Assembly: GCF_002114285.1 (NCBI RefSeq)
Contig: NZ_NEDJ01000003.1
Coordinates: 62,001-126,000 of the forward strand
Source: Halorubrum ezzemoulense DSM 17463
GTDB lineage: Archaea > Halobacteriota > Halobacteria > Halobacteriales > Haloferacaceae
Direction: 5' to 3'
Length of the DNA: 64,000 nt
The translations under genes were made by a program, and so were the position numbers. Below are positions 1 through 64,000 of this stretch, in pieces. Within the stretch, counting starts at the first letter, position 1, and each line of letters starts with the position of its first letter. Below the pieces are notes generated by a model. It was given only the letters and a program-made list of their open reading frames with translations, did not search any database and had not been told where the DNA came from.

Positions 1-843
1 GGCGCAGCCCGCGGCCTGCGCGGCGTACATCGGGACCAGTTCGTCGGTCCACCCCAGCTCTCTCGCCTCCCGGGCGGCCTTGTGCATCCCGACCAGCCCG
101 ACGCCGCCGCCGGTCGGGTAGACGACCGCTTCGGGGGCTTCCCAGTCGAGCTGTGCCAGCAGCTCCAGTGCCATCGTCTTCTTTCCCTCGTGGCGGTACG
201 GCGTGACGAACGTCTTCGTCGAGTACCACTCCGGGTTGTCAGCCATCGCGTCGGCGTACGCTGCTCCGGCGTCGCCGATCTGGGAGCTGCCGTCCACCGG
301 GTCGGTAACGGTCAGGTCCGCGCCGTGAACCTCGGTCATCGCCTTCTGGGTGAACCCCGCCCGCGAGGGGAGGAACACGTGCGCGTCGAGGTCTGCGCGG
401 GCCGCGTACGCCGCTGCCGCCTGCCCCGCGTTGCCCGCGCTGTTCAGGGCGACCTCGCTTGCGCCGTGCTCGCGCGCCGCCGTCATCGCGGCCGCCTGCC
501 CCCGGTCTTTGAACGTCCCCGTCGGGTTCGCGCCCTCGTCTTTCAACAAGACCCGCCCCACGCCCATCGCGTCCGCCAGCCCGGGACACTCCACGAGCGG
601 GGTGGCCCCCTCGCCGAGCGACACCGCGGTCTCAGCGGGGAACGGGAGGAGCTCGTCGTACCGCCACATCGACCCGTCGGGGCGGGCGTCGAGCGTCTCC
701 GGCGTGAGCCCGACGCGGTCGTAGTCGTACGTCGGGTCGAGGATGCCGTCGCAGTCGGGACACCGGTGGGTCGCCGCCTCCGCGTCGAACGTCTCCCCGC
801 AGTCGACGCAGGTCAGGCCGACGAACGCGTCCGTGGTCTCCAT
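1..843 (-). CDS. thrC: threonine synthase, C-terminus cut by window edge
   Basis: PLP enzyme converting O-phosphohomoserine to threonine. The visible 281 codons start at ATG 843 and run open to base 1, so the C-terminal part is missing. The N-terminus has a zinc-ribbon-like segment (CVDCGETF about residue 11, then CPDCDG about residue 31) common in archaeal ThrC. The PLP-lysine motif PTGTFKDRG and the following AAAMTAAREHGA helix are clear, as is NSAGNAGQAAAAYAARA. Length and order fit ThrC rather than cysteine synthase or threonine dehydratase. It diverges from the bat-type regulator at 1111, leaving about 270 bases between them. The start is chosen because the zinc-ribbon begins right after it. 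Confidence 0.93.
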   Translation of the reverse strand, partial: METTDAFVGLTCVDCGETFDAEAATHRCPDCDGILDPTYDYDRVGLTPETLDARPDGSMWRYDELLPFPAETAVSLGEGATPLVECPGLADAMGVGRVLLKDEGANPTGTFKDRGQAAAMTAAREHGASEVALNSAGNAGQAAAAYAARADLDAHVFLPSRAGFTQKAMTEVHGADLTVTDPVDGSSQIGDAGAAYADAMADNPEWYSTKTFVTPYRHEGKKTMALELLAQLDWEAPEAVVYPTGGGVGLVGMHKAAREARELGWTDELVPMYAAQAAGCA

Positions 844-1110
844 GCCAGCGCGCTCGGGCGCCGGGGCCTTCGGTGCTGCGGTCGCGGCGGTGTCGGCCCG
901 ACCACCGGAGCGGCCTCGCTTCGGCGACCGAGACGGTCACGTTTCGGCGAGCGAGGCGGCCCGCGGTCCGCCCGCCTCTGCCCGGGGTACTTAGGTCCGC
1001 AACGTATGAAGCGGTAGGCGGAGGGGAGTCGGGACGGTACTCCCTCGGGAGATGCGTGTACCAGCGACCGCCCGGACGGCGGGTCCGTGGGGTGGAGCGA
1101 GGTGGAAGCG

Positions 1111-1857
1111 ATGAGTCGGACGGTGCTCCGGTTGGGCCTCCCGGCCGGGTCGTGGCTCGCCGACGCGTCGCGGGGCGTCCCCGCGGCGACGCTCCGGATC
1201 GCGGAGACGATCGCCGTCGACGGCGACGCTCCGGAGACCGCGGCGACCGTTCGCGTCGCCGGCACCGACAGGGACCGCGTGGAGAACATGGTCCGGGGCC
1301 ACGAGCGCGTCGCGCGCGTGACGGCGGTCGAGCGCCGCGGCGACGTTCGCACGCTCCGCGTGGTCGGCCGCGCCCCCGTCTACCTCCCCGCGGCGCGGGC
1401 GGTCGGCCTCCCCATCGAGTCGACGGTCGAGGTCGCCGACGGCCGCGCCACGGTGACGGTCGTCGGCGATCGGGACCGGATCGAAGCGTTCGGGCGTCGG
1501 CTCGCAGACGACGGGATGACGGTCGGCGTCGCCGCGACCGGGGGCGACGAGCCGGATCGGACGCTCACCGAGGCGCAGCGCGACCTCGTCTTCGCGGCGG
1601 TCGAGAGGGGCTACTACGACACCCCGCGGCGGTGTACGCTCACGGAGCTGGCCGAGGCGAACGGGATCGCGAAGTCGACGTGCAGCGAGACGCTCCACCG
1701 CGCCGAGGGACGGGTGATGCGCCGGTTCGTCGACGGCGAGGGGCCGTTCGACTCGCCGTCGGACGCCGAGGGCTGGCCAACGGCGAAGCGCGCGCCCCCC
1801 GGGGCGGCCTCGCTTGAGGCCGACGAGCCCGACGCCGACAAGCTCGACGCCGACTAG
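1111..1857 (+). CDS. bat-type helix-turn-helix transcriptional regulator
   Basis: A DNA-binding regulator of the bacterioopsin-activator (HTH_10) family, which is abundant in Halobacteria. The C-terminal third carries the family signature: LTEAQRDLVFAAVERGYYDTP followed by a recognition helix region (TLTELAEANGIAKSTCSETLHRAE). The N-terminal 150 residues form an alpha/beta region with no PAS or GAF domain that I recognise, probably the ligand-sensing part. A GTG at 1087 in frame could extend it, but ATG 1111 follows a GAGGTGG Shine-Dalgarno-like stretch and is preferred. The tail is acidic with a repeated DEPDADKLDAD pattern. It stands alone between thrC and the convergent glycine cleavage operon, so the target is not obvious. 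Confidence 0.85.
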   Translation: MSRTVLRLGLPAGSWLADASRGVPAATLRIAETIAVDGDAPETAATVRVAGTDRDRVENMVRGHERVARVTAVERRGDVRTLRVVGRAPVYLPAARAVGLPIESTVEVADGRATVTVVGDRDRIEAFGRRLADDGMTVGVAATGGDEPDRTLTEAQRDLVFAAVERGYYDTPRRCTLTELAEANGIAKSTCSETLHRAEGRVMRRFVDGEGPFDSPSDAEGWPTAKRAPPGAASLEADEPDADKLDAD

Positions 1858-1926
1858 TTCTGCGTCGACGGGCCCGGAGCGACCGGGCCGCGGGTCGGCC
1901 GGTCGGTTCGCGTGTGTGCGAGCGTG

Positions 1927-3357
1927 CTATTCCCCGTCGAGCGCCTGCCACGAGAGCCGCGGGTCCCGCGCGGCGCCGACCTGGTCGATCCGCGCGGCGG
2001 CGGTCCGGTTCGGCGCCGCGTCGAGCGCCTCGCCGGTGTCCGCGTACGCGAGGTTGAACGCCTCGGCGAGGTCGTCGAGCGAGGACTGCCCCTCGATCTC
2101 CGTCGGCTCGGTCAGCATCGCCTCGGGGACCATCTCCGGCCACTTCGTCGTCGGCGGGTGGACGCCGAAATCGAGCATTCGCTTCGCCACGTCGGCCGCG
2201 TCGCGGTCGCCCGCGGTCGCCGCGAACTCGTGGTGGAACGGGCCGAAGGGAACGTCGAGGTCGATCCGCTCGGCGAGGTAGTTCGCGTTGAGGACGGCCT
2301 TCGCCGCCGCGTCGGCGAGCCCCTCGTCGCCCAGGCGGGCGACGTACGCGTACGCCTTGATCAGCACGAGCCAGTTGCCGGCGAAGCCGTGGACCCGGCC
2401 GATCGTGCGGTCCGGCTCGAAGCGCTCGTACCCCGGCCCCGTCTCGGCCTCGCGGACCCGCGGCGTCGGGAGGAACGGCGCCAGTTCGTCGACGACGCCG
2501 ACCGGGCCGGCGCCGGGACCGCCGCCGCCGTGCGGCGTCGCGAACGTCTTGTGGACGTTGTAGTGCATCACGTCGAACCCCATGTCGCCGGGCCGGCCGC
2601 GGCCGAGCAGCGCGTTGAGGTTCGCGCCGTCGTAGTAGAGCAGGCCGCCGGCGTCGTGGACGATCTCCGCGATCTCGGTGATGTCGCGCTCGAAGAGGCC
2701 CACCGTGTTCGGGTTCGTGAGCATCAGCGCGGCGGTGTCGTCGCCGACGGCCGCCTCCAAGGCCTCGAGGTCGACGCGCCCGTCCTCGCCGGAGGGCAGT
2801 TCGACCACCTCGTAGCCGGCGGTCGCCGCTGTCGCGAAGTTCGTCCCGTGGGCCGACGCCGGGATCACGACCTCCGAGCGGTCGTTGCCGTGGTGCTCGT
2901 GATACGCCTTCGTGACGAGGATCCCAGTCAGTTCGCCCGCCGCGCCCGCGGGCGGCTGGAGCGTGACGGCGTCCATCCCCCCGATGTCGGCGAGCGCCTC
3001 CTGGAGCCGGTACTGGAGTTCGAGGTTCCCCTGCGCGGAGCGCGCGGAGCGGTCGGGGTGGACGGCGGCGTTCGGGTCGGCCGCCACGTCCTCGGTGAAC
3101 TTGGGGTTGTACTTCATCGTACAGCTCCCCAGCGGGTACGGCCCCGCGTCGATGGCCCAGTTCATCTGCGAGAGCCGGGTGTAGTGGCGCGCCGTCTCCG
3201 GCTCCGAGGGGTTCGGCAGCGTCAGCTCCTCGCGGGTCAGGTCGTCCGGCAGCGGGGAGTCCTCGCGCACGTCGACGGTCGCTTGCCCCTTCTCCGAGAG
3301 CAGCGGCTCCCGGACGTCCTCGCCGTCTCGCTCGTAGTTCGCTTGGTCGTGGATCAT
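1927..3357 (-). CDS. gcvPB: glycine dehydrogenase (decarboxylating) subunit 2
   Basis: The C-terminal half of the split P-protein of the glycine cleavage system. It works with GcvPA to decarboxylate glycine with PLP and pass the aminomethyl group to the lipoyl arm of GcvH. The PLP lysine is Lys270 in HYNVHKTFATPHGGGGPG, and the LGSCTMKYNP motif lies near residue 77. Its 476 residues match the usual archaeal/Gram-positive split form. The ATG overlaps the last base of the gcvPA TGA stop, so the two are translationally coupled. It is the last gene of the minus-strand gcvH-gcvPA-gcvPB operon, convergent with the regulator at 1111-1857. Confidence 0.95.
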   Translation of the reverse strand: MIHDQANYERDGEDVREPLLSEKGQATVDVREDSPLPDDLTREELTLPNPSEPETARHYTRLSQMNWAIDAGPYPLGSCTMKYNPKFTEDVAADPNAAVHPDRSARSAQGNLELQYRLQEALADIGGMDAVTLQPPAGAAGELTGILVTKAYHEHHGNDRSEVVIPASAHGTNFATAATAGYEVVELPSGEDGRVDLEALEAAVGDDTAALMLTNPNTVGLFERDITEIAEIVHDAGGLLYYDGANLNALLGRGRPGDMGFDVMHYNVHKTFATPHGGGGPGAGPVGVVDELAPFLPTPRVREAETGPGYERFEPDRTIGRVHGFAGNWLVLIKAYAYVARLGDEGLADAAAKAVLNANYLAERIDLDVPFGPFHHEFAATAGDRDAADVAKRMLDFGVHPPTTKWPEMVPEAMLTEPTEIEGQSSLDDLAEAFNLAYADTGEALDAAPNRTAAARIDQVGAARDPRLSWQALDGE

Positions 3358-4685
3358 CAGAGCACCTCCTCGAAGGCCGCGACGAGCCCGTCCGTCCGTT
3401 CCGCGTTCAGGTCAGTGACGCACACCTGAAGCAGGTGGTCGTCGATCGCGTGGACCGCGAACCCCTCGGCCTCCAGGTCCTCGGCGACCGCCGGGGCCGG
3501 CTGGTCGACGTGGACCACGAACTCGCGGAAGTGGTGACGGTCGTGGACGGGGGCGGTCGCGCCCGACAGGCCTTCGATCCGGGCCGCCAGCGCCTCGGCG
3601 TCGCGGACGCAGTCGTTCGCGAGGTCGACGAGGCCGTCGGGCCCCAGCGTCGCCGCGTGGATCGCCGCCCGGAGCGCGACCCACGCCTGGTTCGTACAGA
3701 TGTTCGATGTGGCGCGCTCCTTGCGGATGTGCTGCTCGCGCGTCTGGAGCGTCAGCGTGTACGCGCGGTCGCCGTTCGCGTCCTCGCTCGCCCCGACGAG
3801 CCGACCGGGGACCTGCCGAAGGAAGTCGTCGCGGCAGGCGAAGATGCCGAGCCCCATCCCGTAGCTGGTCGGCAGGCCGAGCGAACCGGCCTCGCCGACG
3901 ACCACGTCGGCGCCGACCGACGCGGGCGATTCGAGCACCGACAGCGCGACGACGTCGGAGCCGAGCGCGAACAGCGCGCCGGTCTCGTCGGCGAGGTCGC
4001 CGATCGCCGCGAGCCGCTCTTCGAGGCAGCCCCGCACCGTCGGGCTCTCGGCGTACAGCATCACGACATCGTCGCCCGCGCGGTCCGCGAGCGCGTCGAC
4101 GTCGGCCGTGCCGTCCGCCATCGGGTACGTCTCGACGGTCATGTCGGCGCCGTCGCAGTAGTTCTCCAGTACCGCCCGCTTCCCCTCGCGGAGCTGCTCG
4201 GGCACGAGGACCACGTCGCCCGATGTCGAGCGGACGCGGTCCGCCAGCGTCGCGGCCTCGCCGAGCGCGGTCGCGGCGTCGTACATCGAGCAGTTCGCGA
4301 CGTCGAGCCCGGTCAGCTCGACGAGCATCGACTGGTACTCGAAGAGCGCCTGGAGGAACCCCTGCGACACCTCCGGCTGGTACTGGGTGTAGCTCGTGAG
4401 GAACTCCGCGCGGTCGGCGAGGTGGTCGACGACGCTCGGCACGTAGTGGCCGTAGTGCCCCCGGCCGAGGAACTCCGTGAGGTCGTCGTTGCGCGCGAAG
4501 ATCCGCGCGCACTCGTCGCGGATCTCGCGTTCCGTCCGCGGCTCGATGCCGAAGTCACCGTCGAAGGCGACCGGGTCGGGGATGTCGAACAGGGCCTCCT
4601 CGTCCTCGACGCCGATCGCCGCCAGCATCGCCGCGGTCTCCTCGTCCGTGTGCGGTGCGTACGGGGTGCCGTTGGCCCGGCTCAT
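3357..4685 (-). CDS. gcvPA: glycine dehydrogenase (decarboxylating) subunit 1
   Basis: N-terminal half of the split P-protein of glycine cleavage. It keeps the PLP-transferase fold but not the PLP lysine, which lies in GcvPB. The conserved stretches [31 protein letters not shown], and [21 protein letters not shown] are all present. I place the start at ATG 4685 ([13 protein letters not shown]), which has a GGGGGAG ribosome-binding stretch just upstream. An in-frame ATG at 4826 would add 47 arginine-rich residues unlike the family and would overlap the end of gcvH. About 137 bases separate it from gcvH. Confidence 0.94.
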
Positions 4686-4822
4686 CTGGTCGCTCCCCCG
4701 CGTCCCCGGGCCGTCGCCCGGCCGTCGTTCGCTCCTCGGTTCGCGGCTCGTCGGTCGAAACGTTGCGTTGTCATGATCGGGTGCGGTGTCGAATGTCCGT
4801 CGTCGGATCCGGGTCGGCGCGG

Positions 4823-5206
4823 TCAAGCGATCTGCTGGTCGTACTCGTCGGCGCCGAGAGTCCCATCGGCGTCGCCGCCCTCAGCCGGGTCGACCTCGAG
4901 CATCCACCCCTCGCCGTACGGGTCCTCGTTGACGAGTTCGGGGCGGTCGAACAGGGCTTCGTTGACCGCGACGACCTCGCCCGAGACGGGCGCGTACAGG
5001 TCCGACACCGCCTTGATCGACTCGACGACGCCGAACGACTCGCCGGCGGAGACCTCGTCGCCGACCTCGGGGAGCTCGACGAACACTACGTCGCCGAGCT
5101 CGTCCTGCGCGAAGTCGGAGACGCCGATCCGAACGGTGTCGCCGCCGGTCGTCGCCCACTCGTGCGATTCCAAGTACCGTCTGTCGTCGGGAACGTCGAA
5201 GCTCAT
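4823..5206 (-). CDS. gcvH: glycine cleavage system H protein
   Basis: Lipoyl carrier of the glycine cleavage system, shuttling the aminomethyl intermediate between the P-, T- and L-proteins. The lipoylation site is Lys65 in [19 protein letters not shown], and the N-terminal YLESHEWA motif is typical. Its 127 residues are the normal length. It is the first gene of the minus-strand gcv cluster. Upstream sits FEN1 instead of the aminomethyltransferase gcvT that often leads this operon in archaea, so T-protein must be supplied from elsewhere in the genome. Confidence 0.95.
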
Positions 5207-5403
5207 TTGTCGGGGTCGCCGCGGTCCGATCGGGTTCCGGTCCGCGACACGTGTGAATCATCCTTCTGACGACGAGGAAATAAAAGGTGTGTTCGCGGCG
5301 GTCGAGCCGGGGAACGGCGGCCCGGAGCGCCGGATCGGTCCCGGCGTCTGAACCACCTCGACCCCGGCGTCCGAGCTCCTCCGTCACCCGCCTCGGCGCC
5401 CCG

Positions 5404-6381
5404 TCAGGTCCACCGATCGAGCCCGGTCTGGACCTGCGACTCGGCGATGCGCTCGAACCCCCGCTCGACCTCGCCCGCGGCGACGCCCCACTCGTCGACG
5501 ACGTACTCGCGGGCGGCCTCGACGTCCGGGTTCACGTCGGCGTCGACCGCGATGTCCTCGGCCGGCGGGTCCATGAACAGCTCCCGGATCGCCTCGGCGT
5601 TCGGGATCTCGGCGTCCCGGGCGTCGAGGACCCCCCACAGATCGCCGTGTTCCGCGATCGCCTTCACCGCCGTCTTCGGCCCGACCCCGCGGACCCCCTC
5701 GTTGAAGTCGGTGCCACAGAGCATCGCGACGTCGACGAGCCCCTGCCGGTCGAGGCCGAGGTCCTCCAGGGTCGCCGACAGGTCCATCAGCTCCGGGTCG
5801 CCCTTGCTCGTCAGCTGACGGAGCGTCGTCGGCGCGCCGAACAGCAGCGTGTCGTAGTCCTCGCTGCCGGCGTGGTCCACCGTCCCCGTCGCGGCCATGT
5901 GCGCGCACTGCGCTTCCCCCTCCGCGGGCGCCTCGACGACGGGCACGTCGAGCAGTCCCAGCAGCTCGCGGGTCGTCTCCTGTATCGTGTCCGTGAGCCG
6001 CTGCGTGCGCGCCTCCAAGCGCGCGGCCTCGACGGCGTCCCCGCGCTCCTCGGCGGCTGCCCGGCGTTCCTCGGCCGCCTCGCGCTTCTCGCGGCGCTCC
6101 GCTACCTCGTCGGCCTTCAGGTCGGTGACCGCGCCGTCGAACACCATCACCGGGATCAGGTCGTGCTCGAAGAACTTCGGAAGCCCCTGAACGACCCCGA
6201 TCAGGTTCGCGACCTCGACGCCGTCGGCGGTGGTGTACTTCTCGTCGCTTGTCCACTTCACCGTCGTCGTGAGGTACCGGTACAGCCAGTTGTGCGCGTC
6301 GACGGCGACGACGCCCCCCTCGATCTCCGCGAAGGGCGCGTCGCGGATCGACGCGAGGTCGCGCAAGTCGGCGTTTCCCAT
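5404..6381 (-). CDS. fen: flap endonuclease 1
   Basis: Structure-specific 5' nuclease that removes flaps during Okazaki fragment maturation and repair. The N-terminal XPG domain ([35 protein letters not shown]) and the internal domain ([25 protein letters not shown]) carry the acidic metal ligands. The [16 protein letters not shown] segment is the helix-hairpin-helix. The C-terminus ends QTGLDRWT, a PIP box for binding PCNA. The 325-residue length is normal. A GTTTAACA TATA-like element lies about 30 bases upstream of the ATG, suggesting a leaderless transcript separate from gcvH. Confidence 0.95.
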
Positions 6382-6496
6382 TACCCGTCAGTGGGGCGCG
6401 TCGCTGTTAAACGCTGACGGGTCGGGGGGACCGGCGGCGGTTCGCGGCCCGCAGTCGCTTCGGCTCCCGCCGCGATCCGCCTGCCGACTTCTGGGC

Positions 6497-6504
6497 AGTT
6501 TATG
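6497..6504 (+). promoter_or_regulatory. TATA-like box for the J-domain ferredoxin gene
   Basis: The sequence AGTTTATG lies about 31 bases before ATG 6535 in otherwise GC-rich DNA. That spacing fits a leaderless archaeal transcript. The role is inferred from position only. Confidence 0.5.
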
Positions 6505-6534
6505 TGCGTCACGCGCGTACGGCGAGGCGTCTGA

Positions 6535-7188
6535 ATGGTTTCCCCGTTCGAGGTGTTGGAGGTCGACGAGGACGCCGACGACGAGGCGGTCGAACGGGCC
6601 TACCGCGAGCGCGTGAAGCGTGCGCACCCGGACCAGGGCGGCTCGATCGAGGAGTTCCAGCTCGTCCGCCGAGCCTACCGCGAGCTGTCCGAACGCGACG
6701 GGAACGGCGACGCGGGCGACGGGACCGACCCGGCTGACGTCGACCTCACCGAGGGCGACGACGCGCGCGAGCCGCGGTCGACCCGCGTCGAGTTCCTCGA
6801 CTACGAGGCGGTCGTCGACTACGGCTGGTCGCTCGAGGACGACGAGCTGTTCCGGAAGGCCGCCCACGCCGACCTCGGCCCCGACGCCCACGGTCGCCTG
6901 CTCGTCCACGCGGACGAGAGTCTGCTTGAGGCGGCCGAGCGCAGCGGCTTCGCGTGGCCCTTCTCCTGTCGCGGCGGCGCCTGCGCGAACTGCGCGGTGT
7001 ACCTCGCCGAGGGCGAGCTCTCGCAGCCGACCGACCACATCATGCCCGACGACCTCGCCGAGCGGGGGTTCCGGCTCTCCTGTAACGGTTACCCGCTGAC
7101 CGACGAGCTGTCAGTCGTGTTCAACGTGAAACAGCGTCCCGAGCTCGACGACCTCATCCTCCCGCCCGGGCCGTTCACGCGTCGCTGA
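6535..7188 (+). CDS. ferredoxin 2Fe-2S with N-terminal J domain
   Basis: A fusion of a DnaJ-like J domain with a plant-type [2Fe-2S] ferredoxin. The J domain spans about residues 1-55 with the signature His-Pro-Asp at 31-33 (KRAHPDQGG). The ferredoxin spans about 85-200, with cluster ligands Cys145, Cys150, Cys153 (SCRGGACANC) and Cys183 (LSCNGYPL). An acidic linker joins them. Proteins with this layout are known in Halobacteria; the electron partner is not established by this sequence. The J domain may recruit an Hsp70 (DnaK) or act in cluster delivery, which is inference. It stands alone between two minus-strand genes. Confidence 0.9.
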   Translation: MVSPFEVLEVDEDADDEAVERAYRERVKRAHPDQGGSIEEFQLVRRAYRELSERDGNGDAGDGTDPADVDLTEGDDAREPRSTRVEFLDYEAVVDYGWSLEDDELFRKAAHADLGPDAHGRLLVHADESLLEAAERSGFAWPFSCRGGACANCAVYLAEGELSQPTDHIMPDDLAERGFRLSCNGYPLTDELSVVFNVKQRPELDDLILPPGPFTRR

Positions 7189-7224
7189 CTCCGCCGCGTC
7201 CGAAAAAGCTGACCGCGTGACGCC

Positions 7225-9414
7225 TCAGAACGACTCGGAGACGGCGGCGACGACGGCGTCCTCGACCGCGTCGCGCTCGCCGGAGAGGAACTCTATCTTC
7301 CCCTCGCGGACGCCGGCGGTGGCGATGTCCGCGCCCGGCGCGAGCTCGGCCGCGCGGTCGGCAACGTCGCGGACGGAGACGTCCGCGGTCGTGCGCACGT
7401 ACAGCTCGTCGGTGCCGACGCCGACCGTCGCGAACGGCTCGCCGTCGGCGCGGCGCCGGTGGAGGTCGTCGAGGAGGAGGGGCGTCGGCGGGAAGTCGTA
7501 CCGGTGGGTGTAGCCGTCGGTGTCGAGCAGGGCGAACTCGACGCCGTCGACCGCCTCGGTCACGACGTTCGCGTCCGCGGTCTCGACCTCGGCCTCCAGC
7601 TTCTCCCGGAACTGCTCGGAGACGTGCGCCGCGAGGTCGCCGCCGTCCGAGAACAGGAGGTCGGCGATCAGCTCACGCTTGTCCTGGTACGACTGGTAGT
7701 ACGCCTCCAGCGCGACCGCCTCGCGGAGCTCGGCGACGCGCTCGGCGTCGTAGCCCGCGTCGCGCGCGAGGTCGACGTACCGATCGGGGGCGTCCGCCCA
7801 GTAGCTCACGGCCGGCAAGTGTCGCAGGTCGGCGCGGACCCCGTCGTTGATCGCCGACGCGAGCGAGGCGACGAGCGCGCCCGTCGAGAGCGTCTCGTCG
7901 CCGTCGGCGTCGGCCAGCTCCGGCGAGACGAGCGTGTCGACCGCGTCCCGCGTCTCGGGGTCGGCGACCGCGGCGTCGACGACGACCGCGTCGACCCCGT
8001 ACACCGACAGCAGGTCGATGCCGTCGGCGGACTCGGTCGTCGATCCGGCGCCGACGAGGAGGAAGAGCGGGAGCTTCTCGTCGTGGCGGTCGCGGTCTTG
8101 GAGCATCCGCGTCGCGTCGTTGGTGGCCGCGTCCATCCCGTACACCGGCTCGTCGAGCGGGCGGCGGGTGAAGTAGTGGTACTCCGCGTCGCTCTTCGCG
8201 TGCTCGTCGCGGATCAGCGGGAGGACGGCGCGCTCGACCGCGGCGCCCGCGACGTAGCCGTCGGCGGTCGCCGGGTGGCGCACGACGATCGGGCGCGATT
8301 CGAGGACCGCGCGGCGGACCGCCTCAGCGGCGTCGAGCAGGTCGTCAGCGAGCTCGGCGACGGTCTCGTCGCCGGCCAGCGGCTGGAGCCCCTCGGGGCG
8401 CGCCTCGTCGGTGAGGGCCTCGGCGAGGCGGCGGCGGACCGTTTCGGCGTCCTCGCCGTCGAGGAGGACGAGCGCCTCGGACTCGACCTGAACGTCGCCG
8501 CGGTGGCTCTCGACCTCCCCGTCGACCCGCACCGCGTCGCCGACCTCCACGTCCGGGTGCGCCCGGACGCCGGGCTCGACGAACGCGGCCACGTCGACGG
8601 CGCCCGTCGCGTCGCTGACCTCGAACACCGTCGGGCCGCCGGTCTGGCGGACGCCGACGACCTCGCCCTCGATCCGGACCGAGTCTCCGATCGCGTCGCC
8701 GAGCGACGTGATCGACACGCGCTCGGGCTCCGGTTCGTCCACGTCAGACTCGTCCGTGTCTGTCTCCGCGGACGCCTCGTCTTCTGCGGTCGTCTCGGAC
8801 GTGGGCTCCTCCGACGCGTCCGCGTCGTCCGATCCGACGCCCTCGTCCGCGGCCGCATCCGCTTCAGGAGCGTCCGTCGATTGGGACTCACTCGGCTCCG
8901 CATCGGCCTCTTCGGCCTCCTCGCTCGGCGCCTCGGGTTCCGCGTCGGCTTCCGTCTCGTCCTCGTCTGCGGACTCCGCGGCGCCAGCGTCGTCGTCGGC
9001 TTCGGACTCTTCGACGTCGTCGCCCGACGCCTCGTCGGGGAGGTGCTCGCCGGAGGGCTCTTGTACGAGGACGCCGCGGAACTCGCGGTCGGCCTGTCGA
9101 ATCGACCAGCCGAGGTCGACGTTCCCGTTGTCGCGGACGCCTTTCACTTGGACGAACACGTCGTCGCCCGGCTCCCAGTCGAGGCTGTCGAGGCGACGGT
9201 CGAGCTCGGAGCGGTGGAGCAGTCCGGTGACGCCCGGCGCGAGGTCGACGAACACGCCGAACTCGGCGTATCCGTCGACGACGCCCCGGTAGAAGCGGCT
9301 CGGAACCAGATCGTCGGGAGAGTCGCCGCGGAAGTCGAACGCGACGTCTTCTTGGTGCGAGTCGCAGACGCGACCGCCCCCGACGTCGGTGCCACAGATG
9401 ATACAGGATCCCAT
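7225..9414 (-). CDS. RecJ-like DHH-family protein with zinc finger, S1 and OB domains
   Basis: An archaea-specific RecJ-like nuclease homologue (COG1107 type). Domains in order are: a zinc knuckle at residues 1-20 (CIICGTDVGGGRVCDSH), an S1 RNA-binding domain to about 105, a highly acidic linker (about 115-235), an OB-fold (about 238-325), then the DHH-like and DHHA1-like region to residue 729. The expected DHH metal motif is degenerate here (RHPATADGYVAG), so nuclease activity cannot be assumed. The last 40 residues (FATVGVGTDELYVRTTADVS) look like the DHHA1 end. A GTTTTAGG TATA-like element lies upstream of the ATG. Single-gene transcription unit. Confidence 0.8.
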   Translation of the reverse strand: MGSCIICGTDVGGGRVCDSHQEDVAFDFRGDSPDDLVPSRFYRGVVDGYAEFGVFVDLAPGVTGLLHRSELDRRLDSLDWEPGDDVFVQVKGVRDNGNVDLGWSIRQADREFRGVLVQEPSGEHLPDEASGDDVEESEADDDAGAAESADEDETEADAEPEAPSEEAEEADAEPSESQSTDAPEADAAADEGVGSDDADASEEPTSETTAEDEASAETDTDESDVDEPEPERVSITSLGDAIGDSVRIEGEVVGVRQTGGPTVFEVSDATGAVDVAAFVEPGVRAHPDVEVGDAVRVDGEVESHRGDVQVESEALVLLDGEDAETVRRRLAEALTDEARPEGLQPLAGDETVAELADDLLDAAEAVRRAVLESRPIVVRHPATADGYVAGAAVERAVLPLIRDEHAKSDAEYHYFTRRPLDEPVYGMDAATNDATRMLQDRDRHDEKLPLFLLVGAGSTTESADGIDLLSVYGVDAVVVDAAVADPETRDAVDTLVSPELADADGDETLSTGALVASLASAINDGVRADLRHLPAVSYWADAPDRYVDLARDAGYDAERVAELREAVALEAYYQSYQDKRELIADLLFSDGGDLAAHVSEQFREKLEAEVETADANVVTEAVDGVEFALLDTDGYTHRYDFPPTPLLLDDLHRRRADGEPFATVGVGTDELYVRTTADVSVRDVADRAAELAPGADIATAGVREGKIEFLSGERDAVEDAVVAAVSESF

Positions 9415-9522
9415 TTGAGTACACCGAGAGTCTCGGGCCTAAAACGGTTGTCGAAAGCCGGCTCGGCGACTCGATCGGAGCGCGGCGGGTTCGCGGTCGT
9501 CACGCCGCGACGGCCCGACGCG

Positions 9523-10134
9523 TCAGGCGCCGAGCAGCGTTCGTCCCGCCGCCACGACGCGGTAGCCGACGCCGTACCCGAGCGCGGCGGGCGGGATCGC
9601 GGCCGCAACCGTCCGGACCGCGCCCAGCCCGTGAACCGCGCGGAACCCGACGAACAGCAGCACCGCCGCGTACGCGCCGCAGAGGACTCTGAGTTCGGGT
9701 ATCGCCGGGCCGGCCAGCGCCATCGGCGAACTCGCGTACGCGACGACCTGGACCGTCTCGCTCACGCCGCCGCGGTCGCGCAGCGAGAAGCTCCCGTCGG
9801 CGACCTCGACGCTCGCGACCACGACAGAGACGGTCGCGACCGCGGCGGTCAGGTGGAGGCCGACCGGCGCCGCCAGCGCGACCGCGACGAGGAAGACGAC
9901 GAGGTCCGAGAGGAGCCGCGAGGAGGGGACGACGACGGGCACCGCTCCGGAGTCGGTCGCGATCAGGCCGAGCGTGAACGCGGCGGCGACCGCGACCGCG
10001 AACGTCAGCGCCGGAGCCTGGTCCCCGGGCGTAATCCCGTTCGCGAACGCCCGCCGCGGGCGAACGAGGACCTCGACCCAGGTGCGCGCGATCCCTCGCG
10101 GACCGCGGGGGCGTCCGCCCGCCGAGTCGCTCAT
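9523..10134 (-). CDS. Yip1-domain integral membrane protein
   Basis: A membrane protein with about five hydrophobic segments, including ALTFAVAVAAAFTLGLIA, LLSDLVVFLVAVALAAPVGL, and ALAGPAIPELRVLCGAYAAV. The phrase VSETVQVVAYASSPMALAG matches the core of haloarchaeal Yip1-type proteins. Its function is unknown; the family name comes from eukaryotic Golgi proteins and implies nothing certain here. I prefer ATG 10134 (MSDSAGGRP); ATG 10146 adds four residues. It is divergent from the pilin-like gene at 10337. Confidence 0.72.
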   Translation of the reverse strand: MSDSAGGRPRGPRGIARTWVEVLVRPRRAFANGITPGDQAPALTFAVAVAAAFTLGLIATDSGAVPVVVPSSRLLSDLVVFLVAVALAAPVGLHLTAAVATVSVVVASVEVADGSFSLRDRGGVSETVQVVAYASSPMALAGPAIPELRVLCGAYAAVLLFVGFRAVHGLGAVRTVAAAIPPAALGYGVGYRVVAAGRTLLGA

Positions 10135-10305
10135 CCGAGTCGTCACGGTCGGAGTTCGGCCGCGCGGAATAACCCGTTTCCGGTTCGATCCCGAGTCGGT
10201 GGGCAGTTCGACCCCGCGTCGGTGGCTGGTTCAGCCACGCGTCCGCCCCGAGCCGGGCCCCACACCGCCTCATTCTTATCAGGGCTGATACGCGGTGCGC
10301 AAACC

Positions 10306-10312
10306 CTTATAT
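10306..10312 (+). promoter_or_regulatory. TATA-like box for the pilin-like gene
   Basis: CTTATAT sits 25-31 bases before ATG 10337 in AT-richer DNA, the spacing expected for a leaderless archaeal mRNA. Inferred from position and composition. Confidence 0.5.
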
Positions 10313-10336
10313 CGGCGGTGTCGGAGTGACAGCCGA

Positions 10337-10804
10337 ATGGTGGCGTTCCGAGACGACGAGCGAGGGTTCACCCCGCTGGCGGGGACCGGACTGCTCGTCG
10401 GGGTCGTCGTGCTGCTGCTCGCCATCGTCGGCGCGGCGGTGTTCGGCCTCATCGACGGCGTCGCCCCGCCCGACGCCGAGTTCGAGGGGCGACAGGAGGG
10501 CGGCGAGCTCGTCGTCGTCGCGCTCGGGCCCGAGCCGGTCCCGGCCGAGGAGCTGTACGTCCGCGGCGAGGACCCGGACGGGAACGTCCAGTTCGGCGCG
10601 TGGCCCGGCGACGGCGTCGTCCGGCCGGGCGATCGGGTCCCAGTCCCGAACGCGACCGGTAACGAGAACTTCGAGGTCGTCTGGGAGCCGGTCGCGTTCG
10701 ACACCCGGGAGACGCTCGGAAGGTACAACGGCGAGGACTCCGCGATAGAGGAGTGGAGCGAGGAGAACGGCGGCAGCACGCCGGGCGGCGGCGTCGGAGT
10801 CTGA
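10337..10804 (+). CDS. type IV pilin-like secreted protein
   Basis: A small protein (155 residues) with a class III-like N-terminus: a short charged leader MVAFRDDERG, then FTPLAGTGLLVGVVVLLLAIVGAAVFGLI, the hydrophobic helix characteristic of archaeal pilin N-terminal domains. The rest is a soluble acidic beta-rich domain ending in a glycine-rich tail (GGSTPGGGVGV). It probably is a minor pilin or a membrane-anchored surface protein processed by PibD; no pilus biogenesis genes flank it. The start at 10337 is chosen because it gives the short leader and follows the TATA element at the right distance. An in-frame GTG/ATG further upstream would bury the leader. Confidence 0.72.
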   Translation: MVAFRDDERGFTPLAGTGLLVGVVVLLLAIVGAAVFGLIDGVAPPDAEFEGRQEGGELVVVALGPEPVPAEELYVRGEDPDGNVQFGAWPGDGVVRPGDRVPVPNATGNENFEVVWEPVAFDTRETLGRYNGEDSAIEEWSEENGGSTPGGGVGV

Positions 10805-10849
10805 GGTCGGTTCGGTGTCGAGGTCGCGCTCAACGCTGAGGCGGAGCCC

Positions 10850-11983
10850 TCACTCGACCGGAACACGCTCGCCGCGCTCGTCGGCCCGCTCGATCGCCGC
10901 GAGCACGCGCTGGACCTCGTAGCCGTCCGCAAACGACGGCTCGAACGACTCGCCCTCGGCGACCGCCGAGAGGAACTCGTAGTTCTCATGGACGAACGTG
11001 TGCTCCCACCCGATCACGTGGCCGGGGGGCCACCAACGGTCGACGTACGGGTCCGACTCCTCGGTGACCAACACCGTCTCGTAGCCGCGGTTCCCCTCGC
11101 GCAGCACCTCTCACTCGTTGAGCCGCTCTACGGAGAACTTCAGGCTCCCCTTTGTCCCGTGGACCGCGATTGTGTGGTCGTTCTTGTGCCCCTCGGCGAC
11201 CCGGCTCGCCTCGAAGGTTCCGGTCGCGCCCGACTCGTACTCGACCTGCGCGCTGTACGCGTCGTCGACGGTCACGTCGCGGTACTCGGCGACCCCGCCG
11301 TCCTCGTCGTGGACGGGGCGCTCGTCGACGAACGTCGTCAACTGTCCAGCGACGCGCTCGAACTCGCCGACGCGGTCGCCGACGAGAAACCGCGCGAGGT
11401 CGAGCGTGTGCGCGCCGAGGTCGCCGAGTGCGCCCGATCCCGCCATGTCGGCGTCCATCCGCCACGCCCACGGCGCCTCGGGGTCGACGAGCCAGTCCTG
11501 GAGGTAGCGCCCGCGGACCTGCCGGATCTCGCCCAGCGCGCCGTCCTCGATCAGCCGCTTCGCGTGGCAGATCGCGGGGACGAACCGATAGTTGAACGCG
11601 GTGCCGCTGGTCACGTCGGTCGCGGCCGCCGCGTCGCGCATCGCTGCCGCCTCCTCCAGCGTCGGCGCGAGCGGCTTCTCACAGAGCACCGGCACCCCGG
11701 CCTCAAGGGCCGCGATAGACGGCTCGGCGTGGACGTGGTTCGGTCCGAGGTTGTAGAAGACGTCCACCTCGTCTATCGCAGCCTCCCAGTCGGTCGCGGT
11801 GTGCGCGAAGCCGAACCGGTCGGCCGCGTCCGCGAGCGCCGCCTCGTCGCGCCCGACGAGCGTGTGCCGCTCGATTTCGGGCGCGTCCGGAAAGAACATC
11901 GGGAGCCGCGCCATAGCGTTCGCGTGCGCCCTGCCCATGAAGCGATACCCCAGTACGCCGATCTTCAGTGGTTCTCGTGTCAT
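10850..11983 (-). pseudogene. Gfo/Idh/MocA-family oxidoreductase interrupted by an in-frame TGA
   Basis: An NAD(P)-dependent sugar dehydrogenase-like gene of about 377 codons split by one stop. The first part (11983 down to 11111, 290 residues) has the Rossmann start IGVLGYRFMGRAHANAMARL and the EKP motif (VLCEKPLAPTLEEA), and runs into the C-terminal alpha/beta domain. It ends SVERLNE-stop with TGA at 11113-11111. Without any frame change the reading continues EVLREGNRGYETVL through a normal family C-terminus (DGYEVQRVLAAIERADERG) to a stop at 10850. It is either a nonsense mutation or a sequencing error; no readthrough signal is visible. It lies 16 bases downstream of the sugar isomerase-like gene, so the pair formed one operon. 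Confidence 0.88.
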
Positions 11984-11999
11984 CGGATCCTCCCCCGCC

Positions 12000-12971
12000 T
12001 CACTCCGCCCAGTACGCGTCGCCCGGTTCCGTCTCGAACACCGCCCGGTCCAACACGTCGACCGCCTTCTCTAATCCCTCGCGCGAGGAGGTGAGCGCGT
12101 CCTCGTGTTCGATGGAGAGCGCGCCCTCGTAGTCGACCAGCCGGAGCGTCGAGACCACGTCCTTCCAGTGTTCCTCGCCGTGGCCGTAGCCGATCGAACG
12201 GAACAGCCACGAGCGGTCTGCGGTGTCGGCGTAGCTCGTCGTGTCGAGCACGCCCTTCACGCGGCTCTCGGCCTCGTACACCTTCGTGTCCTTCGCGTGG
12301 ACGTGGTGGATCGCGTCGCGCTCGCCGAGGAACCGGATCGCCTCCGTCACGTCGATCCCCTGCCAGTAGAGGTGCGAGGGATCGAAGTTGGCGCCGATCC
12401 GGTCGTTCGTCGCCTCCCGCAGCGCGACCAGTCCGGTCGGCTCGTAGACCAGCATGTTCGGGTGCATCTCGATAGCCACGTCGACCCCGTGGTGGTCGGC
12501 GTGGGCCGCCACGTCGCGCCAGTACGGGATCGCGACCTCATCCCACTGGTAGTCGAGCGCGTCGGCGTGTTCGGTCGGCCACGGCGCCGTGACCCAGTTC
12601 GGCGTTGAGTCGCCGGGCGCGCCCGCCGGGAGCCCGGAGAAGCAGGTGACCGTGTCGACGCCGAGCAGGTCGGCTAACTCGATCGCCTCGCGCAGCTCGC
12701 GGTCGGCCGCCGCGGCCCGCTCCTCGCTGGGGTGGAGCGGGTTGTTGTGCGTCGCCAGCGCCGAGATCCGCAGCCCGCGGTCGTCGAGCAGCGAGAGCAG
12801 CTCCTCTCTCCCGGCCGGGTCGTCGAGGAGCGCTTCGCGGTCGACGTGGTCCTCGCCGGGCCAGCCGCCGACACCGAGTTCGACGGCGTCGACGCCGATG
12901 CCGTCGAGGTACGCGGCCGCGTCGTCGAGCGGTTCGCCGCCCAGTGGGACCGTCAACACGCCGATGTCCAT
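12000..12971 (-). CDS. sugar phosphate isomerase/epimerase-like TIM-barrel protein
   Basis: A xylose isomerase-like TIM barrel of 323 residues (AP_endonuc_2 superfamily). Metal and substrate residues expected of the family appear in order: VELGVGG near residue 30, ATHNNPLHPS near 73, AIEMHPNML near 165, FDPSHLYW near 195, HVHAKD near 225, and LSIEHED near 285. The probable substrate is a sugar or inositol derivative, but the sequence does not say which. With the interrupted oxidoreductase downstream it resembles haloarchaeal sugar catabolic pairs. The start is ATG 12971 (MDIGVLTVPL). Confidence 0.88.
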   Translation of the reverse strand: MDIGVLTVPLGGEPLDDAAAYLDGIGVDAVELGVGGWPGEDHVDREALLDDPAGREELLSLLDDRGLRISALATHNNPLHPSEERAAAADRELREAIELADLLGVDTVTCFSGLPAGAPGDSTPNWVTAPWPTEHADALDYQWDEVAIPYWRDVAAHADHHGVDVAIEMHPNMLVYEPTGLVALREATNDRIGANFDPSHLYWQGIDVTEAIRFLGERDAIHHVHAKDTKVYEAESRVKGVLDTTSYADTADRSWLFRSIGYGHGEEHWKDVVSTLRLVDYEGALSIEHEDALTSSREGLEKAVDVLDRAVFETEPGDAYWAE

Positions 12972-13116
12972 GGCCGAGGCTACACGAACGTCACGAATAA
13001 GTGTTCAGGAAGCGCCGCCGCGGGGGCGCTCGGCCGCCGCGGCCGGCGCGCGTCGGCGACGACGACGGCGGTGTCTCCGGCGCGTTGCCCGCGCTGGCGC
13101 CGCGAACCGCATGAGG

Positions 13117-13122
13117 TTTTAA
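13117..13122 (+). promoter_or_regulatory. TATA-like box for pspA
   Basis: TTTTAA lies 25 bases before ATG 13147 in a GC-rich setting, matching a leaderless archaeal promoter. Positional inference. Confidence 0.5.
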
Positions 13123-13146
13123 CGGGTGGAACGCGTACGATGTGGT

Positions 13147-14034
13147 ATGGGAATCCTCTCGCGCGCCTCCTACGTCGTCCGCTCGAAGGTGAACGCCCTC
13201 CTCAACCGGGCGGAGGACCCGACGGAATCGCTCGACTACTCGTACGAACAGATGCGCGACGAACTCCAAGATGTCAAACAGGGGATCGCCGACCTGACGA
13301 CCCAGAAGAAGCGCCTGGAGATCCAGAAGCGCAAGCTCGAGGAGAACGTCGAGAAGCACAACCGACAGGCTCGCGAGGCGGTCCAGCAGGACCGCGACGA
13401 CCTCGCGCGCAAGGCCCTCGAGAAGAAGAAGTCGAAGATGACCCAGATCGAGGAGCTCGAAGGGCAGATCGCCGACCTGAACAACACCCAAGAGCAGCTC
13501 GTCGAGAAGAAGAACAAGCTCCAGAACCGCATCGAGGAGTTCCGCACCAAGAAGGAGACGATGAAGGCCCGCTACGAGGCGGCCGAGGCGTCCACCCGCG
13601 TCTCCGAGGCGATGACGGGCGTCGGCGACGAGATGGAGGACGTGAGCCGCTCCATCGAGCGCGCCGAGGAGCGCACCGAGGAGATGGAGGCGCGCTCGGA
13701 GGCGATGGACGAGCTGGAGGACTCCGGCGCGTTCGAAGACGCGCTCTCCGACAAGGACAGCATCGACCGCGAGCTGGAGAGCCTCTCGACGAACAGCGAG
13801 GTCGACGCCGAGCTGGAGACGCTGAAGGGCGAGCTCGGCAAGGGCGAGTCGTCGAACGGCGACGCCGCCGTCAGCGACGAGGACGTCGACGCCGAACTGG
13901 AGGACATCGAGTCGGAGATCGACGCCGACGACTTAGAGAGCGATCTTGACGGTGATGCGAACGCCGACCTCGACGAGGAGCTCGACGTTGAGCTAGAGGA
14001 GTCGGAGTCTCAAGCCGACGAGAAGCGGAACTGA
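13147..14034 (+). CDS. pspA: PspA/IM30 family protein
   Basis: A membrane-stress protein of the PspA/IM30/Vipp1 (ESCRT-III-like) family, expected to assemble on the inner face of the membrane. The N-terminus MGILSRASYVVRSKVNALLNRAEDP is the amphipathic membrane-binding helix and first helix of the family. It is followed by long coiled coil to about residue 200 (repeated KKRLEIQKRKLEEN, ALEKKKSKMTQIEELEGQI). The last 90 residues are very acidic and low in complexity, a haloarchaeal extension. The start is ATG 13147; seven residues upstream in frame do not fit the family. Confidence 0.92.
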   Translation: MGILSRASYVVRSKVNALLNRAEDPTESLDYSYEQMRDELQDVKQGIADLTTQKKRLEIQKRKLEENVEKHNRQAREAVQQDRDDLARKALEKKKSKMTQIEELEGQIADLNNTQEQLVEKKNKLQNRIEEFRTKKETMKARYEAAEASTRVSEAMTGVGDEMEDVSRSIERAEERTEEMEARSEAMDELEDSGAFEDALSDKDSIDRELESLSTNSEVDAELETLKGELGKGESSNGDAAVSDEDVDAELEDIESEIDADDLESDLDGDANADLDEELDVELEESESQADEKRN

Positions 14035-14101
14035 GGTCCCCAGCAGATCTGCGCTCGGTCCCCGCGGTCCCCGTCCCTCTCGTCCCCGCCTCAGACTCGG
14101 T

Positions 14102-15148
14102 TCACTCCGACGCCGGGCGCGCGCCGGTCCCCGCGCGGTCCTGATCGGCGAGCCGGATCTCACCGTCCGGGAGGTCGATACCCTCGTACGGGTCGTCGTC
14201 GAGCAGCAGCGACCCGTCGATATCGGCGTAATCGAGGAGTGGCGCGAGCTGCGCGGCGGCCGCGATGGAGGCGTTCGACTCGATCATACAGCCGCACATC
14301 ACCTCCAGCCCGTGCGCTCGCGCGGCGGCGATCACCCGCCGGGCCTCGGACAGGCTCCCGGCCTTCATCAGCTTCAGGTTCGCGATGTCGCAGCGGTCGG
14401 CGATCGCGGGCACGTCCGCCGCGGTCACGCAGGACTCGTCGGCGGCGATCGGGAGTTCCGACCGCTCGTAGACGTACCGGAGCCCCTCGGGGTCGTCGGC
14501 CGAGACGGGCTGCTCGACGAACTCCACGTCGCGGTCGGCGAGCCACGCGCTCTTCGCGACCGCCTCCTTCGGCGTCCACGCCTCGTTCGCGTCGACCCGG
14601 AGCCGCGCGTCGGGCGCCGCCTCGCGGACGGCGTCGACCAGCTCGCGGTCGCGGTCGGTCCCGAGCTTAAGCTTCAACACGTCGTGGCCCGCCGCGACGG
14701 CGTCGGCGGCCTTCTCGCGGACGCGGTCGGTCTCGTCGAGTCCGACGGTGAACGACGTCTTCGGCGCGTCGCTCGGGTCGAGCCCCCACAGGCGGTGGAG
14801 GGGGACGCCGAGCCGCTTCGCGGCGAGGTCGTGGACGGCGATCGAGACGGCACAGCGGGCGGCGGGGTTCCCGTTCACGACCGCCCGCAGCTCGGTCTCG
14901 ATCTCGCGGACTGCGTGGGGCTCGCCGACGCGCTCGACGGCGTCGAGGAGGTCCGGCATGACCGCCGCGACCGTGTCGGCCGTCTCGCCGTAGTGGGTCG
15001 ACGGCGCCGCGCCGCCGACCCCGGTCATCCCCGCGTCGTCCGTCACGCGGACGACCACGTTCTCGGCCGCCGTCTGCGTCCCCCGCGAGATGGTGAACGC
15101 GTTCTCGAGCGGCAGCGACACCCGCTCGAACTCGGTGTCGAGGCTCAT
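14102..15148 (-). CDS. dgcA: N-acetyl-D-glutamate racemase / dipeptide epimerase-like enolase superfamily enzyme
   Basis: An enolase-superfamily enzyme of the dipeptide epimerase subgroup. The catalytic set is complete: KxK at Lys159/Lys161 (VLKLKLGTD), metal ligands Asp186 (RVDANEAW), Glu212 (FVEQP) and Asp237 (AADES), and the second base in NLKLMKAGS (about Lys259). The CMIES and DIDGSLLL motifs near the end are typical of dipeptide epimerases. Its start overlaps the stop of the DUF1611 gene by four bases (ATGA). That pairing is the DgcN-DgcA arrangement described in marine proteobacteria and haloarchaea, where DgcA racemises N-acetyl-D-glutamate to the L form. The specific substrate is inferred from this context. 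Confidence 0.87.
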   Translation of the reverse strand: MSLDTEFERVSLPLENAFTISRGTQTAAENVVVRVTDDAGMTGVGGAAPSTHYGETADTVAAVMPDLLDAVERVGEPHAVREIETELRAVVNGNPAARCAVSIAVHDLAAKRLGVPLHRLWGLDPSDAPKTSFTVGLDETDRVREKAADAVAAGHDVLKLKLGTDRDRELVDAVREAAPDARLRVDANEAWTPKEAVAKSAWLADRDVEFVEQPVSADDPEGLRYVYERSELPIAADESCVTAADVPAIADRCDIANLKLMKAGSLSEARRVIAAARAHGLEVMCGCMIESNASIAAAAQLAPLLDYADIDGSLLLDDDPYEGIDLPDGEIRLADQDRAGTGARPASE

Positions 15149-16251
15149 TCGGCCGCTTCCTCCCCGTCGACCTCCGAGTCGGCGTCCGCGGCGTCGACCG
15201 CGCCCAGTCCGGCGTCGAGGGCGGCGTCGACGACGGCGTCCGCGCCGTGGCGTACCGGGTCGCTCGCGGGACCCCCGGTCTCGTCGGCGAACGCGGCGAC
15301 CGCCTCGGCGGCCGCCTCGTCCTCGTCGATGGTCTTCGTGTTCACCGCCCCCGCGACGACGCTCGCCTCGTGGACGGGCGCCGCCAAGTCCTGGTAGAGG
15401 TCGACGTAGTCGGCGAGCGGCGGGAGGGCGAACTCCTCGTAACCGTGGACGACCTCGCGGCCCGCGGCGTGACAGAGGACGAGCCCGTCGGCCATCGACC
15501 CGTGGAGGATACCGCAGGTGACCGCCGAGTAGGCGGGGTGGACGATGCTCCCCTGCCCCTCGACGACGAGGAGGTCGTGGTCGTCGCCGACCTCGGCGAG
15601 CATGTCCTCGACCGCGCCGGCGGCGAAGTCGGAGACGACGCGGTCGATCGGGTTCCCCCAGCCGGCGATCATGATCCCGGTCTGGCCGGTCGGGACGAAC
15701 GCGGCGTCGATGCCGCGCTCGCGGGCGGCCGCGACGATCTCCAGCGAGGCGGTCATCTTCCCGACCGAGCAGTCGGTCCCGACAGTGAGCAGCACGTCGG
15801 CGTCCACGTCGCCGGACGCGCCCGTCGCGACCGTGAGGTCGTCGTCCGGCTCGCGCACGTCGACGAGGTCGACACCGTGGTCGTCCGCGAGCGCGGCCAG
15901 CTCCTCGTCCTCGTTCAGGAAGTAGTGGAGACCGCTCACCACGTCACAGCCCGCCTCGATCGCGGCCTCGACGTCCGACCGCCACGACTCGTCGAAGCCG
16001 CCGCCGATCGGCGCGATTCCGATGTACAAGGCGTCGAGGTCGCCGTCGGCCGCCGCGTGCGCCTCCTCGAACGACGCGACGATCGGCGCGTCCCCCACGT
16101 CCGCGACGTGATCGCTCACGCGGTCGCCGGCGCGGTCGCGGTCGAGGACGGCCCGGACGTCTTGGTCGCCGTAGCGCAGCACGCCGAGCGCGGTCTTCGC
16201 GCGGTCGGGGAACTTCTCGTGGGCGAGGACGGCGATCCGCTCGTGGTCCAT
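15145..16251 (-). CDS. dgcN: DUF1611 D-glutamate N-acetyltransferase-like protein
   Basis: A DUF1611 (COG3367) protein of 368 residues. The N-terminal region is Rossmann-like (about 1-125), and the C-terminal P-loop-like domain carries GTDCSVGKMTASLEI near residue 150, PTGQTGIMIAGWG, and VEGQGSIVHPAYSAVTCGILHGS. Members were shown to acetylate D-glutamate in the DgcN-DgcA pathway, feeding N-acetyl-D-glutamate to the racemase. It is the first gene of a two-gene operon with dgcA. The start is ATG 16251 (MDHERIAVLAHEKFP); the longer in-frame reading upstream crosses the inverted-repeat region and is arginine-rich. The last 30 residues are an acidic alanine-rich tail. Confidence 0.85.
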   Translation of the reverse strand: MDHERIAVLAHEKFPDRAKTALGVLRYGDQDVRAVLDRDRAGDRVSDHVADVGDAPIVASFEEAHAAADGDLDALYIGIAPIGGGFDESWRSDVEAAIEAGCDVVSGLHYFLNEDEELAALADDHGVDLVDVREPDDDLTVATGASGDVDADVLLTVGTDCSVGKMTASLEIVAAARERGIDAAFVPTGQTGIMIAGWGNPIDRVVSDFAAGAVEDMLAEVGDDHDLLVVEGQGSIVHPAYSAVTCGILHGSMADGLVLCHAAGREVVHGYEEFALPPLADYVDLYQDLAAPVHEASVVAGAVNTKTIDEDEAAAEAVAAFADETGGPASDPVRHGADAVVDAALDAGLGAVDAADADSEVDGEEAAE

Positions 16252-16329
16252 GGTGGCTCGCTCGCCCCCCGCGTTCTTAAAAGAGTCGAGGGCCGGCCAA
16301 GCGATACGAACGAACCGCGGTGGCGCGTG

Positions 16330-16600
16330 CCGACGAGCGCCCGAAGGGCGCGAGTCGCACGCGCGAGGTCGCCGGCGCGTAGCGCCGGCTGCCAGAGGGA
16401 CCTTCGGTCCCTCGCTGGAGTCGACCGCCCTCCGCGTTGCTCCGGCCGGTCGACGAGGCTGGGGAGGTGTGAGGTGCGGTCGCGGTGCGGGACGGGACTC
16501 GAAGGGGCAGTCGCGAGGCGGGCGCAGGTGGCGCAAGCACTGGAGGGAGAGCAGCGCGAGCGACCGAAGCGCACAGCGAGCGTGCGCCCGCCTCGCGGCT
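16330..16600. repeat. array of perfect inverted repeats in a gene-free stretch
   Basis: The 445 bases between dgcN and the next gene hold no credible gene. They contain five perfect inverted repeats in a row: 16337-16351 (6-bp arms), 16371-16389 (8-bp arms), 16395-16413 (8-bp arms, GAGGGACC/GGTCCCTC), 16420-16427 with 16447-16454 (GTCGACCG/CGGTCGAC), and 16513-16526 with 16583-16596 (14-bp arms). The remaining part to 16696 becomes less structured. I recall similar stretches repeated between genes in Halorubrum-type genomes, but this window has only one copy. It could be a REP-like element, a small inverted-repeat transposon, or a transcribed structured RNA. Confidence 0.6.
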
Positions 16601-16696
16601 GGGGCTTCGGAAGTGCTCCTCGCGGTGGCGACGACGTATCGCAGAACAGCCGAGGCTTCGGGAAAGAGAACGACGCCGGAACGAGTGTTCGAGCAG

Positions 16697-17014
16697 TCAG
16701 GCGCTGCCGTCCACGAACTGGTCGGCGCCCTCGTAGAACCAGTATCCGTTCTCCCGCATCGCGCGGCCGAGCTCCTGGTGGAACTCGACGAAGTCCGCGA
16801 ACTCCTCCTGCTCGACGTTCTCGAATATCTCCTCGACGGAGACGACCGTCTCGTAGTCGATCCGGATCGGGTGGTCGCCGTACTGCTCGACGTACTCCGC
16901 GGCGGTCAGCGGAAAGTCCTCATCCTCGTTGACCTTCTTCGCGAGCACGGCGTGGCCGTACTGCCGCATGCCCTCGCTCCCCTGCTCGCCGTCGGGGTCG
17001 TGTGGCCAGTCCAT
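16697..17014 (-). CDS. conserved haloarchaeal small protein (DUF5785-like)
   Basis: A 105-residue acidic protein beginning MDWPHDPDGEQGSEGMRQYG. The motifs LAKKVNEDEDFPL, YGDHPIRIDYETVVSV and the C-terminal GRAMRENGYWFYEG match a small family I associate with Halobacteria (DUF5785). Function is unknown. The start is taken at ATG 17014 because the family begins there; an upstream in-frame ATG at 17107 adds an arginine-rich stretch. It is divergent from the lipoprotein gene at 17143. Confidence 0.75.
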   Translation of the reverse strand: MDWPHDPDGEQGSEGMRQYGHAVLAKKVNEDEDFPLTAAEYVEQYGDHPIRIDYETVVSVEEIFENVEQEEFADFVEFHQELGRAMRENGYWFYEGADQFVDGSA

Positions 17015-17142
17015 ACCCGGAAGTTCGCCGGATCGGGGATAGTGGTTTCGGATGCGGCGGTGGCGGCGGCCACTCCTCCCGAGCCGCTCGACCCCACCCC
17101 CGACCACGGAAACACTTCACGGCCCTCCGCGTCGCTCCGGGC

Positions 17143-17541
17143 ATGCGACGCAGAGCCCTCCTCGCGTCCGCGGCCGCCGTTTCGACCGCCGCGCTCGCAG
17201 GGTGTCCCACCCCGCCGTGGAGCGATGACCCGGCGGAAATCGACGTCGCCGAGGTTCGCCGGCGCCTCGACGAAGATACGCCGCGGCTGGTCGTGGCGGG
17301 ATCGCTCCTCGACGGACCCCGCCGCTGTGAACGCGTCACGCTGTTCGAGGCGGCGCTCGACGACGGGACGCTCCGCCTCCGGATCGTCTCCGAGGACGAC
17401 CCCGACTCGGACGTCGGCCGCTGCTCGGACATCGCTGAGCCCCACGCGCACTCGGTCGCCGTCGCGTTCACGGAGACTCCCGTCCCGGAGCGCGCCGTCG
17501 TCCAGCACGGGGATGAGACGATACTGGAGGAACCGGTCTGA
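17143..17541 (+). CDS. small predicted lipoprotein
   Basis: A 132-residue exported protein. The N-terminus MRRRALLASAAAVSTAALAGC is a twin-arginine-style signal ending in a lipobox (LAGC, Cys21), so it is probably lipid-anchored on the outside of the membrane. The mature part is acidic and mostly beta in appearance, with three more cysteines (in RRCERV, GRCSD). I do not recognise a family. The ATG at 17143 is selected because the signal peptide starts there. Confidence 0.75.
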   Translation: MRRRALLASAAAVSTAALAGCPTPPWSDDPAEIDVAEVRRRLDEDTPRLVVAGSLLDGPRRCERVTLFEAALDDGTLRLRIVSEDDPDSDVGRCSDIAEPHAHSVAVAFTETPVPERAVVQHGDETILEEPV

Positions 17542-17575
17542 CGGAACCGGGCCGAGCACGGCCAGACCGCCGCCG

Positions 17576-18307
17576 CTACTCCACGACTTCGACGACCGGA
17601 TCGTCCGCGGTCAGGCGCGTGAGAACGACGCGCGGCACGTTCGCGCGCATGAGGATCTCCCCGGCGAGCGCCCGGGCCGCGGCGGCGTCCGCCTCGTCGT
17701 CGACCTTGTTCACGACCGGGATCGCGGTCGCGTCGCCGGGGACCCCCTTCAGCCCGCCCGCGGGACTCGCGAGGACCGTCGCGACGTCGGCCGGGCGGAT
17801 CTCGTCGCCGATCTCGCGGCCCGTGATCGCGGCGACCTCCTCGGGGCGGTGGACGTGCTCCTCCGTGAGCGGTTCGCCGACGACGTGCGCGCTCGCGATC
17901 GGGGCGACGATGTCCGCGTTCGACGGGATCTGCGGCTCGCGGTCGCCCGGCGCCTTGAACTCGCGGAGGCGCGCCCCGTCCGCCTTCACGAGCGTCGCGC
18001 CGGGCGCGGCGTCGGCGATCTCGGCGACGGTCTCCGTGTCGTACCCGAGGTACCGGTCCGACCGGTCGCGCTCGGGGACCAGCCCGAGCGGCCACTCGTC
18101 GGGTCCCGCCTCGCCGAGCGCGGCCACCGGGTCCGCGGTCACGCGCACCGCGGCGACCCGGTCGTCGAAGATCGGTATTCGGACGCTCGCGGTCACGACC
18201 GGCCGGTCGAGCCGGTCGGCGAGCGCGAACAGCGTCGACTTCTTGCCGCCCGCGCCGACGACGCAAACGGTCGCGTCGCGGGCGTCGAGCGCGGTCGTCA
18301 GGTCCAT
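17576..18307 (-). CDS. yqeC: YqeC-family protein (selenium-dependent hydroxylase accessory)
   Basis: A 243-residue protein with a P-loop-like start CVVGAGGKKSTLFALADRL and the later segments LVKADGARLREFKAPG and PVVNKVDDEADAAAARALA typical of YqeC. In bacteria this family is linked to maturation of molybdenum or selenium-dependent hydroxylases; its biochemical role is not established. It is divergent from the aldehyde ferredoxin oxidoreductase-like gene, 112 bases away, which supports a link to tungsten or molybdenum metabolism. Start taken at ATG 18307 (MDLTTALDARDATV); an ATG 30 bases upstream is possible. Confidence 0.8.
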   Translation of the reverse strand: MDLTTALDARDATVCVVGAGGKKSTLFALADRLDRPVVTASVRIPIFDDRVAAVRVTADPVAALGEAGPDEWPLGLVPERDRSDRYLGYDTETVAEIADAAPGATLVKADGARLREFKAPGDREPQIPSNADIVAPIASAHVVGEPLTEEHVHRPEEVAAITGREIGDEIRPADVATVLASPAGGLKGVPGDATAIPVVNKVDDEADAAAARALAGEILMRANVPRVVLTRLTADDPVVEVVE

Positions 18308-18418
18308 GCCGGGGCGTTCAGTCGCATCGGACCTCACTCTGGCGGTCGGACGGGCGGCCGACCGGCGGCGTCGCGGCGGCGGACAAATTGATACGACTCC
18401 GCCACGCAGGTCAACCGG

Positions 18419-20362
18419 ATGCGCCGAAACCGCACCCGAGTCATTCGCGTGGACCTCTCGACGCGCGAGACTACCAGCGAACGGGTCCCGCGGGACTGGC
18501 GACGCGACTTCGTTGGCGGGAAGGGGATCGGAGCGCGCTACCTCTACGAGGAACTCTCGCCGGGAACGGACCCGACGGGGCCAGAGAATCTCCTCGCGTT
18601 CCTCGTCGGGCCGCTCGCGGGCTTCCTACCGGGAGAGACCCGGTACGCCGCAGTGACGAAGTCGCCGCTCACCGGCGGGTTCCTCGACTCGTACGCCGGC
18701 GGCGACTTCGCCGTCCGGCTCGCGGGGTCGCTCGACGACTGCATCGGCCTGCTCGTGACCGGGACCGCCGACAGACCGGTCCGGATCGAGGTCGAGGGGG
18801 GTCGCGCCCGGGTCAAGCCGACCGACGCGTGGGGCGACGACGCCGCCGAGACCGCCGACCGGTTCCCGGACGCCGGCGTCGCCTGCGTCGGCCCGGCCGG
18901 CGAGCGCGAGGCGGCGTACGCGACGATCGCGAGCGACGGCGGCGACCACCACGCCGGGCGCGGCGGCGCCGGCGCAGTGATGGGCGCGAAGCGGCTGAAA
19001 GCCGTCGTCGCCCGCGACCCCCCGCCGGCGGTCCCGGACGACCTCGCCGCCCGCCGCGACCGCGACGCCGAGACGTACGGGCGGCGGCCGACCGGCGAGT
19101 GGCAGGCGGCCGGCGAGACGATCGAGACGGTCGACTACGCGGACGAGGTCGGGATCCTCGCGGCCGAGGGATGGACGGAGACCGGCTTCGACGGAGTCGA
19201 CGACATCGGCGTCGAGGCCGCGGCGGAGCGCGCGGCCGGACGCGAAGCCGTCAGTGCCGGCCGTGACGGTGACGGCCGAGAGGGCGCCGAGAGCGGACCG
19301 GCGGGCGTCCCCGGCGGATTCCGGATCGACACGTCCGACGGCGAAGTGATCCCGCGCGGCGCGGCCCCGATCACGCTCGGCGCCGGCCTCGGGATCGACG
19401 ACTTCGACCGCGTCGCGGAGCTCTGCGGGGTCTGCGACCGTCTCGGCCTCGACGTGATCGGCGCGGGCAGCGCGGTCGCCTGGGCGATCTGCGCCGGGCG
19501 GGCTGGGGTCGTCGACTGCCCGGTCGACTTCGGTGACGCCGCTGGCGCAGAGCACCTGCTGAAGGCGATCGCGGCCCGCGACCCCCCGGCCGATCTCGAC
19601 GTGGACCCGGACCTCCCGGACGCCCTCGCCGACGGGGTCGACGCCGCGGTGGCCCAATTCGGCGGCGACGCGCTCGTGCCGACGGTGAAGTCGATGGCGC
19701 TGCCCGGCTTCGACCCGCGCGCGGCGGTCGGCGTCGCGCTCGCGTACGCGACGAGCGACCGCGGCGCGTGTCACCGGCGCGCGCGACCGCAGGAGCGCGA
19801 GCCGCTGGCACGTCCCGACCGCTCCCTCGCCGACCGGGTGCGCGACGTGGTCGGGGAGCAGAACGCGCGCTCGGTCCTGTGGAGCCTCGTCGTCGACGAC
19901 TTCGTCGGCGAGGCGGTCTGTGCCGACCTCGGCGCGGAGTGGCTCGCGGCGATCGAGCACCCGGCGGTCGCCGACTGCGGCGGCCCGCACCGCGACGAGT
20001 CGGAACGCGGGGACGCGGGGGACGCTGGCCGACCGGATCCCTCCCCCGCCGCGCTCGCGACGACCGGCGAGCGCATCTGGACGCTCACCCGACTGTTCAA
20101 CGCCCGAGAGGGGTTTGACCGCGCGGACGACGCGCTCCCCGAGCCGCTCCGCACCGACGCGGCCGACGGGACGCCGGGCGTCGACGTCGACGCGTTCGAC
20201 CGCCTGCTCGACCGGTACTACGCGGCACGCAGGTGGGGCGAACGGGGGCTCCCGACGCCGGAGACCGCCGAGCGCCTCGGACTCGCGCGCGTCGTCGACG
20301 ACGCGACGCCGCTGGACGATAGCCCGATCGACTCCGCCCCGGCGGCCGACGCGGACGACTGA
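18419..20362 (+). CDS. aldehyde ferredoxin oxidoreductase family protein lacking the usual cluster cysteines
   Basis: A 647-residue homologue of tungsten-pterin aldehyde ferredoxin oxidoreductases. The N-terminal pterin-binding domain is well kept: FVGGKGIGARYLYEEL near 31, TKSPLTGGFLDSYAGG near 80, GRGGAGAVMGAKRLKAVV near 180. Domain 2 keeps DRLGLDVIGAGSAVAWA near 340, and the end keeps RIWTLTRLFNAREGF. The CxxCxxxC cluster ligands expected between residues 255 and 310 are absent; that stretch is alanine/glycine-rich with no cysteine. The fourth ligand, normally in a DSxGLC motif, is replaced by SVLWSLVVDDF near 485. It is therefore probably not a standard [4Fe-4S] AOR. Neighbour of yqeC. 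Confidence 0.8.
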   Translation: MRRNRTRVIRVDLSTRETTSERVPRDWRRDFVGGKGIGARYLYEELSPGTDPTGPENLLAFLVGPLAGFLPGETRYAAVTKSPLTGGFLDSYAGGDFAVRLAGSLDDCIGLLVTGTADRPVRIEVEGGRARVKPTDAWGDDAAETADRFPDAGVACVGPAGEREAAYATIASDGGDHHAGRGGAGAVMGAKRLKAVVARDPPPAVPDDLAARRDRDAETYGRRPTGEWQAAGETIETVDYADEVGILAAEGWTETGFDGVDDIGVEAAAERAAGREAVSAGRDGDGREGAESGPAGVPGGFRIDTSDGEVIPRGAAPITLGAGLGIDDFDRVAELCGVCDRLGLDVIGAGSAVAWAICAGRAGVVDCPVDFGDAAGAEHLLKAIAARDPPADLDVDPDLPDALADGVDAAVAQFGGDALVPTVKSMALPGFDPRAAVGVALAYATSDRGACHRRARPQEREPLARPDRSLADRVRDVVGEQNARSVLWSLVVDDFVGEAVCADLGAEWLAAIEHPAVADCGGPHRDESERGDAGDAGRPDPSPAALATTGERIWTLTRLFNAREGFDRADDALPEPLRTDAADGTPGVDVDAFDRLLDRYYAARRWGERGLPTPETAERLGLARVVDDATPLDDSPIDSAPAADADD

Positions 20363-20401
20363 CCCCGCCCGGCGACGTGACTGCCGTCCGCTCCGGCGGC
20401 C

Positions 20402-20734
20402 TCAGCGACGCAGCCCGCCCTCCGCCTTGATCCGCATGATGTGCCGGACGTTGAGGTAGATCTCCTCCGGCGACGTCTCCTCCTCCTCGTCGTATAAGTC
20501 CGACACCCGGTAGAGGATCGCCGAGAGCTGCTTGCTCTCCGAGCTCTCCGCGCGTACGTCCGCCGCCACCTCGCGGAGGAACTCCCGCACCTCCGCGTCG
20601 GCCGGGATCTCCGCGCCCGACGCCTCGTCCGGTACCACCGGGTCGACGCCCGCGGCCGCGAGGGGGTCCTCCGGGTCGTCGCCGGTCGCCCCGGTTTCGT
20701 CGCCGGCCCCCGCGCCGTCGTCCGCGTCGGTCAT
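20402..20734 (-). CDS. conserved haloarchaeal protein of unknown function
   Basis: A 110-residue acidic protein. The first 45 residues are low-complexity and acidic; the C-terminal half is helical (EVREFLREVAADVRAES, YRVSDLYDEEEETSPEEIY, VRHIMRIKAEGG) and looks like a conserved fold. No motif that would tell the function is visible. Its start overlaps the stop of the Mrp gene by four bases, so the two are co-transcribed and probably translationally coupled. Confidence 0.65.
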   Translation of the reverse strand: MTDADDGAGAGDETGATGDDPEDPLAAAGVDPVVPDEASGAEIPADAEVREFLREVAADVRAESSESKQLSAILYRVSDLYDEEEETSPEEIYLNVRHIMRIKAEGGLRR

Positions 20735-21774
20735 CGCTCGCCGCTCACCCCGCGGCGGCGGACGACCCCGGCGTTGTTCGCGACGTTCTCGACGAGCAGC
20801 TTGAACGCGTCTGCGGTCTCGCCGTCCTCCAAGACGACGGGCTCGCCGTCGTCGCCGCCCGTCCGGACCGCGGGGTCGAGCGGGACGCCGCCGAGGAAGG
20901 GCAGGTCGTGGTCCGCGGCGAGCGCCTTCCCGCCGCCGGAGCCGAATATCTCGTGAAAGCCGCCGCAGTCCGGGCAGCGGAAGCCGGCCATGTTCTCCGC
21001 GATACCGAGGACGTTCGTGTCGTGTTTACCGAACATCCGGAGCCCCTTCACCGCGTCGTCGAGCGCCACGTCCTGCGGCGTGGTGACGATCACGGCCCCC
21101 GTCAGCGGGAGCGTCTGGAGGATCGTGAGCTGTGTGTCGCCGGTGCCCGGCGGGAGGTCCATCACGAGGTAGTCGAGCTCGCCCCACTCCACGTCCTCGA
21201 CGAGTTGGGTGATGATCTTGTGGACCATCGGGCCGCGCCAGATGACGGGGTCGTCCTCGCCGGTGAGGAAGTCCATGCTCATCAGCTTCACGCCGAACCG
21301 CTCCGGTGGCACGATCGTCTCGCCGTCGGTTTCCGGGCGCTGCTCCGCGGACACCATCCGCGGGACGTTGGGCCCGTACACGTCGGCGTCGAACAGGCCG
21401 ACGCGGGCGCCGAGTTTGGAGAGCCCGGCCGCGATGTTGACCGCCATCGTCGACTTCCCGACCCCGCCCTTCCCGGAGGCGACCGCGATCACGTTCTGTA
21501 CGCCGGGGAGGACCTGCTCCTCGGTCGAGAGGTCGTCCGGGATCGACGCCGACAGCTCGACGTCGAGCCCGGTGTCGGCGAGCGCCTCGCGCACGTCGTC
21601 GGCGATGGCCGACTCGGTCGGCGAGAAAGGGGCGCCGAGCGCGAGCGACACGTGGACCGTTCCGTCCGCCTCGTCGACGTCGACGCCGTTCACCAGCCCG
21701 AGCGAGACGATGTCGCCGCCGAGGTCGGGGTCCCGCACCTCCGCGAGCCGCTCCCGTACGTCCGATTCGTTCAT
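20731..21774 (-). CDS. apbC: Mrp/NBP35-family iron-sulfur cluster carrier ATPase
   Basis: A 347-residue MinD-like ATPase for iron-sulfur cluster delivery. The N-terminal DUF59/MIP18 domain (residues 1-80, VRDPDLGGDIVSLGLVNGV) precedes the deviant Walker A ASGKGGVGKSTMAVNIAAG near residue 103. Switch and Walker B segments follow (LFDADVYGPNVPRM, LVMDLPPGTGDTQL). The C-terminal CPDCGG near 270 is the bridging cluster-binding CxxC. All parts expected of bacterial Mrp and archaeal ApbC/NBP35 are present at normal length. Confidence 0.93.
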   Translation of the reverse strand: MNESDVRERLAEVRDPDLGGDIVSLGLVNGVDVDEADGTVHVSLALGAPFSPTESAIADDVREALADTGLDVELSASIPDDLSTEEQVLPGVQNVIAVASGKGGVGKSTMAVNIAAGLSKLGARVGLFDADVYGPNVPRMVSAEQRPETDGETIVPPERFGVKLMSMDFLTGEDDPVIWRGPMVHKIITQLVEDVEWGELDYLVMDLPPGTGDTQLTILQTLPLTGAVIVTTPQDVALDDAVKGLRMFGKHDTNVLGIAENMAGFRCPDCGGFHEIFGSGGGKALAADHDLPFLGGVPLDPAVRTGGDDGEPVVLEDGETADAFKLLVENVANNAGVVRRRGVSGER

Positions 21775-21855
21775 GCCGGGGAGGAGGGCCGTGGGTCGAA
21801 TAAGGGTTCTGTACGGGGGCGCGCCACCGTTTGCGACGCGCCCGCGGTCACCCGC

Positions 21856-22659
21856 TCAATCGATCCGGGTCCCCGCGCCCTCGCCGCGCAGGAACGGGAC
21901 CAGCCCCTCTGCGCCGAACACGTACGCCGGCGCGTCCAGCGCGAGCAGCTCCCGCACCTTCGCCGCCATCCCGCCGGAGACGTCCGTCGCGTCGCTCGCG
22001 CCGAGGGCGTCCGCGACCGACCCGAAGTCGTCGATCGCTGGGATCACGTCGCCGTCGCCGTCGAGGACGCCGGGCACCGTCGAGCAGACCCCAACGCGGC
22101 GTGCGCCAAGTCCGGACGCGAGCTCGACGACTAGCTCGTCACCCGAGACGACCGTCACCCCGTCGCCCGCCGTCGCCACGCCGTCGCCATGGAGGACCGG
22201 AACGAACCCCTCGCCGAGCAGCGTCGCCGTCGACCCGAGCGGGAGGTCGAGCCCGCCGTCCGCGCCGTCGGCCCGCGCCGCGAGCGACAGCGGGTGAACC
22301 GGCACCGCCGGGACCCCGTGCTCGCGGAGTCGTTCCAACACGTGCGCGTTCAGCCGCTTCATCGCCCCGTGAATCGCGGCCGCCGCCTCGGCGTCCCGCG
22401 TCCCGTCTGTCGTCGACACGCCGTGCTCGCTGGCGTGGTGGTGGCCGAAGCTCCCGCCGCCGTGGACGACGACGAGCCGGTCGGCCGTACCCGCCGCGAG
22501 GGCGTCCGCGACGGCGTCGCAGGCCGCGTGGAGCGCCGCCTCGTCGAGGGTTTCGGGCTCGTTCTTCTCCGTGATCAGACTCCCGCCGAGCTTGAGGACG
22601 ACGGGGGGAGCGGACTCTCCGCCGGCGTCGTCGTTACTGACGGCTTCGCCCCCCGTCAC
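21856..22659 (-). CDS. ipk: isopentenyl phosphate kinase
   Basis: An amino acid kinase-fold enzyme that phosphorylates isopentenyl phosphate to isopentenyl diphosphate in the archaeal mevalonate pathway. The features are VVLKLGGSLITEKNEP, VVVHGGGSFGHHHASEHG (with the glycine-rich loop and the diagnostic histidine), VPVLHGDGV, VVSGDELV, and DVSGGMAAKVRE. I take GTG 22659 as the start; it overlaps the TGA of mevalonate kinase (GTGA), a coupled arrangement. The 267-residue length fits. The long open frame continuing upstream is a shadow inside the mevalonate kinase gene. Confidence 0.93.
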   Translation of the reverse strand: MTGGEAVSNDDAGGESAPPVVLKLGGSLITEKNEPETLDEAALHAACDAVADALAAGTADRLVVVHGGGSFGHHHASEHGVSTTDGTRDAEAAAAIHGAMKRLNAHVLERLREHGVPAVPVHPLSLAARADGADGGLDLPLGSTATLLGEGFVPVLHGDGVATAGDGVTVVSGDELVVELASGLGARRVGVCSTVPGVLDGDGDVIPAIDDFGSVADALGASDATDVSGGMAAKVRELLALDAPAYVFGAEGLVPFLRGEGAGTRID

Positions 22660-23672
22660 GGCTCCACCACCCGGACGCCCTCGGTCGCCAGCTCGGCGCG
22701 GAACGATTCCTCGCAGCCCTGCGTGAACGAGAGCGCGGTCTCCGTCGCGTCGCTTTCGTCGAGCGCGACGATACAGCCGCCGCCGCCCGCACCGGTGAGC
22801 TTCGCACCGTGCGCGCCCGCGTCCCGCGCGGCCCACACCATGGCGTCGAGCGACCGGGCGGAGACGCCGAGCGCCGCTAACAGTCCGTGGTTGAAGTCCA
22901 TCAGCTCGCCGAGTTCCGCGAGCAGCGCCGGGTCGGGGTCGCTCTCGGGGTCGGCATCCGCGAGCAGTTCCTCGCCCGTCCGGACGAGGTCGCCGATCGA
23001 TTCGACCGTGTCGGCGGCGAACTCGTGTTCCGCCCGCAGTTCGTGGACACCGGCGACCAGCTCGCCGGTATCGCCCGCGCCGCCGTCGAACCCGACGACG
23101 AACGGAAGGTTCGGCGCGTCGATCGGCTCGCAGTCGTCGCCCTCGACCCGCACCGCGCCGCCCATCGTCGAGCAGAAGGTGTCCGCTCTGGAGGCCTGCC
23201 CGTCCTGGACCTCGAACTCGGCCCGATACGCCCGCTCGGCCAGCTCTCGGCGGTCGAGCGGCTCCCCGAGCGCGCGCGTCGCGGCGTCGATACCGGCCAC
23301 GACCACGGCCGCCGACGACCCGAGCCCCGCGCCGAGGGGGATGTCGCTCTCGACGGTGATGTCGAAGCCGGCGTCGGGCGCGTCGGCCGCCTCGCGCGCC
23401 TGCTCGACGGCCGCGTCGACGTACCCCATCGCGGCCTCGACGAGCGGCGTCGGCACGTCGACATCGGGCCGGTCGCTCGTCCCACCCGCGTACTCCACGG
23501 TGAACCCGTTCAGAGAGAGGTCCTCGGCCTCGACGCGCACGTGGTCGTCCTCGCGCGGCTCGGCGGTCACCGTGGCGCGCCGCTCGATCGCCGCGGGCAC
23601 GGCCGGCTCGCCGTAGACGACGGCGTGTTCGCCGAAGAGGTACACCTTCCCCGGCGCTTCGCAAACGGTCAT
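22656..23672 (-). CDS. mvk: mevalonate kinase
   Basis: GHMP kinase that phosphorylates mevalonate, the first committed kinase step of archaeal isoprenoid lipid synthesis. The N-terminal EAPGKVYLFGEHAVVYGEPA, the ATP-binding motif ESDIPLGAGLGSSAAVVVAG near residue 105, and the C-terminal AHGAKLTGAGGGGCIVAL near 285 are all clear. The start at ATG 23672 has a GGAGAGGAG ribosome-binding stretch just upstream; the in-frame extension above it is arginine-rich. It forms an operon with ipk, giving two of the steps to isopentenyl diphosphate. Confidence 0.95.
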   Translation of the reverse strand: MTVCEAPGKVYLFGEHAVVYGEPAVPAAIERRATVTAEPREDDHVRVEAEDLSLNGFTVEYAGGTSDRPDVDVPTPLVEAAMGYVDAAVEQAREAADAPDAGFDITVESDIPLGAGLGSSAAVVVAGIDAATRALGEPLDRRELAERAYRAEFEVQDGQASRADTFCSTMGGAVRVEGDDCEPIDAPNLPFVVGFDGGAGDTGELVAGVHELRAEHEFAADTVESIGDLVRTGEELLADADPESDPDPALLAELGELMDFNHGLLAALGVSARSLDAMVWAARDAGAHGAKLTGAGGGGCIVALDESDATETALSFTQGCEESFRAELATEGVRVVEP

Positions 23673-23737
23673 ACGAGTCTCCTCTCCCCCCGCGCTTACA
23701 GGCGTTGCGCTTGGCGGGTCTGGGCGGGACCCGACAT

Positions 23738-24763
23738 CTACTCGTTCATCCGTCCCGGGTCGCGGTCGCGTATCGTTTCGCGGCAGCGGACCGCGCGACG
23801 CAGCCCGATCTCCGCCACGTCGCCCCCGCACTCCGCGGTTCGCCGCAGCGCGCGCGCGACGCGGCGGATCTCCGCCGCCCCCGCGCCCGCCTCGTCCAGT
23901 TCCCGATCGAGCGCGTCGATGTCGTCGCGAGCCCGGCGCAGCTCACCGACCGCGCTCCGAGCGACGTCGGCGCCCTCGTCGCCGAGGGCGACGCTCACCC
24001 CGTCGGAGACGACCTCTCGGACCGTGCGACCAAAGTCGCGACACGCCGCCAGTCGCGCGGCCGACGGCGGGTCGTCGAGGGCCGCCGCGGCGTTCCCGAT
24101 GTCCGCCGCCGCGTCGCGGAAGCGGCACAGCTCCCGCATCGCCGTCCACGACTCGAACAGCTCCGGGCGGGTCGTGCCGAGGGCGTCGACCTCCCCGAGG
24201 TCGGCCATGCCGCGGGAGACGGACCGGTCGATCATCGACGCGAGGCGGTCGACCTGTTTGTCGCGGGAGCCGATCGGCGACGAGTCGGGCGGCGTCGCCA
24301 GCGCCTCGACCGCGTCGCCGTGTATCGAGCGGACCGTGAACGCCAGCTGTCGGAGCGACTGACTCACGGAGACCTCCGTCGAGTCCAGCATGATCTGAAC
24401 CGTCGTCGCGGTCTCCGACTCCGCGGCCACCGACATCCCGATCCGGTTGCGGGCGACCCGCTCGACGACGCGCCGCTGGTCCGGGGTGAGCGGCTCGTCC
24501 CGTTCGAGCGTGACCTCGCGCGCGCCAGCGGCGTAGGCCGCCCGCAGCGCCCGCTCGATTACCTCCGGGTCGGCCGACTCGATCCGGGCGACGGGCGGGT
24601 CGCCGTCGCCGCCGTTCCCGGTCTGGACCGCCAACACGCCGTCGATGTGGTCGTGGAGCGTCACGGTGTCGCCGGACGCGACGCCCTGCGACTCCGCCCA
24701 GTCCTTCGGGAGCGAGACCGTGTACGTCCCGTTCCCCACGGTTTGGACCTTTCTCGACTCCAT
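23738..24763 (-). CDS. AbrB-domain/PhoU-like phosphate regulator
   Basis: A 341-residue fusion. Residues 1-50 are a SpoVT/AbrB-type DNA-binding domain (MESRKVQTVGNGTYTVSLPKDWAESQG). The rest is two PhoU-like three-helix repeats: a first around 100-200 with SLRQLAFTVRSIHGDAVEAL, and a second around 200-330 with RELCRFRDAAADIGN. It likely senses phosphate transport status and binds DNA, which is inferred from domain make-up. It begins one base after the phoU stop, as the last gene of the pst operon. Confidence 0.88.
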   Translation of the reverse strand: MESRKVQTVGNGTYTVSLPKDWAESQGVASGDTVTLHDHIDGVLAVQTGNGGDGDPPVARIESADPEVIERALRAAYAAGAREVTLERDEPLTPDQRRVVERVARNRIGMSVAAESETATTVQIMLDSTEVSVSQSLRQLAFTVRSIHGDAVEALATPPDSSPIGSRDKQVDRLASMIDRSVSRGMADLGEVDALGTTRPELFESWTAMRELCRFRDAAADIGNAAAALDDPPSAARLAACRDFGRTVREVVSDGVSVALGDEGADVARSAVGELRRARDDIDALDRELDEAGAGAAEIRRVARALRRTAECGGDVAEIGLRRAVRCRETIRDRDPGRMNE

Positions 24764-24764
24764 C

Positions 24765-25436
24765 TCAGTAGAGCAGCTCCGGGTCGTTTTCGGTCATGTA
24801 CAGCGTCCGCGCCGCGATGTTCACGGCGTGATCCGCGATCCGTTCGAGGTCTCGGATCGTCAACAGCACCCGCGATACGTCGTCCAACAGCCGTTCGGCC
24901 TCCCAGCCGTCCCCGTCGGTCCCGGCGATCAGATCGCGGGTGACGCTCTCGCTCGCCCGCTGGCAGAGCGCGTCGACCTCGTCGTCGTCGGCCGCGACCG
25001 CGCGGCACGCGGCCGCGTCCTCGGCCTCGTACGCGGCGAGGCTCCGTTCGAGGAGGTCGCGCGCCGCCTCACCGATGGCGTCGAGCTGAACCTCCGGCGA
25101 GAGCGTCCGCGTCGCGGTCCGGAGGTAGTCCGCCAGGTTGACCGCGAGGTCGCCGATGCGTTCGAGGTCGGTAATGATCTTGAACGAGGCGGTGACGAGC
25201 CGGAGGTCGCCCGCGACCGGCTGCTGGAGCGCGAACAGGTCCACGCACCGGTCCTCCAAGCGCAGGTACGTCTCGTTGACCGCGGCGTCGGCGTCGACCA
25301 CTTTCTTCGCCAGCGACTCGTCGCGGCGCTCCGCGGCGTCGAGGCTCCGTTCGACCTGCCCTATCACCTGATCCCCCATGGCGAGCACGTCCGCCCGGAG
25401 CTCGTCGAGCGAGTCCTGGTACTGTTCTCGGGGCAT
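24765..25436 (-). CDS. phoU: phosphate signaling complex protein PhoU
   Basis: A 223-residue PhoU with two three-helix bundle repeats. Metal-binding-type motifs sit in FKIITDLERIGDLAVNLADYL (about 100) and RDLERIADHAVNIAARTLYM (about 200). It modulates the Pst transporter and represses phosphate-starvation responses. It follows pstB closely and precedes the AbrB-PhoU fusion, so this operon encodes two PhoU-type proteins, one plain and one with a DNA-binding domain. Confidence 0.95.
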   Translation of the reverse strand: MPREQYQDSLDELRADVLAMGDQVIGQVERSLDAAERRDESLAKKVVDADAAVNETYLRLEDRCVDLFALQQPVAGDLRLVTASFKIITDLERIGDLAVNLADYLRTATRTLSPEVQLDAIGEAARDLLERSLAAYEAEDAAACRAVAADDDEVDALCQRASESVTRDLIAGTDGDGWEAERLLDDVSRVLLTIRDLERIADHAVNIAARTLYMTENDPELLY

Positions 25437-25440
25437 GGGA

Positions 25441-26373
25441 TCACCCGAACTTGCCGGTGATGTAGTCCTCGACGCGCTCGCTGTGTGGGTCCTCGAACAC
25501 CTGATCGGTGTCGCCGTACTCGACGAGTTCGCCGCCCGTGAGGAAGACGGCGGTCTGGTCCGATATCCGGGCCGCCTGCTGCATGTTGTGCGTGACGATG
25601 ACGACGGTATACTCCTCCGCGAGGTCGTCGATCAGGTCCTCTATCTTCGCCGTGGCGATGGGGTCCAAGGCGGACGCCGGCTCGTCCATCAGGATGACCT
25701 CCGGGTCGACCGAGAGGCAGCGGGCGATACAGAGCCGCTGTTGCTGGCCGCCCGAGAGCCCGAGCGCGTTGTCGTCGAGCCGGTCGTTCACCTCGTCCCA
25801 TAGCGCCGCGTCGCGGAGGCACCGCTCGACGAGCGCGTCGCGCTCGTCGGCGTCGCTCCGGTTCAGCAGGCGGGCGAGGAGGCCCGTGTCGAGGTCGCCG
25901 TGCTTCTTTGGCCCGTAGGCGATGTTCTCGCGGATCGTCTTGGGGAAGGGGTTCGGCGACTGGAACACCATTCCGACCCGCTTACGCAGCTCCACGAGGT
26001 TGACCCCGTCCCGGTAGATCTCTTGCCCGTCGAGCTTCACCGAGCCGTCGATCCGGGCGGAGCTGACCCGATCGTTCATCCGGTTGAGACACCGGAGGTA
26101 CGTCGACTTCCCGCAGCCCGAGGGGCCGATCAGGGCGGTGACGCTCTCCTCGGGGATCTCCATCGAGACGCCCTTCAGCGCGTGGTCGTCGCCGTAGTGG
26201 ACGTCGAGGTCCTCGACGGCCAGCTTCGCGTCGCCGCGGAACTCGTAGTCGGTCCACTCGTCGCGGGTCTGCTCGACGGTCTCGCCGGTCGTCGTGGTGG
26301 GCGAGCGGCCGTCGGTCGGCGAGCGGTCGTCGGTCGATGCGGTCTGGGTCTGTTGGGTGGTGTTCTCGCTCAT
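25441..26373 (-). CDS. pstB: phosphate ABC transporter ATP-binding protein
   Basis: ATPase of the high-affinity phosphate transporter. Walker A is [19 protein letters not shown] near residue 90; the signature [15 protein letters not shown] near 210; Walker [16 protein letters not shown]; and the H-loop [10 protein letters not shown] 50-residue Thr/Ser/Asp-rich N-terminal tail precedes the ABC domain. I place the start at ATG 26373 ([13 protein letters not shown]); the open frame above it lies in pstA and is a shadow. It lies five bases after pstA. Confidence 0.95.
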
Positions 26374-26378
26374 CGGAT

Positions 26379-28007
26379 TCAGGTGTGTGTGAGCCGTCGC
26401 CGGAAGTAGTAGCGCGTCGCGATGCCGATCGCGTAGAATGAGAGGACGACGACGAGCAGCACCAGCGCCGTCGCCCAGCGGAACTCGTCCGCGTTGCCGA
26501 CGTTGCTGCTGGCACCCACGCCGGCGGAAATCAGAGCGTACAGCTGGTACGGCAGCGCCGAGGTTGCCTCCAGCAGGGCCGGATTGGCGACGAACGGCGG
26601 CGCGGACGTGAACTGGAAGCTCCCGAGGACGTCGACCGTCTGCGAGCCGGGAACGAACGTCCCGCCGGCCATCGTCAGCAGGATCGGCGCCGTCTCGCCG
26701 GCGATCCGACCGACGCCGAGGATGACGCCGGTGACGACGCCGGGCAGCGCCGCCGGGAGGACGACGCTCCGGATCGTCTGCCACTTCGACACCCCAAGCG
26801 CGGCGCTCGCGTCGCGGTACTCGTCGGGGACGGAGAGCATCGCCTCCCGGGAGGTGATCACCACGAGCGGGAGGAGCATGAACCCGAGCGTGATCATCCC
26901 GGAGAGCAGCGACTTCCCGTTGCCGAACCGCGGGATGAGGAAGGCGAAGCCGAACAGCCCGAAGACGATGCTGGGGGTGCTCCACAGCCCGTTTGTCGCG
27001 ATCTCGACGACCTGGGTGAACCGACCGCGGTCCGCGTACTCGGTGAGGAAGAGCGCCGCGCCGACGCCCAGCGGGACCGCCAGCACGACGGCGCCGAGGA
27101 CGAGCCAGACCGTGCCGACGATCGCGGGCAACACGCCCTGGAAGTCGTTGAAGAGGGCGACGCCGTTCATCACGAACGGGACGGACACCGGCAGCGTGAC
27201 CGAGACGCCGAGGACCGTCGTCTGCGGCCCGGTGCCGAGGCCGATCTCGACGCCGTTCAACAGCCCGGGGACCCCCTGGACGACCACGAAGGCGACGAGG
27301 ACGAACAGGAAAGCGACGATCGAGAGCGCGTTCAGGTACACGAGGACGTACGCGCCCATGTGCCGACCGCGGGCGCCGAAGCCACCGTACGCCTTCGCCG
27401 AGGCCCAGCCGCCGTACAGCGCGCTGAACAGCGTCGCCGCGGGGATGAGGAACTCCGCGGTGAGGGCCGCCTGCTGGGCCCAGTCCAGCTCCCACACCCA
27501 CGTCGGGCCGATGACGCCGGTGAGGAACACGAGCCCCGTCAGCGCGAGGAGGCTCCCGAGCGGGAGCGTCGACCCCACGTCCTCGCGGGGGAGGACCGTG
27601 AGCGCGAACGCGCCGCCGCCGACGGCCGTCCCGGCGAGGACGCCGACCGTCGTGCCGAGACCGAGCGTCTGGCTCGCGGCGCTCCCGCCGACAACGACCC
27701 ACGGAACGGCAGCGCCGAAGCCGGCGACGAGCCCGGCGCTCGGGTCGGGGTCGGTCTCGACGTAGCCCAGACGGGAGCCGGCGCCGAAGGCGACCACCGC
27801 GACGCCGAGCGCGGTCAGGAGCCCGCCGAGCAGCGTCACGGTCCGAATCCCGAACAGCGAGCCGGTGAGGCTGACGCGCTCGAACAGCGCGGCGACGGCG
27901 AGCGCGAACAGGACCGCCGAGAGCCCGACGGCAACGCCCGCGACGGCGTCCGTCTCCGTGGTCTCCGACTCGACGAGCCTGGCGTCCGTCTGGCTCGCGT
28001 CCGCCAT
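26379..28007 (-). CDS. pstA: phosphate ABC transporter permease PstA, N-terminally extended
   Basis: Permease of the Pst phosphate transporter, 542 residues against roughly 280-300 usually. The C-terminal part carries the standard domain: [39 protein letters not shown], the EAA-loop region [20 protein letters not shown], and [17 protein letters not shown]. The first 250 residues are extra and mostly hydrophobic, with about five predicted membrane spans ([35 protein letters not shown], and others). The start overlaps the pstC stop by one base (TGATG). Confidence 0.93.
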
Positions 28008-29140
28008 CAGACCTCACCCCCGAGCCGGTTGTGCATTCTCCATTCGATGTACTGCGCGCCGATGGAGATGACGAGGACGGTGACGAACAAGATCACGCCC
28101 GCGACGAACAAGGCGTCCATCTGGAGGCCGTCGGCCTCGCCGTAGTTCCGCGCGATGAGCGACGTCAGCGTCTCCTGCCCGTAGAAGACGTTGACGAGTG
28201 GCTCCGTGAGGCGAGGCACGCCGCGGAGCATCACCGTGGCGGCCATCGTCTCGCCGATGGCGCGGCCGACACCGAGCAGGACCGCCGCGGAGACGCCGGA
28301 GAACGCGGCCGGCAGCGTGATCGAGGTCATCGTCTGCCAGTCGGTCGTTCCCATCGCCAGCGAGCCGCTCTTCATCGACTCCGGGACGCTGCTCAGCGCG
28401 TCTTCGGCCACGGAGACGACGGTCGGGAGCGCCATCAGCCCGACGACGATGCCGACGAACAGGTACGATCCCTGCCCCGTCGTCTGGAACTGGTCGGAGG
28501 CCCACGGGCCCAGCACGGTGAACCCGATGAACCCGTAGACGATCGAGGGGATGCCGGCGAGGATCTCGACGCCGGGCTTGACGACCTCGCGGACGGTCGC
28601 GGGGGCGATCTCCGAGAGGAAGAGCGCCGCGGAAACACCGAGGGGCGCGGCGACCGCGGAGGCGATCAGCGTCACCATCACCGTCCCGTGGATCATCGGC
28701 ACCATCGAGTACCGGATGGGCGGCGAGACGGCGTCCCAGTTCGGCTGGATGAACATCCGCAGGCCGGGGACCGTGATCCCGAACGCCGTCGCGCTCTCGT
28801 ATCGGATCACCGGGACGGACTCGCGGAAGATGAAGACGATGATCAGTCCGAGGATGAGGATCGTCGACACCGTCATCATCAGCGCGATCGTGTACGCGGT
28901 CTCCTCCTGGTACCGGAACCAGCCGATCCCCGCCGCCGTGAGGAAGACGACGAAGGGAGCGATGGTGAGGTCGGAGACGGCGAGGAACCCGACGAGGGTG
29001 GCCAAGAGCGACAGCGTCATCGCGGAGATGATCGCCAGCGCGGGGGGTTCGGTCTCGTCGACGAACTCCCTGACCCGTCTGCGCTGCGCGCCGAGCGCGT
29101 CGGTGAGTCGCCCGCCGAGCGCGTCTGTTACCGTTGGCAT
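28007..29140 (-). CDS. pstC: phosphate ABC transporter permease PstC
   Basis: The second permease of the Pst transporter, 377 residues. It shows about eight hydrophobic segments and the family motifs [59 protein letters not shown] (EAA loop), and [17 protein letters not shown] 35-residue charged N-terminus precedes the first span. The pstS stop lies 155 bases upstream; no separate strong promoter stands out in that gap, so pstC is probably read from the pstS promoter. Confidence 0.94.
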
Positions 29141-29295
29141 CTGTCTGTTATCGAGAGCATTCGCGTGTTGTGTGTCGTAGAAGCCATGTTCGTCCGTACC
29201 GTGAGCGCCGGCGGCCGCGGAGAGACGGGCGGTCGCGGGGGGTCAGTCGGCCGAGACGACGCTCGTCTCGGGTCGATCGACCGTCGGTCGTCGGA

Positions 29296-30510
29296 CTACG
29301 GCGAGATGAGATCCTCCGTGGCGACGGACGAGACCTTGTCTTTCATCGACTGGAGGTCGCTCGTCGGGAGCGGGATGTAGTTGTTCCCCTCGACGAAGAC
29401 GCTCTGTCCGAACTCGTTGAGGAACATATTGACGAACGCCGCCTCGCGCCGGTCGTAGCCGCCGGCTTCGGGGTTGTTCTCCTCGATGAGCGTGTACATG
29501 TGGAGGTCGCGGTTGAGCGGGTACTCGCTGTCGAAGATGGTGTTCTCCGCGTCGCGGCTGGTCTCGTACAGCGTGCCGTCGAACTCGATGGAGATCGGGA
29601 TGACCGTTTCGCTGGTGAACGCGAGCGCCATGTACGCGATGGCGCCCTCGTTCTGGGAGACGGCCTGCGCGACCTGCTGGTTCTGCCCGAAGCGCGTGTC
29701 GACGCCCGACATCGAGGCGTCGGCGGCGCCGAGCATGTTCAGGCGGAACGAGGTGTCCGTCCCGGAGCCCTCGGCGCGGCCGATAGCGTAGATCTCCTGA
29801 TCGTAGTCGACCCCGTCGATCTCGTTCCAGTTGGTGATCTCGTTCTGGTAGATGCCGCGGATCTCCTCGCCGGTCAGCTGCGCGACGCCGGCGTCGGAGA
29901 CGTCGGAGCTGACGACGACCGGCTGGCCATCGCGACCGACAACGTTGTCGACGACTGTGTTCTGGGCCTTCTCCTCGGTCCAGTCGAGCTCCGCCGTGAT
30001 CGGCCCGGAGGAGTTGCCGATGTCGACGAGGCCGTCAGTGACGGCCTCACAGCCGGTCCCGGAGTGGCTCAGGCCGACCGTCGTCGGGAACGGCGGCGAA
30101 GAGCGCTGGTCGGTCGGCTCGAAGCCGAACTTCGCTGCGAAGTAGTCGGCGATGAGCATGTCGTCCGCGCCGTCGGCGGAGAGCTGGTCCCAGCCGGGCA
30201 CCGAGCCCTCGTCGTTCGCGCCCCAGTACTCGCCGTCGCTCGGCGGGGCGTTGGAGTTCCAGTATGAGCTCCCCGTGTTCGAGATTGGGTACACCGTCGA
30301 GGAGCCCTCGGCGTTGAGCAGCGCCGTGCTCTGCCCGGAGCCGTCGTCGCCGTCGCCACCGGAGCCGCCGGAGCCACCGTCCCCGCCGTCGCCGCCGCCG
30401 CCGTCGCTGCTTCCGCTACAGCCCGCCAACCCGGCGGTTCCGAGCGCTCCGGACGTGATGAGAACTTTCCGCCGCGACACGCCGCCGTCGACCCAGTTCC
30501 GGTCTGACAT
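29296..30510 (-). CDS. pstS: phosphate ABC transporter substrate-binding lipoprotein
   Basis: Phosphate-binding protein feeding the PstCAB transporter. The N-terminus has a twin-arginine-like SRRKVLITSGALGTAGLAGC, with a lipobox at LAGC, followed by a long Gly/Ser/Asp linker that tethers the binding domain. Phosphate-contact motifs GSSTVYPI (about 70), LSHSGTGCEAVTDGLVDIGNSS (about 130), and RAEGSGTDTSFRL (about 220) are present. ATG 30510 is chosen; ATG 30522 would add four residues. It is the first gene of the operon pstS-C-A-B-phoU-AbrB/phoU. Confidence 0.94.
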   Translation of the reverse strand: MSDRNWVDGGVSRRKVLITSGALGTAGLAGCSGSSDGGGGDGGDGGSGGSGGDGDDGSGQSTALLNAEGSSTVYPISNTGSSYWNSNAPPSDGEYWGANDEGSVPGWDQLSADGADDMLIADYFAAKFGFEPTDQRSSPPFPTTVGLSHSGTGCEAVTDGLVDIGNSSGPITAELDWTEEKAQNTVVDNVVGRDGQPVVVSSDVSDAGVAQLTGEEIRGIYQNEITNWNEIDGVDYDQEIYAIGRAEGSGTDTSFRLNMLGAADASMSGVDTRFGQNQQVAQAVSQNEGAIAYMALAFTSETVIPISIEFDGTLYETSRDAENTIFDSEYPLNRDLHMYTLIEENNPEAGGYDRREAAFVNMFLNEFGQSVFVEGNNYIPLPTSDLQSMKDKVSSVATEDLISP

Positions 30511-30530
30511 CAGGCGTGGCAACGGGCAAG

Positions 30531-30575
30531 TCTATTAAACTGGTTTATATTTTTAATATAGTCACCTCTTGTCAC
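30531..30575 (-). promoter_or_regulatory. AT-rich promoter region of the pst operon
   Basis: An AT-rich block upstream of pstS. Read on the minus strand it holds TTTAATA at 30539-30533, 23-29 bases before ATG 30510, fitting a leaderless TATA position, and further AT runs at about 30543-30562. The extra AT-rich DNA upstream would be the place for a phosphate-responsive regulator to bind; no specific operator can be read. Confidence 0.55.
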
Positions 30576-30716
30576 GCGAAGAGTCCACAGTATCGGTGGT
30601 GAGTACAAGAGACGGTTCTGACAGCTATATACCACCACGTACCGCTCTGTTCGCCTCTGTCCCCGAACACACCGCTCTTAGGAAGGTATACACCGTACTA
30701 CGCCGAATCCGGCCGT

Positions 30717-31667
30717 ATGAGTGAGAGCGCGCCCGCGGAGACGCCCCTCGACGAACTCGTCGAGTCTGTGGCCGACCGGACCGGCGAGGAACCGGAGTCG
30801 ATCCGGACCTGGCTCGAACCCTTCACCGACGACGGGAGGGTGACGTCCGCGGCGATCGAGTCGAGCGTCACCGACGTGTCGCAGATACTCGCGACAGCGG
30901 AGACGCGGGTCGACCTCGCGACGCGGACCCACGACGAGGCGACCGCCGCCGCCGACGACGCGCCGGACCTCGAGGTCGTCACTGTCCGCCGGCGGGCGTT
31001 CGGGGACCGGCTGGACGACCTCCGTGCGGAGGTGGAGGCGCTCGGCGACGACCTCGGCGCGGCGCGGTCGGGGCTGGCCGAGCCGGTGGCGGTGTACCGC
31101 GCCGCGGTTGCCCTCCACGAGATAACCACCGAAGCGCAGGACATCGTCCGCGTCGCCCACGACCTCGAAACCGAACTGGAGGCGTTCGAGGCGTGGCTCC
31201 GCTCGGCCAACCGACGTCACGGCGCGCTCGTGGACGAGGTCGAGGCCGCCGAGGAGTCCGCCGCGGCCCTCACCGAGACCGTCGAGTCGCTGCGGGACGC
31301 GGACGACCCGGACCCGGGACGGCGGTTCGACGCCGCCGTCCAGACGCGCGTCCTCGACCTCGTCGTCGCCGACCTCCGAGCCGAGGCCGACGACCTCCGC
31401 GCGTGGGCCCACCGCGACGGCGCCCCCTTCCCGGACGACGTGGACGCGCGGATCGACGATCTCGAATCCGCGGTCGCGGAGCACGCCGACGCGCTCGGCG
31501 ACCGGCCGGGCCGGGACGGCGAGTTCGGCGAGCGGCTCGACGCGCTCGACGCGGAGCTCGAGGCGGTCGAGCCGCCCGTCGCGTGGGCTCGCGTGGACGA
31601 GACCGTCGCGGAGGCTCGGTCGGCGCTGTCCGAGGACGGGGCGCCCGGCGACGAGGCCGCGAACTGA
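30717..31667 (+). CDS. haloarchaeal coiled-coil protein of unknown function
   Basis: A 316-residue acidic, almost wholly helical protein with no membrane segment, signal or catalytic motif. Heptad-like stretches run through FGDRLDDLRAEVEALGDDL, ALHEITTEAQDIVRVAHDLETELEAF, and LVDEVEAAEESAAALTETVESL. Similar proteins in Halobacteria are sometimes labelled halo transducer protein, but nothing here shows signalling. It starts at ATG 30717, divergent from pstS, and ends 48 bases before the mechanosensitive channel gene. Confidence 0.65.
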   Translation: MSESAPAETPLDELVESVADRTGEEPESIRTWLEPFTDDGRVTSAAIESSVTDVSQILATAETRVDLATRTHDEATAAADDAPDLEVVTVRRRAFGDRLDDLRAEVEALGDDLGAARSGLAEPVAVYRAAVALHEITTEAQDIVRVAHDLETELEAFEAWLRSANRRHGALVDEVEAAEESAAALTETVESLRDADDPDPGRRFDAAVQTRVLDLVVADLRAEADDLRAWAHRDGAPFPDDVDARIDDLESAVAEHADALGDRPGRDGEFGERLDALDAELEAVEPPVAWARVDETVAEARSALSEDGAPGDEAAN

Positions 31668-31715
31668 GCCGGCGGCGCCCTCACCTTTTCCACTCTCCGC
31701 CGTGTGCGGTTCGGC

Positions 31716-32312
31716 ATGACGCAGATCCCGTCGCTCGTCTCCCGCTCGCTCTCGAACTTCGTCGAGGGGCTGGTCGTGGCGGTCCCGCGGCTGCTCTCGG
31801 GGCTGATCTTCCTCGCGCTGGCGTACCTGACGGTGCGGGTCGTCCTCTCGGTCGTCCACGGGTCGATCGAACGGCTGTACGTCGGCGACCGCGAACTGGT
31901 CGGCGACCTCATCGTCACGCTCGTCTCCGTGTTCCTCTGGTTCGGCGTCGCGCTCACGTTCCTGAAGGTCGTCGGCATGGGCGACATCGCGGCGAGCCTC
32001 GGCACCGCCGTCGGCTTCATCGCCCTCGGGGTCTCCTACGCGCTCTCCGAGATGATCGAGGACACGGTGGCGGGCGTCTACCTCCTGCGGGACCCGGACT
32101 TCAACGTCGGCTACCGCGTCGAGTCGAAGGGCGTGACGGGAACGGTCGCCGCCATCGAACTCCGGAAGACGCGGATCGACACCGACGGCGGCGACCGGAT
32201 CGTGATGGCGAACCGAGAGATAGAGCCGCGGTGGACCCACGACGTGCCCGAGGAGACGACGGGCGGGGCGGTCGACGAACCGACCGACAGCGAGCCGTCG
32301 ACGACCGACTAA
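31716..32312 (+). CDS. small mechanosensitive channel-like protein (MscS family)
   Basis: A 198-residue MscS-type membrane protein. Three hydrophobic segments (VVAVPRLLSGLIFLALAYL, LIVTLVSVFLWFGVALTFL, AASLGTAVGFIALGVSYAL) are followed by a short beta domain (VGYRVESKGVTGTVAAIELRKTRI, RIVMANREIEP) like the MscS middle domain. It lacks most of the usual C-terminal alpha/beta domain, so it is a short form. The pore-lining helix is glycine/alanine-rich as expected. The start is ATG 31716. The sequence just after its stop consists of tandem copies related to the gene's own end. Confidence 0.78.
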   Translation: MTQIPSLVSRSLSNFVEGLVVAVPRLLSGLIFLALAYLTVRVVLSVVHGSIERLYVGDRELVGDLIVTLVSVFLWFGVALTFLKVVGMGDIAASLGTAVGFIALGVSYALSEMIEDTVAGVYLLRDPDFNVGYRVESKGVTGTVAAIELRKTRIDTDGGDRIVMANREIEPRWTHDVPEETTGGAVDEPTDSEPSTTD

Positions 32313-32393
32313 GCGGGGGACCGGCCGACGCCCGACTGAGAGGGGGACCGGCCGACGCCCGACTGAGCGGGGGACCGACCGACGACCGATCGG
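32313..32393 (+). repeat. three tandem 27-bp units after the mechanosensitive channel gene
   Basis: Three adjacent 27-base units at 32313-32339, 32340-32366 and 32367-32393. The first two differ at one base; the third has drifted. Each of the first two ends GACTGA in the frame of the upstream gene, mirroring that gene's own last codons (GACTAA), so they look like slippage copies of the coding end with its stop codon. Confidence 0.75.
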
Positions 32394-32470
32394 TCGCAGT
32401 CGGCGACGGGCGCCGGCTTGAGCGTGGCTGTCGACTGCCGCCTCCGTGTATTCCGGTCGGTCTCCGAAAA

Positions 32471-32476
32471 TTTATC
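32471..32476 (+). promoter_or_regulatory. TATA-like box for the DUF4870-like gene
   Basis: TTTATC in an AT-rich run (32467-32480) lies 28 bases before ATG 32504, the usual leaderless spacing. Confidence 0.5.
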
Positions 32477-32503
32477 AATCTGCTCCGAAACCGCCATCCC
32501 GCT

Positions 32504-32854
32504 ATGTCAACCACAGCAACTGAGACCGGCGACGGGACCGTCGACGGGGACACGACGCTAGCGGCGCTGTCGCACGCCTCGTCGCTCTTCGCGTCGTTCC
32601 TCGGCCCGATTCTCTTCCTGATCCTCGCGGACGACAACGACGAACTCGTCGAGCGGAACGCGAAGAATTCGCTGAACTTCCAGATCGTCGTCTTCGCCGC
32701 GCTCATGATTGCCGCCGTCCTGAGCTTCGTGTTCATCGGCCTCCTGCTGTTCCCGATTATCGGCGTCGTCGACCTAGTCTTGGTCCTCGTGGCAACGGTG
32801 AAGGCCAACGACGGGCGGGTCTATTCGTACCCGTTCACGCCCGATATCGTCTGA
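32504..32854 (+). CDS. small membrane protein, DUF4870-like
   Basis: A 116-residue protein with a Thr-rich head and three hydrophobic spans: SLFASFLGPILFLILAD, IVVFAALMIAAVLSFVFI, and FPIIGVVDLVLVLVATVKAN. The motif ELVERNAKNSLNFQI between spans one and two is the DUF4870 hallmark (xxAKExLNFQ). The end GRVYSYPFTPDIV also fits. Function is unknown. ATG 32504 is chosen because the family begins just after it and a TATA element lies at the right distance. Confidence 0.82.
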   Translation: MSTTATETGDGTVDGDTTLAALSHASSLFASFLGPILFLILADDNDELVERNAKNSLNFQIVVFAALMIAAVLSFVFIGLLLFPIIGVVDLVLVLVATVKANDGRVYSYPFTPDIV

Positions 32855-32941
32855 GCGCGTCGCGCCGCGGATCGATTCGCCGACGGCTCTCCGAGCGGTG
32901 AACGGACGAAACAGGAAGCGTCGAAGAAAAACGCGGCCGGC

Positions 32942-33736
32942 TTAGAGCTCGTCCTCGAAGTCTTCGAGGGCGAACACCGTGTCGGCGCCGCGGCGGTCGA
33001 GCGTCTCGTTGGCGAGGAGCCAGTAGACGACCGACAGCGCGCGCCGACCCTTGTTGTTCGTCGGGATGACGAGGTCGACGTTCGACAGCTGGTTGTTGGA
33101 GTCGCACATCGCGATCACCGGGATACCGACGGTGATGGCCTCTTTGACGGCCTGCGCGTCGCCGATGGGGTCGGTGACCACGACCACGTCCGGCTCGATG
33201 TAGCCGGCGTAGTCGGGGTTCGTCAGCGTGCCCGGAATGAAGCGACCGGTGCGGGCGCGGGCGCCGATGGCGTCCGCGAACTTCTCGGCCGGGAACCGAC
33301 CGTACTGCCGCGAGGATGTGACGAGGATCTGCTCGGGGTTGTAGTTCGCGAGGAAGTCCGCGGCCGTGCGGATCCGCTGGTCGGTCAGGCTCACGTCGAG
33401 GACGTACAACCCGTCGTCGCGGACGCGGTGGATGAACCGCTCCATGTCCTTCGTCTTCTGCTGGGTCCCGATGTGGACACCCGCGGAGAGGTAGTCCTCG
33501 ACGGGGATCAGCAGGTCGACGTCGTCGTCGGGCATGACGTCGTCGTCGAACGGGGAGGCCTCCTCCTCGTCCGCTTCGTCGTCGCCCGCGGCGGTCTCGC
33601 TCTCGGCGTCGGCGGCCGTCTCGGCCGCGTCGGCGGTCGGTTCCTCGGTCGTGTCGGCCTCCTCCTCGACCGCCGCGTCGACCGCCTCGGTCTCCGCGTC
33701 GTCGTCGAGTTCGACCGCGTCGTTGTCTTCGCTCAT
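32942..33736 (-). CDS. rpsB: 30S ribosomal protein S2 (uS2)
   Basis: Small-subunit protein uS2. The core matches ([104 protein letters not shown]). A strongly acidic Asp/Glu/Ala N-terminal extension of about 70 residues is the haloarchaeal form. Last gene of the conserved ribosomal/RNA polymerase cluster, 16 bases after enolase. Confidence 0.97.
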
Positions 33737-33752
33737 GCGTGGTGTGGGCCCG

Positions 33753-34955
33753 TCATACCGCGTCGTCCGCGATGCGGACCAGTTCGTTCAGCTTGGCGGT
33801 TCGCTCGCCGCCGACCGTCCCGGTCTTGATGTAACCGGCGTCGGTCGCCACGGCGAGGTGTGCGATGGTGGTGTCCTCGGTCTCGCCCGAACGGTGAGAG
33901 ATGACCGTCTCGTACCCGTTGCGGGCGGCGAGCTCGACGGCGTCGAACGCGTCCGACAGCGTCCCGATCTGGTTCGGCTTGATGAGGATGCTGTTGGCCG
34001 CGCCGGCGTCGATGCCGTCCTGGAGCCGCTCGACGTTGGTGACGAACAGGTCGTCCCCGCAGATCAGCGTCCGGTCGCCGACCCGGTCGGTCAGGTCCGC
34101 GAACGCCTCGTAGTCGTTCTCGTCGAGCGGGTCCTCGACGTACGCGAGGTCGTACTCGTCGACGAGGCCAGCGACATACTCGATCTGCTCGTCGGCCGAC
34201 TTCGTCTCGTCGCCGTAGACGTACGCCTCGACCTCGTCGTCGTACAGTTCGGCCGCGGCCATGTCGAGACCGAAGCGGATCTCGAAGCCCACGTCCTCCT
34301 CGACGCGGTCGACCGCCTCGTCGACGACCTCGAACGCGTCGGCGTCCGAGATGGGGGGCGCCCACGCGCCCTCGTCGCCCTTCGCCGCGGGCACGCCGCG
34401 CTCGTCTAACACGTCCGCGACCGCCGCGTGGACCGCGGCGTTCGCGAAGACGGCCTCCGAGACGCTCGGCGCGCCGACGGGCGCCGCGAGGAACTCCTGA
34501 ATGTGGGTCGCCTCCTTGGCGTGCTCTCCGCCGCCGACGACGTTGCCAAGCGGGATCGGGAAGTTCTCGCCGCGGAACGCCCCGCCGAGGTGCTGGTACA
34601 GCGGTGCGCCGAGCACGTCGGCGGCGGCCTTCGCGGCCGCCATCGAGATGGCGACCGCGCTGTTGGCGCCGATGGCGGAAAAGTCGTCCGTCCCGTCGGC
34701 GGCGCGGAGTGCGTTGTCGACCGCGCGCTGGTCGCCGGCGTAGACGCCCTCGAGGCGCGGGACCGCGTGTTCGCGGGCCTTCGCGATGGACTCGCTCGCC
34801 GGCAGTTCGATCGCTTCGTACTCCCCGGTCGAGGCCCCGCTAGGCGCCGCCCCACGGCCGAAGCCGCCGGACTCGGTGAGCACGTCGGCCTCGACCGTCG
34901 GGTTTCCGCGCGAGTCGAGCACGCGACGCAACGAGACGCTGGTAATTCGGGTCAT
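33753..34955 (-). CDS. eno: enolase
   Basis: Glycolytic/gluconeogenic enzyme converting 2-phosphoglycerate to phosphoenolpyruvate. The motifs [88 protein letters not shown], and [19 protein letters not shown] are all in order, giving the metal ligands and catalytic lysines. 400 residues, normal for archaea. Its ATG shares one base with the rpoK stop (TAATG). Enolase in this ribosomal cluster is a conserved archaeal arrangement. Confidence 0.97.
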
Positions 34956-35134
34956 TAGTTGGATTCCCTCCGCACGGTGAACGGGAGCGCGCCCGCGTCG
35001 TACTCCTCCGCGGCGACGAGTATCGGCTCCGTCTGGTCCGTGTCGATCAGCACGGGCGCCCCGTAGGACACCTGTAGCGCTCGCGCGCCGAGGATGCGTG
35101 CCTTCTCGTATCGATTGTATCGCTGTCCTGACAT
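34955..35134 (-). CDS. rpoK: DNA-directed RNA polymerase subunit K
   Basis: A 59-residue RNA polymerase subunit (Rpb6/omega homologue) that helps assemble and stabilise the enzyme. It reads [20 protein letters not shown] then [18 protein letters not shown], with the family core [14 protein letters not shown] and the end RRESN. It lies between rpoN and eno, where archaea keep it, and its TAA stop overlaps the enolase ATG. Only two bases separate the rpoN stop from its ATG. Confidence 0.95.
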
Positions 35135-35136
35135 GG

Positions 35137-35331
35137 TTACTGGTACGGCGAGACGACGTCCACGAGGTCGCGGTGGCTCACCAGCATGCGCCGGCAGCAG
35201 TGCCGGTCGACCCCGAGGTCGTCGAGCACCTCGCCGGGGTCTTCGTCGCCCTCGCGAGCCCGCTCTTTGAACTCTTCCCAGTGTTCACCCACGACGTTGC
35301 CGCACGTGAAACACCGGACGGGGATCATCAT
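35137..35331 (-). CDS. rpoN: DNA-directed RNA polymerase subunit N
   Basis: A 64-residue zinc-binding subunit (Rpb10 homologue). Zinc ligands are CFTC (Cys7, Cys10) and the CC pair in [12 protein letters not shown]. The start [11 protein letters not shown] could be at 35331 or 35328; the second methionine is equally plausible. Sits between rpsI and rpoK in the conserved order. Confidence 0.96.
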
Positions 35332-35343
35332 GACTGGATCACC

Positions 35344-35742
35344 TCAGCGGTAGGACTTCTGGTAGCGAGCGCGCGCGCCGGGTCCGCCCCACTTCTTGGG
35401 TTCGGACTGGCGCACGTCGTTGACCAGCAGGGTGCGGTCGAAGTTCATGTACGCGTCGCGCAGCTCGGCGTCGCCGAGGTGCTGGACGAGGCCGCGGGCG
35501 ATGGCGGTCCGCGTCGCGTCCGCCTGCCCGCTGAAGCCGCCGCCCTCGACGTCGATGTCGATGTCGACGCCGTCGCGGAGCTCCTCGCCCGCGATGCGGA
35601 ACGGCTCCAGCATCTTGAGCCGCGCCTGCTCCGGTTCGACCAGCTCGACTGGCTGGGAGTTGATGCGAACGCGACCCTCGCCCTCGCGCACGGTGGCGCG
35701 GGCGACGGCCGTCTTCTTCTTGCCTGAGGTGTTCGTTACCAT
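35344..35742 (-). CDS. rpsI: 30S ribosomal protein S9 (uS9)
   Basis: Small-subunit protein uS9, 132 residues. Recognised by [42 protein letters not shown], and the C-terminal [17 protein letters not shown] that reaches the P-site tRNA. The start overlaps the end of rplM by seven bases, so the two are coupled. Confidence 0.97.
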
Positions 35743-36185
35743 GTGACGTTGGCTCCCAGAGACTCGGAGATCTCCCCGAGCGTGGTGAATTTGATGTTCG
35801 AGAGGCGGTCGAGCGAGGTGCCGTCGAGGACGACGCTCTCGACGTCCTCGTCGCGCTCGTAGGGGTTCCCGACGTACACGCGCACGTTCGAGAACGCCTC
35901 GCGGCCGTCCTCCGACTTGTACGGCAGCATGCCGCGGATGGCGCGCTTGAAGATTCGGTCGGGGCGCTTGGGGTAGTACGGCCCGCTGTCCGAGCCGAGC
36001 TCCGCGCGCTTGTGGTACGTCTCCATCGTCGCCTCCTCGTTGCCGGTGATGACGGCGCGCTCGGCGTTGACGACGGCGACGGTCTCCCCGGCGAGGACGC
36101 GCTGGGCGACCTCCGAGGAGACGCGACCGAGGATACAGTCGCGGGCGTCGACGACGACGTCCGCGTCGATCTTCGCGAGACTCAT
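35736..36185 (-). CDS. rplM: 50S ribosomal protein L13 (uL13)
   Basis: Large-subunit protein uL13, 149 residues. The motifs [33 protein letters not shown], and [22 protein letters not shown] are typical. The start overlaps the eL18 stop by four bases (ATGA). Part of the conserved cluster. Confidence 0.97.
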
Positions 36186-36535
36186 CGGATCACCCGCACG
36201 TTGCTTCCTTCGGGGTTCTGTTCGACGTACTGTTCCAGCGCCACTGCTTCGCCGGCCTGGTCGATCTTCGTCCGGGCGGTTCCGGAGAAGTCGACGGCGG
36301 CGACGGTAACGTTCGTTTCGAGCACACCGCTGCCCAGCACCTTGCCGGGGACGACGACCGTCTCGTCTTCCTGCGCGTATCGTTCGATACGGCCCAGGTT
36401 GACCTCAGCGTGCGTGCGCCGTGGCTTCTCCAGTCGGTCGGCGACGTCCTGCCACACGTTGGCACCGGAGTCACGCGAGACCGACTTCAGATCGGCGATG
36501 AGGTTCTGTAGTTTCGGATTCGTCTTGCTACTCAT
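36182..36535 (-). CDS. rpl18e: 50S ribosomal protein L18e (eL18)
   Basis: Archaeal/eukaryotic large-subunit protein eL18, 117 residues. It opens [20 protein letters not shown] and contains [26 protein letters not shown] and [22 protein letters not shown]. It follows tRNA-Leu in the minus-strand order, as in other Halobacteria. Confidence 0.97.
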
Positions 36536-36574
36536 AGCTGTCCCTCCTGAACGGAGAGTTCGTGGAAAACGGAG

Positions 36575-36659
36575 TGCAGGGAGCAGGATTTGAACCTGCG
36601 GACCTCTACAGGACAGCGCCCTGAACGCTGCGCCGTTGGCCTGACTTGGCTATCCCTGC
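36575..36659 (-). tRNA. tRNA-Leu (anticodon CAG)
   Basis: Read on the minus strand, the acceptor arms GCAGGGA/TCCCTGC pair perfectly and the discriminator is A. The anticodon stem CAGCG/CGCTG encloses loop TTCAGGG, giving anticodon CAG. A long variable arm of class II type and a T-arm with GGTTCAAATC are present. CCA is not encoded. It lies between rpoD and eL18 genes of the ribosomal cluster. Confidence 0.96.
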
Positions 36660-36808
36660 GTACACTCCACCGTATTCCGGCTCCCTTCAAACCACTTTCG
36701 GTCCCGGCGTCCCCGCGGTCGGCCGCGGGCGCTCCGTCGGTCGGAGCGGCGCCGCGGCTGCCGGCGGGGGCGACGGTCAGGGGGGTGGTTCGAAGGGCCG
36801 TCATTTCC

Positions 36809-37561
36809 TTATACTGCGACTTTCGTCTGTAGTTCGTCCGCGCGCTCCTCGATGGAGTCGATCGCGCGGAGCAACAGTTCCTCGACGTCGAACGAGCCGT
36901 CCGTCTCGATGTGGAAGACGAACGCGCCCGGCACGTCCTCGACCGCGACCTCTTTACCGGGGAACCGTTCCGAGAGGTCGTTGTCGAACTCGTCCGTGAG
37001 CTCGATCTCCCCGTCCGGCGTCTCGATGACGCCGCGGAGGATGTTCGGCTCGTCGTCGTCGAACTCGCCGCGGTCGCCCTCGACCGAGACGCGCTGGAGG
37101 TGGCGGTAGCCGACAGAGACGCCGCCCTGGTGTTTGGCGTGCTCCTTGCCGGTGTCGAGGACCGCGTCGGCCTCGAACTCCAACCGCTGTCCCTCCTTCA
37201 GCTCGATGATCGGAACGTTCTCGTCGGCGACCTCGACGAGCGGGTCGCTGCTCTCGATGTCGCCGGAGTACGCCGTCGCCGGACCTTCGACGTCGAGCGC
37301 GAGGGTGACCTCGTCGCCGATATCGAAGTCGTCGAGCGGCGTCGTCAGGGGCACGAGCCCCAGCCGCAGGCCGATCATCTCGTCGAACATGACCGAGGAG
37401 TTCTCGACGAACCGGACGGTGTCGATCGAGAACGTCGGGACGTCGGCGATCATCGCGCGGCGGATGCCGTTGGCGAACGCCGGCGTGAGCCCGCGGATCA
37501 GCACCCGCGCGCTGCGTTCGTCCCGTTCGACGTACTGGACGTCGAATTCGTCTTCGGTCAT
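36809..37561 (-). CDS. rpoD: DNA-directed RNA polymerase subunit D
   Basis: RNA polymerase subunit D (Rpb3/alpha homologue), 250 residues, forming the assembly platform with subunit L. It begins [20 protein letters not shown] and contains [44 protein letters not shown], and [15 protein letters not shown]. The iron-sulfur cysteine domain of some archaeal RpoD proteins is absent, as is normal in halophiles. Start placed at ATG 37561, right after the rpsK stop; the longer upstream frame is arginine-rich and lies inside rpsK. Confidence 0.96.
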
Positions 37562-37562
37562 G

Positions 37563-37952
37563 TCAGACTCGCTTGTTCTTCGGCGCCTTCGTCCCGTCGT
37601 GCGGGATCGGCGTGACGTCCTCGATGCGCCCGATCTCGACGCCCGCCCGCGAGAGCGCGCGGATCGTCGCCTGCGCACCGGGACCGGTGGACTTGTTGAG
37701 GTTGCCGCCGGGACCGCGCACGCGAACGTGCACGCCCTCCAGACCGGCGTCCTTGACGCGCTCGGCGACGACCTCCGCCATCTGCATGGCGGCGTACGGC
37801 GACGCCTCGTCGCGGTTCTGCTTCACCACGGTGCCGCCGGACGACTTGGCGATCGTCTCGGCGCCCGTCTCGTCGGTGACCGTGATGAGCGTGTTGTTGA
37901 ACGACGCGTACACGTGGGCGATGCCCCACTTTCCGTCCTCGGATTCACTCAT
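37563..37952 (-). CDS. rpsK: 30S ribosomal protein S11 (uS11)
   Basis: Small-subunit protein uS11, 129 residues. Motifs [51 protein letters not shown], and the C-terminal [20 protein letters not shown] are clear. Sits one base before rpoD. Confidence 0.97.
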
Positions 37953-37958
37953 GGTTGG

Positions 37959-38486
37959 TTACTCCTGTGACTCCGCGCGCTCGGGGTGGAGATCGTCCGC
38001 GAGCGGGCTCGTCTCGTCGAAGGCGATGGCGCCCTCGTCGTCGACGTCCACCTTCACCGACGGGCGCGTGACGCGGGCGCCGTTGACGGTGATGTGGCCG
38101 TGGACGATGAACTGGCGGGCCTGCTGGGTTGAGGAGGCGAAGCCCTGTCGGTAGACGACCGTCTGGAGGCGACGCTCCAGCAGGTCGGTCACGTCGAGCG
38201 ACAGGACCGTCGAGATGTCGTCGTTGTCGCCGAGGATGCCGATCCGGCGGAGCCGCGTAACGAACTCCGCGCCGGCGTCCTGTGCGGCGTCGACGTCACC
38301 CTGCGCCTCGCCGAGCAGCCGTCGGGCCTCTCGGCGCATGTTGCGCAGCTCGGACTGGGCGCGCCAGAACTCCTCTTTGTTCTTCAGACCGTACCGCGAG
38401 AGGAGGTCGGACTCCTCGGCGATGCGCTCGCCCTGATACGGGTGGTTCGGCGTCTCGTAGCCCTTGGTGTTCTTTCCGGTGCTCAT
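37959..38486 (-). CDS. rpsD: 30S ribosomal protein S4 (uS4)
   Basis: Small-subunit assembly protein uS4, 175 residues, beginning [21 protein letters not shown]. The S4 RNA-binding domain is [37 protein letters not shown]. It starts four bases inside the end of rpsM (ATGA). Confidence 0.97.
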
Positions 38487-39004
38487 TCGTCGTCACCGCC
38501 CTCGTCGTCTTCCATCTCCTCGCGGATCTCCTCGACGTTGACCCCGATGGTCCCCTCCGAGCGACCCGTGGACTTGGTGCGCTGGCCGCGGACCTTCTGC
38601 CCGCGCTTGTGGCGCACGCCCTTGTACGATTCGATGATCTTCATCCGGTTGATGTCGTGGCGCCGCTTCTCGTTGACGTCCGTGCCGACGAGGTGCGTCG
38701 TCTCTCCGGTGAAGAAGTCGTTCTGTCGGTTCGTCATCCACGACGGGACGTGGTCTTCGAGGTTCTCGGCGATGTCGACCACCGCGTCGATATCCTCCTC
38801 GTCGAGGAGCCCGAACGTGGCGTTTCGGTCCACGTCGGCCTTCTCGGCGACCAGCCGCGCCGTGCGCGTGCCGATGCCGTCGAGTTCGGACAGGCTTCGC
38901 TCGACCGTCTTCGTCCCGTCGAGGTCCGCGCCCCCGATCCGAACGAAGTACTGGAGGTCTTCCTCCTCCTCCGGCGAGTCGTCCTGTGGTTCTTCCGTGC
39001 TCAT
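38483..39004 (-). CDS. rpsM: 30S ribosomal protein S13 (uS13)
   Basis: Small-subunit protein uS13, 173 residues. Core motifs [36 protein letters not shown], and [23 protein letters not shown] are present, with acidic ends at both termini as in halophiles. The start at ATG 39004 ([15 protein letters not shown]) is preferred over an in-frame ATG 96 bases upstream that would run back into the tRNA-Ser gene. First protein gene of the cluster. Confidence 0.96.
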
Positions 39005-39059
39005 GTGTTGGTTGTGGTGAGCCCTACCGGCGCGATCCGGCGGTACTCGTCCGTTCGAG

Positions 39060-39145
39060 CGTTGCGGCGGGGATTCGAACCCCGGAGGCAGTGACGCCAC
39101 AGAGTTAGCAACCCTGCGCCTTGGGCCAGGCTTGGCTACCGCAAC
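39060..39145 (-). tRNA. tRNA-Ser (anticodon GCT)
   Basis: Read on the minus strand, the acceptor arms GTTGCGG/CCGCAAC pair fully and the discriminator is G, as in other haloarchaeal serine tRNAs. The anticodon stem CAGGG/CTCTG holds loop TTGCTAA, anticodon GCT. A long class II variable arm and a T-arm with GGTTCGAATC follow. No CCA encoded. It leads the ribosomal cluster, 56 bases before rpsM. Confidence 0.95.
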
Positions 39146-39293
39146 CCGCGTTGTATCATCGCCCTCTCGGACTCGGGGCCCTACGCCCCTACAGTTCGTG
39201 CGTTCGTATGCTTCCGCTTTCGGTACTTAAACATCACGAAACGGTCGGGTCGCTGTGGGCGACTCGCACGGTGGCTGCGAGCGTCGTCCCGCG

Positions 39294-39353
39294 GGCCGCG
39301 CCGGTTCGATGGTCGCGTCAGTCCGGTGGCCGCGCCGGTTCGATGGTCGCGTC
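39294..39353. repeat. 26-bp direct repeat upstream of an alcohol dehydrogenase gene
   Basis: The 26 bases at 39294-39319 recur exactly at 39328-39353, with 8 bases between copies. The core reads GCGCCGGTTCGATGGTCGCG. It lies in the roughly 260-base gap between tRNA-Ser and the dehydrogenase gene, which holds no gene. Function unknown; it could be a regulatory site or simple slippage. Confidence 0.8.
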
Positions 39354-39405
39354 GCTCGTTTCCGTGAGGCGTACTGTTTAGTGGGTCCCGCGGGAGGGTC
39401 CGAAT

Positions 39406-40446
39406 ATGAAGGCCGTTCAGTTCGCCGACCACGGCGACCGCGACGTGATCGAGTACGGCGAGTTCCCCGAGCCCGACCCCGACCGCGGCGAGGTGCTCGT
39501 CGACGTCAAGGCGGGGGCGTTGAACCACCTCGACGTCTGGACTCGCCGCGGAATGCCCGGCATCGACGTGGAGATGCCGCACATCCCGGGGAGCGACGCC
39601 GCGGGCGTCGTGGAGGCCGTCGGTGAGGGCGTGACGCGCTTCGAGCCTGGGGACCACGTCGCCGTGAGCGCCGGCGTCTCCTGCGGCAACTGCGAGTTCT
39701 GCCGGAACGGCGAGGAGTCGCTGTGCGTCTCCTTCCACATCATCGGCGAACACGTCCGCGGCGTCCACGCCGAGAAGGCGTCGGTCCCGGCCGAGAACCT
39801 CGTCCCGGTCCCCGACGGCGTCGACTGGGAGGTCGCCGGCTCCGCGTCGCTCGTGTTCCAGACCGCGTGGCGGATGCTCCAGACGCGCGCGGACATCGAG
39901 GCGGGCGAGAAGGTGCTCGTCTTGGGCGCCTCCGGCGGCGTCGGCCACGCCGCGGTCCAGATCGCCGACCACGCGGGCTGTGAGGTGTTCGCGACCGCCT
40001 CCACCGAGGAGAAGCTCGCGCACGCCGAGGACTGCGGCGCCGACCACGTCATCGACTACGAGGCGAACGACTTCGCGGACGAGATCGCGGCGCTCACCGG
40101 CAAACGAGGCGTCGACGTCGTCGTCGACCACGTCGGCGAGGCGACCTACCCGAACTCGCTGAAGTCGATGGCGAAGGGCGGCCGGCTCGTCACCTGCGGC
40201 GCGACCACCGGCCCGAACCCGGGCGCGGGGCTCAACCGAATCTTCTGGAACCAGCTCTCCGTCATCGGCTCGACGATGGCGACGCCGGGCGAGGTCGACG
40301 ATGTCCTGGAACTGGTCTGGGACGGGTCCTTCGAGCCCCGCGTCCGGGAGGTCCTCCCGATGAGCGAGGCCGCGCGCGCACACGAGATGATCGAGAATCG
40401 TGAGGGCTTTGGCAAAGTGGTGGTTAGACCCGACAGTGAGCTCTGA
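39406..40446 (+). CDS. zinc-binding alcohol dehydrogenase family protein
   Basis: A medium-chain dehydrogenase/reductase, 346 residues. The catalytic domain has GALNHLDVWTRRGMPG (the NHLD replacement for the usual catalytic cysteine is seen in quinone-oxidoreductase-like members) and GSDAAGVVEAVGEGV. A structural-zinc pattern SCGNCEFCRNGEESLC appears near residue 92. The nucleotide-binding motif is VLGASGGVGHAAVQIA near 170. Substrate not predictable from sequence. Expressed from its own promoter; its stop overlaps the next gene by about 11 bases. Confidence 0.88.
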   Translation: MKAVQFADHGDRDVIEYGEFPEPDPDRGEVLVDVKAGALNHLDVWTRRGMPGIDVEMPHIPGSDAAGVVEAVGEGVTRFEPGDHVAVSAGVSCGNCEFCRNGEESLCVSFHIIGEHVRGVHAEKASVPAENLVPVPDGVDWEVAGSASLVFQTAWRMLQTRADIEAGEKVLVLGASGGVGHAAVQIADHAGCEVFATASTEEKLAHAEDCGADHVIDYEANDFADEIAALTGKRGVDVVVDHVGEATYPNSLKSMAKGGRLVTCGATTGPNPGAGLNRIFWNQLSVIGSTMATPGEVDDVLELVWDGSFEPRVREVLPMSEAARAHEMIENREGFGKVVVRPDSEL

Positions 40447-40816
40447 GACCGACGCGGCCGACGGCGACGCGGCCGATCGCGACGCGGCCGCGGGCGCCGA
40501 CGGCACTACCGACGGCGGCTATGTCCACGCCCCGGAGGGCGAGAGCGGCGGCGCCGACGGTACGGGGCCGTCGGAGTCGGCCGGTCGGGAGCCGGCGGCC
40601 GACGGCTTCGGCCGCGAGGGGTGGGCGCTGACGGCGGCGCTTTTCGTCTGCGCTATCGTCATCCCCGGGATCATCTACGCGTATCCGTACGCGGCCGGGT
40701 GGTTCGGGCTCCCCTTTTTCGCCACGTACCTCGTGCTGCCGCTTGTCCCCGCGCTCCTGCTCGGCCTCGTCGCCGTCTGGTCGATGACGGCCGCGACGGC
40801 CGACCCCGAGGCGTGA
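40436..40816 (+). CDS. small membrane protein of unknown function
   Basis: A 126-residue protein. The first 60 residues are an acidic Ala/Gly/Asp-rich tail, followed by two hydrophobic spans: WALTAALFVCAIVIPGIIYAYP and LPFFATYLVLPLVPALLLGLVAVW. I do not recognise the family. GTG 40436 (VSSETDAADGD) is taken as start; it overlaps the dehydrogenase stop and probably depends on its translation. Confidence 0.6.
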   Translation: MSSETDAADGDAADRDAAAGADGTTDGGYVHAPEGESGGADGTGPSESAGREPAADGFGREGWALTAALFVCAIVIPGIIYAYPYAAGWFGLPFFATYLVLPLVPALLLGLVAVWSMTAATADPEA

Positions 40817-40924
40817 GCGAGCCGGGTCGGTGACGGCGAGCGAGTCCTCGACACGGGCGCCGACGGGCGCGCGCTCCCGCAGCCGAACGACAACCGTTTT
40901 GAACGACACCCGCGCAGTGGTGAT

Positions 40925-41503
40925 ATGTTGATCACCGTCTCCGGCCCGCCTGGAAGCGGGAAGAGCACCAACGCCGTCCAGCTGGCGGACGCGCTCGGTC
41001 TCGGGCACGTCTCCGGCGGCGACATCTTCCGCGAGATGGCGGCCGAACGCGACATGACGCCGGTCGAGTTCAACGAGTTCGCCGAGGAGGACCCGCAGAT
41101 CGACCGCGACCTCGACCGCCGGCTCCGCGAGATCGCCGTCGAGCGCGACGACGTGGTCCTCGAATCGCGGCTCGCCGGGTGGCTCGCGGCCGACCACGCC
41201 GACTTCCGGTTCTGGTTCGACGCGCCGCTGTCGGTCCGCGCGGAGCGGATCGCGGAGCGCGAGGCGAAGCCGACCGACCGCGCGCGAACGGAGACGGAGC
41301 GCCGCGAGGCCTCCGAGCGCAAGCGGTACCGGGAGTACTACAACATCGACATCGAAGACCTCTCGATCTACGACGCCGCGTACAACACCGCCCGCTGGGG
41401 GCCCGAGCGCTTCCTCGACGTCCTCGTCGCGACCGTCGAAGCGTACGACCCCGACGACGACGAGGGGAAAGCGCCCGTCGACGGCGTCGTGTACGACTTC
41501 TGA
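40925..41503 (+). CDS. cmk: cytidylate kinase
   Basis: Archaeal-type (d)CMP kinase, 192 residues, phosphorylating CMP and dCMP for nucleotide synthesis. The P-loop is [20 protein letters not shown] at the N-terminus, followed by [40 protein letters not shown], the archaeal Cmk signature. The [13 protein letters not shown] segment near the end is also conserved. It sits 19 bases before cbf5, a pairing conserved in archaea. Confidence 0.93.
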
Positions 41504-41522
41504 ACCCGCGACTGACCTCCGC

Positions 41523-42593
41523 ATGACAGATCCTTCCGACGCCGACCCCGACCCGCTTAGAGCGCCTCCCGGAGAGCGGTCGGTGCCGGAGCTGCTCCGG
41601 TTCGGCGTCGTCAACCTCGACAAGCCCGCCGGGCCCTCCTCGCACCAAGTGTCGGCGTGGGTGCGGGACGCCATAGACGAGACGCTCGCGACGCTCGACC
41701 CCGAGGGGCCGCCGACCCGCGGCGTCGCTCACTCGGGGACCCTCGATCCGAAGGTCACTGGCTGTCTCCCCATGCTGACCGGCGACGCGACGCGCATGGC
41801 GCAGGTGTTCCTCGAAGGGGCAAAGGAGTACGTCGCGGTGCTGGAGCTCCACGGGTCACCCCCGTCGGACTTCCGGGAAGTCGTCGCCGAGTTCGAGGGC
41901 GAGATCTACCAGAAGCCGCCGCGGAAGAGCGCCGTGAGCCGTCGGCTCCGCACGCGGACGGTCCACGAGTTGGACCTGCTGGAGGTCGCCGACCGCCGGG
42001 CGCTCCTCCGGATCCGCTGCGAGTCGGGGACGTACGTCCGGAAGCTGTGTCACGACATCGGACTCGCGACGGGGGGCGGCGCGCACATGGGACACCTCCG
42101 GCGCAGCGCCACGGATCCGTTCGACGACCGCGACCTCCGCACGCTTCAGGACCTCGTGGACGCGCTCGCGTGGGCCGGGGACGGCGACGACGCGCTCCTC
42201 CGCGAGGTGGTCCGCCCGGCGGAGGACGCCCTCGCCCACCTCCCCGCGGTGACGGTCGCCCGGTCGGCCGCCCGCAGCGTCGCGACCGGGGCTCCCGTGT
42301 ACGCGCCCGGCGTGATCGACGTCGACGACGCGGCGATCCCGGCGGCGGTCCGCGACGACGCGTCGAACGATAGCGACGACGCGTCGAACGATAGCGACGC
42401 GCCGACCGACACGGATGGCGACGCGCCGACCGACACGGATGGCGACGCGCCGACTGACCGCGACACGGACCCGGACCCGCCGCTCGCCGCGTGCTTCACG
42501 CCGGACGGCACCGCGGTCTGCCTCGGGCGCGTCGTCGGCGACCCGGACGCCGAGAACGGGACGGTTGTCGCCTTGGAGCGCGTTCTTTTATAA
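41523..42593 (+). CDS. cbf5: H/ACA RNP pseudouridine synthase Cbf5
   Basis: Catalytic subunit of the archaeal H/ACA guide ribonucleoprotein, converting uridine to pseudouridine in rRNA and acting as tRNA U55 synthase. The catalytic aspartate is Asp75 in HSGTLDPKVTGCLPML. Other motifs are LDKPAGPSSHQVSAWV, KEYVAVLELHG, YQKPPRKSAVSR, and RCESGTYVRKLCHDIG. A PUA domain forms the end (SVATGAPVYAPGVID, AACFTPDGTAVCLGRV), split by an acidic repeat-derived insertion at about residues 278-319. 356 residues. Confidence 0.95.
   Translation: MTDPSDADPDPLRAPPGERSVPELLRFGVVNLDKPAGPSSHQVSAWVRDAIDETLATLDPEGPPTRGVAHSGTLDPKVTGCLPMLTGDATRMAQVFLEGAKEYVAVLELHGSPPSDFREVVAEFEGEIYQKPPRKSAVSRRLRTRTVHELDLLEVADRRALLRIRCESGTYVRKLCHDIGLATGGGAHMGHLRRSATDPFDDRDLRTLQDLVDALAWAGDGDDALLREVVRPAEDALAHLPAVTVARSAARSVATGAPVYAPGVIDVDDAAIPAAVRDDASNDSDDASNDSDAPTDTDGDAPTDTDGDAPTDRDTDPDPPLAACFTPDGTAVCLGRVVGDPDAENGTVVALERVLL
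42354..42482 (+). repeat. tandem repeats encoding an acidic insert in Cbf5
   Basis: Within the PUA-coding part of cbf5, DNA units encoding DASNDSD occur twice and units encoding DAPTDTDG twice plus a partial third copy. The reading frame is kept. They encode the acidic insertion near residues 278-319. Confidence 0.8.
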
Positions 42594-42616
42594 ATTCGCC
42601 GCCCCCAGATGCGGAC

Positions 42617-43789
42617 ATGGACGAGCCGGACGCAGACGGAGGCGGAGTGGTAGCCGTCGGGAGCGCGAGCGCCGAGCCCGGAACGCTTGACCGCGGGTGG
42701 CTCACGGTCGGGGACCTGCCGACCGGCGGCACGGAACGGCTCCCGGTCGCGGTCGCGAACGGTGCCGCCGACGGGCCGACGCTGTGGCTCACCGGCGGCG
42801 TCCACGGCGACGAGGCGACGGGCGTCGCGGTCGTCCAGGACGCGGTCGCGACCTTCGGCGACCGCCTCGCCGACCTCGCCGGCGTTGTCGTCGTCGTGCC
42901 CGTCGTCTCCCCGGCCGGCCTGCGCCGGAACGCGCGAGAGACGTACTACGCCGACGAGGACCCGAACCGGCACTTCCCGGCCGCCGACGCGGAGTCGGCC
43001 CGCCCGCCGAAGCTCCAAGAGCGGATCGACGCCCGGCTGTACGCCGCGATCACCGGCGAGTCGTCGGACGAGGGGAACGAGTTCTCAGTCGACGCGGTCG
43101 GCACCGACGCGACCGCGGACGCACTGATCGACTGTCACACCGCGGGCGTCGGTAGCGAGCCGTTCGCCATCCGCGACCGCGTGCTGTACGGTGACCGACG
43201 GAATGAGGCCGAGGCGGCCGCGCTCTCTGAGGACCTCGGCCGACTCGTCGAGGCGTTCGGGCTTCCGGTGGTCCGGGAGTATCCCGCCGCAGAGTACGTC
43301 GAAGAGAACCTCCAGCGATCGACCGCGGGCGCCGTACTCAACGAGGCGGGGATCCCGGCGTTCACGGCGGAGCTCGGCGCCCACAGCGTCGTCGACGACG
43401 CGCTCCTCGACGCTGGCGTCGCGGGCGTCGTCGGCGTCGCGGTCGAACTCGGGCTCCTTGACGAAGTACCCGAGTCGGCTAGCGAGCCCGGGGTCGGCGT
43501 GGCCCCGGCCCCTGTCGAGTTTCCCGTGCGGCGCTTCCGCGGGCCGACGACCGATATCTCCGGACTCGTCCGGCACCGGGTGGCGGCCGGGGACGCGTTC
43601 GACGAGGGAGATGTCCTCGCGAGCGTGGTCGACGCCGCGGGCGCGGAGCGCGGGACGGTCGAGGCGGACCGCGATGGGTACGTCCTCGGTCGCGCCGAGG
43701 GGCTGGCCGTCTACGAGGGCGACGCGATCGGGAGCCTCGCGGTGCGGGACGCGGGCGACCTCGTGGTCCCGCGGGACGGCGACGACTGA
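42617..43789 (+). CDS. succinylglutamate desuccinylase/aspartoacylase family hydrolase
   Basis: A 390-residue zinc hydrolase of the M14-like deacylase family. Zinc ligands are in TGGVHGDEATGVAVVQDA (His, Glu) and LIDCHTAGVG (His), with DPNRHFP between. The later TAELGAHSVVDDALLD and the beta-rich C-terminal part (TVEADRDGYVLGRAEGL) match the family. Substrate is not clear; the catalytic glutamate is in the TAELG segment. Start at ATG 42617 chosen over an upstream frame inside cbf5. A TTTATAAATTC AT-rich run about 25 bases upstream, at the end of cbf5, may be its promoter. Confidence 0.86.
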   Translation: MDEPDADGGGVVAVGSASAEPGTLDRGWLTVGDLPTGGTERLPVAVANGAADGPTLWLTGGVHGDEATGVAVVQDAVATFGDRLADLAGVVVVVPVVSPAGLRRNARETYYADEDPNRHFPAADAESARPPKLQERIDARLYAAITGESSDEGNEFSVDAVGTDATADALIDCHTAGVGSEPFAIRDRVLYGDRRNEAEAAALSEDLGRLVEAFGLPVVREYPAAEYVEENLQRSTAGAVLNEAGIPAFTAELGAHSVVDDALLDAGVAGVVGVAVELGLLDEVPESASEPGVGVAPAPVEFPVRRFRGPTTDISGLVRHRVAAGDAFDEGDVLASVVDAAGAERGTVEADRDGYVLGRAEGLAVYEGDAIGSLAVRDAGDLVVPRDGDD

Positions 43790-43799
43790 AGCGAAGTCC

Positions 43800-43806
43800 T
43801 TAATTA
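43800..43806 (+). promoter_or_regulatory. TATA-like box for tRNA-Pro
   Basis: TTAATTA lies about 30 bases before the tRNA, the expected archaeal TATA position. Confidence 0.5.
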
Positions 43807-43835
43807 CCGGACCGTCGTTTTTCAGCGTGTAGTCA

Positions 43836-43906
43836 GGGACCGTGGGGTAGTGGTATCCTATGCGGATGGGGTCCGTATGACCTGAGTTCGACTCTCAGCG
43901 GTCCCA
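43836..43906 (+). tRNA. tRNA-Pro (anticodon GGG)
   Basis: The acceptor arms GGGACCG/CGGTCCC pair. The anticodon stem TGCGG/CCGTA holds loop ATGGGGT, giving anticodon GGG. The D-arm GGGTAGTGGTATCC and T-arm TGAGTTCGACTCTCA are typical of haloarchaeal proline tRNA. Discriminator is A and CCA is not encoded. Confidence 0.95.
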
Positions 43907-44050
43907 TACGGAATTCTACGCGGACCGTCCGGATGCGGCTAGCGCGACCGCTGTCGCTCTTCGCGGACGGTGCGACGCGATCCGGGACAGTACACGTGCG
44001 GGTCGGTAACGGATGCGTACCTCTTTGCCCGTGTAGAATATCAACGAAAC

Positions 44051-45508
44051 ATGAAACGAACGGGCGGTGCATTCCGGATCCTCCTGCTCGCGGGGATCAT
44101 CTTCCTCGCGGGCTGTGCCGGCGCGGTACCCGGCGATCAGGCGCCGACGGGACCGGACGCGGGCGACGAGACGGCGGCCGAGGCGGCGAACGGCACCGTC
44201 GAGGTCCACTTCATCAACGTCGGGCAGTCGGTCAGCACGCTCGTCGTCGGGCCGGAGGGAGCGACCATGCTCGTCGACACGGGTCACTACAACGACGACG
44301 GCGAGTACGTGCTGGAGTACCTCCGGCGGCACGACATCACGCGGATCGACCACCTCGTCACCTCGCACAACGACGCGGACCACATCGGCGGCAACGCGGC
44401 GATCATCGAGCACTACGAGACGGAGGCCGACGGGATCGGTGCCGTCTACGACCCCGGCATCGCCGCGAGCACGCAGACCTACGCCGAGTACCTCGACGCG
44501 GTCGAGGAGCACGACGTGACGCTGTACGAGACGCACGAGGGCGACGCGATCTCGTTCGGCGCGGTCGGCGTCGACGTGCTCGGGCCGCCCGAGCCGTACC
44601 TCGAAGGCGAAGCGCGCAACGAGAACAGCGTCGTGCTCAGGCTCACCCACGGCGAGACGAGCTTCCTGCTGTCCGGCGACGCCGAAGACGATCAAGAAGC
44701 GTACCTGATCGACGCGTACGGGTCGGAACTGGAGTCGACCGTGCTGAAGGCCGGCCACCACGGCTCGTCGAGCTCGTCGAGCGGCCCGTTCCTCGACGCG
44801 GTGGGACCGCGGGCGGTCGTCGTGTCGAGCGCGTACGACTCCCAGTACGGTCACCCGACAGAGGAGGTCCTCCGGCGGTTCGCGGACCGGTCGCTCCCGA
44901 CCTACTGGACCGCGACGCACGGGACCGTCGTCCTCGTGAGCGACGGGAACGGCGTCTCCGTGCGGACGCAGCGCGACGCGCCCACCGACCCGCTCGCGGT
45001 GCGCGACGGCGAGCCGATCGAACCCGGGGCAGGCGGCGAGGTCGTCGAACGCGCTCGGCTCGGCGGCGACCCGGTCGACGGCGGTTCCGGAGGCGGAGGC
45101 GACGACGACAGCGACGCCGACGACGACGGCGGCGACACTGACGGAGGGGACGAGACGGCGTCGACCGATCCGGCCGCAGCCTTGGAAGTCGCGGCGATCA
45201 ACGCGGACGCCGAGGGCGACGACGGCGAGAACCTGAACGACGAGTACGTGATCTTCGAGAACGCGGGCGACGAGCCGATCGACCTGTCCGGGTGGACGGT
45301 CGCGGACGAGGCGGCGCACAGCTACGCGTTCCCGGAGGGATACACGCTCGACGCGGGCGCGACGGTGACGCTCCGGACGGGGAGCGGCGCAGACACCGAC
45401 GCCGAACTGTACTGGGGGGCGGGGTCGCCGGTCTGGAACAACGCCGGCGACACGGTGATACTCTCGAACGCCGCCGGGGAACGCGTGCTTGCGGTGAGCT
45501 ACGAATGA
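44051..45508 (+). CDS. secreted metallo-beta-lactamase/lamin-tail domain lipoprotein
   Basis: A 485-residue exported protein. Residues 1-22 form a lipoprotein signal (LLLAGIIFLAGC). Residues 50-330 are a ComEC/Rec2-like metallo-beta-lactamase domain with the metal motif SHNDADHIGG (about 105), SGDAEDDQEAYLI, and KAGHHGSSSSSS. After a Gly/Asp-rich linker, residues about 375-485 form a lamin-tail domain (DEYVIFENAGDEPIDLSGWTV, NNAGDTVILSNAAGE), an immunoglobulin-like fold common at the end of exported nucleases. No ComEC membrane channel is attached. Probably an extracellular nuclease or phosphodiesterase, which is inference. ATG 44051 gives the signal peptide. Its stop overlaps the DUF3006 start. 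Confidence 0.88.
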   Translation: MKRTGGAFRILLLAGIIFLAGCAGAVPGDQAPTGPDAGDETAAEAANGTVEVHFINVGQSVSTLVVGPEGATMLVDTGHYNDDGEYVLEYLRRHDITRIDHLVTSHNDADHIGGNAAIIEHYETEADGIGAVYDPGIAASTQTYAEYLDAVEEHDVTLYETHEGDAISFGAVGVDVLGPPEPYLEGEARNENSVVLRLTHGETSFLLSGDAEDDQEAYLIDAYGSELESTVLKAGHHGSSSSSSGPFLDAVGPRAVVVSSAYDSQYGHPTEEVLRRFADRSLPTYWTATHGTVVLVSDGNGVSVRTQRDAPTDPLAVRDGEPIEPGAGGEVVERARLGGDPVDGGSGGGGDDDSDADDDGGDTDGGDETASTDPAAALEVAAINADAEGDDGENLNDEYVIFENAGDEPIDLSGWTVADEAAHSYAFPEGYTLDAGATVTLRTGSGADTDAELYWGAGSPVWNNAGDTVILSNAAGERVLAVSYE

Positions 45509-45801
45509 CCGGTATCGATCTCCCCGACGGCGAGTACACCGCGGTCGTGGACGGCGTCGAGGACGGGCTCGCGACCGTGTTCTTCGAGCGCGACGGCGAC
45601 GAGGTGGGGGACGCGGTGCTGGACGCCTCGCGGCTTCCGCCGGACGGAGGGCATGCCGACGCGGTCCTGTCGGTGACGCTCGACGGCGGGCGTATCGAGG
45701 CCGCCTCGTACGAGCCCGAGGAGACGGAGCGTCGCGCCGAGGCGGCGCAGGACCGGTTCGATCGGCTCTCGGAGCGACCGCCGTCCGACGAGGGGGCGTA
45801 A
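45505..45801 (+). CDS. DUF3006 domain protein
   Basis: A 98-residue acidic protein starting TGIDLPDGEYTAVVDGVEDG with LATVFFERDGDEVGDAVLDASRLPPDG, the DUF3006 pattern of a small beta barrel. The start overlaps the lipoprotein's stop (ATGA), so the two are translated together. DUF3006 genes are often next to ComEC-like beta-lactamase genes; the role is unknown. Confidence 0.85.
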   Translation: MTGIDLPDGEYTAVVDGVEDGLATVFFERDGDEVGDAVLDASRLPPDGGHADAVLSVTLDGGRIEAASYEPEETERRAEAAQDRFDRLSERPPSDEGA

Positions 45802-45856
45802 GGGCGGCGCCGGTCGCTCCGCAACCACTAAACGCGGCTCGCTCCTTGCTTCGGTA

Positions 45857-47359
45857 ATGGCCGACTGGACGGAGAAGTACCGCCCGAGCACGCTCTCGGA
45901 GGTGCGCGGCAACGACAAGGCCCGCGACGCGTTCGCGGAGTGGGCCCGCTCGTGGGACGACCATCACGAGGCGGTCGTCCTCCACGGCAGCCCCGGCGTC
46001 GGGAAGACGAGCGCGGCGCACGCGCTCGCGAACGACATGGGGTGGGAGACGGTGGAGCTGAACGCCTCCGACCAGCGCACCGCCGACGTCATCGAGCGGT
46101 TCGCGGGCCGGGCCGCGCGGAACGCCACCCTCAGCGGGAGCGCGGCCGGCGGCGGCGCGGCCGGCGGCGACACCGCCTCGCGACAGCTCGTCATCGTCGA
46201 CGAGGCGGACAACATCCACGGCAACTACGACCGCGGCGGCGCCTCGGCGATCACGAAGCTGGTCAAGGAGTCCGGCCAGCCCATCGTGCTCATCGCCAAC
46301 GACTACTACGACATGTCGCGGGGGCTCCGGAACGCGACCCAGGAGATCGAGTTCCGCGACGTCTCCGCGCGCTCCATCGTCCCCGTCCTCCGCGACGTCT
46401 GCCGCAAGGAGGGAATCGAGTTCGACTCCGACGCCCTCCAGCGGATCGCGGAGGGGAACCGCGGCGACCTCCGAGGCGCGGTCAACGACCTCCAAGCCGC
46501 GACGCAGGGGCGTGACTCGATCACGGTCGAGGACGTGGTCACCGGCGACCGCGACAAGGCGCTGGGGCTGTTCCCGTTCCTCGACGCCGTGTTGAAAGAG
46601 GAGTCCGCCGAGGAGGCGCTCCGGTCGGCGTACGCCGTCGACGAGACCCCGGACGACCTGACGGCGTGGATCGAGAACAACGTCCTCGACGTGTACGAGC
46701 CGGCGGCGGCGGTTCGCGCGTACGACTTCCTCGCGAACGCCGACGTGTGGCTCGGCCGCGTCCGCGCCACGCAGAACTACTCCTACTGGCGGTACGCGAC
46801 CGACAACGCGGCGGCGGGCGTCGCGTCCGCCCGCGACGGCGAGAAGGGGGGCTGGACCCGGTACGGCCGCCCGCAGTTCTGGTCGTCGTCGGACGCGACC
46901 GCCGACGAGGTCGTCGACAAGATTGCGGCCGCGAGCGGCTGTAGCGTCGCGACCGCCAGACGCGAGGTGCTCCCGTTCCTCAAGACCGTCACGCACCACT
47001 GTAAGCCCCGCGAGCTGACCGTCGCGATGGCGGCCGCATACGACCTCGACGAGGCGGGCGTCGCCTTCGTTACCGGCTCCGGCGAGTCGACGAACAAGGT
47101 CGCGTCGATCGTCGAGGACGCGCAGGCCCGCCGCGAGGAACTGATCGAGGAGCACGCGGACGGCGCCTTCGCGCACGCCGCGGCCGACCGCCGAGACGAC
47201 GAGAGCGACTCGGGCGCGCCCGACGACCCGGACCGCGACGGCTCCGAGGCGACCGCCGACGGGAGCGACCAGCGCGACTCGGCGGACGGCGCGGCCGCTG
47301 ACGAAGCGGCCGACGAGGAGGAAGACGACGATCAGGCCGGGCTGACCGACTTCATGTGA
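45857..47359 (+). CDS. rfcL: replication factor C large subunit
   Basis: The clamp-loader large subunit that, with the small subunit, loads PCNA. The AAA+ domain starts at WTEKYRPSTLSEVRGNDKA. Walker A is HGSPGVGKTSAAHALA (about 44-58), Walker B VIVDEADN near 117. Further RFC boxes are IVLIANDYYDMSRGLRN and IAEGNRGDLRGAVNDLQAA. The C-terminal 80 residues are very acidic, ending QAGLTDFM, a PIP box to bind PCNA. 500 residues. Confidence 0.95.
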   Translation: MADWTEKYRPSTLSEVRGNDKARDAFAEWARSWDDHHEAVVLHGSPGVGKTSAAHALANDMGWETVELNASDQRTADVIERFAGRAARNATLSGSAAGGGAAGGDTASRQLVIVDEADNIHGNYDRGGASAITKLVKESGQPIVLIANDYYDMSRGLRNATQEIEFRDVSARSIVPVLRDVCRKEGIEFDSDALQRIAEGNRGDLRGAVNDLQAATQGRDSITVEDVVTGDRDKALGLFPFLDAVLKEESAEEALRSAYAVDETPDDLTAWIENNVLDVYEPAAAVRAYDFLANADVWLGRVRATQNYSYWRYATDNAAAGVASARDGEKGGWTRYGRPQFWSSSDATADEVVDKIAAASGCSVATARREVLPFLKTVTHHCKPRELTVAMAAAYDLDEAGVAFVTGSGESTNKVASIVEDAQARREELIEEHADGAFAHAAADRRDDESDSGAPDDPDRDGSEATADGSDQRDSADGAAADEAADEEEDDDQAGLTDFM

Positions 47360-47377
47360 GCCGGTCTCGGGGGTAGT

Positions 47378-48532
47378 TCACCGGTTCCCGCTGCCGCTGA
47401 GGGGGGACGAACTCGGCCCCGAACCGCCGTCGCTCACGCCCGCAGGCTCGATCGCATCCACGCGGCAGAACTCGAACCGCGCGCCGCCCTCCCGGCCCTC
47501 CGTCACCGAGACGGTCCACCCGTGCGCCTCGGCGATTCGCTCGACGATGGCGAGCCCGAAGCCCGTCCCGTCCTTCGCGGTGGTGTGTCCAGCATCGAAG
47601 ACGGCGTCTCGCTGGTCGGGGTCGATCCCGGGCCCGTCGTCAGCGACGTAGAACCCCTCGCGCGTCCGCCCGACCCGGACGCGGACCGCGGCCTCGTCGG
47701 GGTCCGAGGGAGTGCCGTCGGCCTGCGACCCCGCTCCCGAGGCGAACGTCCTCGGCGCGCCGCGCTCGTCTGGGTCCGACTCGTCGCCGCCGGTGCCGGC
47801 CGAGCCGGGTTCGTCCGGGGTCCCGTGTTCGATCGCGTTACGGAAGAGGTTCTCGAGCGCCTGTCGGAGCCGGTCCGCGTCCGACCGGATCGTCGGGAGC
47901 GGTGCGTCGACGACGAGCGCGGCGTCGGCCGGTCGGCCCGTCGTCCGCCACGCGCTCTCGACGACCGACCGCAGGTCGGTCGGCTCGGTCGCCTGAACCG
48001 TTTTCCCCTCGCGCGCCAGCGTCAGGACGTCGCCGATGAGGTGGTCCATGCGGTCGAGGGCGTCGAGGGCGCGGTCCAGCTGCTCCGTCGACGCGTCGCC
48101 GTCGAGGTCGTCGGCCAGTTCGATGTTTCCGACCGCGACGGAGAGGGGGTTCCGGAGGTCGTGGCTCACGACGCTCGCGAACTCCTCCAGCCGCTCGCGC
48201 TGTCGTTCCAGCCGTTTGCGACGCTCGACGCGCTCGTCGGCGGGGAAGAGGTACCCCGCCACGTCGCCGCGTTCGGTCGCCCGGCCACGCTCGTGGACCC
48301 ACTGCGGCTCACTGTCGGACGCGACGCGGTACACCACGTCGACGGGGTCGGTCTCGAGCGCCTCCCGGAGACGGTCGCGGTCCTCGTCGGCCACGCAGTC
48401 GAGCCAACCGCCGTCCGGCCGCTCCGGGGCGTGGACCCGCGGATCGTCTCCCGCCTCGATCACGAACCGAGAGGGGTCCCCCTCGGGTCGGCGGTAGGCG
48501 ATCCCGGGCCGTCGCTTCATCGGTCGTGACAC
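47378..48532 (-). CDS. sensor histidine kinase
   Basis: A cytosolic histidine kinase, 384 residues, with no membrane span. A short PAS-like N-terminus (to about 95) precedes a coiled linker. The HisKA box is FASVVSHDLRNPLSVAVGN with phosphorylation site His124. The ATPase part holds N box LENLFRNAIEHG, G1 VADDGPGIDPDQ, and GTGFGLAIVERIAEAHG; an acidic insertion lies between N and G1. The start may be ATG 48532 or 48520. No response regulator is adjacent, as is common for haloarchaeal kinases. It converges with rfcL. Confidence 0.9.
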   Translation of the reverse strand: MSRPMKRRPGIAYRRPEGDPSRFVIEAGDDPRVHAPERPDGGWLDCVADEDRDRLREALETDPVDVVYRVASDSEPQWVHERGRATERGDVAGYLFPADERVERRKRLERQRERLEEFASVVSHDLRNPLSVAVGNIELADDLDGDASTEQLDRALDALDRMDHLIGDVLTLAREGKTVQATEPTDLRSVVESAWRTTGRPADAALVVDAPLPTIRSDADRLRQALENLFRNAIEHGTPDEPGSAGTGGDESDPDERGAPRTFASGAGSQADGTPSDPDEAAVRVRVGRTREGFYVADDGPGIDPDQRDAVFDAGHTTAKDGTGFGLAIVERIAEAHGWTVSVTEGREGGARFEFCRVDAIEPAGVSDGGSGPSSSPLSGSGNR

Positions 48533-48678
48533 GTGTCAACCAGATTACTCGGTCCACATAAACATTACTCAACTATCACTTGTCATACACTGAGATCAAG
48601 TCAAAATAACACGAAAAAATCGATCGCGGAAGCGGAACCGCCGAGAGACCTTTGTCGCGTCCGCCGATTGATCGCCGT
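48533..48678. promoter_or_regulatory. divergent AT-rich promoter region between histidine kinase and dehydrogenase genes
   Basis: The 146 bases between the two divergent genes include an AT-rich stretch (about 48540-48620) with ATAAACATT and CAAAATAACA elements on opposite sides. It likely holds the promoters for both genes. No operator repeat was recognised. Confidence 0.45.
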
Positions 48679-49749
48679 ATGCGCGCTGCGATCCTTCGAG
48701 ACCACGGGGAGCCGCTCGCGGTTCGCGAGCTTCCCGACCCCGAACCGCAGCCCGACGGCGCCGTCGTCCGCGTGGAGGCCTGCGGCGTCTGCCGCAGCGA
48801 CTGGCACGCGTGGGCCGGTCACGGGGAGTGGGCGGACGACCGCGTCCCGCGCGGCCAAGTGCTCGGCCACGAGCCGGCCGGCGAGGTCGTCGCGGTCGGC
48901 GACGAGGTCGACCGGTTCCGCCCGGGCGACCGCGTGGTCGTCCCCTTCTCGCTCGGCGACGGGACGTGCCCCCACTGCCGCCGCGGGGCCGGCAACGTCT
49001 GCGAGGACGGCCGCGCGCTGGGGTTCGAGGCCGCCGCCCCGGGCGCGTTCGCGGAGCGAGTGGCGGTGCCGGCCGCCGACTACAACCTCGTCGGGCGCCC
49101 CACCTGGCTCGGCGCGACCGCGGCCGCGGCGCTCGGCTGTCGGTACATGACGGCGTACCACGCGCTCGCCGAGCGCGCGAACGTCAGCGGCGGCGACGCG
49201 GTCGCCGTCCACGGCTGCGGGGGCGTCGGCCTCTCCGCGGTCCAGATCGCCGCGGCGCTCGGCGCGCGCGTGATCGCGGTCGACATCGACGACGCGGCCC
49301 TCTCGCTCGCTCGCGAGCTCGGCGCCGACGAGAGCGTGACTCTGGGGTCGTTGCCGGAGGAAAGTTCGGTCCCCGAGCAAATCCGCGACCTCACCGACGG
49401 CGGCGCCGACATCTCGCTCGACGCTCTGGGGATCGCCGAGACCTGTCGGAACTCCGTCCGGTCGCTGCGTCCCCGAGGCACCCACGTCCAAGTCGGGCTC
49501 ACGACGGACGCCGAACGCGGCGAGGTGTCGCTCCCGACCGACTGGATGACCCGGTGGGAGATCTCGTTCCTCGGCTCGCGCGGGATGCCGCCGACGAGCT
49601 ACCCGGACCTGTTCGCGCTGATCGAGTCGACGGGGATCGACCCCGGCGCCCTGGTCGCTCGCGAACTGTCACTGCCGGAGGTGTCGGGCCGGCTCGCGGC
49701 GATGGACGAGTACGAGGTGGCGGGCGTGGCGGTCGTTACCGAGTTCTGA
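48679..49749 (+). CDS. zinc-dependent alcohol dehydrogenase
   Basis: A medium-chain zinc alcohol dehydrogenase, 356 residues. The catalytic zinc cysteine is in ACGVCRSDWHAWAGHG with the GHE motif LGHEPAGEVVAVGDEV. Structural-zinc cysteines are in GTCPHCRRGAGNVCEDG. The NAD(P)-binding motif is HGCGGVGLSAVQIAAALGA. Substrate cannot be assigned. ATG 48679 is used (MRAAILRDHGEP). It diverges from the histidine kinase and converges with the amino acid transporter. Confidence 0.9.
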   Translation: MRAAILRDHGEPLAVRELPDPEPQPDGAVVRVEACGVCRSDWHAWAGHGEWADDRVPRGQVLGHEPAGEVVAVGDEVDRFRPGDRVVVPFSLGDGTCPHCRRGAGNVCEDGRALGFEAAAPGAFAERVAVPAADYNLVGRPTWLGATAAAALGCRYMTAYHALAERANVSGGDAVAVHGCGGVGLSAVQIAAALGARVIAVDIDDAALSLARELGADESVTLGSLPEESSVPEQIRDLTDGGADISLDALGIAETCRNSVRSLRPRGTHVQVGLTTDAERGEVSLPTDWMTRWEISFLGSRGMPPTSYPDLFALIESTGIDPGALVARELSLPEVSGRLAAMDEYEVAGVAVVTEF

Positions 49750-49756
49750 GCGCGGC

Positions 49757-50485
49757 CTACAGCAGTCGCGAGAGGAACTGTTGACCGCGGTCCGTCGACG
49801 GCTCGTCGAAGAAGGACCGCGTCTCGGTCCGCTCAACGACTCGGCCGTCGGCCATCAAGACGATCCGGTCGCCGACCTCGCGGGCGAAGCCCATCTCGTG
49901 GGTGACGAGGACCATCGTCATCCCGTCGGCCGCGAGTCCCTCGATCACGTCGAGCACCTCGCCGACGAGCTCGGGGTCCAACGCGCTCGTCACCTCGTCG
50001 AACAGCATCACCCGCGGCTCCATCGCGAGCGCGCGGGCGATGGCGACGCGCTGCTGCTGGCCGCCCGAGAGCGCGCCCGGGTGCGACTCGGCCTGATCGG
50101 CGAGCCCGACCTGGTCGAGGAGGTCGGACGCGGCCCGCTTCGCCTCGCCCTCCGGCTCGCCTTTCACCTTCTCCGGGGCGAGCGCGACGTTCTCCAGCGC
50201 GGTCTTGTGCGGGAAGAGGTTGAACGACTGGAACACCATCCCGATCTGCTGTCGGATCTCGTTGACGTCCGTCTCGATCACGGACCGGCCGTCGAGCCGG
50301 ATGTCGCCGCCCTGAATCTCCTCTAACCGGTTCGCACACCGGAGCAGCGTCGACTTCCCGGACCCGGACGGTCCGATGACGACGACGACCTCTCCCTCGT
50401 CGACATCGACGTCGACGTCGTACAGCACCTGCGTGTCGCCGAACGACTTGTCGACGCCGTCAAACTCGACGAGCGGACCGGTCAC
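49757..50485 (-). CDS. polar amino acid ABC transporter ATP-binding protein
   Basis: A 242-residue ABC ATPase of the polar amino acid uptake family. Walker A is IGPSGSGKSTLLRCANRLEEIQGG, signature [15 protein letters not shown], Walker B VMLFDEVTSALDPELVGEVLD, and the H-loop VTHEMGFAREVGDRI. The phrase DEVTSALDPELVGEV is typical of GlnQ-like ATPases. It overlaps the end of the permease gene by four bases and is the last gene of the operon. Confidence 0.93.
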   Translation of the reverse strand: MTGPLVEFDGVDKSFGDTQVLYDVDVDVDEGEVVVVIGPSGSGKSTLLRCANRLEEIQGGDIRLDGRSVIETDVNEIRQQIGMVFQSFNLFPHKTALENVALAPEKVKGEPEGEAKRAASDLLDQVGLADQAESHPGALSGGQQQRVAIARALAMEPRVMLFDEVTSALDPELVGEVLDVIEGLAADGMTMVLVTHEMGFAREVGDRIVLMADGRVVERTETRSFFDEPSTDRGQQFLSRLL

Positions 50486-51363
50486 GCCTCCTCACCCCCG
50501 TCGTCGTCGCCGGAGCCGAGCCCCGACAGCCGACCGAACATCCGGCTGTCGGACCCCCAGTCCGACCGGCGCTCCAGTCCGTTGACGAGCTGGCTCATCG
50601 ACATCGTGATCGCGAGGTAGAGCACGCACACCCACACGAGCGGGGTCCACGGGTCCAGTTGGTTGCTGTTGATGTTTCGGAACACGCTCATGATCTCCGG
50701 GACGGCGATGACGGTCAGCAGCGAGGTGTCCTTCACGAGGATGATCTGGTCGTTGCCGATGGCCGCGAGCGCGTTGCGCCACGCCTGCGGGAGGACGACC
50801 TGCCGCAGCGCCATCACGCGGGACATCCCGAGCGACCGGGCCGCCTCCATCTGGCCGTTCGGGACGGCGTCGATCCCGCCGCGGATCGCCTCGCCGACGT
50901 ACGCGCCGTGGTTCAGCGTGAGCCCGATGATCGCGGCCGGGATCGCCCAGTCCGTGAAGGGGAACTCGCCGGTGGCCCAGAGCCGCGGCACGCCGAAGTA
51001 GATGACGAACAGCTGGAACAGCAGGGGCGTGCCGCGGAAGAACTCGACGTACCCCTTCGCGATCCGTCCGGTGACGTTCGACGTCGAGATCCGGCCGAGC
51101 CCCACGAGGACGCCGAGCGACACGGAGAGGAGACTCGAGATCACGACGATCTGGATGACGAGGAAGAACGCCTCCGCGAACCGCCGCGCGATGAGCGGCG
51201 AGGCGAGCAGGCTGTAGTCGACCTGCGTCGAAAGGATCCAGGCCAACAGTCCCCCGATGGCCAGCACGAACCCCCCGGCGGCCACCTCGCCGACCCGTTT
51301 CACCAGCCGGTCGCGCATCAGTACGCCGCCGCCGCTCGACTCCGATTCTGTCTGTGTTGCCAT
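50482..51363 (-). CDS. polar amino acid ABC transporter permease
   Basis: A 293-residue inner membrane permease with about five spans. The EAA loop is AARSLGMSRVMALRQVVLPQAWRNALAAIGNDQIILVKDTSL, and the early segment GYVEFFRGTPLLFQLFVIYFGVP is the His/Glu/Gln-type permease hallmark. It starts 35 bases after the binding-protein gene. Confidence 0.92.
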   Translation of the reverse strand: MATQTESESSGGGVLMRDRLVKRVGEVAAGGFVLAIGGLLAWILSTQVDYSLLASPLIARRFAEAFFLVIQIVVISSLLSVSLGVLVGLGRISTSNVTGRIAKGYVEFFRGTPLLFQLFVIYFGVPRLWATGEFPFTDWAIPAAIIGLTLNHGAYVGEAIRGGIDAVPNGQMEAARSLGMSRVMALRQVVLPQAWRNALAAIGNDQIILVKDTSLLTVIAVPEIMSVFRNINSNQLDPWTPLVWVCVLYLAITMSMSQLVNGLERRSDWGSDSRMFGRLSGLGSGDDDGGEEA

Positions 51364-51397
51364 GTGATATCAGGTAGAGACGGCGAGGTCCGGAGAC

Positions 51398-52219
51398 TCA
51401 GCCGTCGAAGTACTCGTTGTAGATCTCCTCGTACGTCCCGTTCTCACGGATCGTCGCGAGGGCCCCGTTGACCTCCTCTCGGAAGTCGTCGTCGTCCTGC
51501 CGGAACGCGATCCCGTACTCCTCGATCGTCAGCGTGAGGTACGGCGGCGCGTCGTCGCGGTCGGCCGCGACCCCGTCTCCCTCGAGGAAGACGACCTCCT
51601 CGTTCTCCGCGGCGAACGAGGCGCTCACGGTGTTGTCGTTGATGACCGCGTCCACCTGATTGTTGAGCAGCGCGTCGAACGCGCCGTTGATCTGGTCGTA
51701 GCTCTCGATCTGGAGGTCGCCGCCGAACTCCTCTTGGAGGTCCTCGGCGGCGGCCTCGCCGGTCGTCCCGCGCTGGACGCCGACGGACGTGCCCTGGAGG
51801 TCCTCGCGGGAGCCGATGTCGCTGCCCTCCAAGAGGAGGACGGTCTGGTACGCGGTGAAGTACGGGTCCGAGAAGTCGACCCGCTCGGCGCGCGACTCGT
51901 TGATCGTCATCGCGCTCATGATGACGCGGAAGTTCGCGTTGTTCAGCGACGCGATGATCCCGTCGAAGGAGGTCTCCTGGAACTCGTAGTCCATGTCGAG
52001 CTGCTCGCCGAACACGGCCTCGGCGATCTCGACGTCGAATCCGATGAGGTCGCCCGCCTCGTTGCGGTACTCGAAGGGCGCGTATGGGATGTCGGAGCCG
52101 ATGGTGATCGTCTCACCGCCCCCGCCGCCGCCGCCGATACAGCCGGCGGTGGCCGCCAGTCCGCTCGCGCCGACCGCGGTCAGGTACTGTCGCCGGTTCA
52201 CAGAACGGTTTTCGTCCAT
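51398..52219 (-). CDS. polar amino acid ABC transporter substrate-binding lipoprotein
   Basis: A 273-residue extracellular solute-binding protein (family 3). The N-terminus NRRQYLTAVGASGLAATAGC is a Tat-like signal with a lipobox; a glycine run follows. The binding domain contains GSDIPYAPFEYRNEAGDLIGFDVEIAEAV, MSAMTINESRAERVDFSDPYF, and SVGVQRGTTGEAAAEDL, as in glutamine/polar amino acid-binding proteins. First gene of the three-gene uptake operon; likely substrate is a polar or acidic amino acid, which is inference. Confidence 0.93.
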   Translation of the reverse strand: MDENRSVNRRQYLTAVGASGLAATAGCIGGGGGGGETITIGSDIPYAPFEYRNEAGDLIGFDVEIAEAVFGEQLDMDYEFQETSFDGIIASLNNANFRVIMSAMTINESRAERVDFSDPYFTAYQTVLLLEGSDIGSREDLQGTSVGVQRGTTGEAAAEDLQEEFGGDLQIESYDQINGAFDALLNNQVDAVINDNTVSASFAAENEEVVFLEGDGVAADRDDAPPYLTLTIEEYGIAFRQDDDDFREEVNGALATIRENGTYEEIYNEYFDG

Positions 52220-52358
52220 ACACCGTTTCTCGGTTGATCACGATTTCAACGTTTCGGCCGCGAGATAGCAATATTTGCCGAACTGCGGGGGTTCGACAGG
52301 GTCGTTCAGGAGAGACGCCGCTCCGTTCGGGGCCGCGACCCGACGGCGAGCGGCCCGA

Positions 52359-53255
52359 TCAGTCGCCGCCGATCGGGACGCTCCCGTCGCGCATCTCGTC
52401 GGCGTCGCGGAGGGTCCACGCCGCGCCCGCGGCGAGCGCGACGGCGACGGCCAAGACGGCGAGGTTGATCTGCTGCCACGTCGCGGTGTACAACACGAGG
52501 TCCCGGCCGAGCAGCAGCGTGCCCACGAGCGCGGCCAACGACCCGGCCGCCAACGCGCGAACGGTGTTGGCCGTCCCGGCGTCGAGCTCGTCGTACCCGC
52601 CCCGGACCGCCTCCGTCGCGTACGCGACGGCCGCGACGAGCCCGAGGTGTCCGGCGAGTCCGGTGATGTAGAAGGCGGCCTGCGCGGGCGGCGCGTAGGT
52701 GAGGAACGGGACTGCCCGCGAGAAGACCGCGCTGGCGACGATACCGGCGACGGCGATTCCCGCGGCCGCCCGGAGCAGTCGCGCGTTCCCGCGCCCGCCG
52801 CCCCAGATCGTTGCCAGCCCGAGCAGCGTGAAGATGATCAGCGCCACGGACAGGTGCGCCGCGTGCGTGGACACGGTGTACCCGCCCGGGATGAGCCCGC
52901 TGAGGGTGACGGTGATCGCGCCGACGGTGATCTGGAGCGGTAAGATAGCGACCGCCAGCGTCGCCGCCAGCTTGGTCCGGCGCTCGAACCCGGACCCGAG
53001 CCACGTCCACCCGGCGACGCCGATGATGAGGAAGCCGGTGACCATCGCCCACGCCCGGTGGAACCACTCGATGAAGTCGGGGTTGATCGTGAGCGCCGGG
53101 ATGAGCTGGTCGGAACACAGCGGCCACTGGGCCTGACACGCCAGCCCGGAGCCGGTCGCCGCGGTGTAGACGCCGAGCGAGAAGAGGACGAGCGTCATCC
53201 CCGTCGTCGCCGCCGCGTATCGCCTGAACGTTAGCCACGCGGGCCGAAGACTCAT
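52359..53255 (-). CDS. ctaA: heme A synthase (CtaA/COX15 family)
   Basis: A 298-residue membrane protein with about eight spans that converts heme O to heme A for terminal oxidase. The first half has GVYTAATGSGLACQAQWPLCS with the loop cysteine pair, and histidine ligands DFIEWFHRAWAMVTG and GYTVSTHAAHLSVAL. The second half keeps the GLAGHLGLVAAV histidine and WQQINLAVLAV. Start placed at ATG 53255 (MSLRPAWLTFRRY). No ctaB or oxidase gene lies beside it. Confidence 0.9.
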   Translation of the reverse strand: MSLRPAWLTFRRYAAATTGMTLVLFSLGVYTAATGSGLACQAQWPLCSDQLIPALTINPDFIEWFHRAWAMVTGFLIIGVAGWTWLGSGFERRTKLAATLAVAILPLQITVGAITVTLSGLIPGGYTVSTHAAHLSVALIIFTLLGLATIWGGGRGNARLLRAAAGIAVAGIVASAVFSRAVPFLTYAPPAQAAFYITGLAGHLGLVAAVAYATEAVRGGYDELDAGTANTVRALAAGSLAALVGTLLLGRDLVLYTATWQQINLAVLAVAVALAAGAAWTLRDADEMRDGSVPIGGD

Positions 53256-53379
53256 TAGCCGATTTCGGGCGCGCGCGCACTTAGACCGTTCGGCCGCTCC
53301 TCGCGATCGAGAAGGGCGCACGGGTCGACAGGCGGCGACGGACGGTCGAGGCGGTCGAGCGTCCCCCGGTACGCGACCG

Positions 53380-53835
53380 CTACCCGGACAGCTCTCGCTT
53401 CGCCCGCCGCGCCCGCTCGGACATCTCTTCGTCGCCGTCGACGTCCGCGAGCGTCTCGATCGCCTCCAGCTTCCGGACGGAGTCGTCGAGGAACGAGAGC
53501 ACGTCGCCGGTGTACGCGTACACCATGTAATCGTCGGTCATCACGTCGACGATGGCCTGCGGGCCGAGCCCCTCGGCGCGCAGTTCGAGGACATAGCGCA
53601 TGAACTTCTCCTCGGGGCAGCCGCAGTACGGGTTCGAATCGCAGTCGCAGTCGAGGAAGTCCTCGGCGAAGTCGAGGACGCGGTCGCGGGTCGTCTCGTC
53701 GAGCTTCGAGAGGCCGTCGCCGGTGAACAGCAGGTCGAGGGTGGCGCCGGCGAACGCCCCCTTCGGGATGTTCGCCTCCAGCTGGGAGGCGAGCTGCCGG
53801 TGGTTCTTCACGTAGATCTTGTCGGTAAAGGCCAC
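53380..53835 (-). CDS. conserved haloarchaeal protein (DUF5814-like) with cysteine cluster
   Basis: A 151-residue protein starting MAFTDKIYVKNHRQLASQLE. A cysteine-rich element DFLDCDCDSNPYCGCPEEKF near 60-80 is likely to bind zinc or an iron-sulfur cluster. The second half is helical (EGLGPQAIVDVMTDDYMVYAYTGDVLSFLDDSVRKL). I associate it with a family (DUF5814) that also occurs at the end of some haloarchaeal helicases; this copy stands alone. The function is unknown. Confidence 0.7.
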   Translation of the reverse strand: MAFTDKIYVKNHRQLASQLEANIPKGAFAGATLDLLFTGDGLSKLDETTRDRVLDFAEDFLDCDCDSNPYCGCPEEKFMRYVLELRAEGLGPQAIVDVMTDDYMVYAYTGDVLSFLDDSVRKLEAIETLADVDGDEEMSERARRAKRELSG

Positions 53836-53940
53836 AGTTAGCGATTTGTACGCCCGCAGCCCTCAAAAGCGACGCGGTGATCGAGAGACCGTCGGCGGTT
53901 CGAACGACATCGCGTCACACGCCCGTCCGGGAGTCGTAAC

Positions 53941-53951
53941 CGTTATTTATC
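53941..53951 (+). promoter_or_regulatory. TATA-like box for tRNA-His
   Basis: CGTTATTTATC lies 25-35 bases before the tRNA, in the expected TATA position. Confidence 0.5.
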
Positions 53952-53975
53952 GAAGCGGGGTACTAGACGACGCGT

Positions 53976-54049
53976 GTCCGGGTTAGGGTAGTGGACTATC
54001 CTTCAGCCTTGTGGAGGCTGAGACGCGGGTTCGATTCTCGCACCCGGAC
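53976..54049 (+). tRNA. tRNA-His (anticodon GTG)
   Basis: Acceptor arms TCCGGGT/ACCCGGA pair fully; an extra 5' G (position -1) faces discriminator C, the tRNA-His mark. The anticodon stem CAGCC/GGCTG encloses loop TTGTGGA, giving GTG. T-arm is GCGGGTTCGATTCTCGC. It marks the chromosomal side of the composition change. Confidence 0.96.
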
Positions 54050-54090
54050 CTAGGCTTCTAACGCCCGAATTCAACGCTTTAGCTTTGTGC

Positions 54091-54110
54091 CTCAGCCTTC
54101 TAAGGCTGAG
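54091..54110. repeat. perfect hairpin resembling the tRNA-His anticodon arm
   Basis: CTCAGCCTT and AAGGCTGAG (9-bp arms) are separated by two bases. The tRNA-His anticodon arm at 54003-54022 reads TCAGCCTT-GTGG-AGGCTGAG, so arms of eight bases are shared and only the loop differs. It lies 41 bases after the tRNA. It may be part of an attachment site, or a degenerate tRNA piece left by integration. Confidence 0.55.
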
Positions 54111-54281
54111 ATGTTCAGAACCTCATAAAATCCTCTATAGTCTGTGTCATGCTAAATACAGATAGAGGACCGTGGTCGATTCTGGAATATAACCAATAGT
54201 GGTACGGTACTCTTTTTATACTCTGGTGAGATTGTTGGACTAAACTTTCTGTTTTATCTCTCGCCTATCCATCTCTGTTGT

Positions 54282-54437
54282 ATGGAACGCCAATGCCTGC
54301 TACAGAACGACGGAACTCTCGTCCTCGTGAGTGGAAGCTCAGAAGACAAACTTACCGAAATCGTCCAAGCTGCTCACTCAGAATACAACTGGCTACGGAA
54401 TAAAGAACGAGCCCAGATTTTCTCCCCTCACCGATGA
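54282..54437 (+). CDS. small protein of unknown function in the island
   Basis: A 51-residue reading frame, MERQCLLQNDGTLVLVSGSS then EDKLTEIVQAAHSEYNWLRN, ending IFSPHR. Its TGA overlaps the ATG of the next small gene (ATGA), and an AT-rich CTTTTTATACT run lies about 60 bases upstream. I do not recognise a family, but the coupling to the zinc-finger gene supports it as real. Confidence 0.55.
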   Translation: MERQCLLQNDGTLVLVSGSSEDKLTEIVQAAHSEYNWLRNKERAQIFSPHR

Positions 54438-54640
54438 CTGGCCATGACCCAATCAATCGAGGAAACCAAGCAAGTCCAAATCTCAGATTGTGTGACGACT
54501 GCGGACGAGAACTCCATGAAGATGACACCATCATCGAAGCACACTGGCACCTCTACGACGAGAGTGACCAGTCAGATGCTAACGGCTGGGTGCAGTGGTG
54601 TTCAGAATGTGTTCCCCCGGGAATCCCACGACCACGATAA
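54434..54640 (+). CDS. small zinc-finger protein
   Basis: A 68-residue protein with two CxxC-type pairs: LCDDCGRELHEDD and WCSECVPPG, spaced like a small zinc-binding domain. Proteins of this size and type are common on haloarchaeal plasmids and viruses. The start overlaps the stop of the preceding small gene. Role unknown; nucleic acid binding is possible. Confidence 0.65.
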   Translation: MTGHDPINRGNQASPNLRLCDDCGRELHEDDTIIEAHWHLYDESDQSDANGWVQWCSECVPPGIPRPR

Positions 54641-54646
54641 AAAAAA
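54639..54646 (-). terminator. T8 tract downstream of the DUF262-HNH gene
   Basis: An A8 run on the given strand reads T8 on the minus strand, about 62 bases past the stop of the minus-strand DUF262 gene. Archaeal transcription stops at such T tracts. It overlaps the end of the convergent small gene. Confidence 0.45.
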
Positions 54647-54707
54647 CCAGCAGAAATACGTTCTGACATGGTATGCCTGACGAATTAGACGTGAGTAGTG
54701 GTGAACC

Positions 54708-56486
54708 TCACAGACGACTTTCTTCACCGATATTCCAGTCTATGTCTATCCCAACTCGTTTGCTCACTTCGTTCTGCATAACCGACCGGCGTTCGGCACA
54801 GAATGTCTCGTAGTCGTCCTCAAGCATTGCTTCAAACCCCTTCTCGTTGATAAAGTGGTCTTCGAGAACTTGTTTGACACCCTCTCTGCCTTCGTCGTGT
54901 TCCTCTATCATCTGTGGAACGTATTCGCTGGGTGGTGAATCGCTGTACCGGAAACGATTCCCTCGCGACTCAATAACGGTCCGATTCAGTATCCGATTCC
55001 GTTGAGTCGTGCCATATTGGAAGCTGTCAAGACCTGACTTCAGGACTGAATTCGGGAAGATATGGTGGTCATCTACTTCGTGGACCTCGATACTCTCAAA
55101 GGTCCCAAAGTCACATGCTCCGTTCAGAACCAAGAGGCTCATCAGCCCCTTATACGGCCCTCCACGGGTGAGTTCTGTGAGGTCAAGTTCAACGGGGATT
55201 CGTCTCGGAGCGGCTTCGATAGAATCGGGTAACTCGTCTCGGTCATCCCGAATCCAATCACGAACCTCACGATAATCGTTGTAAGAGACTGTATCAGAAC
55301 TGCCGCTGTACCGTAGCGAAAACACACTTGCCCAGTACCACTGCCGAACCATCTTCAGTCCCTCTTGGTCTGGGTACGACCCGTCACGTTCTGCTATATG
55401 AATTAGATTAGAGAGAGTTGGCAGCATCGTTCCGTATGGGAACCCATATTTCTGAATGACACCCAGTCCACCTTCACCAGACGACTGTGCCTTCTCCAAA
55501 GACCTATCAAGCATCTCAGCCGCTTGGTTCCAATCGTTCACAAAGCCAGTCGAAGAGAGGTCACGGAGGTCAGCTTCCTTACACTCGCTGTCACGGTAGA
55601 GTGCAAGTGTCTTTAGCATCCGATTCCGAGCGGTTCCTTCCCCTGTAGTATCGCTATACGACCTGATATTCGGCTGTCGCCTGACTGTCCTCTCCCAGAT
55701 TTTTCTCAGTTGAATGTCATCCGGGTATAATCGAGCCGTGAGGATGTCAAAAACGCCCAACTCTAGCCCTTGTGTATTGATTCTTTCAAACGTCTGGACG
55801 ACTGTAGTCGGGTCCGTATCCGCTGAGAATTCAATAATGGGGATATCATAGGAACGAAACACCTTGGTGTTCCTATCGAATTCACGCACGTCGTCAATTG
55901 AGAGGTTCTCAACGGTAGACGAGAAGTCTTCCATACCAAAACGCCAGTCATCATAGGCGTCGGAACTCCGGAAGACAGTGAACGGTACAAAGTCTTTCTC
56001 AACCTGCGTTTCATAGTCATCGTTTGCCAGTTCTCCCCACATTCCGTAGTAGGTGCTGTTCCAGACAATTGCTGACTCATCAAGCGTCCCCTCTATCACT
56101 TTGCTGAACCGTAGTCCGAACCGCTGTGGGTGCTTTGTGTTATCTAACGGAGTATCTGGAGCCTTGAGCGCGTAGTGGATGCTCGTTATCCGCTGCTGTC
56201 CATCCAGTATCATTTCCATTCCACCACTGTTCACTGGTTCCTCGTCAGTGCCCTCAACCGACCGGGGAGGGAACGGGACGTTTTCTTCTCCAGCCATAAC
56301 AGGGAGCGTCAGAAGAGTATTGATATAGTACCCGTTCAAGAGGCTTTCAAGCAGTTTCGCGACTTGTCCTGTAGGCCAGACAAAATCGCGTTGGAACTCA
56401 GGCAGTACAATTTTCCCATCTTCAATCTCTCGGACAAGAGTCTGAATCCCTTTGTTTGCCAGACTTATGTTGAGGTCACTCGGCAT
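54708..56486 (-). CDS. DUF262-HNH nuclease (GmrSD/SspE-like)
   Basis: A 592-residue protein with the layout of GmrSD-type restriction enzymes. The N-terminal DUF262 domain has IVLPEFQRDFVWPTGQVAKLLESLLNGYYINTL and the DGQQR motif (MEMILDGQQRITSIHYAL near residue 93), which acts as a nucleotide-sensing switch in this family. The C-terminus has an HNH-like nuclease motif EVDDHHIFPNSVL near 470, followed by NRTVIESRGNRF. GmrSD cuts modified phage DNA and SspE acts with phosphorothioate marking. Neither partner system is visible here. The ATG at 56486 is well supported. Confidence 0.82.
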   Translation of the reverse strand: MPSDLNISLANKGIQTLVREIEDGKIVLPEFQRDFVWPTGQVAKLLESLLNGYYINTLLTLPVMAGEENVPFPPRSVEGTDEEPVNSGGMEMILDGQQRITSIHYALKAPDTPLDNTKHPQRFGLRFSKVIEGTLDESAIVWNSTYYGMWGELANDDYETQVEKDFVPFTVFRSSDAYDDWRFGMEDFSSTVENLSIDDVREFDRNTKVFRSYDIPIIEFSADTDPTTVVQTFERINTQGLELGVFDILTARLYPDDIQLRKIWERTVRRQPNIRSYSDTTGEGTARNRMLKTLALYRDSECKEADLRDLSSTGFVNDWNQAAEMLDRSLEKAQSSGEGGLGVIQKYGFPYGTMLPTLSNLIHIAERDGSYPDQEGLKMVRQWYWASVFSLRYSGSSDTVSYNDYREVRDWIRDDRDELPDSIEAAPRRIPVELDLTELTRGGPYKGLMSLLVLNGACDFGTFESIEVHEVDDHHIFPNSVLKSGLDSFQYGTTQRNRILNRTVIESRGNRFRYSDSPPSEYVPQMIEEHDEGREGVKQVLEDHFINEKGFEAMLEDDYETFCAERRSVMQNEVSKRVGIDIDWNIGEESRL

Positions 56487-56689
56487 TGTACCAGCAGATG
56501 CCTGCGTGTGGTATAAATTTCAGCCACAGTGACTGCGTCGAAGAAATGTAGGGTTCTGTTGAAATACTCAGGAAGATATACGTTCAACCTCGGTTCCGGT
56601 CAGTACAGAGAATACATTACTAGGACCGGGATTTTAGAATTGATAATAGTATCCCCTCAATTTATTACCATGTCAGATACCCGTTTATT

Positions 56690-56959
56690 GTGACAGATAT
56701 TAGAGCAACTTGTTCAGAGTGTGATGCCGAGTTCGACCCAAAAGAGAATCCGGCAAGCAAGAAATCTGCAACCGTTGCAGGTGCTGGCGCTGGCGCAATG
56801 GTCGGTTCAGGCTTAGGTATCGCAGGAGGTCTATTTGGCGTGGTCTCCGGTGGGATTGCTGGTACAGTTCCCGGGGCGGTCGTTGGCGCCACAGGTGGTA
56901 AACTCATCGACAAAACCGTGGTGAAGTGCCCCCATTGCAACGAAGTACAGTTCGTGTAG
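56690..56959 (+). CDS. small zinc-ribbon protein with glycine-zipper membrane segment
   Basis: An 89-residue protein with CSECDAEF at the start and CPHCNEVQFV at the end, two halves of one zinc ribbon. Between them lies a Gly/Ala-rich hydrophobic stretch, GAGAGAMVGSGLGIAGGLFG then VVSGGIAGTVPGAVVGATGG, resembling a glycine-zipper. It could insert in membranes. The start is GTG 56690, with a TTTATTACC TATA-like run about 27 bases upstream. Function unknown. Confidence 0.7.
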   Translation: MTDIRATCSECDAEFDPKENPASKKSATVAGAGAGAMVGSGLGIAGGLFGVVSGGIAGTVPGAVVGATGGKLIDKTVVKCPHCNEVQFV

Positions 56960-57039
56960 TGTTTGCAGAGCCAATTGTAGGTGCCTACCCATATTGTGAT
57001 ATCAATAATACATGGGTAAAACCGTAATCACGCCAAAAC

Positions 57040-57050
57040 AAATATATACC
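57040..57050 (+). promoter_or_regulatory. TATA-like box for the RHH/EVE-like gene
   Basis: AAATATATACC lies 24-34 bases before ATG 57074. Confidence 0.5.
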
Positions 57051-57073
57051 CGAGACATATATGTGTGAACGCG

Positions 57074-57655
57074 ATGGCCCGCAGAACAGTATCAGTAACG
57101 ATGGACGAGAAGTTGGTGAAAAAAGCCAAAAACAGAGATGAAATCAACATTTCCGCCATCGCTGAAAGAGCCCTCAGAGATGCTATGACACAGTCAGACA
57201 GTTTCTTCGTGAACAGTAATCGAGACACGTTTAGTAATGAGGATGTCGTTGGAATGGAGGTCGTTGACCACGGTGTCGCGGCCGCCTACGGCAACTGGGA
57301 CGAGTTCGGATACCAGCTAGTCAATCCCACCGACAGCTCAACTATCACTCCCGGTGACCGAATCTTCCTCTGGGTTGATGAACAGGGTGTTCGAGCCGAA
57401 GGTCGTGTCATCGGAACAGCCAACGATGAGCCTGTAATCGGTGACGAACAAGTGTACGGTGGGAGCCAAACCGAATTTCACCTACCGACTCGTTGGTATA
57501 CCGTACTGGATGAGGACGACGCGGTTTCGAACAAGGAGCTTAAGCAAGTTCTCGGTCGGGGTAACCCGCGCGGGACTGTCCACCCAATCGACTCCAAGCA
57601 TAATGTACAACGCTTGCTGGAGGTAATGCGTGGACGTGTATCCAATCTACCGTAG
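57074..57655 (+). CDS. ribbon-helix-helix protein with EVE/PUA-like C-terminal domain
   Basis: A 193-residue two-part protein. Residues 1-40 are a ribbon-helix-helix DNA-binding domain (RTVSVTMDEKLVKKAKNRDEI, NISAIAERALRDAM), like CcdA or CopG-type antitoxins. Residues about 65-190 look like a PUA-superfamily/EVE domain: ITPGDRIFLWVDEQGVRAEGRVIG, then RWYTVLDEDDAV and PRGTVHPIDSKHNVQRLLEVM. EVE domains bind modified bases and are common in defence islands. The second domain assignment is by appearance. ATG 57074 is preferred over GTG 57065. Confidence 0.6.
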   Translation: MARRTVSVTMDEKLVKKAKNRDEINISAIAERALRDAMTQSDSFFVNSNRDTFSNEDVVGMEVVDHGVAAAYGNWDEFGYQLVNPTDSSTITPGDRIFLWVDEQGVRAEGRVIGTANDEPVIGDEQVYGGSQTEFHLPTRWYTVLDEDDAVSNKELKQVLGRGNPRGTVHPIDSKHNVQRLLEVMRGRVSNLP

Positions 57656-57820
57656 TTAGAAGTCACCTCGACACTGGCACCGATGGAGGTGTATCTTTTC
57701 ACGCACCTCTCTTGCGGAGACTTTTAATTGACAATTTTCACACTCATAGAAACGCCAGTCCTCTTCAACTCGGTAATACTGAATTTGGCCGTCAGTCAAT
57801 ATCGGAGGATAATCTACCAT
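57656..57820 (-). CDS. possible small zinc-finger protein
   Basis: A 54-residue frame beginning MVDYPPILTDGQIQYYRVEE. It has YECENCQLKVSA and HLHRCQCRGDF, a CxxC...CxC pair that could bind zinc. A longer start at 57847 is possible. It converges tightly with the RHH gene. Support is limited to the cysteine pattern and amino acid make-up. Confidence 0.45.
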   Translation of the reverse strand: MVDYPPILTDGQIQYYRVEEDWRFYECENCQLKVSAREVREKIHLHRCQCRGDF

Positions 57821-57929
57821 ACACGTCCGTTGAACATCGGATTGCAATGGTTTTATTCAGAAATTAGATTCTCTCCTAAAGTTGCTGGTTCATATATGCT
57901 GCGAGCGTTTCTATACTTGGTGAAAGATA

Positions 57930-58175
57930 CTGACGCTACGTGACGAGGCTTGGAACGCCATTCTAGAACAGATAATCCGGACTGGGAAGTTCAGACTCAC
58001 AGACCTTCCGTTCAAGCCAGAAGAGAGGCATACAGTCCGCCGATGCCTTCGCGAGGCTCAGGCGTACGATTGGGTCACGAGGTCATCTGAGGGCAGTCCA
58101 ATCTGGCGAGCTGGACCAAAGGCAGAGATGCTCCTAAATCTGAGCGAGGAAAAATTGGAATTGGCTCGTGAGTAA
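57930..58175 (+). pseudogene. winged-helix-like reading frame without a usual start codon
   Basis: A frame open from 57924 to TAA 58175 reads DEAWNAILEQIIRTGKFRLT, LPFKPEERHTVRRCLREAQA, and SPIWRAGPKAEMLLNL. This resembles small haloarchaeal winged-helix proteins (RHTVRRCLR ... WRAGPKAE). No ATG, GTG or TTG falls in frame at the beginning; CTG 57930 is the only candidate. It may use CTG, or be the remnant of a truncated gene. Its end overlaps the next gene's GTG start by eight bases, so the pair were once an operon. Confidence 0.5.
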
Positions 58176-58794
58176 TCTCCAGTCAGAACCTCAGGAAGGG
58201 ACTGCAGCTCTAACTATTCCACCTCCGGGGAGACGTGAGAGTGCTCGATTAGCGGCGCTAATTGAGATGGGATATCTCTCACTAGAGACTATTAGATTCA
58301 ATTCCGAAGCTATCCGGACAAGTGAGTTTGCCAGCGCCCGGCGTTTGGTTGCCGCTGCAGGTATGTTCACACCTCTCCATGCCGATTTAAAAGCCATCGC
58401 AACGTGGTTTCTCCGCAAGCGAGGCTACTCTCAGGTAGTATTTGAGCCACATTATCCGCATGGGATACGACGGGCAGATGTCGCACCCGTCCCCCCAGAT
58501 TACTTCGTGGAGGTTGGTCAGGTTGCGGACCTCTCTCGAATTTACCACATGCTCGGGATGGATATCGTTATAAGGGGAAGTAGCATCTCATCTGTTCTCC
58601 GACGATACCCAGCCGATAATGACCCAACTGCGAAAATAAATGGCATCATCTCCATTCCCTATCCAGTAGATGACCCGGAGGCCCGAGCGTGGGATAGTGA
58701 GGAATTAGAGATACACATCTTCTCTCGTGGCACGAAGACAGCTAAGACCCCCAATAGACGACATCCATGGTGGGGAGAACAGGTAGATGGATGA
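58168..58794 (+). CDS. hypothetical protein with restriction-endonuclease-like features
   Basis: A 208-residue protein from GTG 58168. The middle reads LHADLKAIATWFLRKRGYSQ, VVFEPHYPHGIRRADVAPVP, then PDYFVEVGQVADLSRIYHML. The spacing of helix, beta strand, Asp (RADV) and Glu (VEVG) resembles PD-(D/E)XK nucleases such as CoiA, but the usual lysine is glycine, so activity is uncertain. It is coupled to the upstream winged-helix frame and downstream small gene. No family name can be given with confidence. Confidence 0.55.
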   Translation: MSNLQSEPQEGTAALTIPPPGRRESARLAALIEMGYLSLETIRFNSEAIRTSEFASARRLVAAAGMFTPLHADLKAIATWFLRKRGYSQVVFEPHYPHGIRRADVAPVPPDYFVEVGQVADLSRIYHMLGMDIVIRGSSISSVLRRYPADNDPTAKINGIISIPYPVDDPEARAWDSEELEIHIFSRGTKTAKTPNRRHPWWGEQVDG

Positions 58795-59035
58795 GTCTAA
58801 TCTGAAGTGTATGAACTGTGACCGGGATGCAGAGTTCACAGTAACTCTCACGAATTTTCTGCCCTACTATATCGAGACTTATGGTTACTGTTCTGTACAC
58901 ATTCCTGAATCCGACAAGGAGTGGGACAGATTGAAACAGAGCATTCGGTCTGGAAGAGAGAAATCGTCGAAGACGCAAGTCGTCCACAAGACACGAGAGG
59001 AATTCATCGATGACTTCGGTAATGTCAACGGATGA
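58787..59035 (+). CDS. small cysteine-containing protein of the island cassette
   Basis: An 82-residue protein opening MDESNLKCMNCDRDAEFTVT, with a later YGYCSVHIPES; the CxxC plus C...H could bind zinc. The C-terminal half is charged and helical. Its ATG overlaps the end of the preceding gene by eight bases, so the three frames from 57930 form one translation-coupled unit. Role unknown. Confidence 0.6.
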   Translation: MDESNLKCMNCDRDAEFTVTLTNFLPYYIETYGYCSVHIPESDKEWDRLKQSIRSGREKSSKTQVVHKTREEFIDDFGNVNG

Positions 59036-59134
59036 TTTAATTTCCAGTGAGAGATTTGTATCCCCCGAAAATAGCGATAGGTGGCTGCTTCCTACACCTT
59101 AGAAAATTCATCGCTCATCCGTTGGAAACGGTAC

Positions 59135-59851
59135 CTATACACTCAGGCTTCCTCCCTTGACCCTGAGCCATTCACGTCGGTCCCGATAGTCTGGAACGAG
59201 CGTACCGACTGTGTTCCAGAACGCGTCAGAGTGTTCCTCGTGCCTGAAATGGGCGAGCTCATGAGCCACAACGTCGTCCTGTATCTTTCGAGGTGCAAGT
59301 ATGAGACGCCAGTGAAGTACCACTACCCCCGGTCTGTACTCTCCCCACCGGCGCTGGAGCGACTGAACCTTGATGTCTACCTCCGCCAATCCCAACTTGT
59401 CGATGTAGCGGTCTGCACGTGAGGGGAGCTTCTCGGTCGCTTTCTCTACGTACCAGTCAGTGACCGCTTGGCGTTTGCGCTTGATACTGACGGGCGAATT
59501 GTTCGGAATCCAGAGTTCAAACCGCGCTCCATCGAAGTCGAGTTTCGGCTCTGGCACATCGTCCTCATACACCTTGAGCCGATAGCGCCGCCCGTTGTAG
59601 AGGAGCTTCTCCCCACTCAGATACTCCTTGTCAAGAGGAGGGTCTTCCTGCTCAGCGAGACCGTAGAGCGTCTCCAGTATCCACTGCCGCTTCTCCTCCA
59701 ACACGTCCTCCACGTCGTCTATGGAAGCCTCCACGGGCGCGCGGACTACGAGTTCCATCGAGGAGTCCATCGAGAGACCGATGGTCGACCGGTCCGGACT
59801 CCACTCGATTTTATACGGGACGACCGTCTGTCCGATATGATACTCTCTCAT
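59135..59851 (-). CDS. YgjP-like M48-type metallopeptidase
   Basis: A 238-residue protein of the YgjP/DUF45 metallopeptidase family. The zinc motif is VVAHELAHFRHEEHSDAFWNTVG near residue 190 (HExxH plus a downstream His). Upstream features SLQRRWGEYRPGVVVLHWRLILAP match the family. These proteins are often next to type I restriction genes; their role there is not settled. The start at ATG 59851 overlaps the hsdR stop by four bases (ATGA). An in-frame ATG at 59995 would run back over hsdR and is rejected. Confidence 0.87.
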   Translation of the reverse strand: MREYHIGQTVVPYKIEWSPDRSTIGLSMDSSMELVVRAPVEASIDDVEDVLEEKRQWILETLYGLAEQEDPPLDKEYLSGEKLLYNGRRYRLKVYEDDVPEPKLDFDGARFELWIPNNSPVSIKRKRQAVTDWYVEKATEKLPSRADRYIDKLGLAEVDIKVQSLQRRWGEYRPGVVVLHWRLILAPRKIQDDVVAHELAHFRHEEHSDAFWNTVGTLVPDYRDRREWLRVKGGSLSV

Positions 59852-62820
59852 GGCTGGTAGTGAGCACGCGCCAGTTCGACGATGCGGTTCGTAAGCTCGG
59901 TTCGCTCCTCGCCCGACATCTGGATGTCGGCCTTCATCAGTCGAAGCTTCACCCGCTTCCGGAGCTTCTGTTGGACAGTGACCTTCTCCTGCCACTCAAC
60001 GACATCAGCGACATCCTCCACCTCGGCGATGATATCGCCCGTCAACTCGACGAGTTCCTGCTGGTCGGTGTCGTGGTCTTCGGTAAGAAGGACCTCTTCG
60101 AGTGCGTGGTAAAACGACAGTTCGGTTGCGTCCTCCAGCCCCTTCGATTTGGCCTGCTGGTCACGCGTCCGCATCTCATCGAGCACCTCACGGAGCTCTT
60201 CGATGATTTCGCGGTCGTTCATGCGTTTCTGCTTGTACTTCTCGATGAGCTCCTCAACGCGCTCCTGTAACGACTCGTACTGAACGGGGTCCTCGTCGTA
60301 CCGAACAGATATCTCGTGCTTGATGGCGTGTTGCATCTCACTCGCACGGGCTTCGTCGCTCTCTAACCCTTCAAGTTCAGCATCGAACTCATCGCTCTGC
60401 ATTATCGAGACCGGGTCGTCGTTGAGCACGTCGATGCCCTTTGAGCGGATGTGCTTCTGAATAATTTCGCGCACCTTCTCCCCGGTACCCTCCAGATTCA
60501 TCGAGTCGTCACGATAGCGCTGCTTCGCCCTTGCGAAAATCTCGCTCAGGCGGTCGAGGTCGCCCTTGTACGGATTCGCCATCGGATTCGGCAGCACGAT
60601 GTCCATCAACTTGGAGAACCGCTTGTAGGCGTTCTTGAACTCGATACGCGTGTCCTCGTCTTCGAGCGTCTGTAGACACACCTCCATATCGTCGAGGTCG
60701 TCGAAGAACGACTTCGCCTTCCGATGGGCAGCTTCGAGCTCAGGCTTCTTGTCCTCCAGCGGAACCATCGCGTGCTTCACCTCGTCCTCACTGAACATCG
60801 CCAACGCCTCTCGGAGGTCGTCCGAGACTCCGTAGTAGTCGACGATGAGCCCGTGGTTCTTCTCCGGGAACGGCCGATTGACACGGGCGATAGCCTGCAG
60901 AAGACTATGCTCCTTCAGCGGCTTGTCGAGGTACATCACCTGCGCCACCGGTGCGTCGAAGCCCGTGAGAAGCATATCACAGACAACGAGGAGTTCGACC
61001 TCGCCCTCCGGGTCGACGAACGAGTCCTTGTACTCCGAAATTTTGCTGTCAGTCGGGGTCCACTGCTTGATATGCTCAGGGTCGTTGTGGCCCTTCGAGA
61101 TGATTACCCGCGACTCGGGGCCGTTCAACTCGTCGAGCTTTTTCTTGTAGCGGACGGCGGCCTGCTTGCTGGTCGTGACGACCATTCCTTTGAACCGGTC
61201 CGCGATTTCGTCCTCGTAGTGCTCGATGATGTCGAGTGCGACTTCTTCGACACGCGTCTCAGCTTCGGCGAGGTCCTGCTCACGGGCGTACCGCTTCTTA
61301 ATTTCTGCTTTCTCCTCGTCGGAGTAGTCGGCGAACACGCGGTCGAAGATGCGGTCGAGATTTGCGCCTTCGAGGTGGATGTCAGCGAGGCGGCCTTGAT
61401 AGAGTATTTCGACCGTGGTATCGTCGTCGAGCGACTGGTCGATGGTGTACGTGTCGATGTAGTTTCCGAACGCCCGACGAGTGTCGCGCTCCTCCTTCTC
61501 GATAGGTGTCCCGGTGAACCCGAGGTAGTAGGCGTTGGGCAGCGCCGTTCGCATATTATTCGCGAGCGTCGCATACTGTGTCCGGTGGGCCTCGTCGACC
61601 ATCACGAAGATGTCGTCGTCACTGGAGAGGACCGGGAAGTCACCCTCTTCATCGTCGTCAAGCTGGAATTTCTGAATGAGGGTCGTGATGGTCTCCCCAG
61701 CGTGGCTGCTCAGCTTCTCGCGGAGGTCTTCCTTGTCCTGTGCTCGCTTCGGGTTGGGGTAGCCGCACCGCTGGAACGTGGCGTGTATCTGACTGTCCAG
61801 CGCCGTCCGGTCGGTAACGAGCAGTAGCGTCGGGTCAGGCTTCTTGCGGCGGAGCTTCAGCCCGAGGAAGAGCATCGTGAGCGACTTGCCGGACCCCTGT
61901 GTGTGCCAGACGACCCCACCCTGTGCTTCCCGGTGGCTCCGATGTTCGATTCGCTCTAAGGCTTTCTGGACCGCTCGGTACTGTTGATACCGAGCAACCA
62001 TTTTCACGGTCCCACTCTGCTTGGTTTCGAAAACCGTGAAGTGACGGAGCTGGTCGAGGAGCCGTTCGGGCTCGAAGAGCGCGTAGAGCATCCGATGCTG
62101 CGGGGACATGTAGTCGATATCCAAGAGGTCGGCGAGGTCGTCGTCATCCATCGGGTACGTGTCGCGCCACGGCTTGTACTGGCTCTTGGGCGTCCCGTAC
62201 GTTCCCATCACCGCGCCCTCGTACCACGTCGCAACCGAGAACTGGTTGTATCGGAAGAGCTCGGTCGCCCCCTCACTCCCGGTCTCGGTGCGTTCGTTCT
62301 GGTAGCGCTGGAGCTGTTCGAGTGCCTCACTCTTCGGCTCGGCGATGGTCGGGGCCTTGCATTCGATTACGCCGAGGGGGATGCCGTTGACGAAGAGCGT
62401 GATGTCGGGCTTGATGGTCTCGATGTCGCCCTCTACGTCGAACTGGCTGAGCGCGAAGAAGTCGTTGTTCTCGGGGTTTTCGAAGTCGATGTACTTGACC
62501 GTCTGGTGCTTCGTGCCATGCCCCCGGTCCTGCTTGACCGACGTGTGTCGAACGAGTTTCGCGTGTATCTGCTCGTTCTCGGCCATCGGACTCGTCCCCG
62601 CCACCTGCTGAATCTCGCGGACGACCGCGTTCAGGTTGTTATCCAAAAGCCACGGGTTCAAGTCACGGACAGCGTTACGGAGTCGAGGTTCGAGTACAGC
62701 CGAGGATTTCGTTTCGCGGGGGTCCCTCCACACCTGTTGCTGCTGGTCGTAGATATCCCAGCCAAGAGTCTGGAGGGTTTGTAAGGCAGGGCGCTCAGCA
62801 TCGGCGTACTCATCAGACAT
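59848..62820 (-). CDS. hsdR: type I restriction endonuclease subunit R
   Basis: The 990-residue motor/nuclease subunit of a type I restriction system. The N-terminal PD-(D/E)XK nuclease is IKPDITLFVNGIPLGVIECKAP near residue 145. Helicase motifs follow: Walker A VVWHTQGSGKSLTMLFLGLKL near 305, DEAH-type FVMVDEAHRTQYATLA near 412, LGFTGTPIEKEERDTR, and VVCDMLLTGFDAPVAQVMYLDKP. The C-terminal part is helical with HsdM-contact features. It lies two bases after hsdS and before the YgjP-like gene, giving the order hsdS-hsdR-ygjP on the minus strand. Confidence 0.95.
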   Translation of the reverse strand: MSDEYADAERPALQTLQTLGWDIYDQQQQVWRDPRETKSSAVLEPRLRNAVRDLNPWLLDNNLNAVVREIQQVAGTSPMAENEQIHAKLVRHTSVKQDRGHGTKHQTVKYIDFENPENNDFFALSQFDVEGDIETIKPDITLFVNGIPLGVIECKAPTIAEPKSEALEQLQRYQNERTETGSEGATELFRYNQFSVATWYEGAVMGTYGTPKSQYKPWRDTYPMDDDDLADLLDIDYMSPQHRMLYALFEPERLLDQLRHFTVFETKQSGTVKMVARYQQYRAVQKALERIEHRSHREAQGGVVWHTQGSGKSLTMLFLGLKLRRKKPDPTLLLVTDRTALDSQIHATFQRCGYPNPKRAQDKEDLREKLSSHAGETITTLIQKFQLDDDEEGDFPVLSSDDDIFVMVDEAHRTQYATLANNMRTALPNAYYLGFTGTPIEKEERDTRRAFGNYIDTYTIDQSLDDDTTVEILYQGRLADIHLEGANLDRIFDRVFADYSDEEKAEIKKRYAREQDLAEAETRVEEVALDIIEHYEDEIADRFKGMVVTTSKQAAVRYKKKLDELNGPESRVIISKGHNDPEHIKQWTPTDSKISEYKDSFVDPEGEVELLVVCDMLLTGFDAPVAQVMYLDKPLKEHSLLQAIARVNRPFPEKNHGLIVDYYGVSDDLREALAMFSEDEVKHAMVPLEDKKPELEAAHRKAKSFFDDLDDMEVCLQTLEDEDTRIEFKNAYKRFSKLMDIVLPNPMANPYKGDLDRLSEIFARAKQRYRDDSMNLEGTGEKVREIIQKHIRSKGIDVLNDDPVSIMQSDEFDAELEGLESDEARASEMQHAIKHEISVRYDEDPVQYESLQERVEELIEKYKQKRMNDREIIEELREVLDEMRTRDQQAKSKGLEDATELSFYHALEEVLLTEDHDTDQQELVELTGDIIAEVEDVADVVEWQEKVTVQQKLRKRVKLRLMKADIQMSGEERTELTNRIVELARAHYQP

Positions 62821-62821
62821 C

Positions 62822-64000
62822 CTAATTCCCCGTACTGACGCGTACTTTCCCAGTAAGAAGGTCCTGCATCAGTCCCTGTCTTAGTTCCCGGAGTCGTTGT
62901 TTCGTTTCACGTTCTTGCTCGACCTTCTTCTGTGCTAGATTATGAATTTCGATTATTCGGTCTTGCTCGTCAAGGGGAGGAAGAGGTATCTTGAGTGACT
63001 TGATTATCTGGTTATTGATATTAGTGCGCGTCCCCCCGTGGCTCATTGACTCGATTTGGAACTTTGAAATCGGGGAGTCAGAAATATACGCAGCGAGGTA
63101 CTCTGGGCGGACCCGCTGCTGATTGACCTTCAAGCGAATTAGACTGGAGTCCATTATCCCCTTTCGAGCCGATTCGGGGAACACGTCGGTACGGCCAACT
63201 GTACCTGCACGTGTAATGACAACATCTCCCGGCTCAAGTGCTGCGCTCTTCAATTCTTCAAACTTCTCTTCGGTGAGATACTCGGTCCCCATCGAGTAAT
63301 CTCTATAGATTATATTCTCCTGAACATACACTTTCGGCCCTTCCTCTACCCTGTCCTTTTTACTGATTCTGCCACCCGGTGGCCCCCCACGAATCGGCTT
63401 CTTGTCGGTTTCTTGGTCAAGGATATCCTCGACCTGCTCTACCTCCCAAGAGACTGGTAACTGATACTCGCGAGGGCCGATAGGCACGGTAGTCCACGAG
63501 GTGTGTCCAATTCCACTTTGAAGTAGGTCCTCTGTTAAGCCTTTTTCCAAGGAACGGGCCTCCTCTAAACTCCGGTCCGCTTGTTGAATCTCATCGTGGA
63601 CTGTAGCGAGTATCTCCGTGATGCGGCGGCGTTCGGATTCTGGGGGAAGAGGAATGAGAGTCTTACTTAGGTCTGTCCACGACGTTCTGGGGAGATTCGT
63701 TCCCTCCATTGTCGATACGACACGGTCGCGAATGAGGGTCGAATGCATTAAATACGGCAAATATCGCTGGAGGGTTGGGTCCTCACTGTGGATGGGAATA
63801 ATATCTGAGGAGCAAATGCCATCAAACGGCGCTATGGCTGCTTTGTTAAGGTTTGGCCGGAGTTTTCCGAAAAGCACATCGCCCTCACGGAACGCGCGGG
63901 AACTACTACGTTCAGCACCATCCTCATCATAGCCATTAATATCGAGTTCCCCACTATCGAGATTCTTCAGGCCGACGTATCGAACCGTATCTCTTTCATC
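62822..64000 (-). CDS. hsdS: type I restriction specificity subunit, N-terminus cut by window edge
   Basis: The specificity subunit that recognises the DNA target for HsdM and HsdR. The visible 392 codons include the end of the first target-recognition domain (FREGDVLFGKLRPNLNKAAI), a central conserved helix (ESERRRITEILATVHDEIQQADRSLEEA), the second target domain (GDVVITRAGTVGRTDVFPES), and a C-terminal helix (LDEQDRIIEIHNLAQKKVEQE). The frame is open through base 64,000 (reading DERDTVRYVGLKNLDSGELD), so the start lies outside. HsdM is expected just upstream, out of view. Confidence 0.93.
   Translation of the reverse strand, partial: DERDTVRYVGLKNLDSGELDINGYDEDGAERSSSRAFREGDVLFGKLRPNLNKAAIAPFDGICSSDIIPIHSEDPTLQRYLPYLMHSTLIRDRVVSTMEGTNLPRTSWTDLSKTLIPLPPESERRRITEILATVHDEIQQADRSLEEARSLEKGLTEDLLQSGIGHTSWTTVPIGPREYQLPVSWEVEQVEDILDQETDKKPIRGGPPGGRISKKDRVEEGPKVYVQENIIYRDYSMGTEYLTEEKFEELKSAALEPGDVVITRAGTVGRTDVFPESARKGIMDSSLIRLKVNQQRVRPEYLAAYISDSPISKFQIESMSHGGTRTNINNQIIKSLKIPLPPLDEQDRIIEIHNLAQKKVEQERETKQRLRELRQGLMQDLLTGKVRVSTGN

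Follow-up and report, generated by a model that had tools for sequence, protein, structure and literature searches.

What can a member of the aldehyde ferredoxin oxidoreductase (AOR) family do once the ligands of its [4Fe-4S] cluster are gone? The question is raised by a forward-strand gene (18419-20362) in the 64,000-nucleotide stretch of the Halorubrum ezzemoulense DSM 17463 genome that was analysed here (the window), the 647-aa product of which had been described in the initial annotation as an AOR homologue without the cluster cysteines. Profile searches assigned AFOR_N (2.1e-57) and AFOR_C (9.6e-64) to this protein and no other domains. Its AlphaFold2 model, obtained from 52 aligned sequences (mean pLDDT 92.3), was matched by Foldseek to Pyrococcus furiosus FOR (1B25; TM 0.85/0.89) and AOR (1AOR; TM 0.82/0.87); because both matches span the whole length, the predicted AOR fold is very well supported. 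Sequences gathered from named genomes and from relatives yielded a haloarchaeal clade of 48 orthologues, referred to here as AORx. The window's own genome (3.6 Mb) carries two further AFOR_C genes (L001 and L002), both with the CxxCxxxC motif. In two other genomes, AORx is spread over two frames (L061:7986-9769 and L084:7572-9807), which may represent pseudogenes or sequencing errors.

Residues were mapped by aligning the 48 AORx proteins and 31 cluster-bearing relatives, mostly bacterial, onto 1AOR. No AORx protein has a residue in the columns of C288, C291 and C295, whereas cysteine occupies them in 31, 31 and 30 of the 31 relatives; the fourth ligand, C494, is Asp in 48/48 AORx proteins (Asp493 in the window protein) and Cys in 31/31 relatives. 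In the window protein, the place of the missing CxxCxxxC site lies at about residues 276-277 (RE; 19244-19249, forward strand), and it is true, as first noted, that no cysteine occurs from the cluster region until residue 336. Three cysteines only, C156, C339 and C451, recur in essentially every AORx protein, and some members have no more than two or three altogether, so a substitute four-cysteine site is absent; a displaced set of four ligands was sought across the AORx alignment and none was found, which leads us to reject a shift of the cysteines to nearby positions. A lone mutant or pseudogene is likewise rejected, since all 48 orthologues, close relatives included, share the loss, and dN/dS values of 0.22-0.33 against close relatives indicate that the gene is under purifying selection. 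As the loss of the cluster is conserved family-wide, the earlier suggestion that this protein works differently from other AORs is supported.

The pterin-binding motifs, which had been called intact, are so only in part. R76, G95, the GRGG loop, T243, the first DxxGLD motif (D343) and H448 are kept in all or nearly all AORx proteins, with T243, H448 and C451 invariant, and the position of Y427 is occupied by Tyr or Phe (34 and 14 sequences, respectively). In the window protein, the alignment places the first motif at DRLGLD (residues 340-345; 19436-19453) and the H448 equivalent, kept in 48/48, at Cys451-His452 within RGACH (19769-19774), both on the forward strand. Six other positions are altered in all 48 sequences: E313 to Ala or Gly, Y312 to Gly, E311 to Arg, R182 to His, D489 to Trp and C494 to Asp. 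Accordingly aligned on the same strand, PRGA (residues 312-315; 19352-19363) replaces P-E-Y-E(313) and removes the active-site Glu, and His177-His178 (18947-18952) stands at R182-A183 of P. furiosus AOR, a pair found in 47/48 AORx proteins. A recent classification of the superfamily lists T243, E313, Y427 and H448 as the conserved tungstopterin-site residues of aldehyde-oxidising WORs (PMC13328260), a set that is incomplete in AORx through the loss of E313. Of the two DxxGL(C/D) pterin motifs, the first is thus kept and the second is replaced, by WSLVVD in the window protein (residues 488-493; 19880-19897, forward strand). Each DxxGL motif serves one pterin in the 1AOR structure, and the second faces the cluster; judged from these roles, AORx probably retains one pterin half-site and has had the cluster-facing half rebuilt.

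A second haloarchaeal AOR group, AORy (L144:5231-7096, L145:4341-6293 and L146:4929-6809), is about 40% identical to AORx. The two groups share the DSYSGG and HHAGRGG motifs, including the His-His pair, but AORy keeps all four cluster cysteines and PEYE, and its neighbour genes differ from those of AORx. The SHHAGRGG and DSYSGG motifs of AORy are unusual, and its cluster is intact. A tree computed without the cluster and Glu313 columns recovers AORx as a single clade and AORy as the sister group, SH-aLRT support being full (100%) for both. Because AORy keeps the four cysteines, their loss most likely took place on the branch leading to AORx. The AORx clade is spread over many haloarchaeal families; outside haloarchaea, every one of the nearest archaeal relatives examined, from genomes of the same phylum, keeps the cysteines.

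The genomic context of AORx points to its partners. Divergent from the window gene, across an intergenic region of 111 bp (18308-18418), lies the reverse-strand gene of YqeC (17576-18307; an alternative start would extend it to 18337), and this order is conserved across Halorubrum species. AORx and YqeC were found within 6 kb of each other in at least 60 genomes and in four relative arrangements, confirming that the pair first seen in the window is kept elsewhere. Among 33 named loci, two layouts recur. The Halorubrum-type layout comprises the formate dehydrogenase (FDH) alpha subunit (TIGR01591, above cut-off), a formaldehyde-dehydrogenase-like Zn-ADH of the glutathione-independent type, a CobW GTPase, a 199-aa protein, YqeC and AORx; the second consists of AORx, a DUF7124 protein, two proteins of 88 and 128 aa and an HdrA-like multi-Fe-S protein, to which some loci add a TorD-like (PF02613) chaperone or a TAT-type FDH. 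The 199-aa protein (L044:7206-7805 and relatives) has no Pfam or NCBIfam match and adjoins FDH and AORx in 10/33 loci. MobA, MoaA, MoeA, the TorD-like chaperone and CobW recur or turn up occasionally near AORx, MobA or MoeA being close to several AORx loci and one locus (L156) having the order MoaA, YqeC, MobA, AORx. At least 26 genomes have AORx and FDH no more than 6 kb apart, and in several the two genes are direct, convergent neighbours. Of these gene sets the window retains only the divergent YqeC-AORx pair, and the FDH block of other Halorubrum is missing at this site. The single FDH of this genome, with the Cys-His signature RLCH, is its only MGD-domain enzyme; it lies on another contig (G000:C68; L152:3753-7691), where none of its neighbours is a recognised Mo-cofactor gene, and adjoins a protoglobin-MCP chemoreceptor gene.

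The initial annotation had connected AORx, through yqeC, to molybdenum/selenium hydroxylases, a connection that did not hold. The window protein does belong to the same family (TIGR03172, 162 bits) as the YqeC of selenium-dependent molybdenum hydroxylase systems, whose link to these enzymes was originally drawn by Haft and Self in 2008 (PMC2276186), and the NCBIfam model named 'selenium cofactor biosynthesis protein YqeC' matches both haloarchaeal clades. However, the selD-adjacent YqeCs form one clade (100/100), apart from all AORx-linked and YqeC-only ones, including that of the window. SelD was above cut-off in only 23 of 243 haloarchaeal genomes and had no match above cut-off in the window's own genome, and the system with which this YqeC is tied is FDH and AORx. 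We therefore reject a selenium link for the AORx-linked clade, and the window YqeC is, by its placement in the tree, a member of a selenium-independent clade. The two haloarchaeal clades (L157-L164 compared with window 17576-18307) also differ in a motif, TTTTxMPP in the SelD-adjacent one and TATVRIPI in the FDH-linked one. A 2016 survey had considered that YqeB or YqeC alone may act in selenium-unrelated processes (PMC5029168), and the function of YqeC is still regarded as uncertain (PMC11448449). The protein appears GTPase-like: it contains an invariant GAGGK P-loop (GAGGKKS in the window) and NKVD, and its AlphaFold2 model (pLDDT 97) is closest, though weakly, to the cofactor-loading GTPases MeaB/IcmF (E 3e-4, TM about 0.4).

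Co-occurrence was assessed in 243 haloarchaeal genomes (within G000-G275) of at least 90% completeness, the same set being used for each gene and FDH being called at E <= 1e-120. AORx was present in 128, YqeC in 163 and FDH in 179, and three more genomes had only AORy. YqeC occurs in 128/128 AORx genomes versus 35/115 of those lacking AORx (Fisher p 1e-36, kinship ignored), and none of the 80 YqeC-less genomes has AORx; four further AORx genomes of low completeness, outside the 243, all have YqeC. FDH occurs in 124/128 AORx genomes versus 55/115 without AORx (Fisher p 8e-20, kinship ignored). Many genomes share the AORx and FDH pairing by ancestry, so these p-values overstate independence. The four FDH-negative AORx genomes all encode some other enzyme with an MGD-binding domain, and in one of them, G209, AORx adjoins a 998-aa TAT-type FDH-like gene whose match stayed under the FDH threshold. 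Furthermore, 36 genomes contain MGD-domain enzymes but no FDH call, and 32 of them lack AORx and 30 lack YqeC, which indicates a link to FDH and not to molybdoenzymes at large. The link of AORx to YqeC and FDH is thus well supported.

This link does not extend to every FDH. FDH was found without AORx in 55 genomes, so AORx is not required for all of them, and without YqeC in 22, about 20 of which have FDH frames of about 757-930 aa, the cleanly readable proteins being 757-798 aa. As an FDH subtype is present without YqeC, what maturation requires may vary between FDH subtypes. A subtype of 757-800 aa with DNCNRLCH (L125, L126, L129, L131 and L132) was observed in most of the genomes with FDH and without YqeC. 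The FDH cofactor is a metal-bis-MGD with a terminal sulfido ligand, which elsewhere is installed by FdhD after MobA (PMC13197769). FdhD (PF02634) was found in 0/243 haloarchaeal genomes, while the control matches were recovered in Escherichia coli, Methanocaldococcus jannaschii and Methanosarcina acetivorans. FdhD is thereby rejected as the FDH partner in haloarchaea, and the haloarchaeal FDHs must gain their terminal ligand by another route.

Since YqeC always and FDH nearly always accompany AORx, and the Fe-S wire and part of the active site are lost, AORx is more likely to help build FDH than to oxidise aldehydes. We tentatively propose, at somewhat less than even confidence, that AORx, itself non-catalytic, serves as a carrier or scaffold for Mo/W-pterin and, together with the GTPase-like YqeC, takes part in the maturation of certain FDHs, given that much of the pocket is kept, the relay and Glu313 are lost, YqeC is always present and MobA and FDH are often near. 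A former aldehyde-oxidising redox enzyme would thus have been turned into a carrier for a subset of haloarchaeal FDHs. A metal cofactor intermediate, probably bis-pterin, might be held in that half of the AOR cofactor pocket which is retained; YqeC, as a G3E-like GTPase, could power loading, terminal-ligand chemistry or release; and the cofactor would then be handed to MobA and the FDH alpha subunit, so that AORx and YqeC together would cover the steps performed elsewhere by FdhD. Given the 55 genomes with FDH and without AORx, AORx must serve only some FDHs, the remainder being matured otherwise. The more encompassing proposal, that haloarchaea mature part of their FDHs without FdhD by means of a repurposed, Fe-S-less AOR as metal-pterin carrier and a selenium-independent YqeC GTPase, is advanced with greater reserve, as a possibility. 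Other points also weigh against the carrier role: half of the AORx pterin site is altered, the FDH of the window's genome is on another contig without adjoining recognised Mo-cofactor genes, and deletion of a selenium-type yqeC of Clostridioides difficile gave no clear phenotype (PMC11448449).

Other readings of the same evidence are less favoured. It is unlikely that AORx remains an active Mo/W-pterin enzyme of C1 metabolism (formaldehyde or formate), working in the pathway of FDH through a relay-free, non-redox reaction such as hydration or isomerisation. The invariance of T243, H448 and C451 would suit such an enzyme, as would the Zn-ADH that adjoins FDH in the AORx cluster of many Halorubrum and the formate-tetrahydrofolate ligase, identified by eye from sequence, near a few AORx loci; but the Zn-ADH is missing from the second locus type, none of the 48 AORx proteins retains Glu313, a conserved residue of aldehyde-oxidising WORs (PMC13328260), and the constant presence of YqeC together with the MobA and MoaA neighbours suggests cofactor handling instead of substrate turnover. 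Similarly improbable is that AORx, as a pseudoenzyme without cofactor, partners the FDH complex in a structural or regulatory role. The near-invariance of R76, G95, the GRGG loop, D343 and H448 goes beyond the needs of a bare scaffold, and the strict dependence on YqeC would be left unexplained, even though the destruction of half of the pterin site, the loss of the catalytic Glu and the direct, convergent adjacency of AORx and FDH in several genomes are all in keeping with this role.

We consider it quite improbable that AORx is a redox enzyme passing electrons directly from its metal-pterin to a docked Fe-S partner. The candidate partner, the HdrA-like 4Fe-4S protein, is encoded downstream of AORx in 11/33 loci but is absent from the Halorubrum-type loci, that of the window included; neither D489 nor C494, which lie on the cluster-facing side, is retained, and every class in the 2026 WOR classification is described as having a large subunit that bears the cluster (PMC13328260). 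A general Mo-cofactor storage protein tied to no single enzyme, as the AOR fold and the MobA and MoaA neighbours might suggest, is very improbable in view of the absence of AORx from 32/36 genomes whose MGD-domain enzymes are not FDH.

Among the known systems closest to AORx is the AOR/WOR large subunit (P. furiosus AOR 1AOR and FOR 1B25; Haloferax volcanii WOR83 9Q1T). AORx resembles it in the full-length fold (TM 0.82-0.89 to 1AOR and 1B25), both Pfam domains, T243, H448 and the first DxxGLD, but differs in having no [4Fe-4S] ligands, no Glu313, WSxxxD for the second DxxGLC, and YqeC and FDH as partners. FdhD, the FDH sulfurtransferase and cofactor chaperone, would share with the proposed carrier the handling of the metal-pterin for FDH, but AORx contains AFOR domains only and is not homologous to it. 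According to the 2026 classification, cofactor- and cluster-coordinating residues of the superfamily vary very little (PMC13328260), a constancy that is broken by AORx as a new constrained clade. Our literature search for cluster-less AORs returned nothing, and the titles and abstracts of work on YqeC with FDH, and on haloarchaea with FDH and FdhD, do not describe the link. AORx genes would be annotated as aldehyde ferredoxin oxidoreductases, yet their products cannot relay electrons likewise. The carrier proposal joins three loose ends in one testable system, namely the function of YqeC, the absence of FdhD despite many FDHs and the misleading AOR annotation; if it is correct, YqeC would gain a function, and AORx would be, to our knowledge, the first AOR-fold protein engaged in cofactor assembly instead of catalysis.

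Elsewhere in the window, positions 14102-16251 encode a DgcA-related (racemase-like) and a DgcN-related (DUF1611) pair, both below the NCBIfam cut-offs, the order of which is conserved in at least two other Halorubrum loci.
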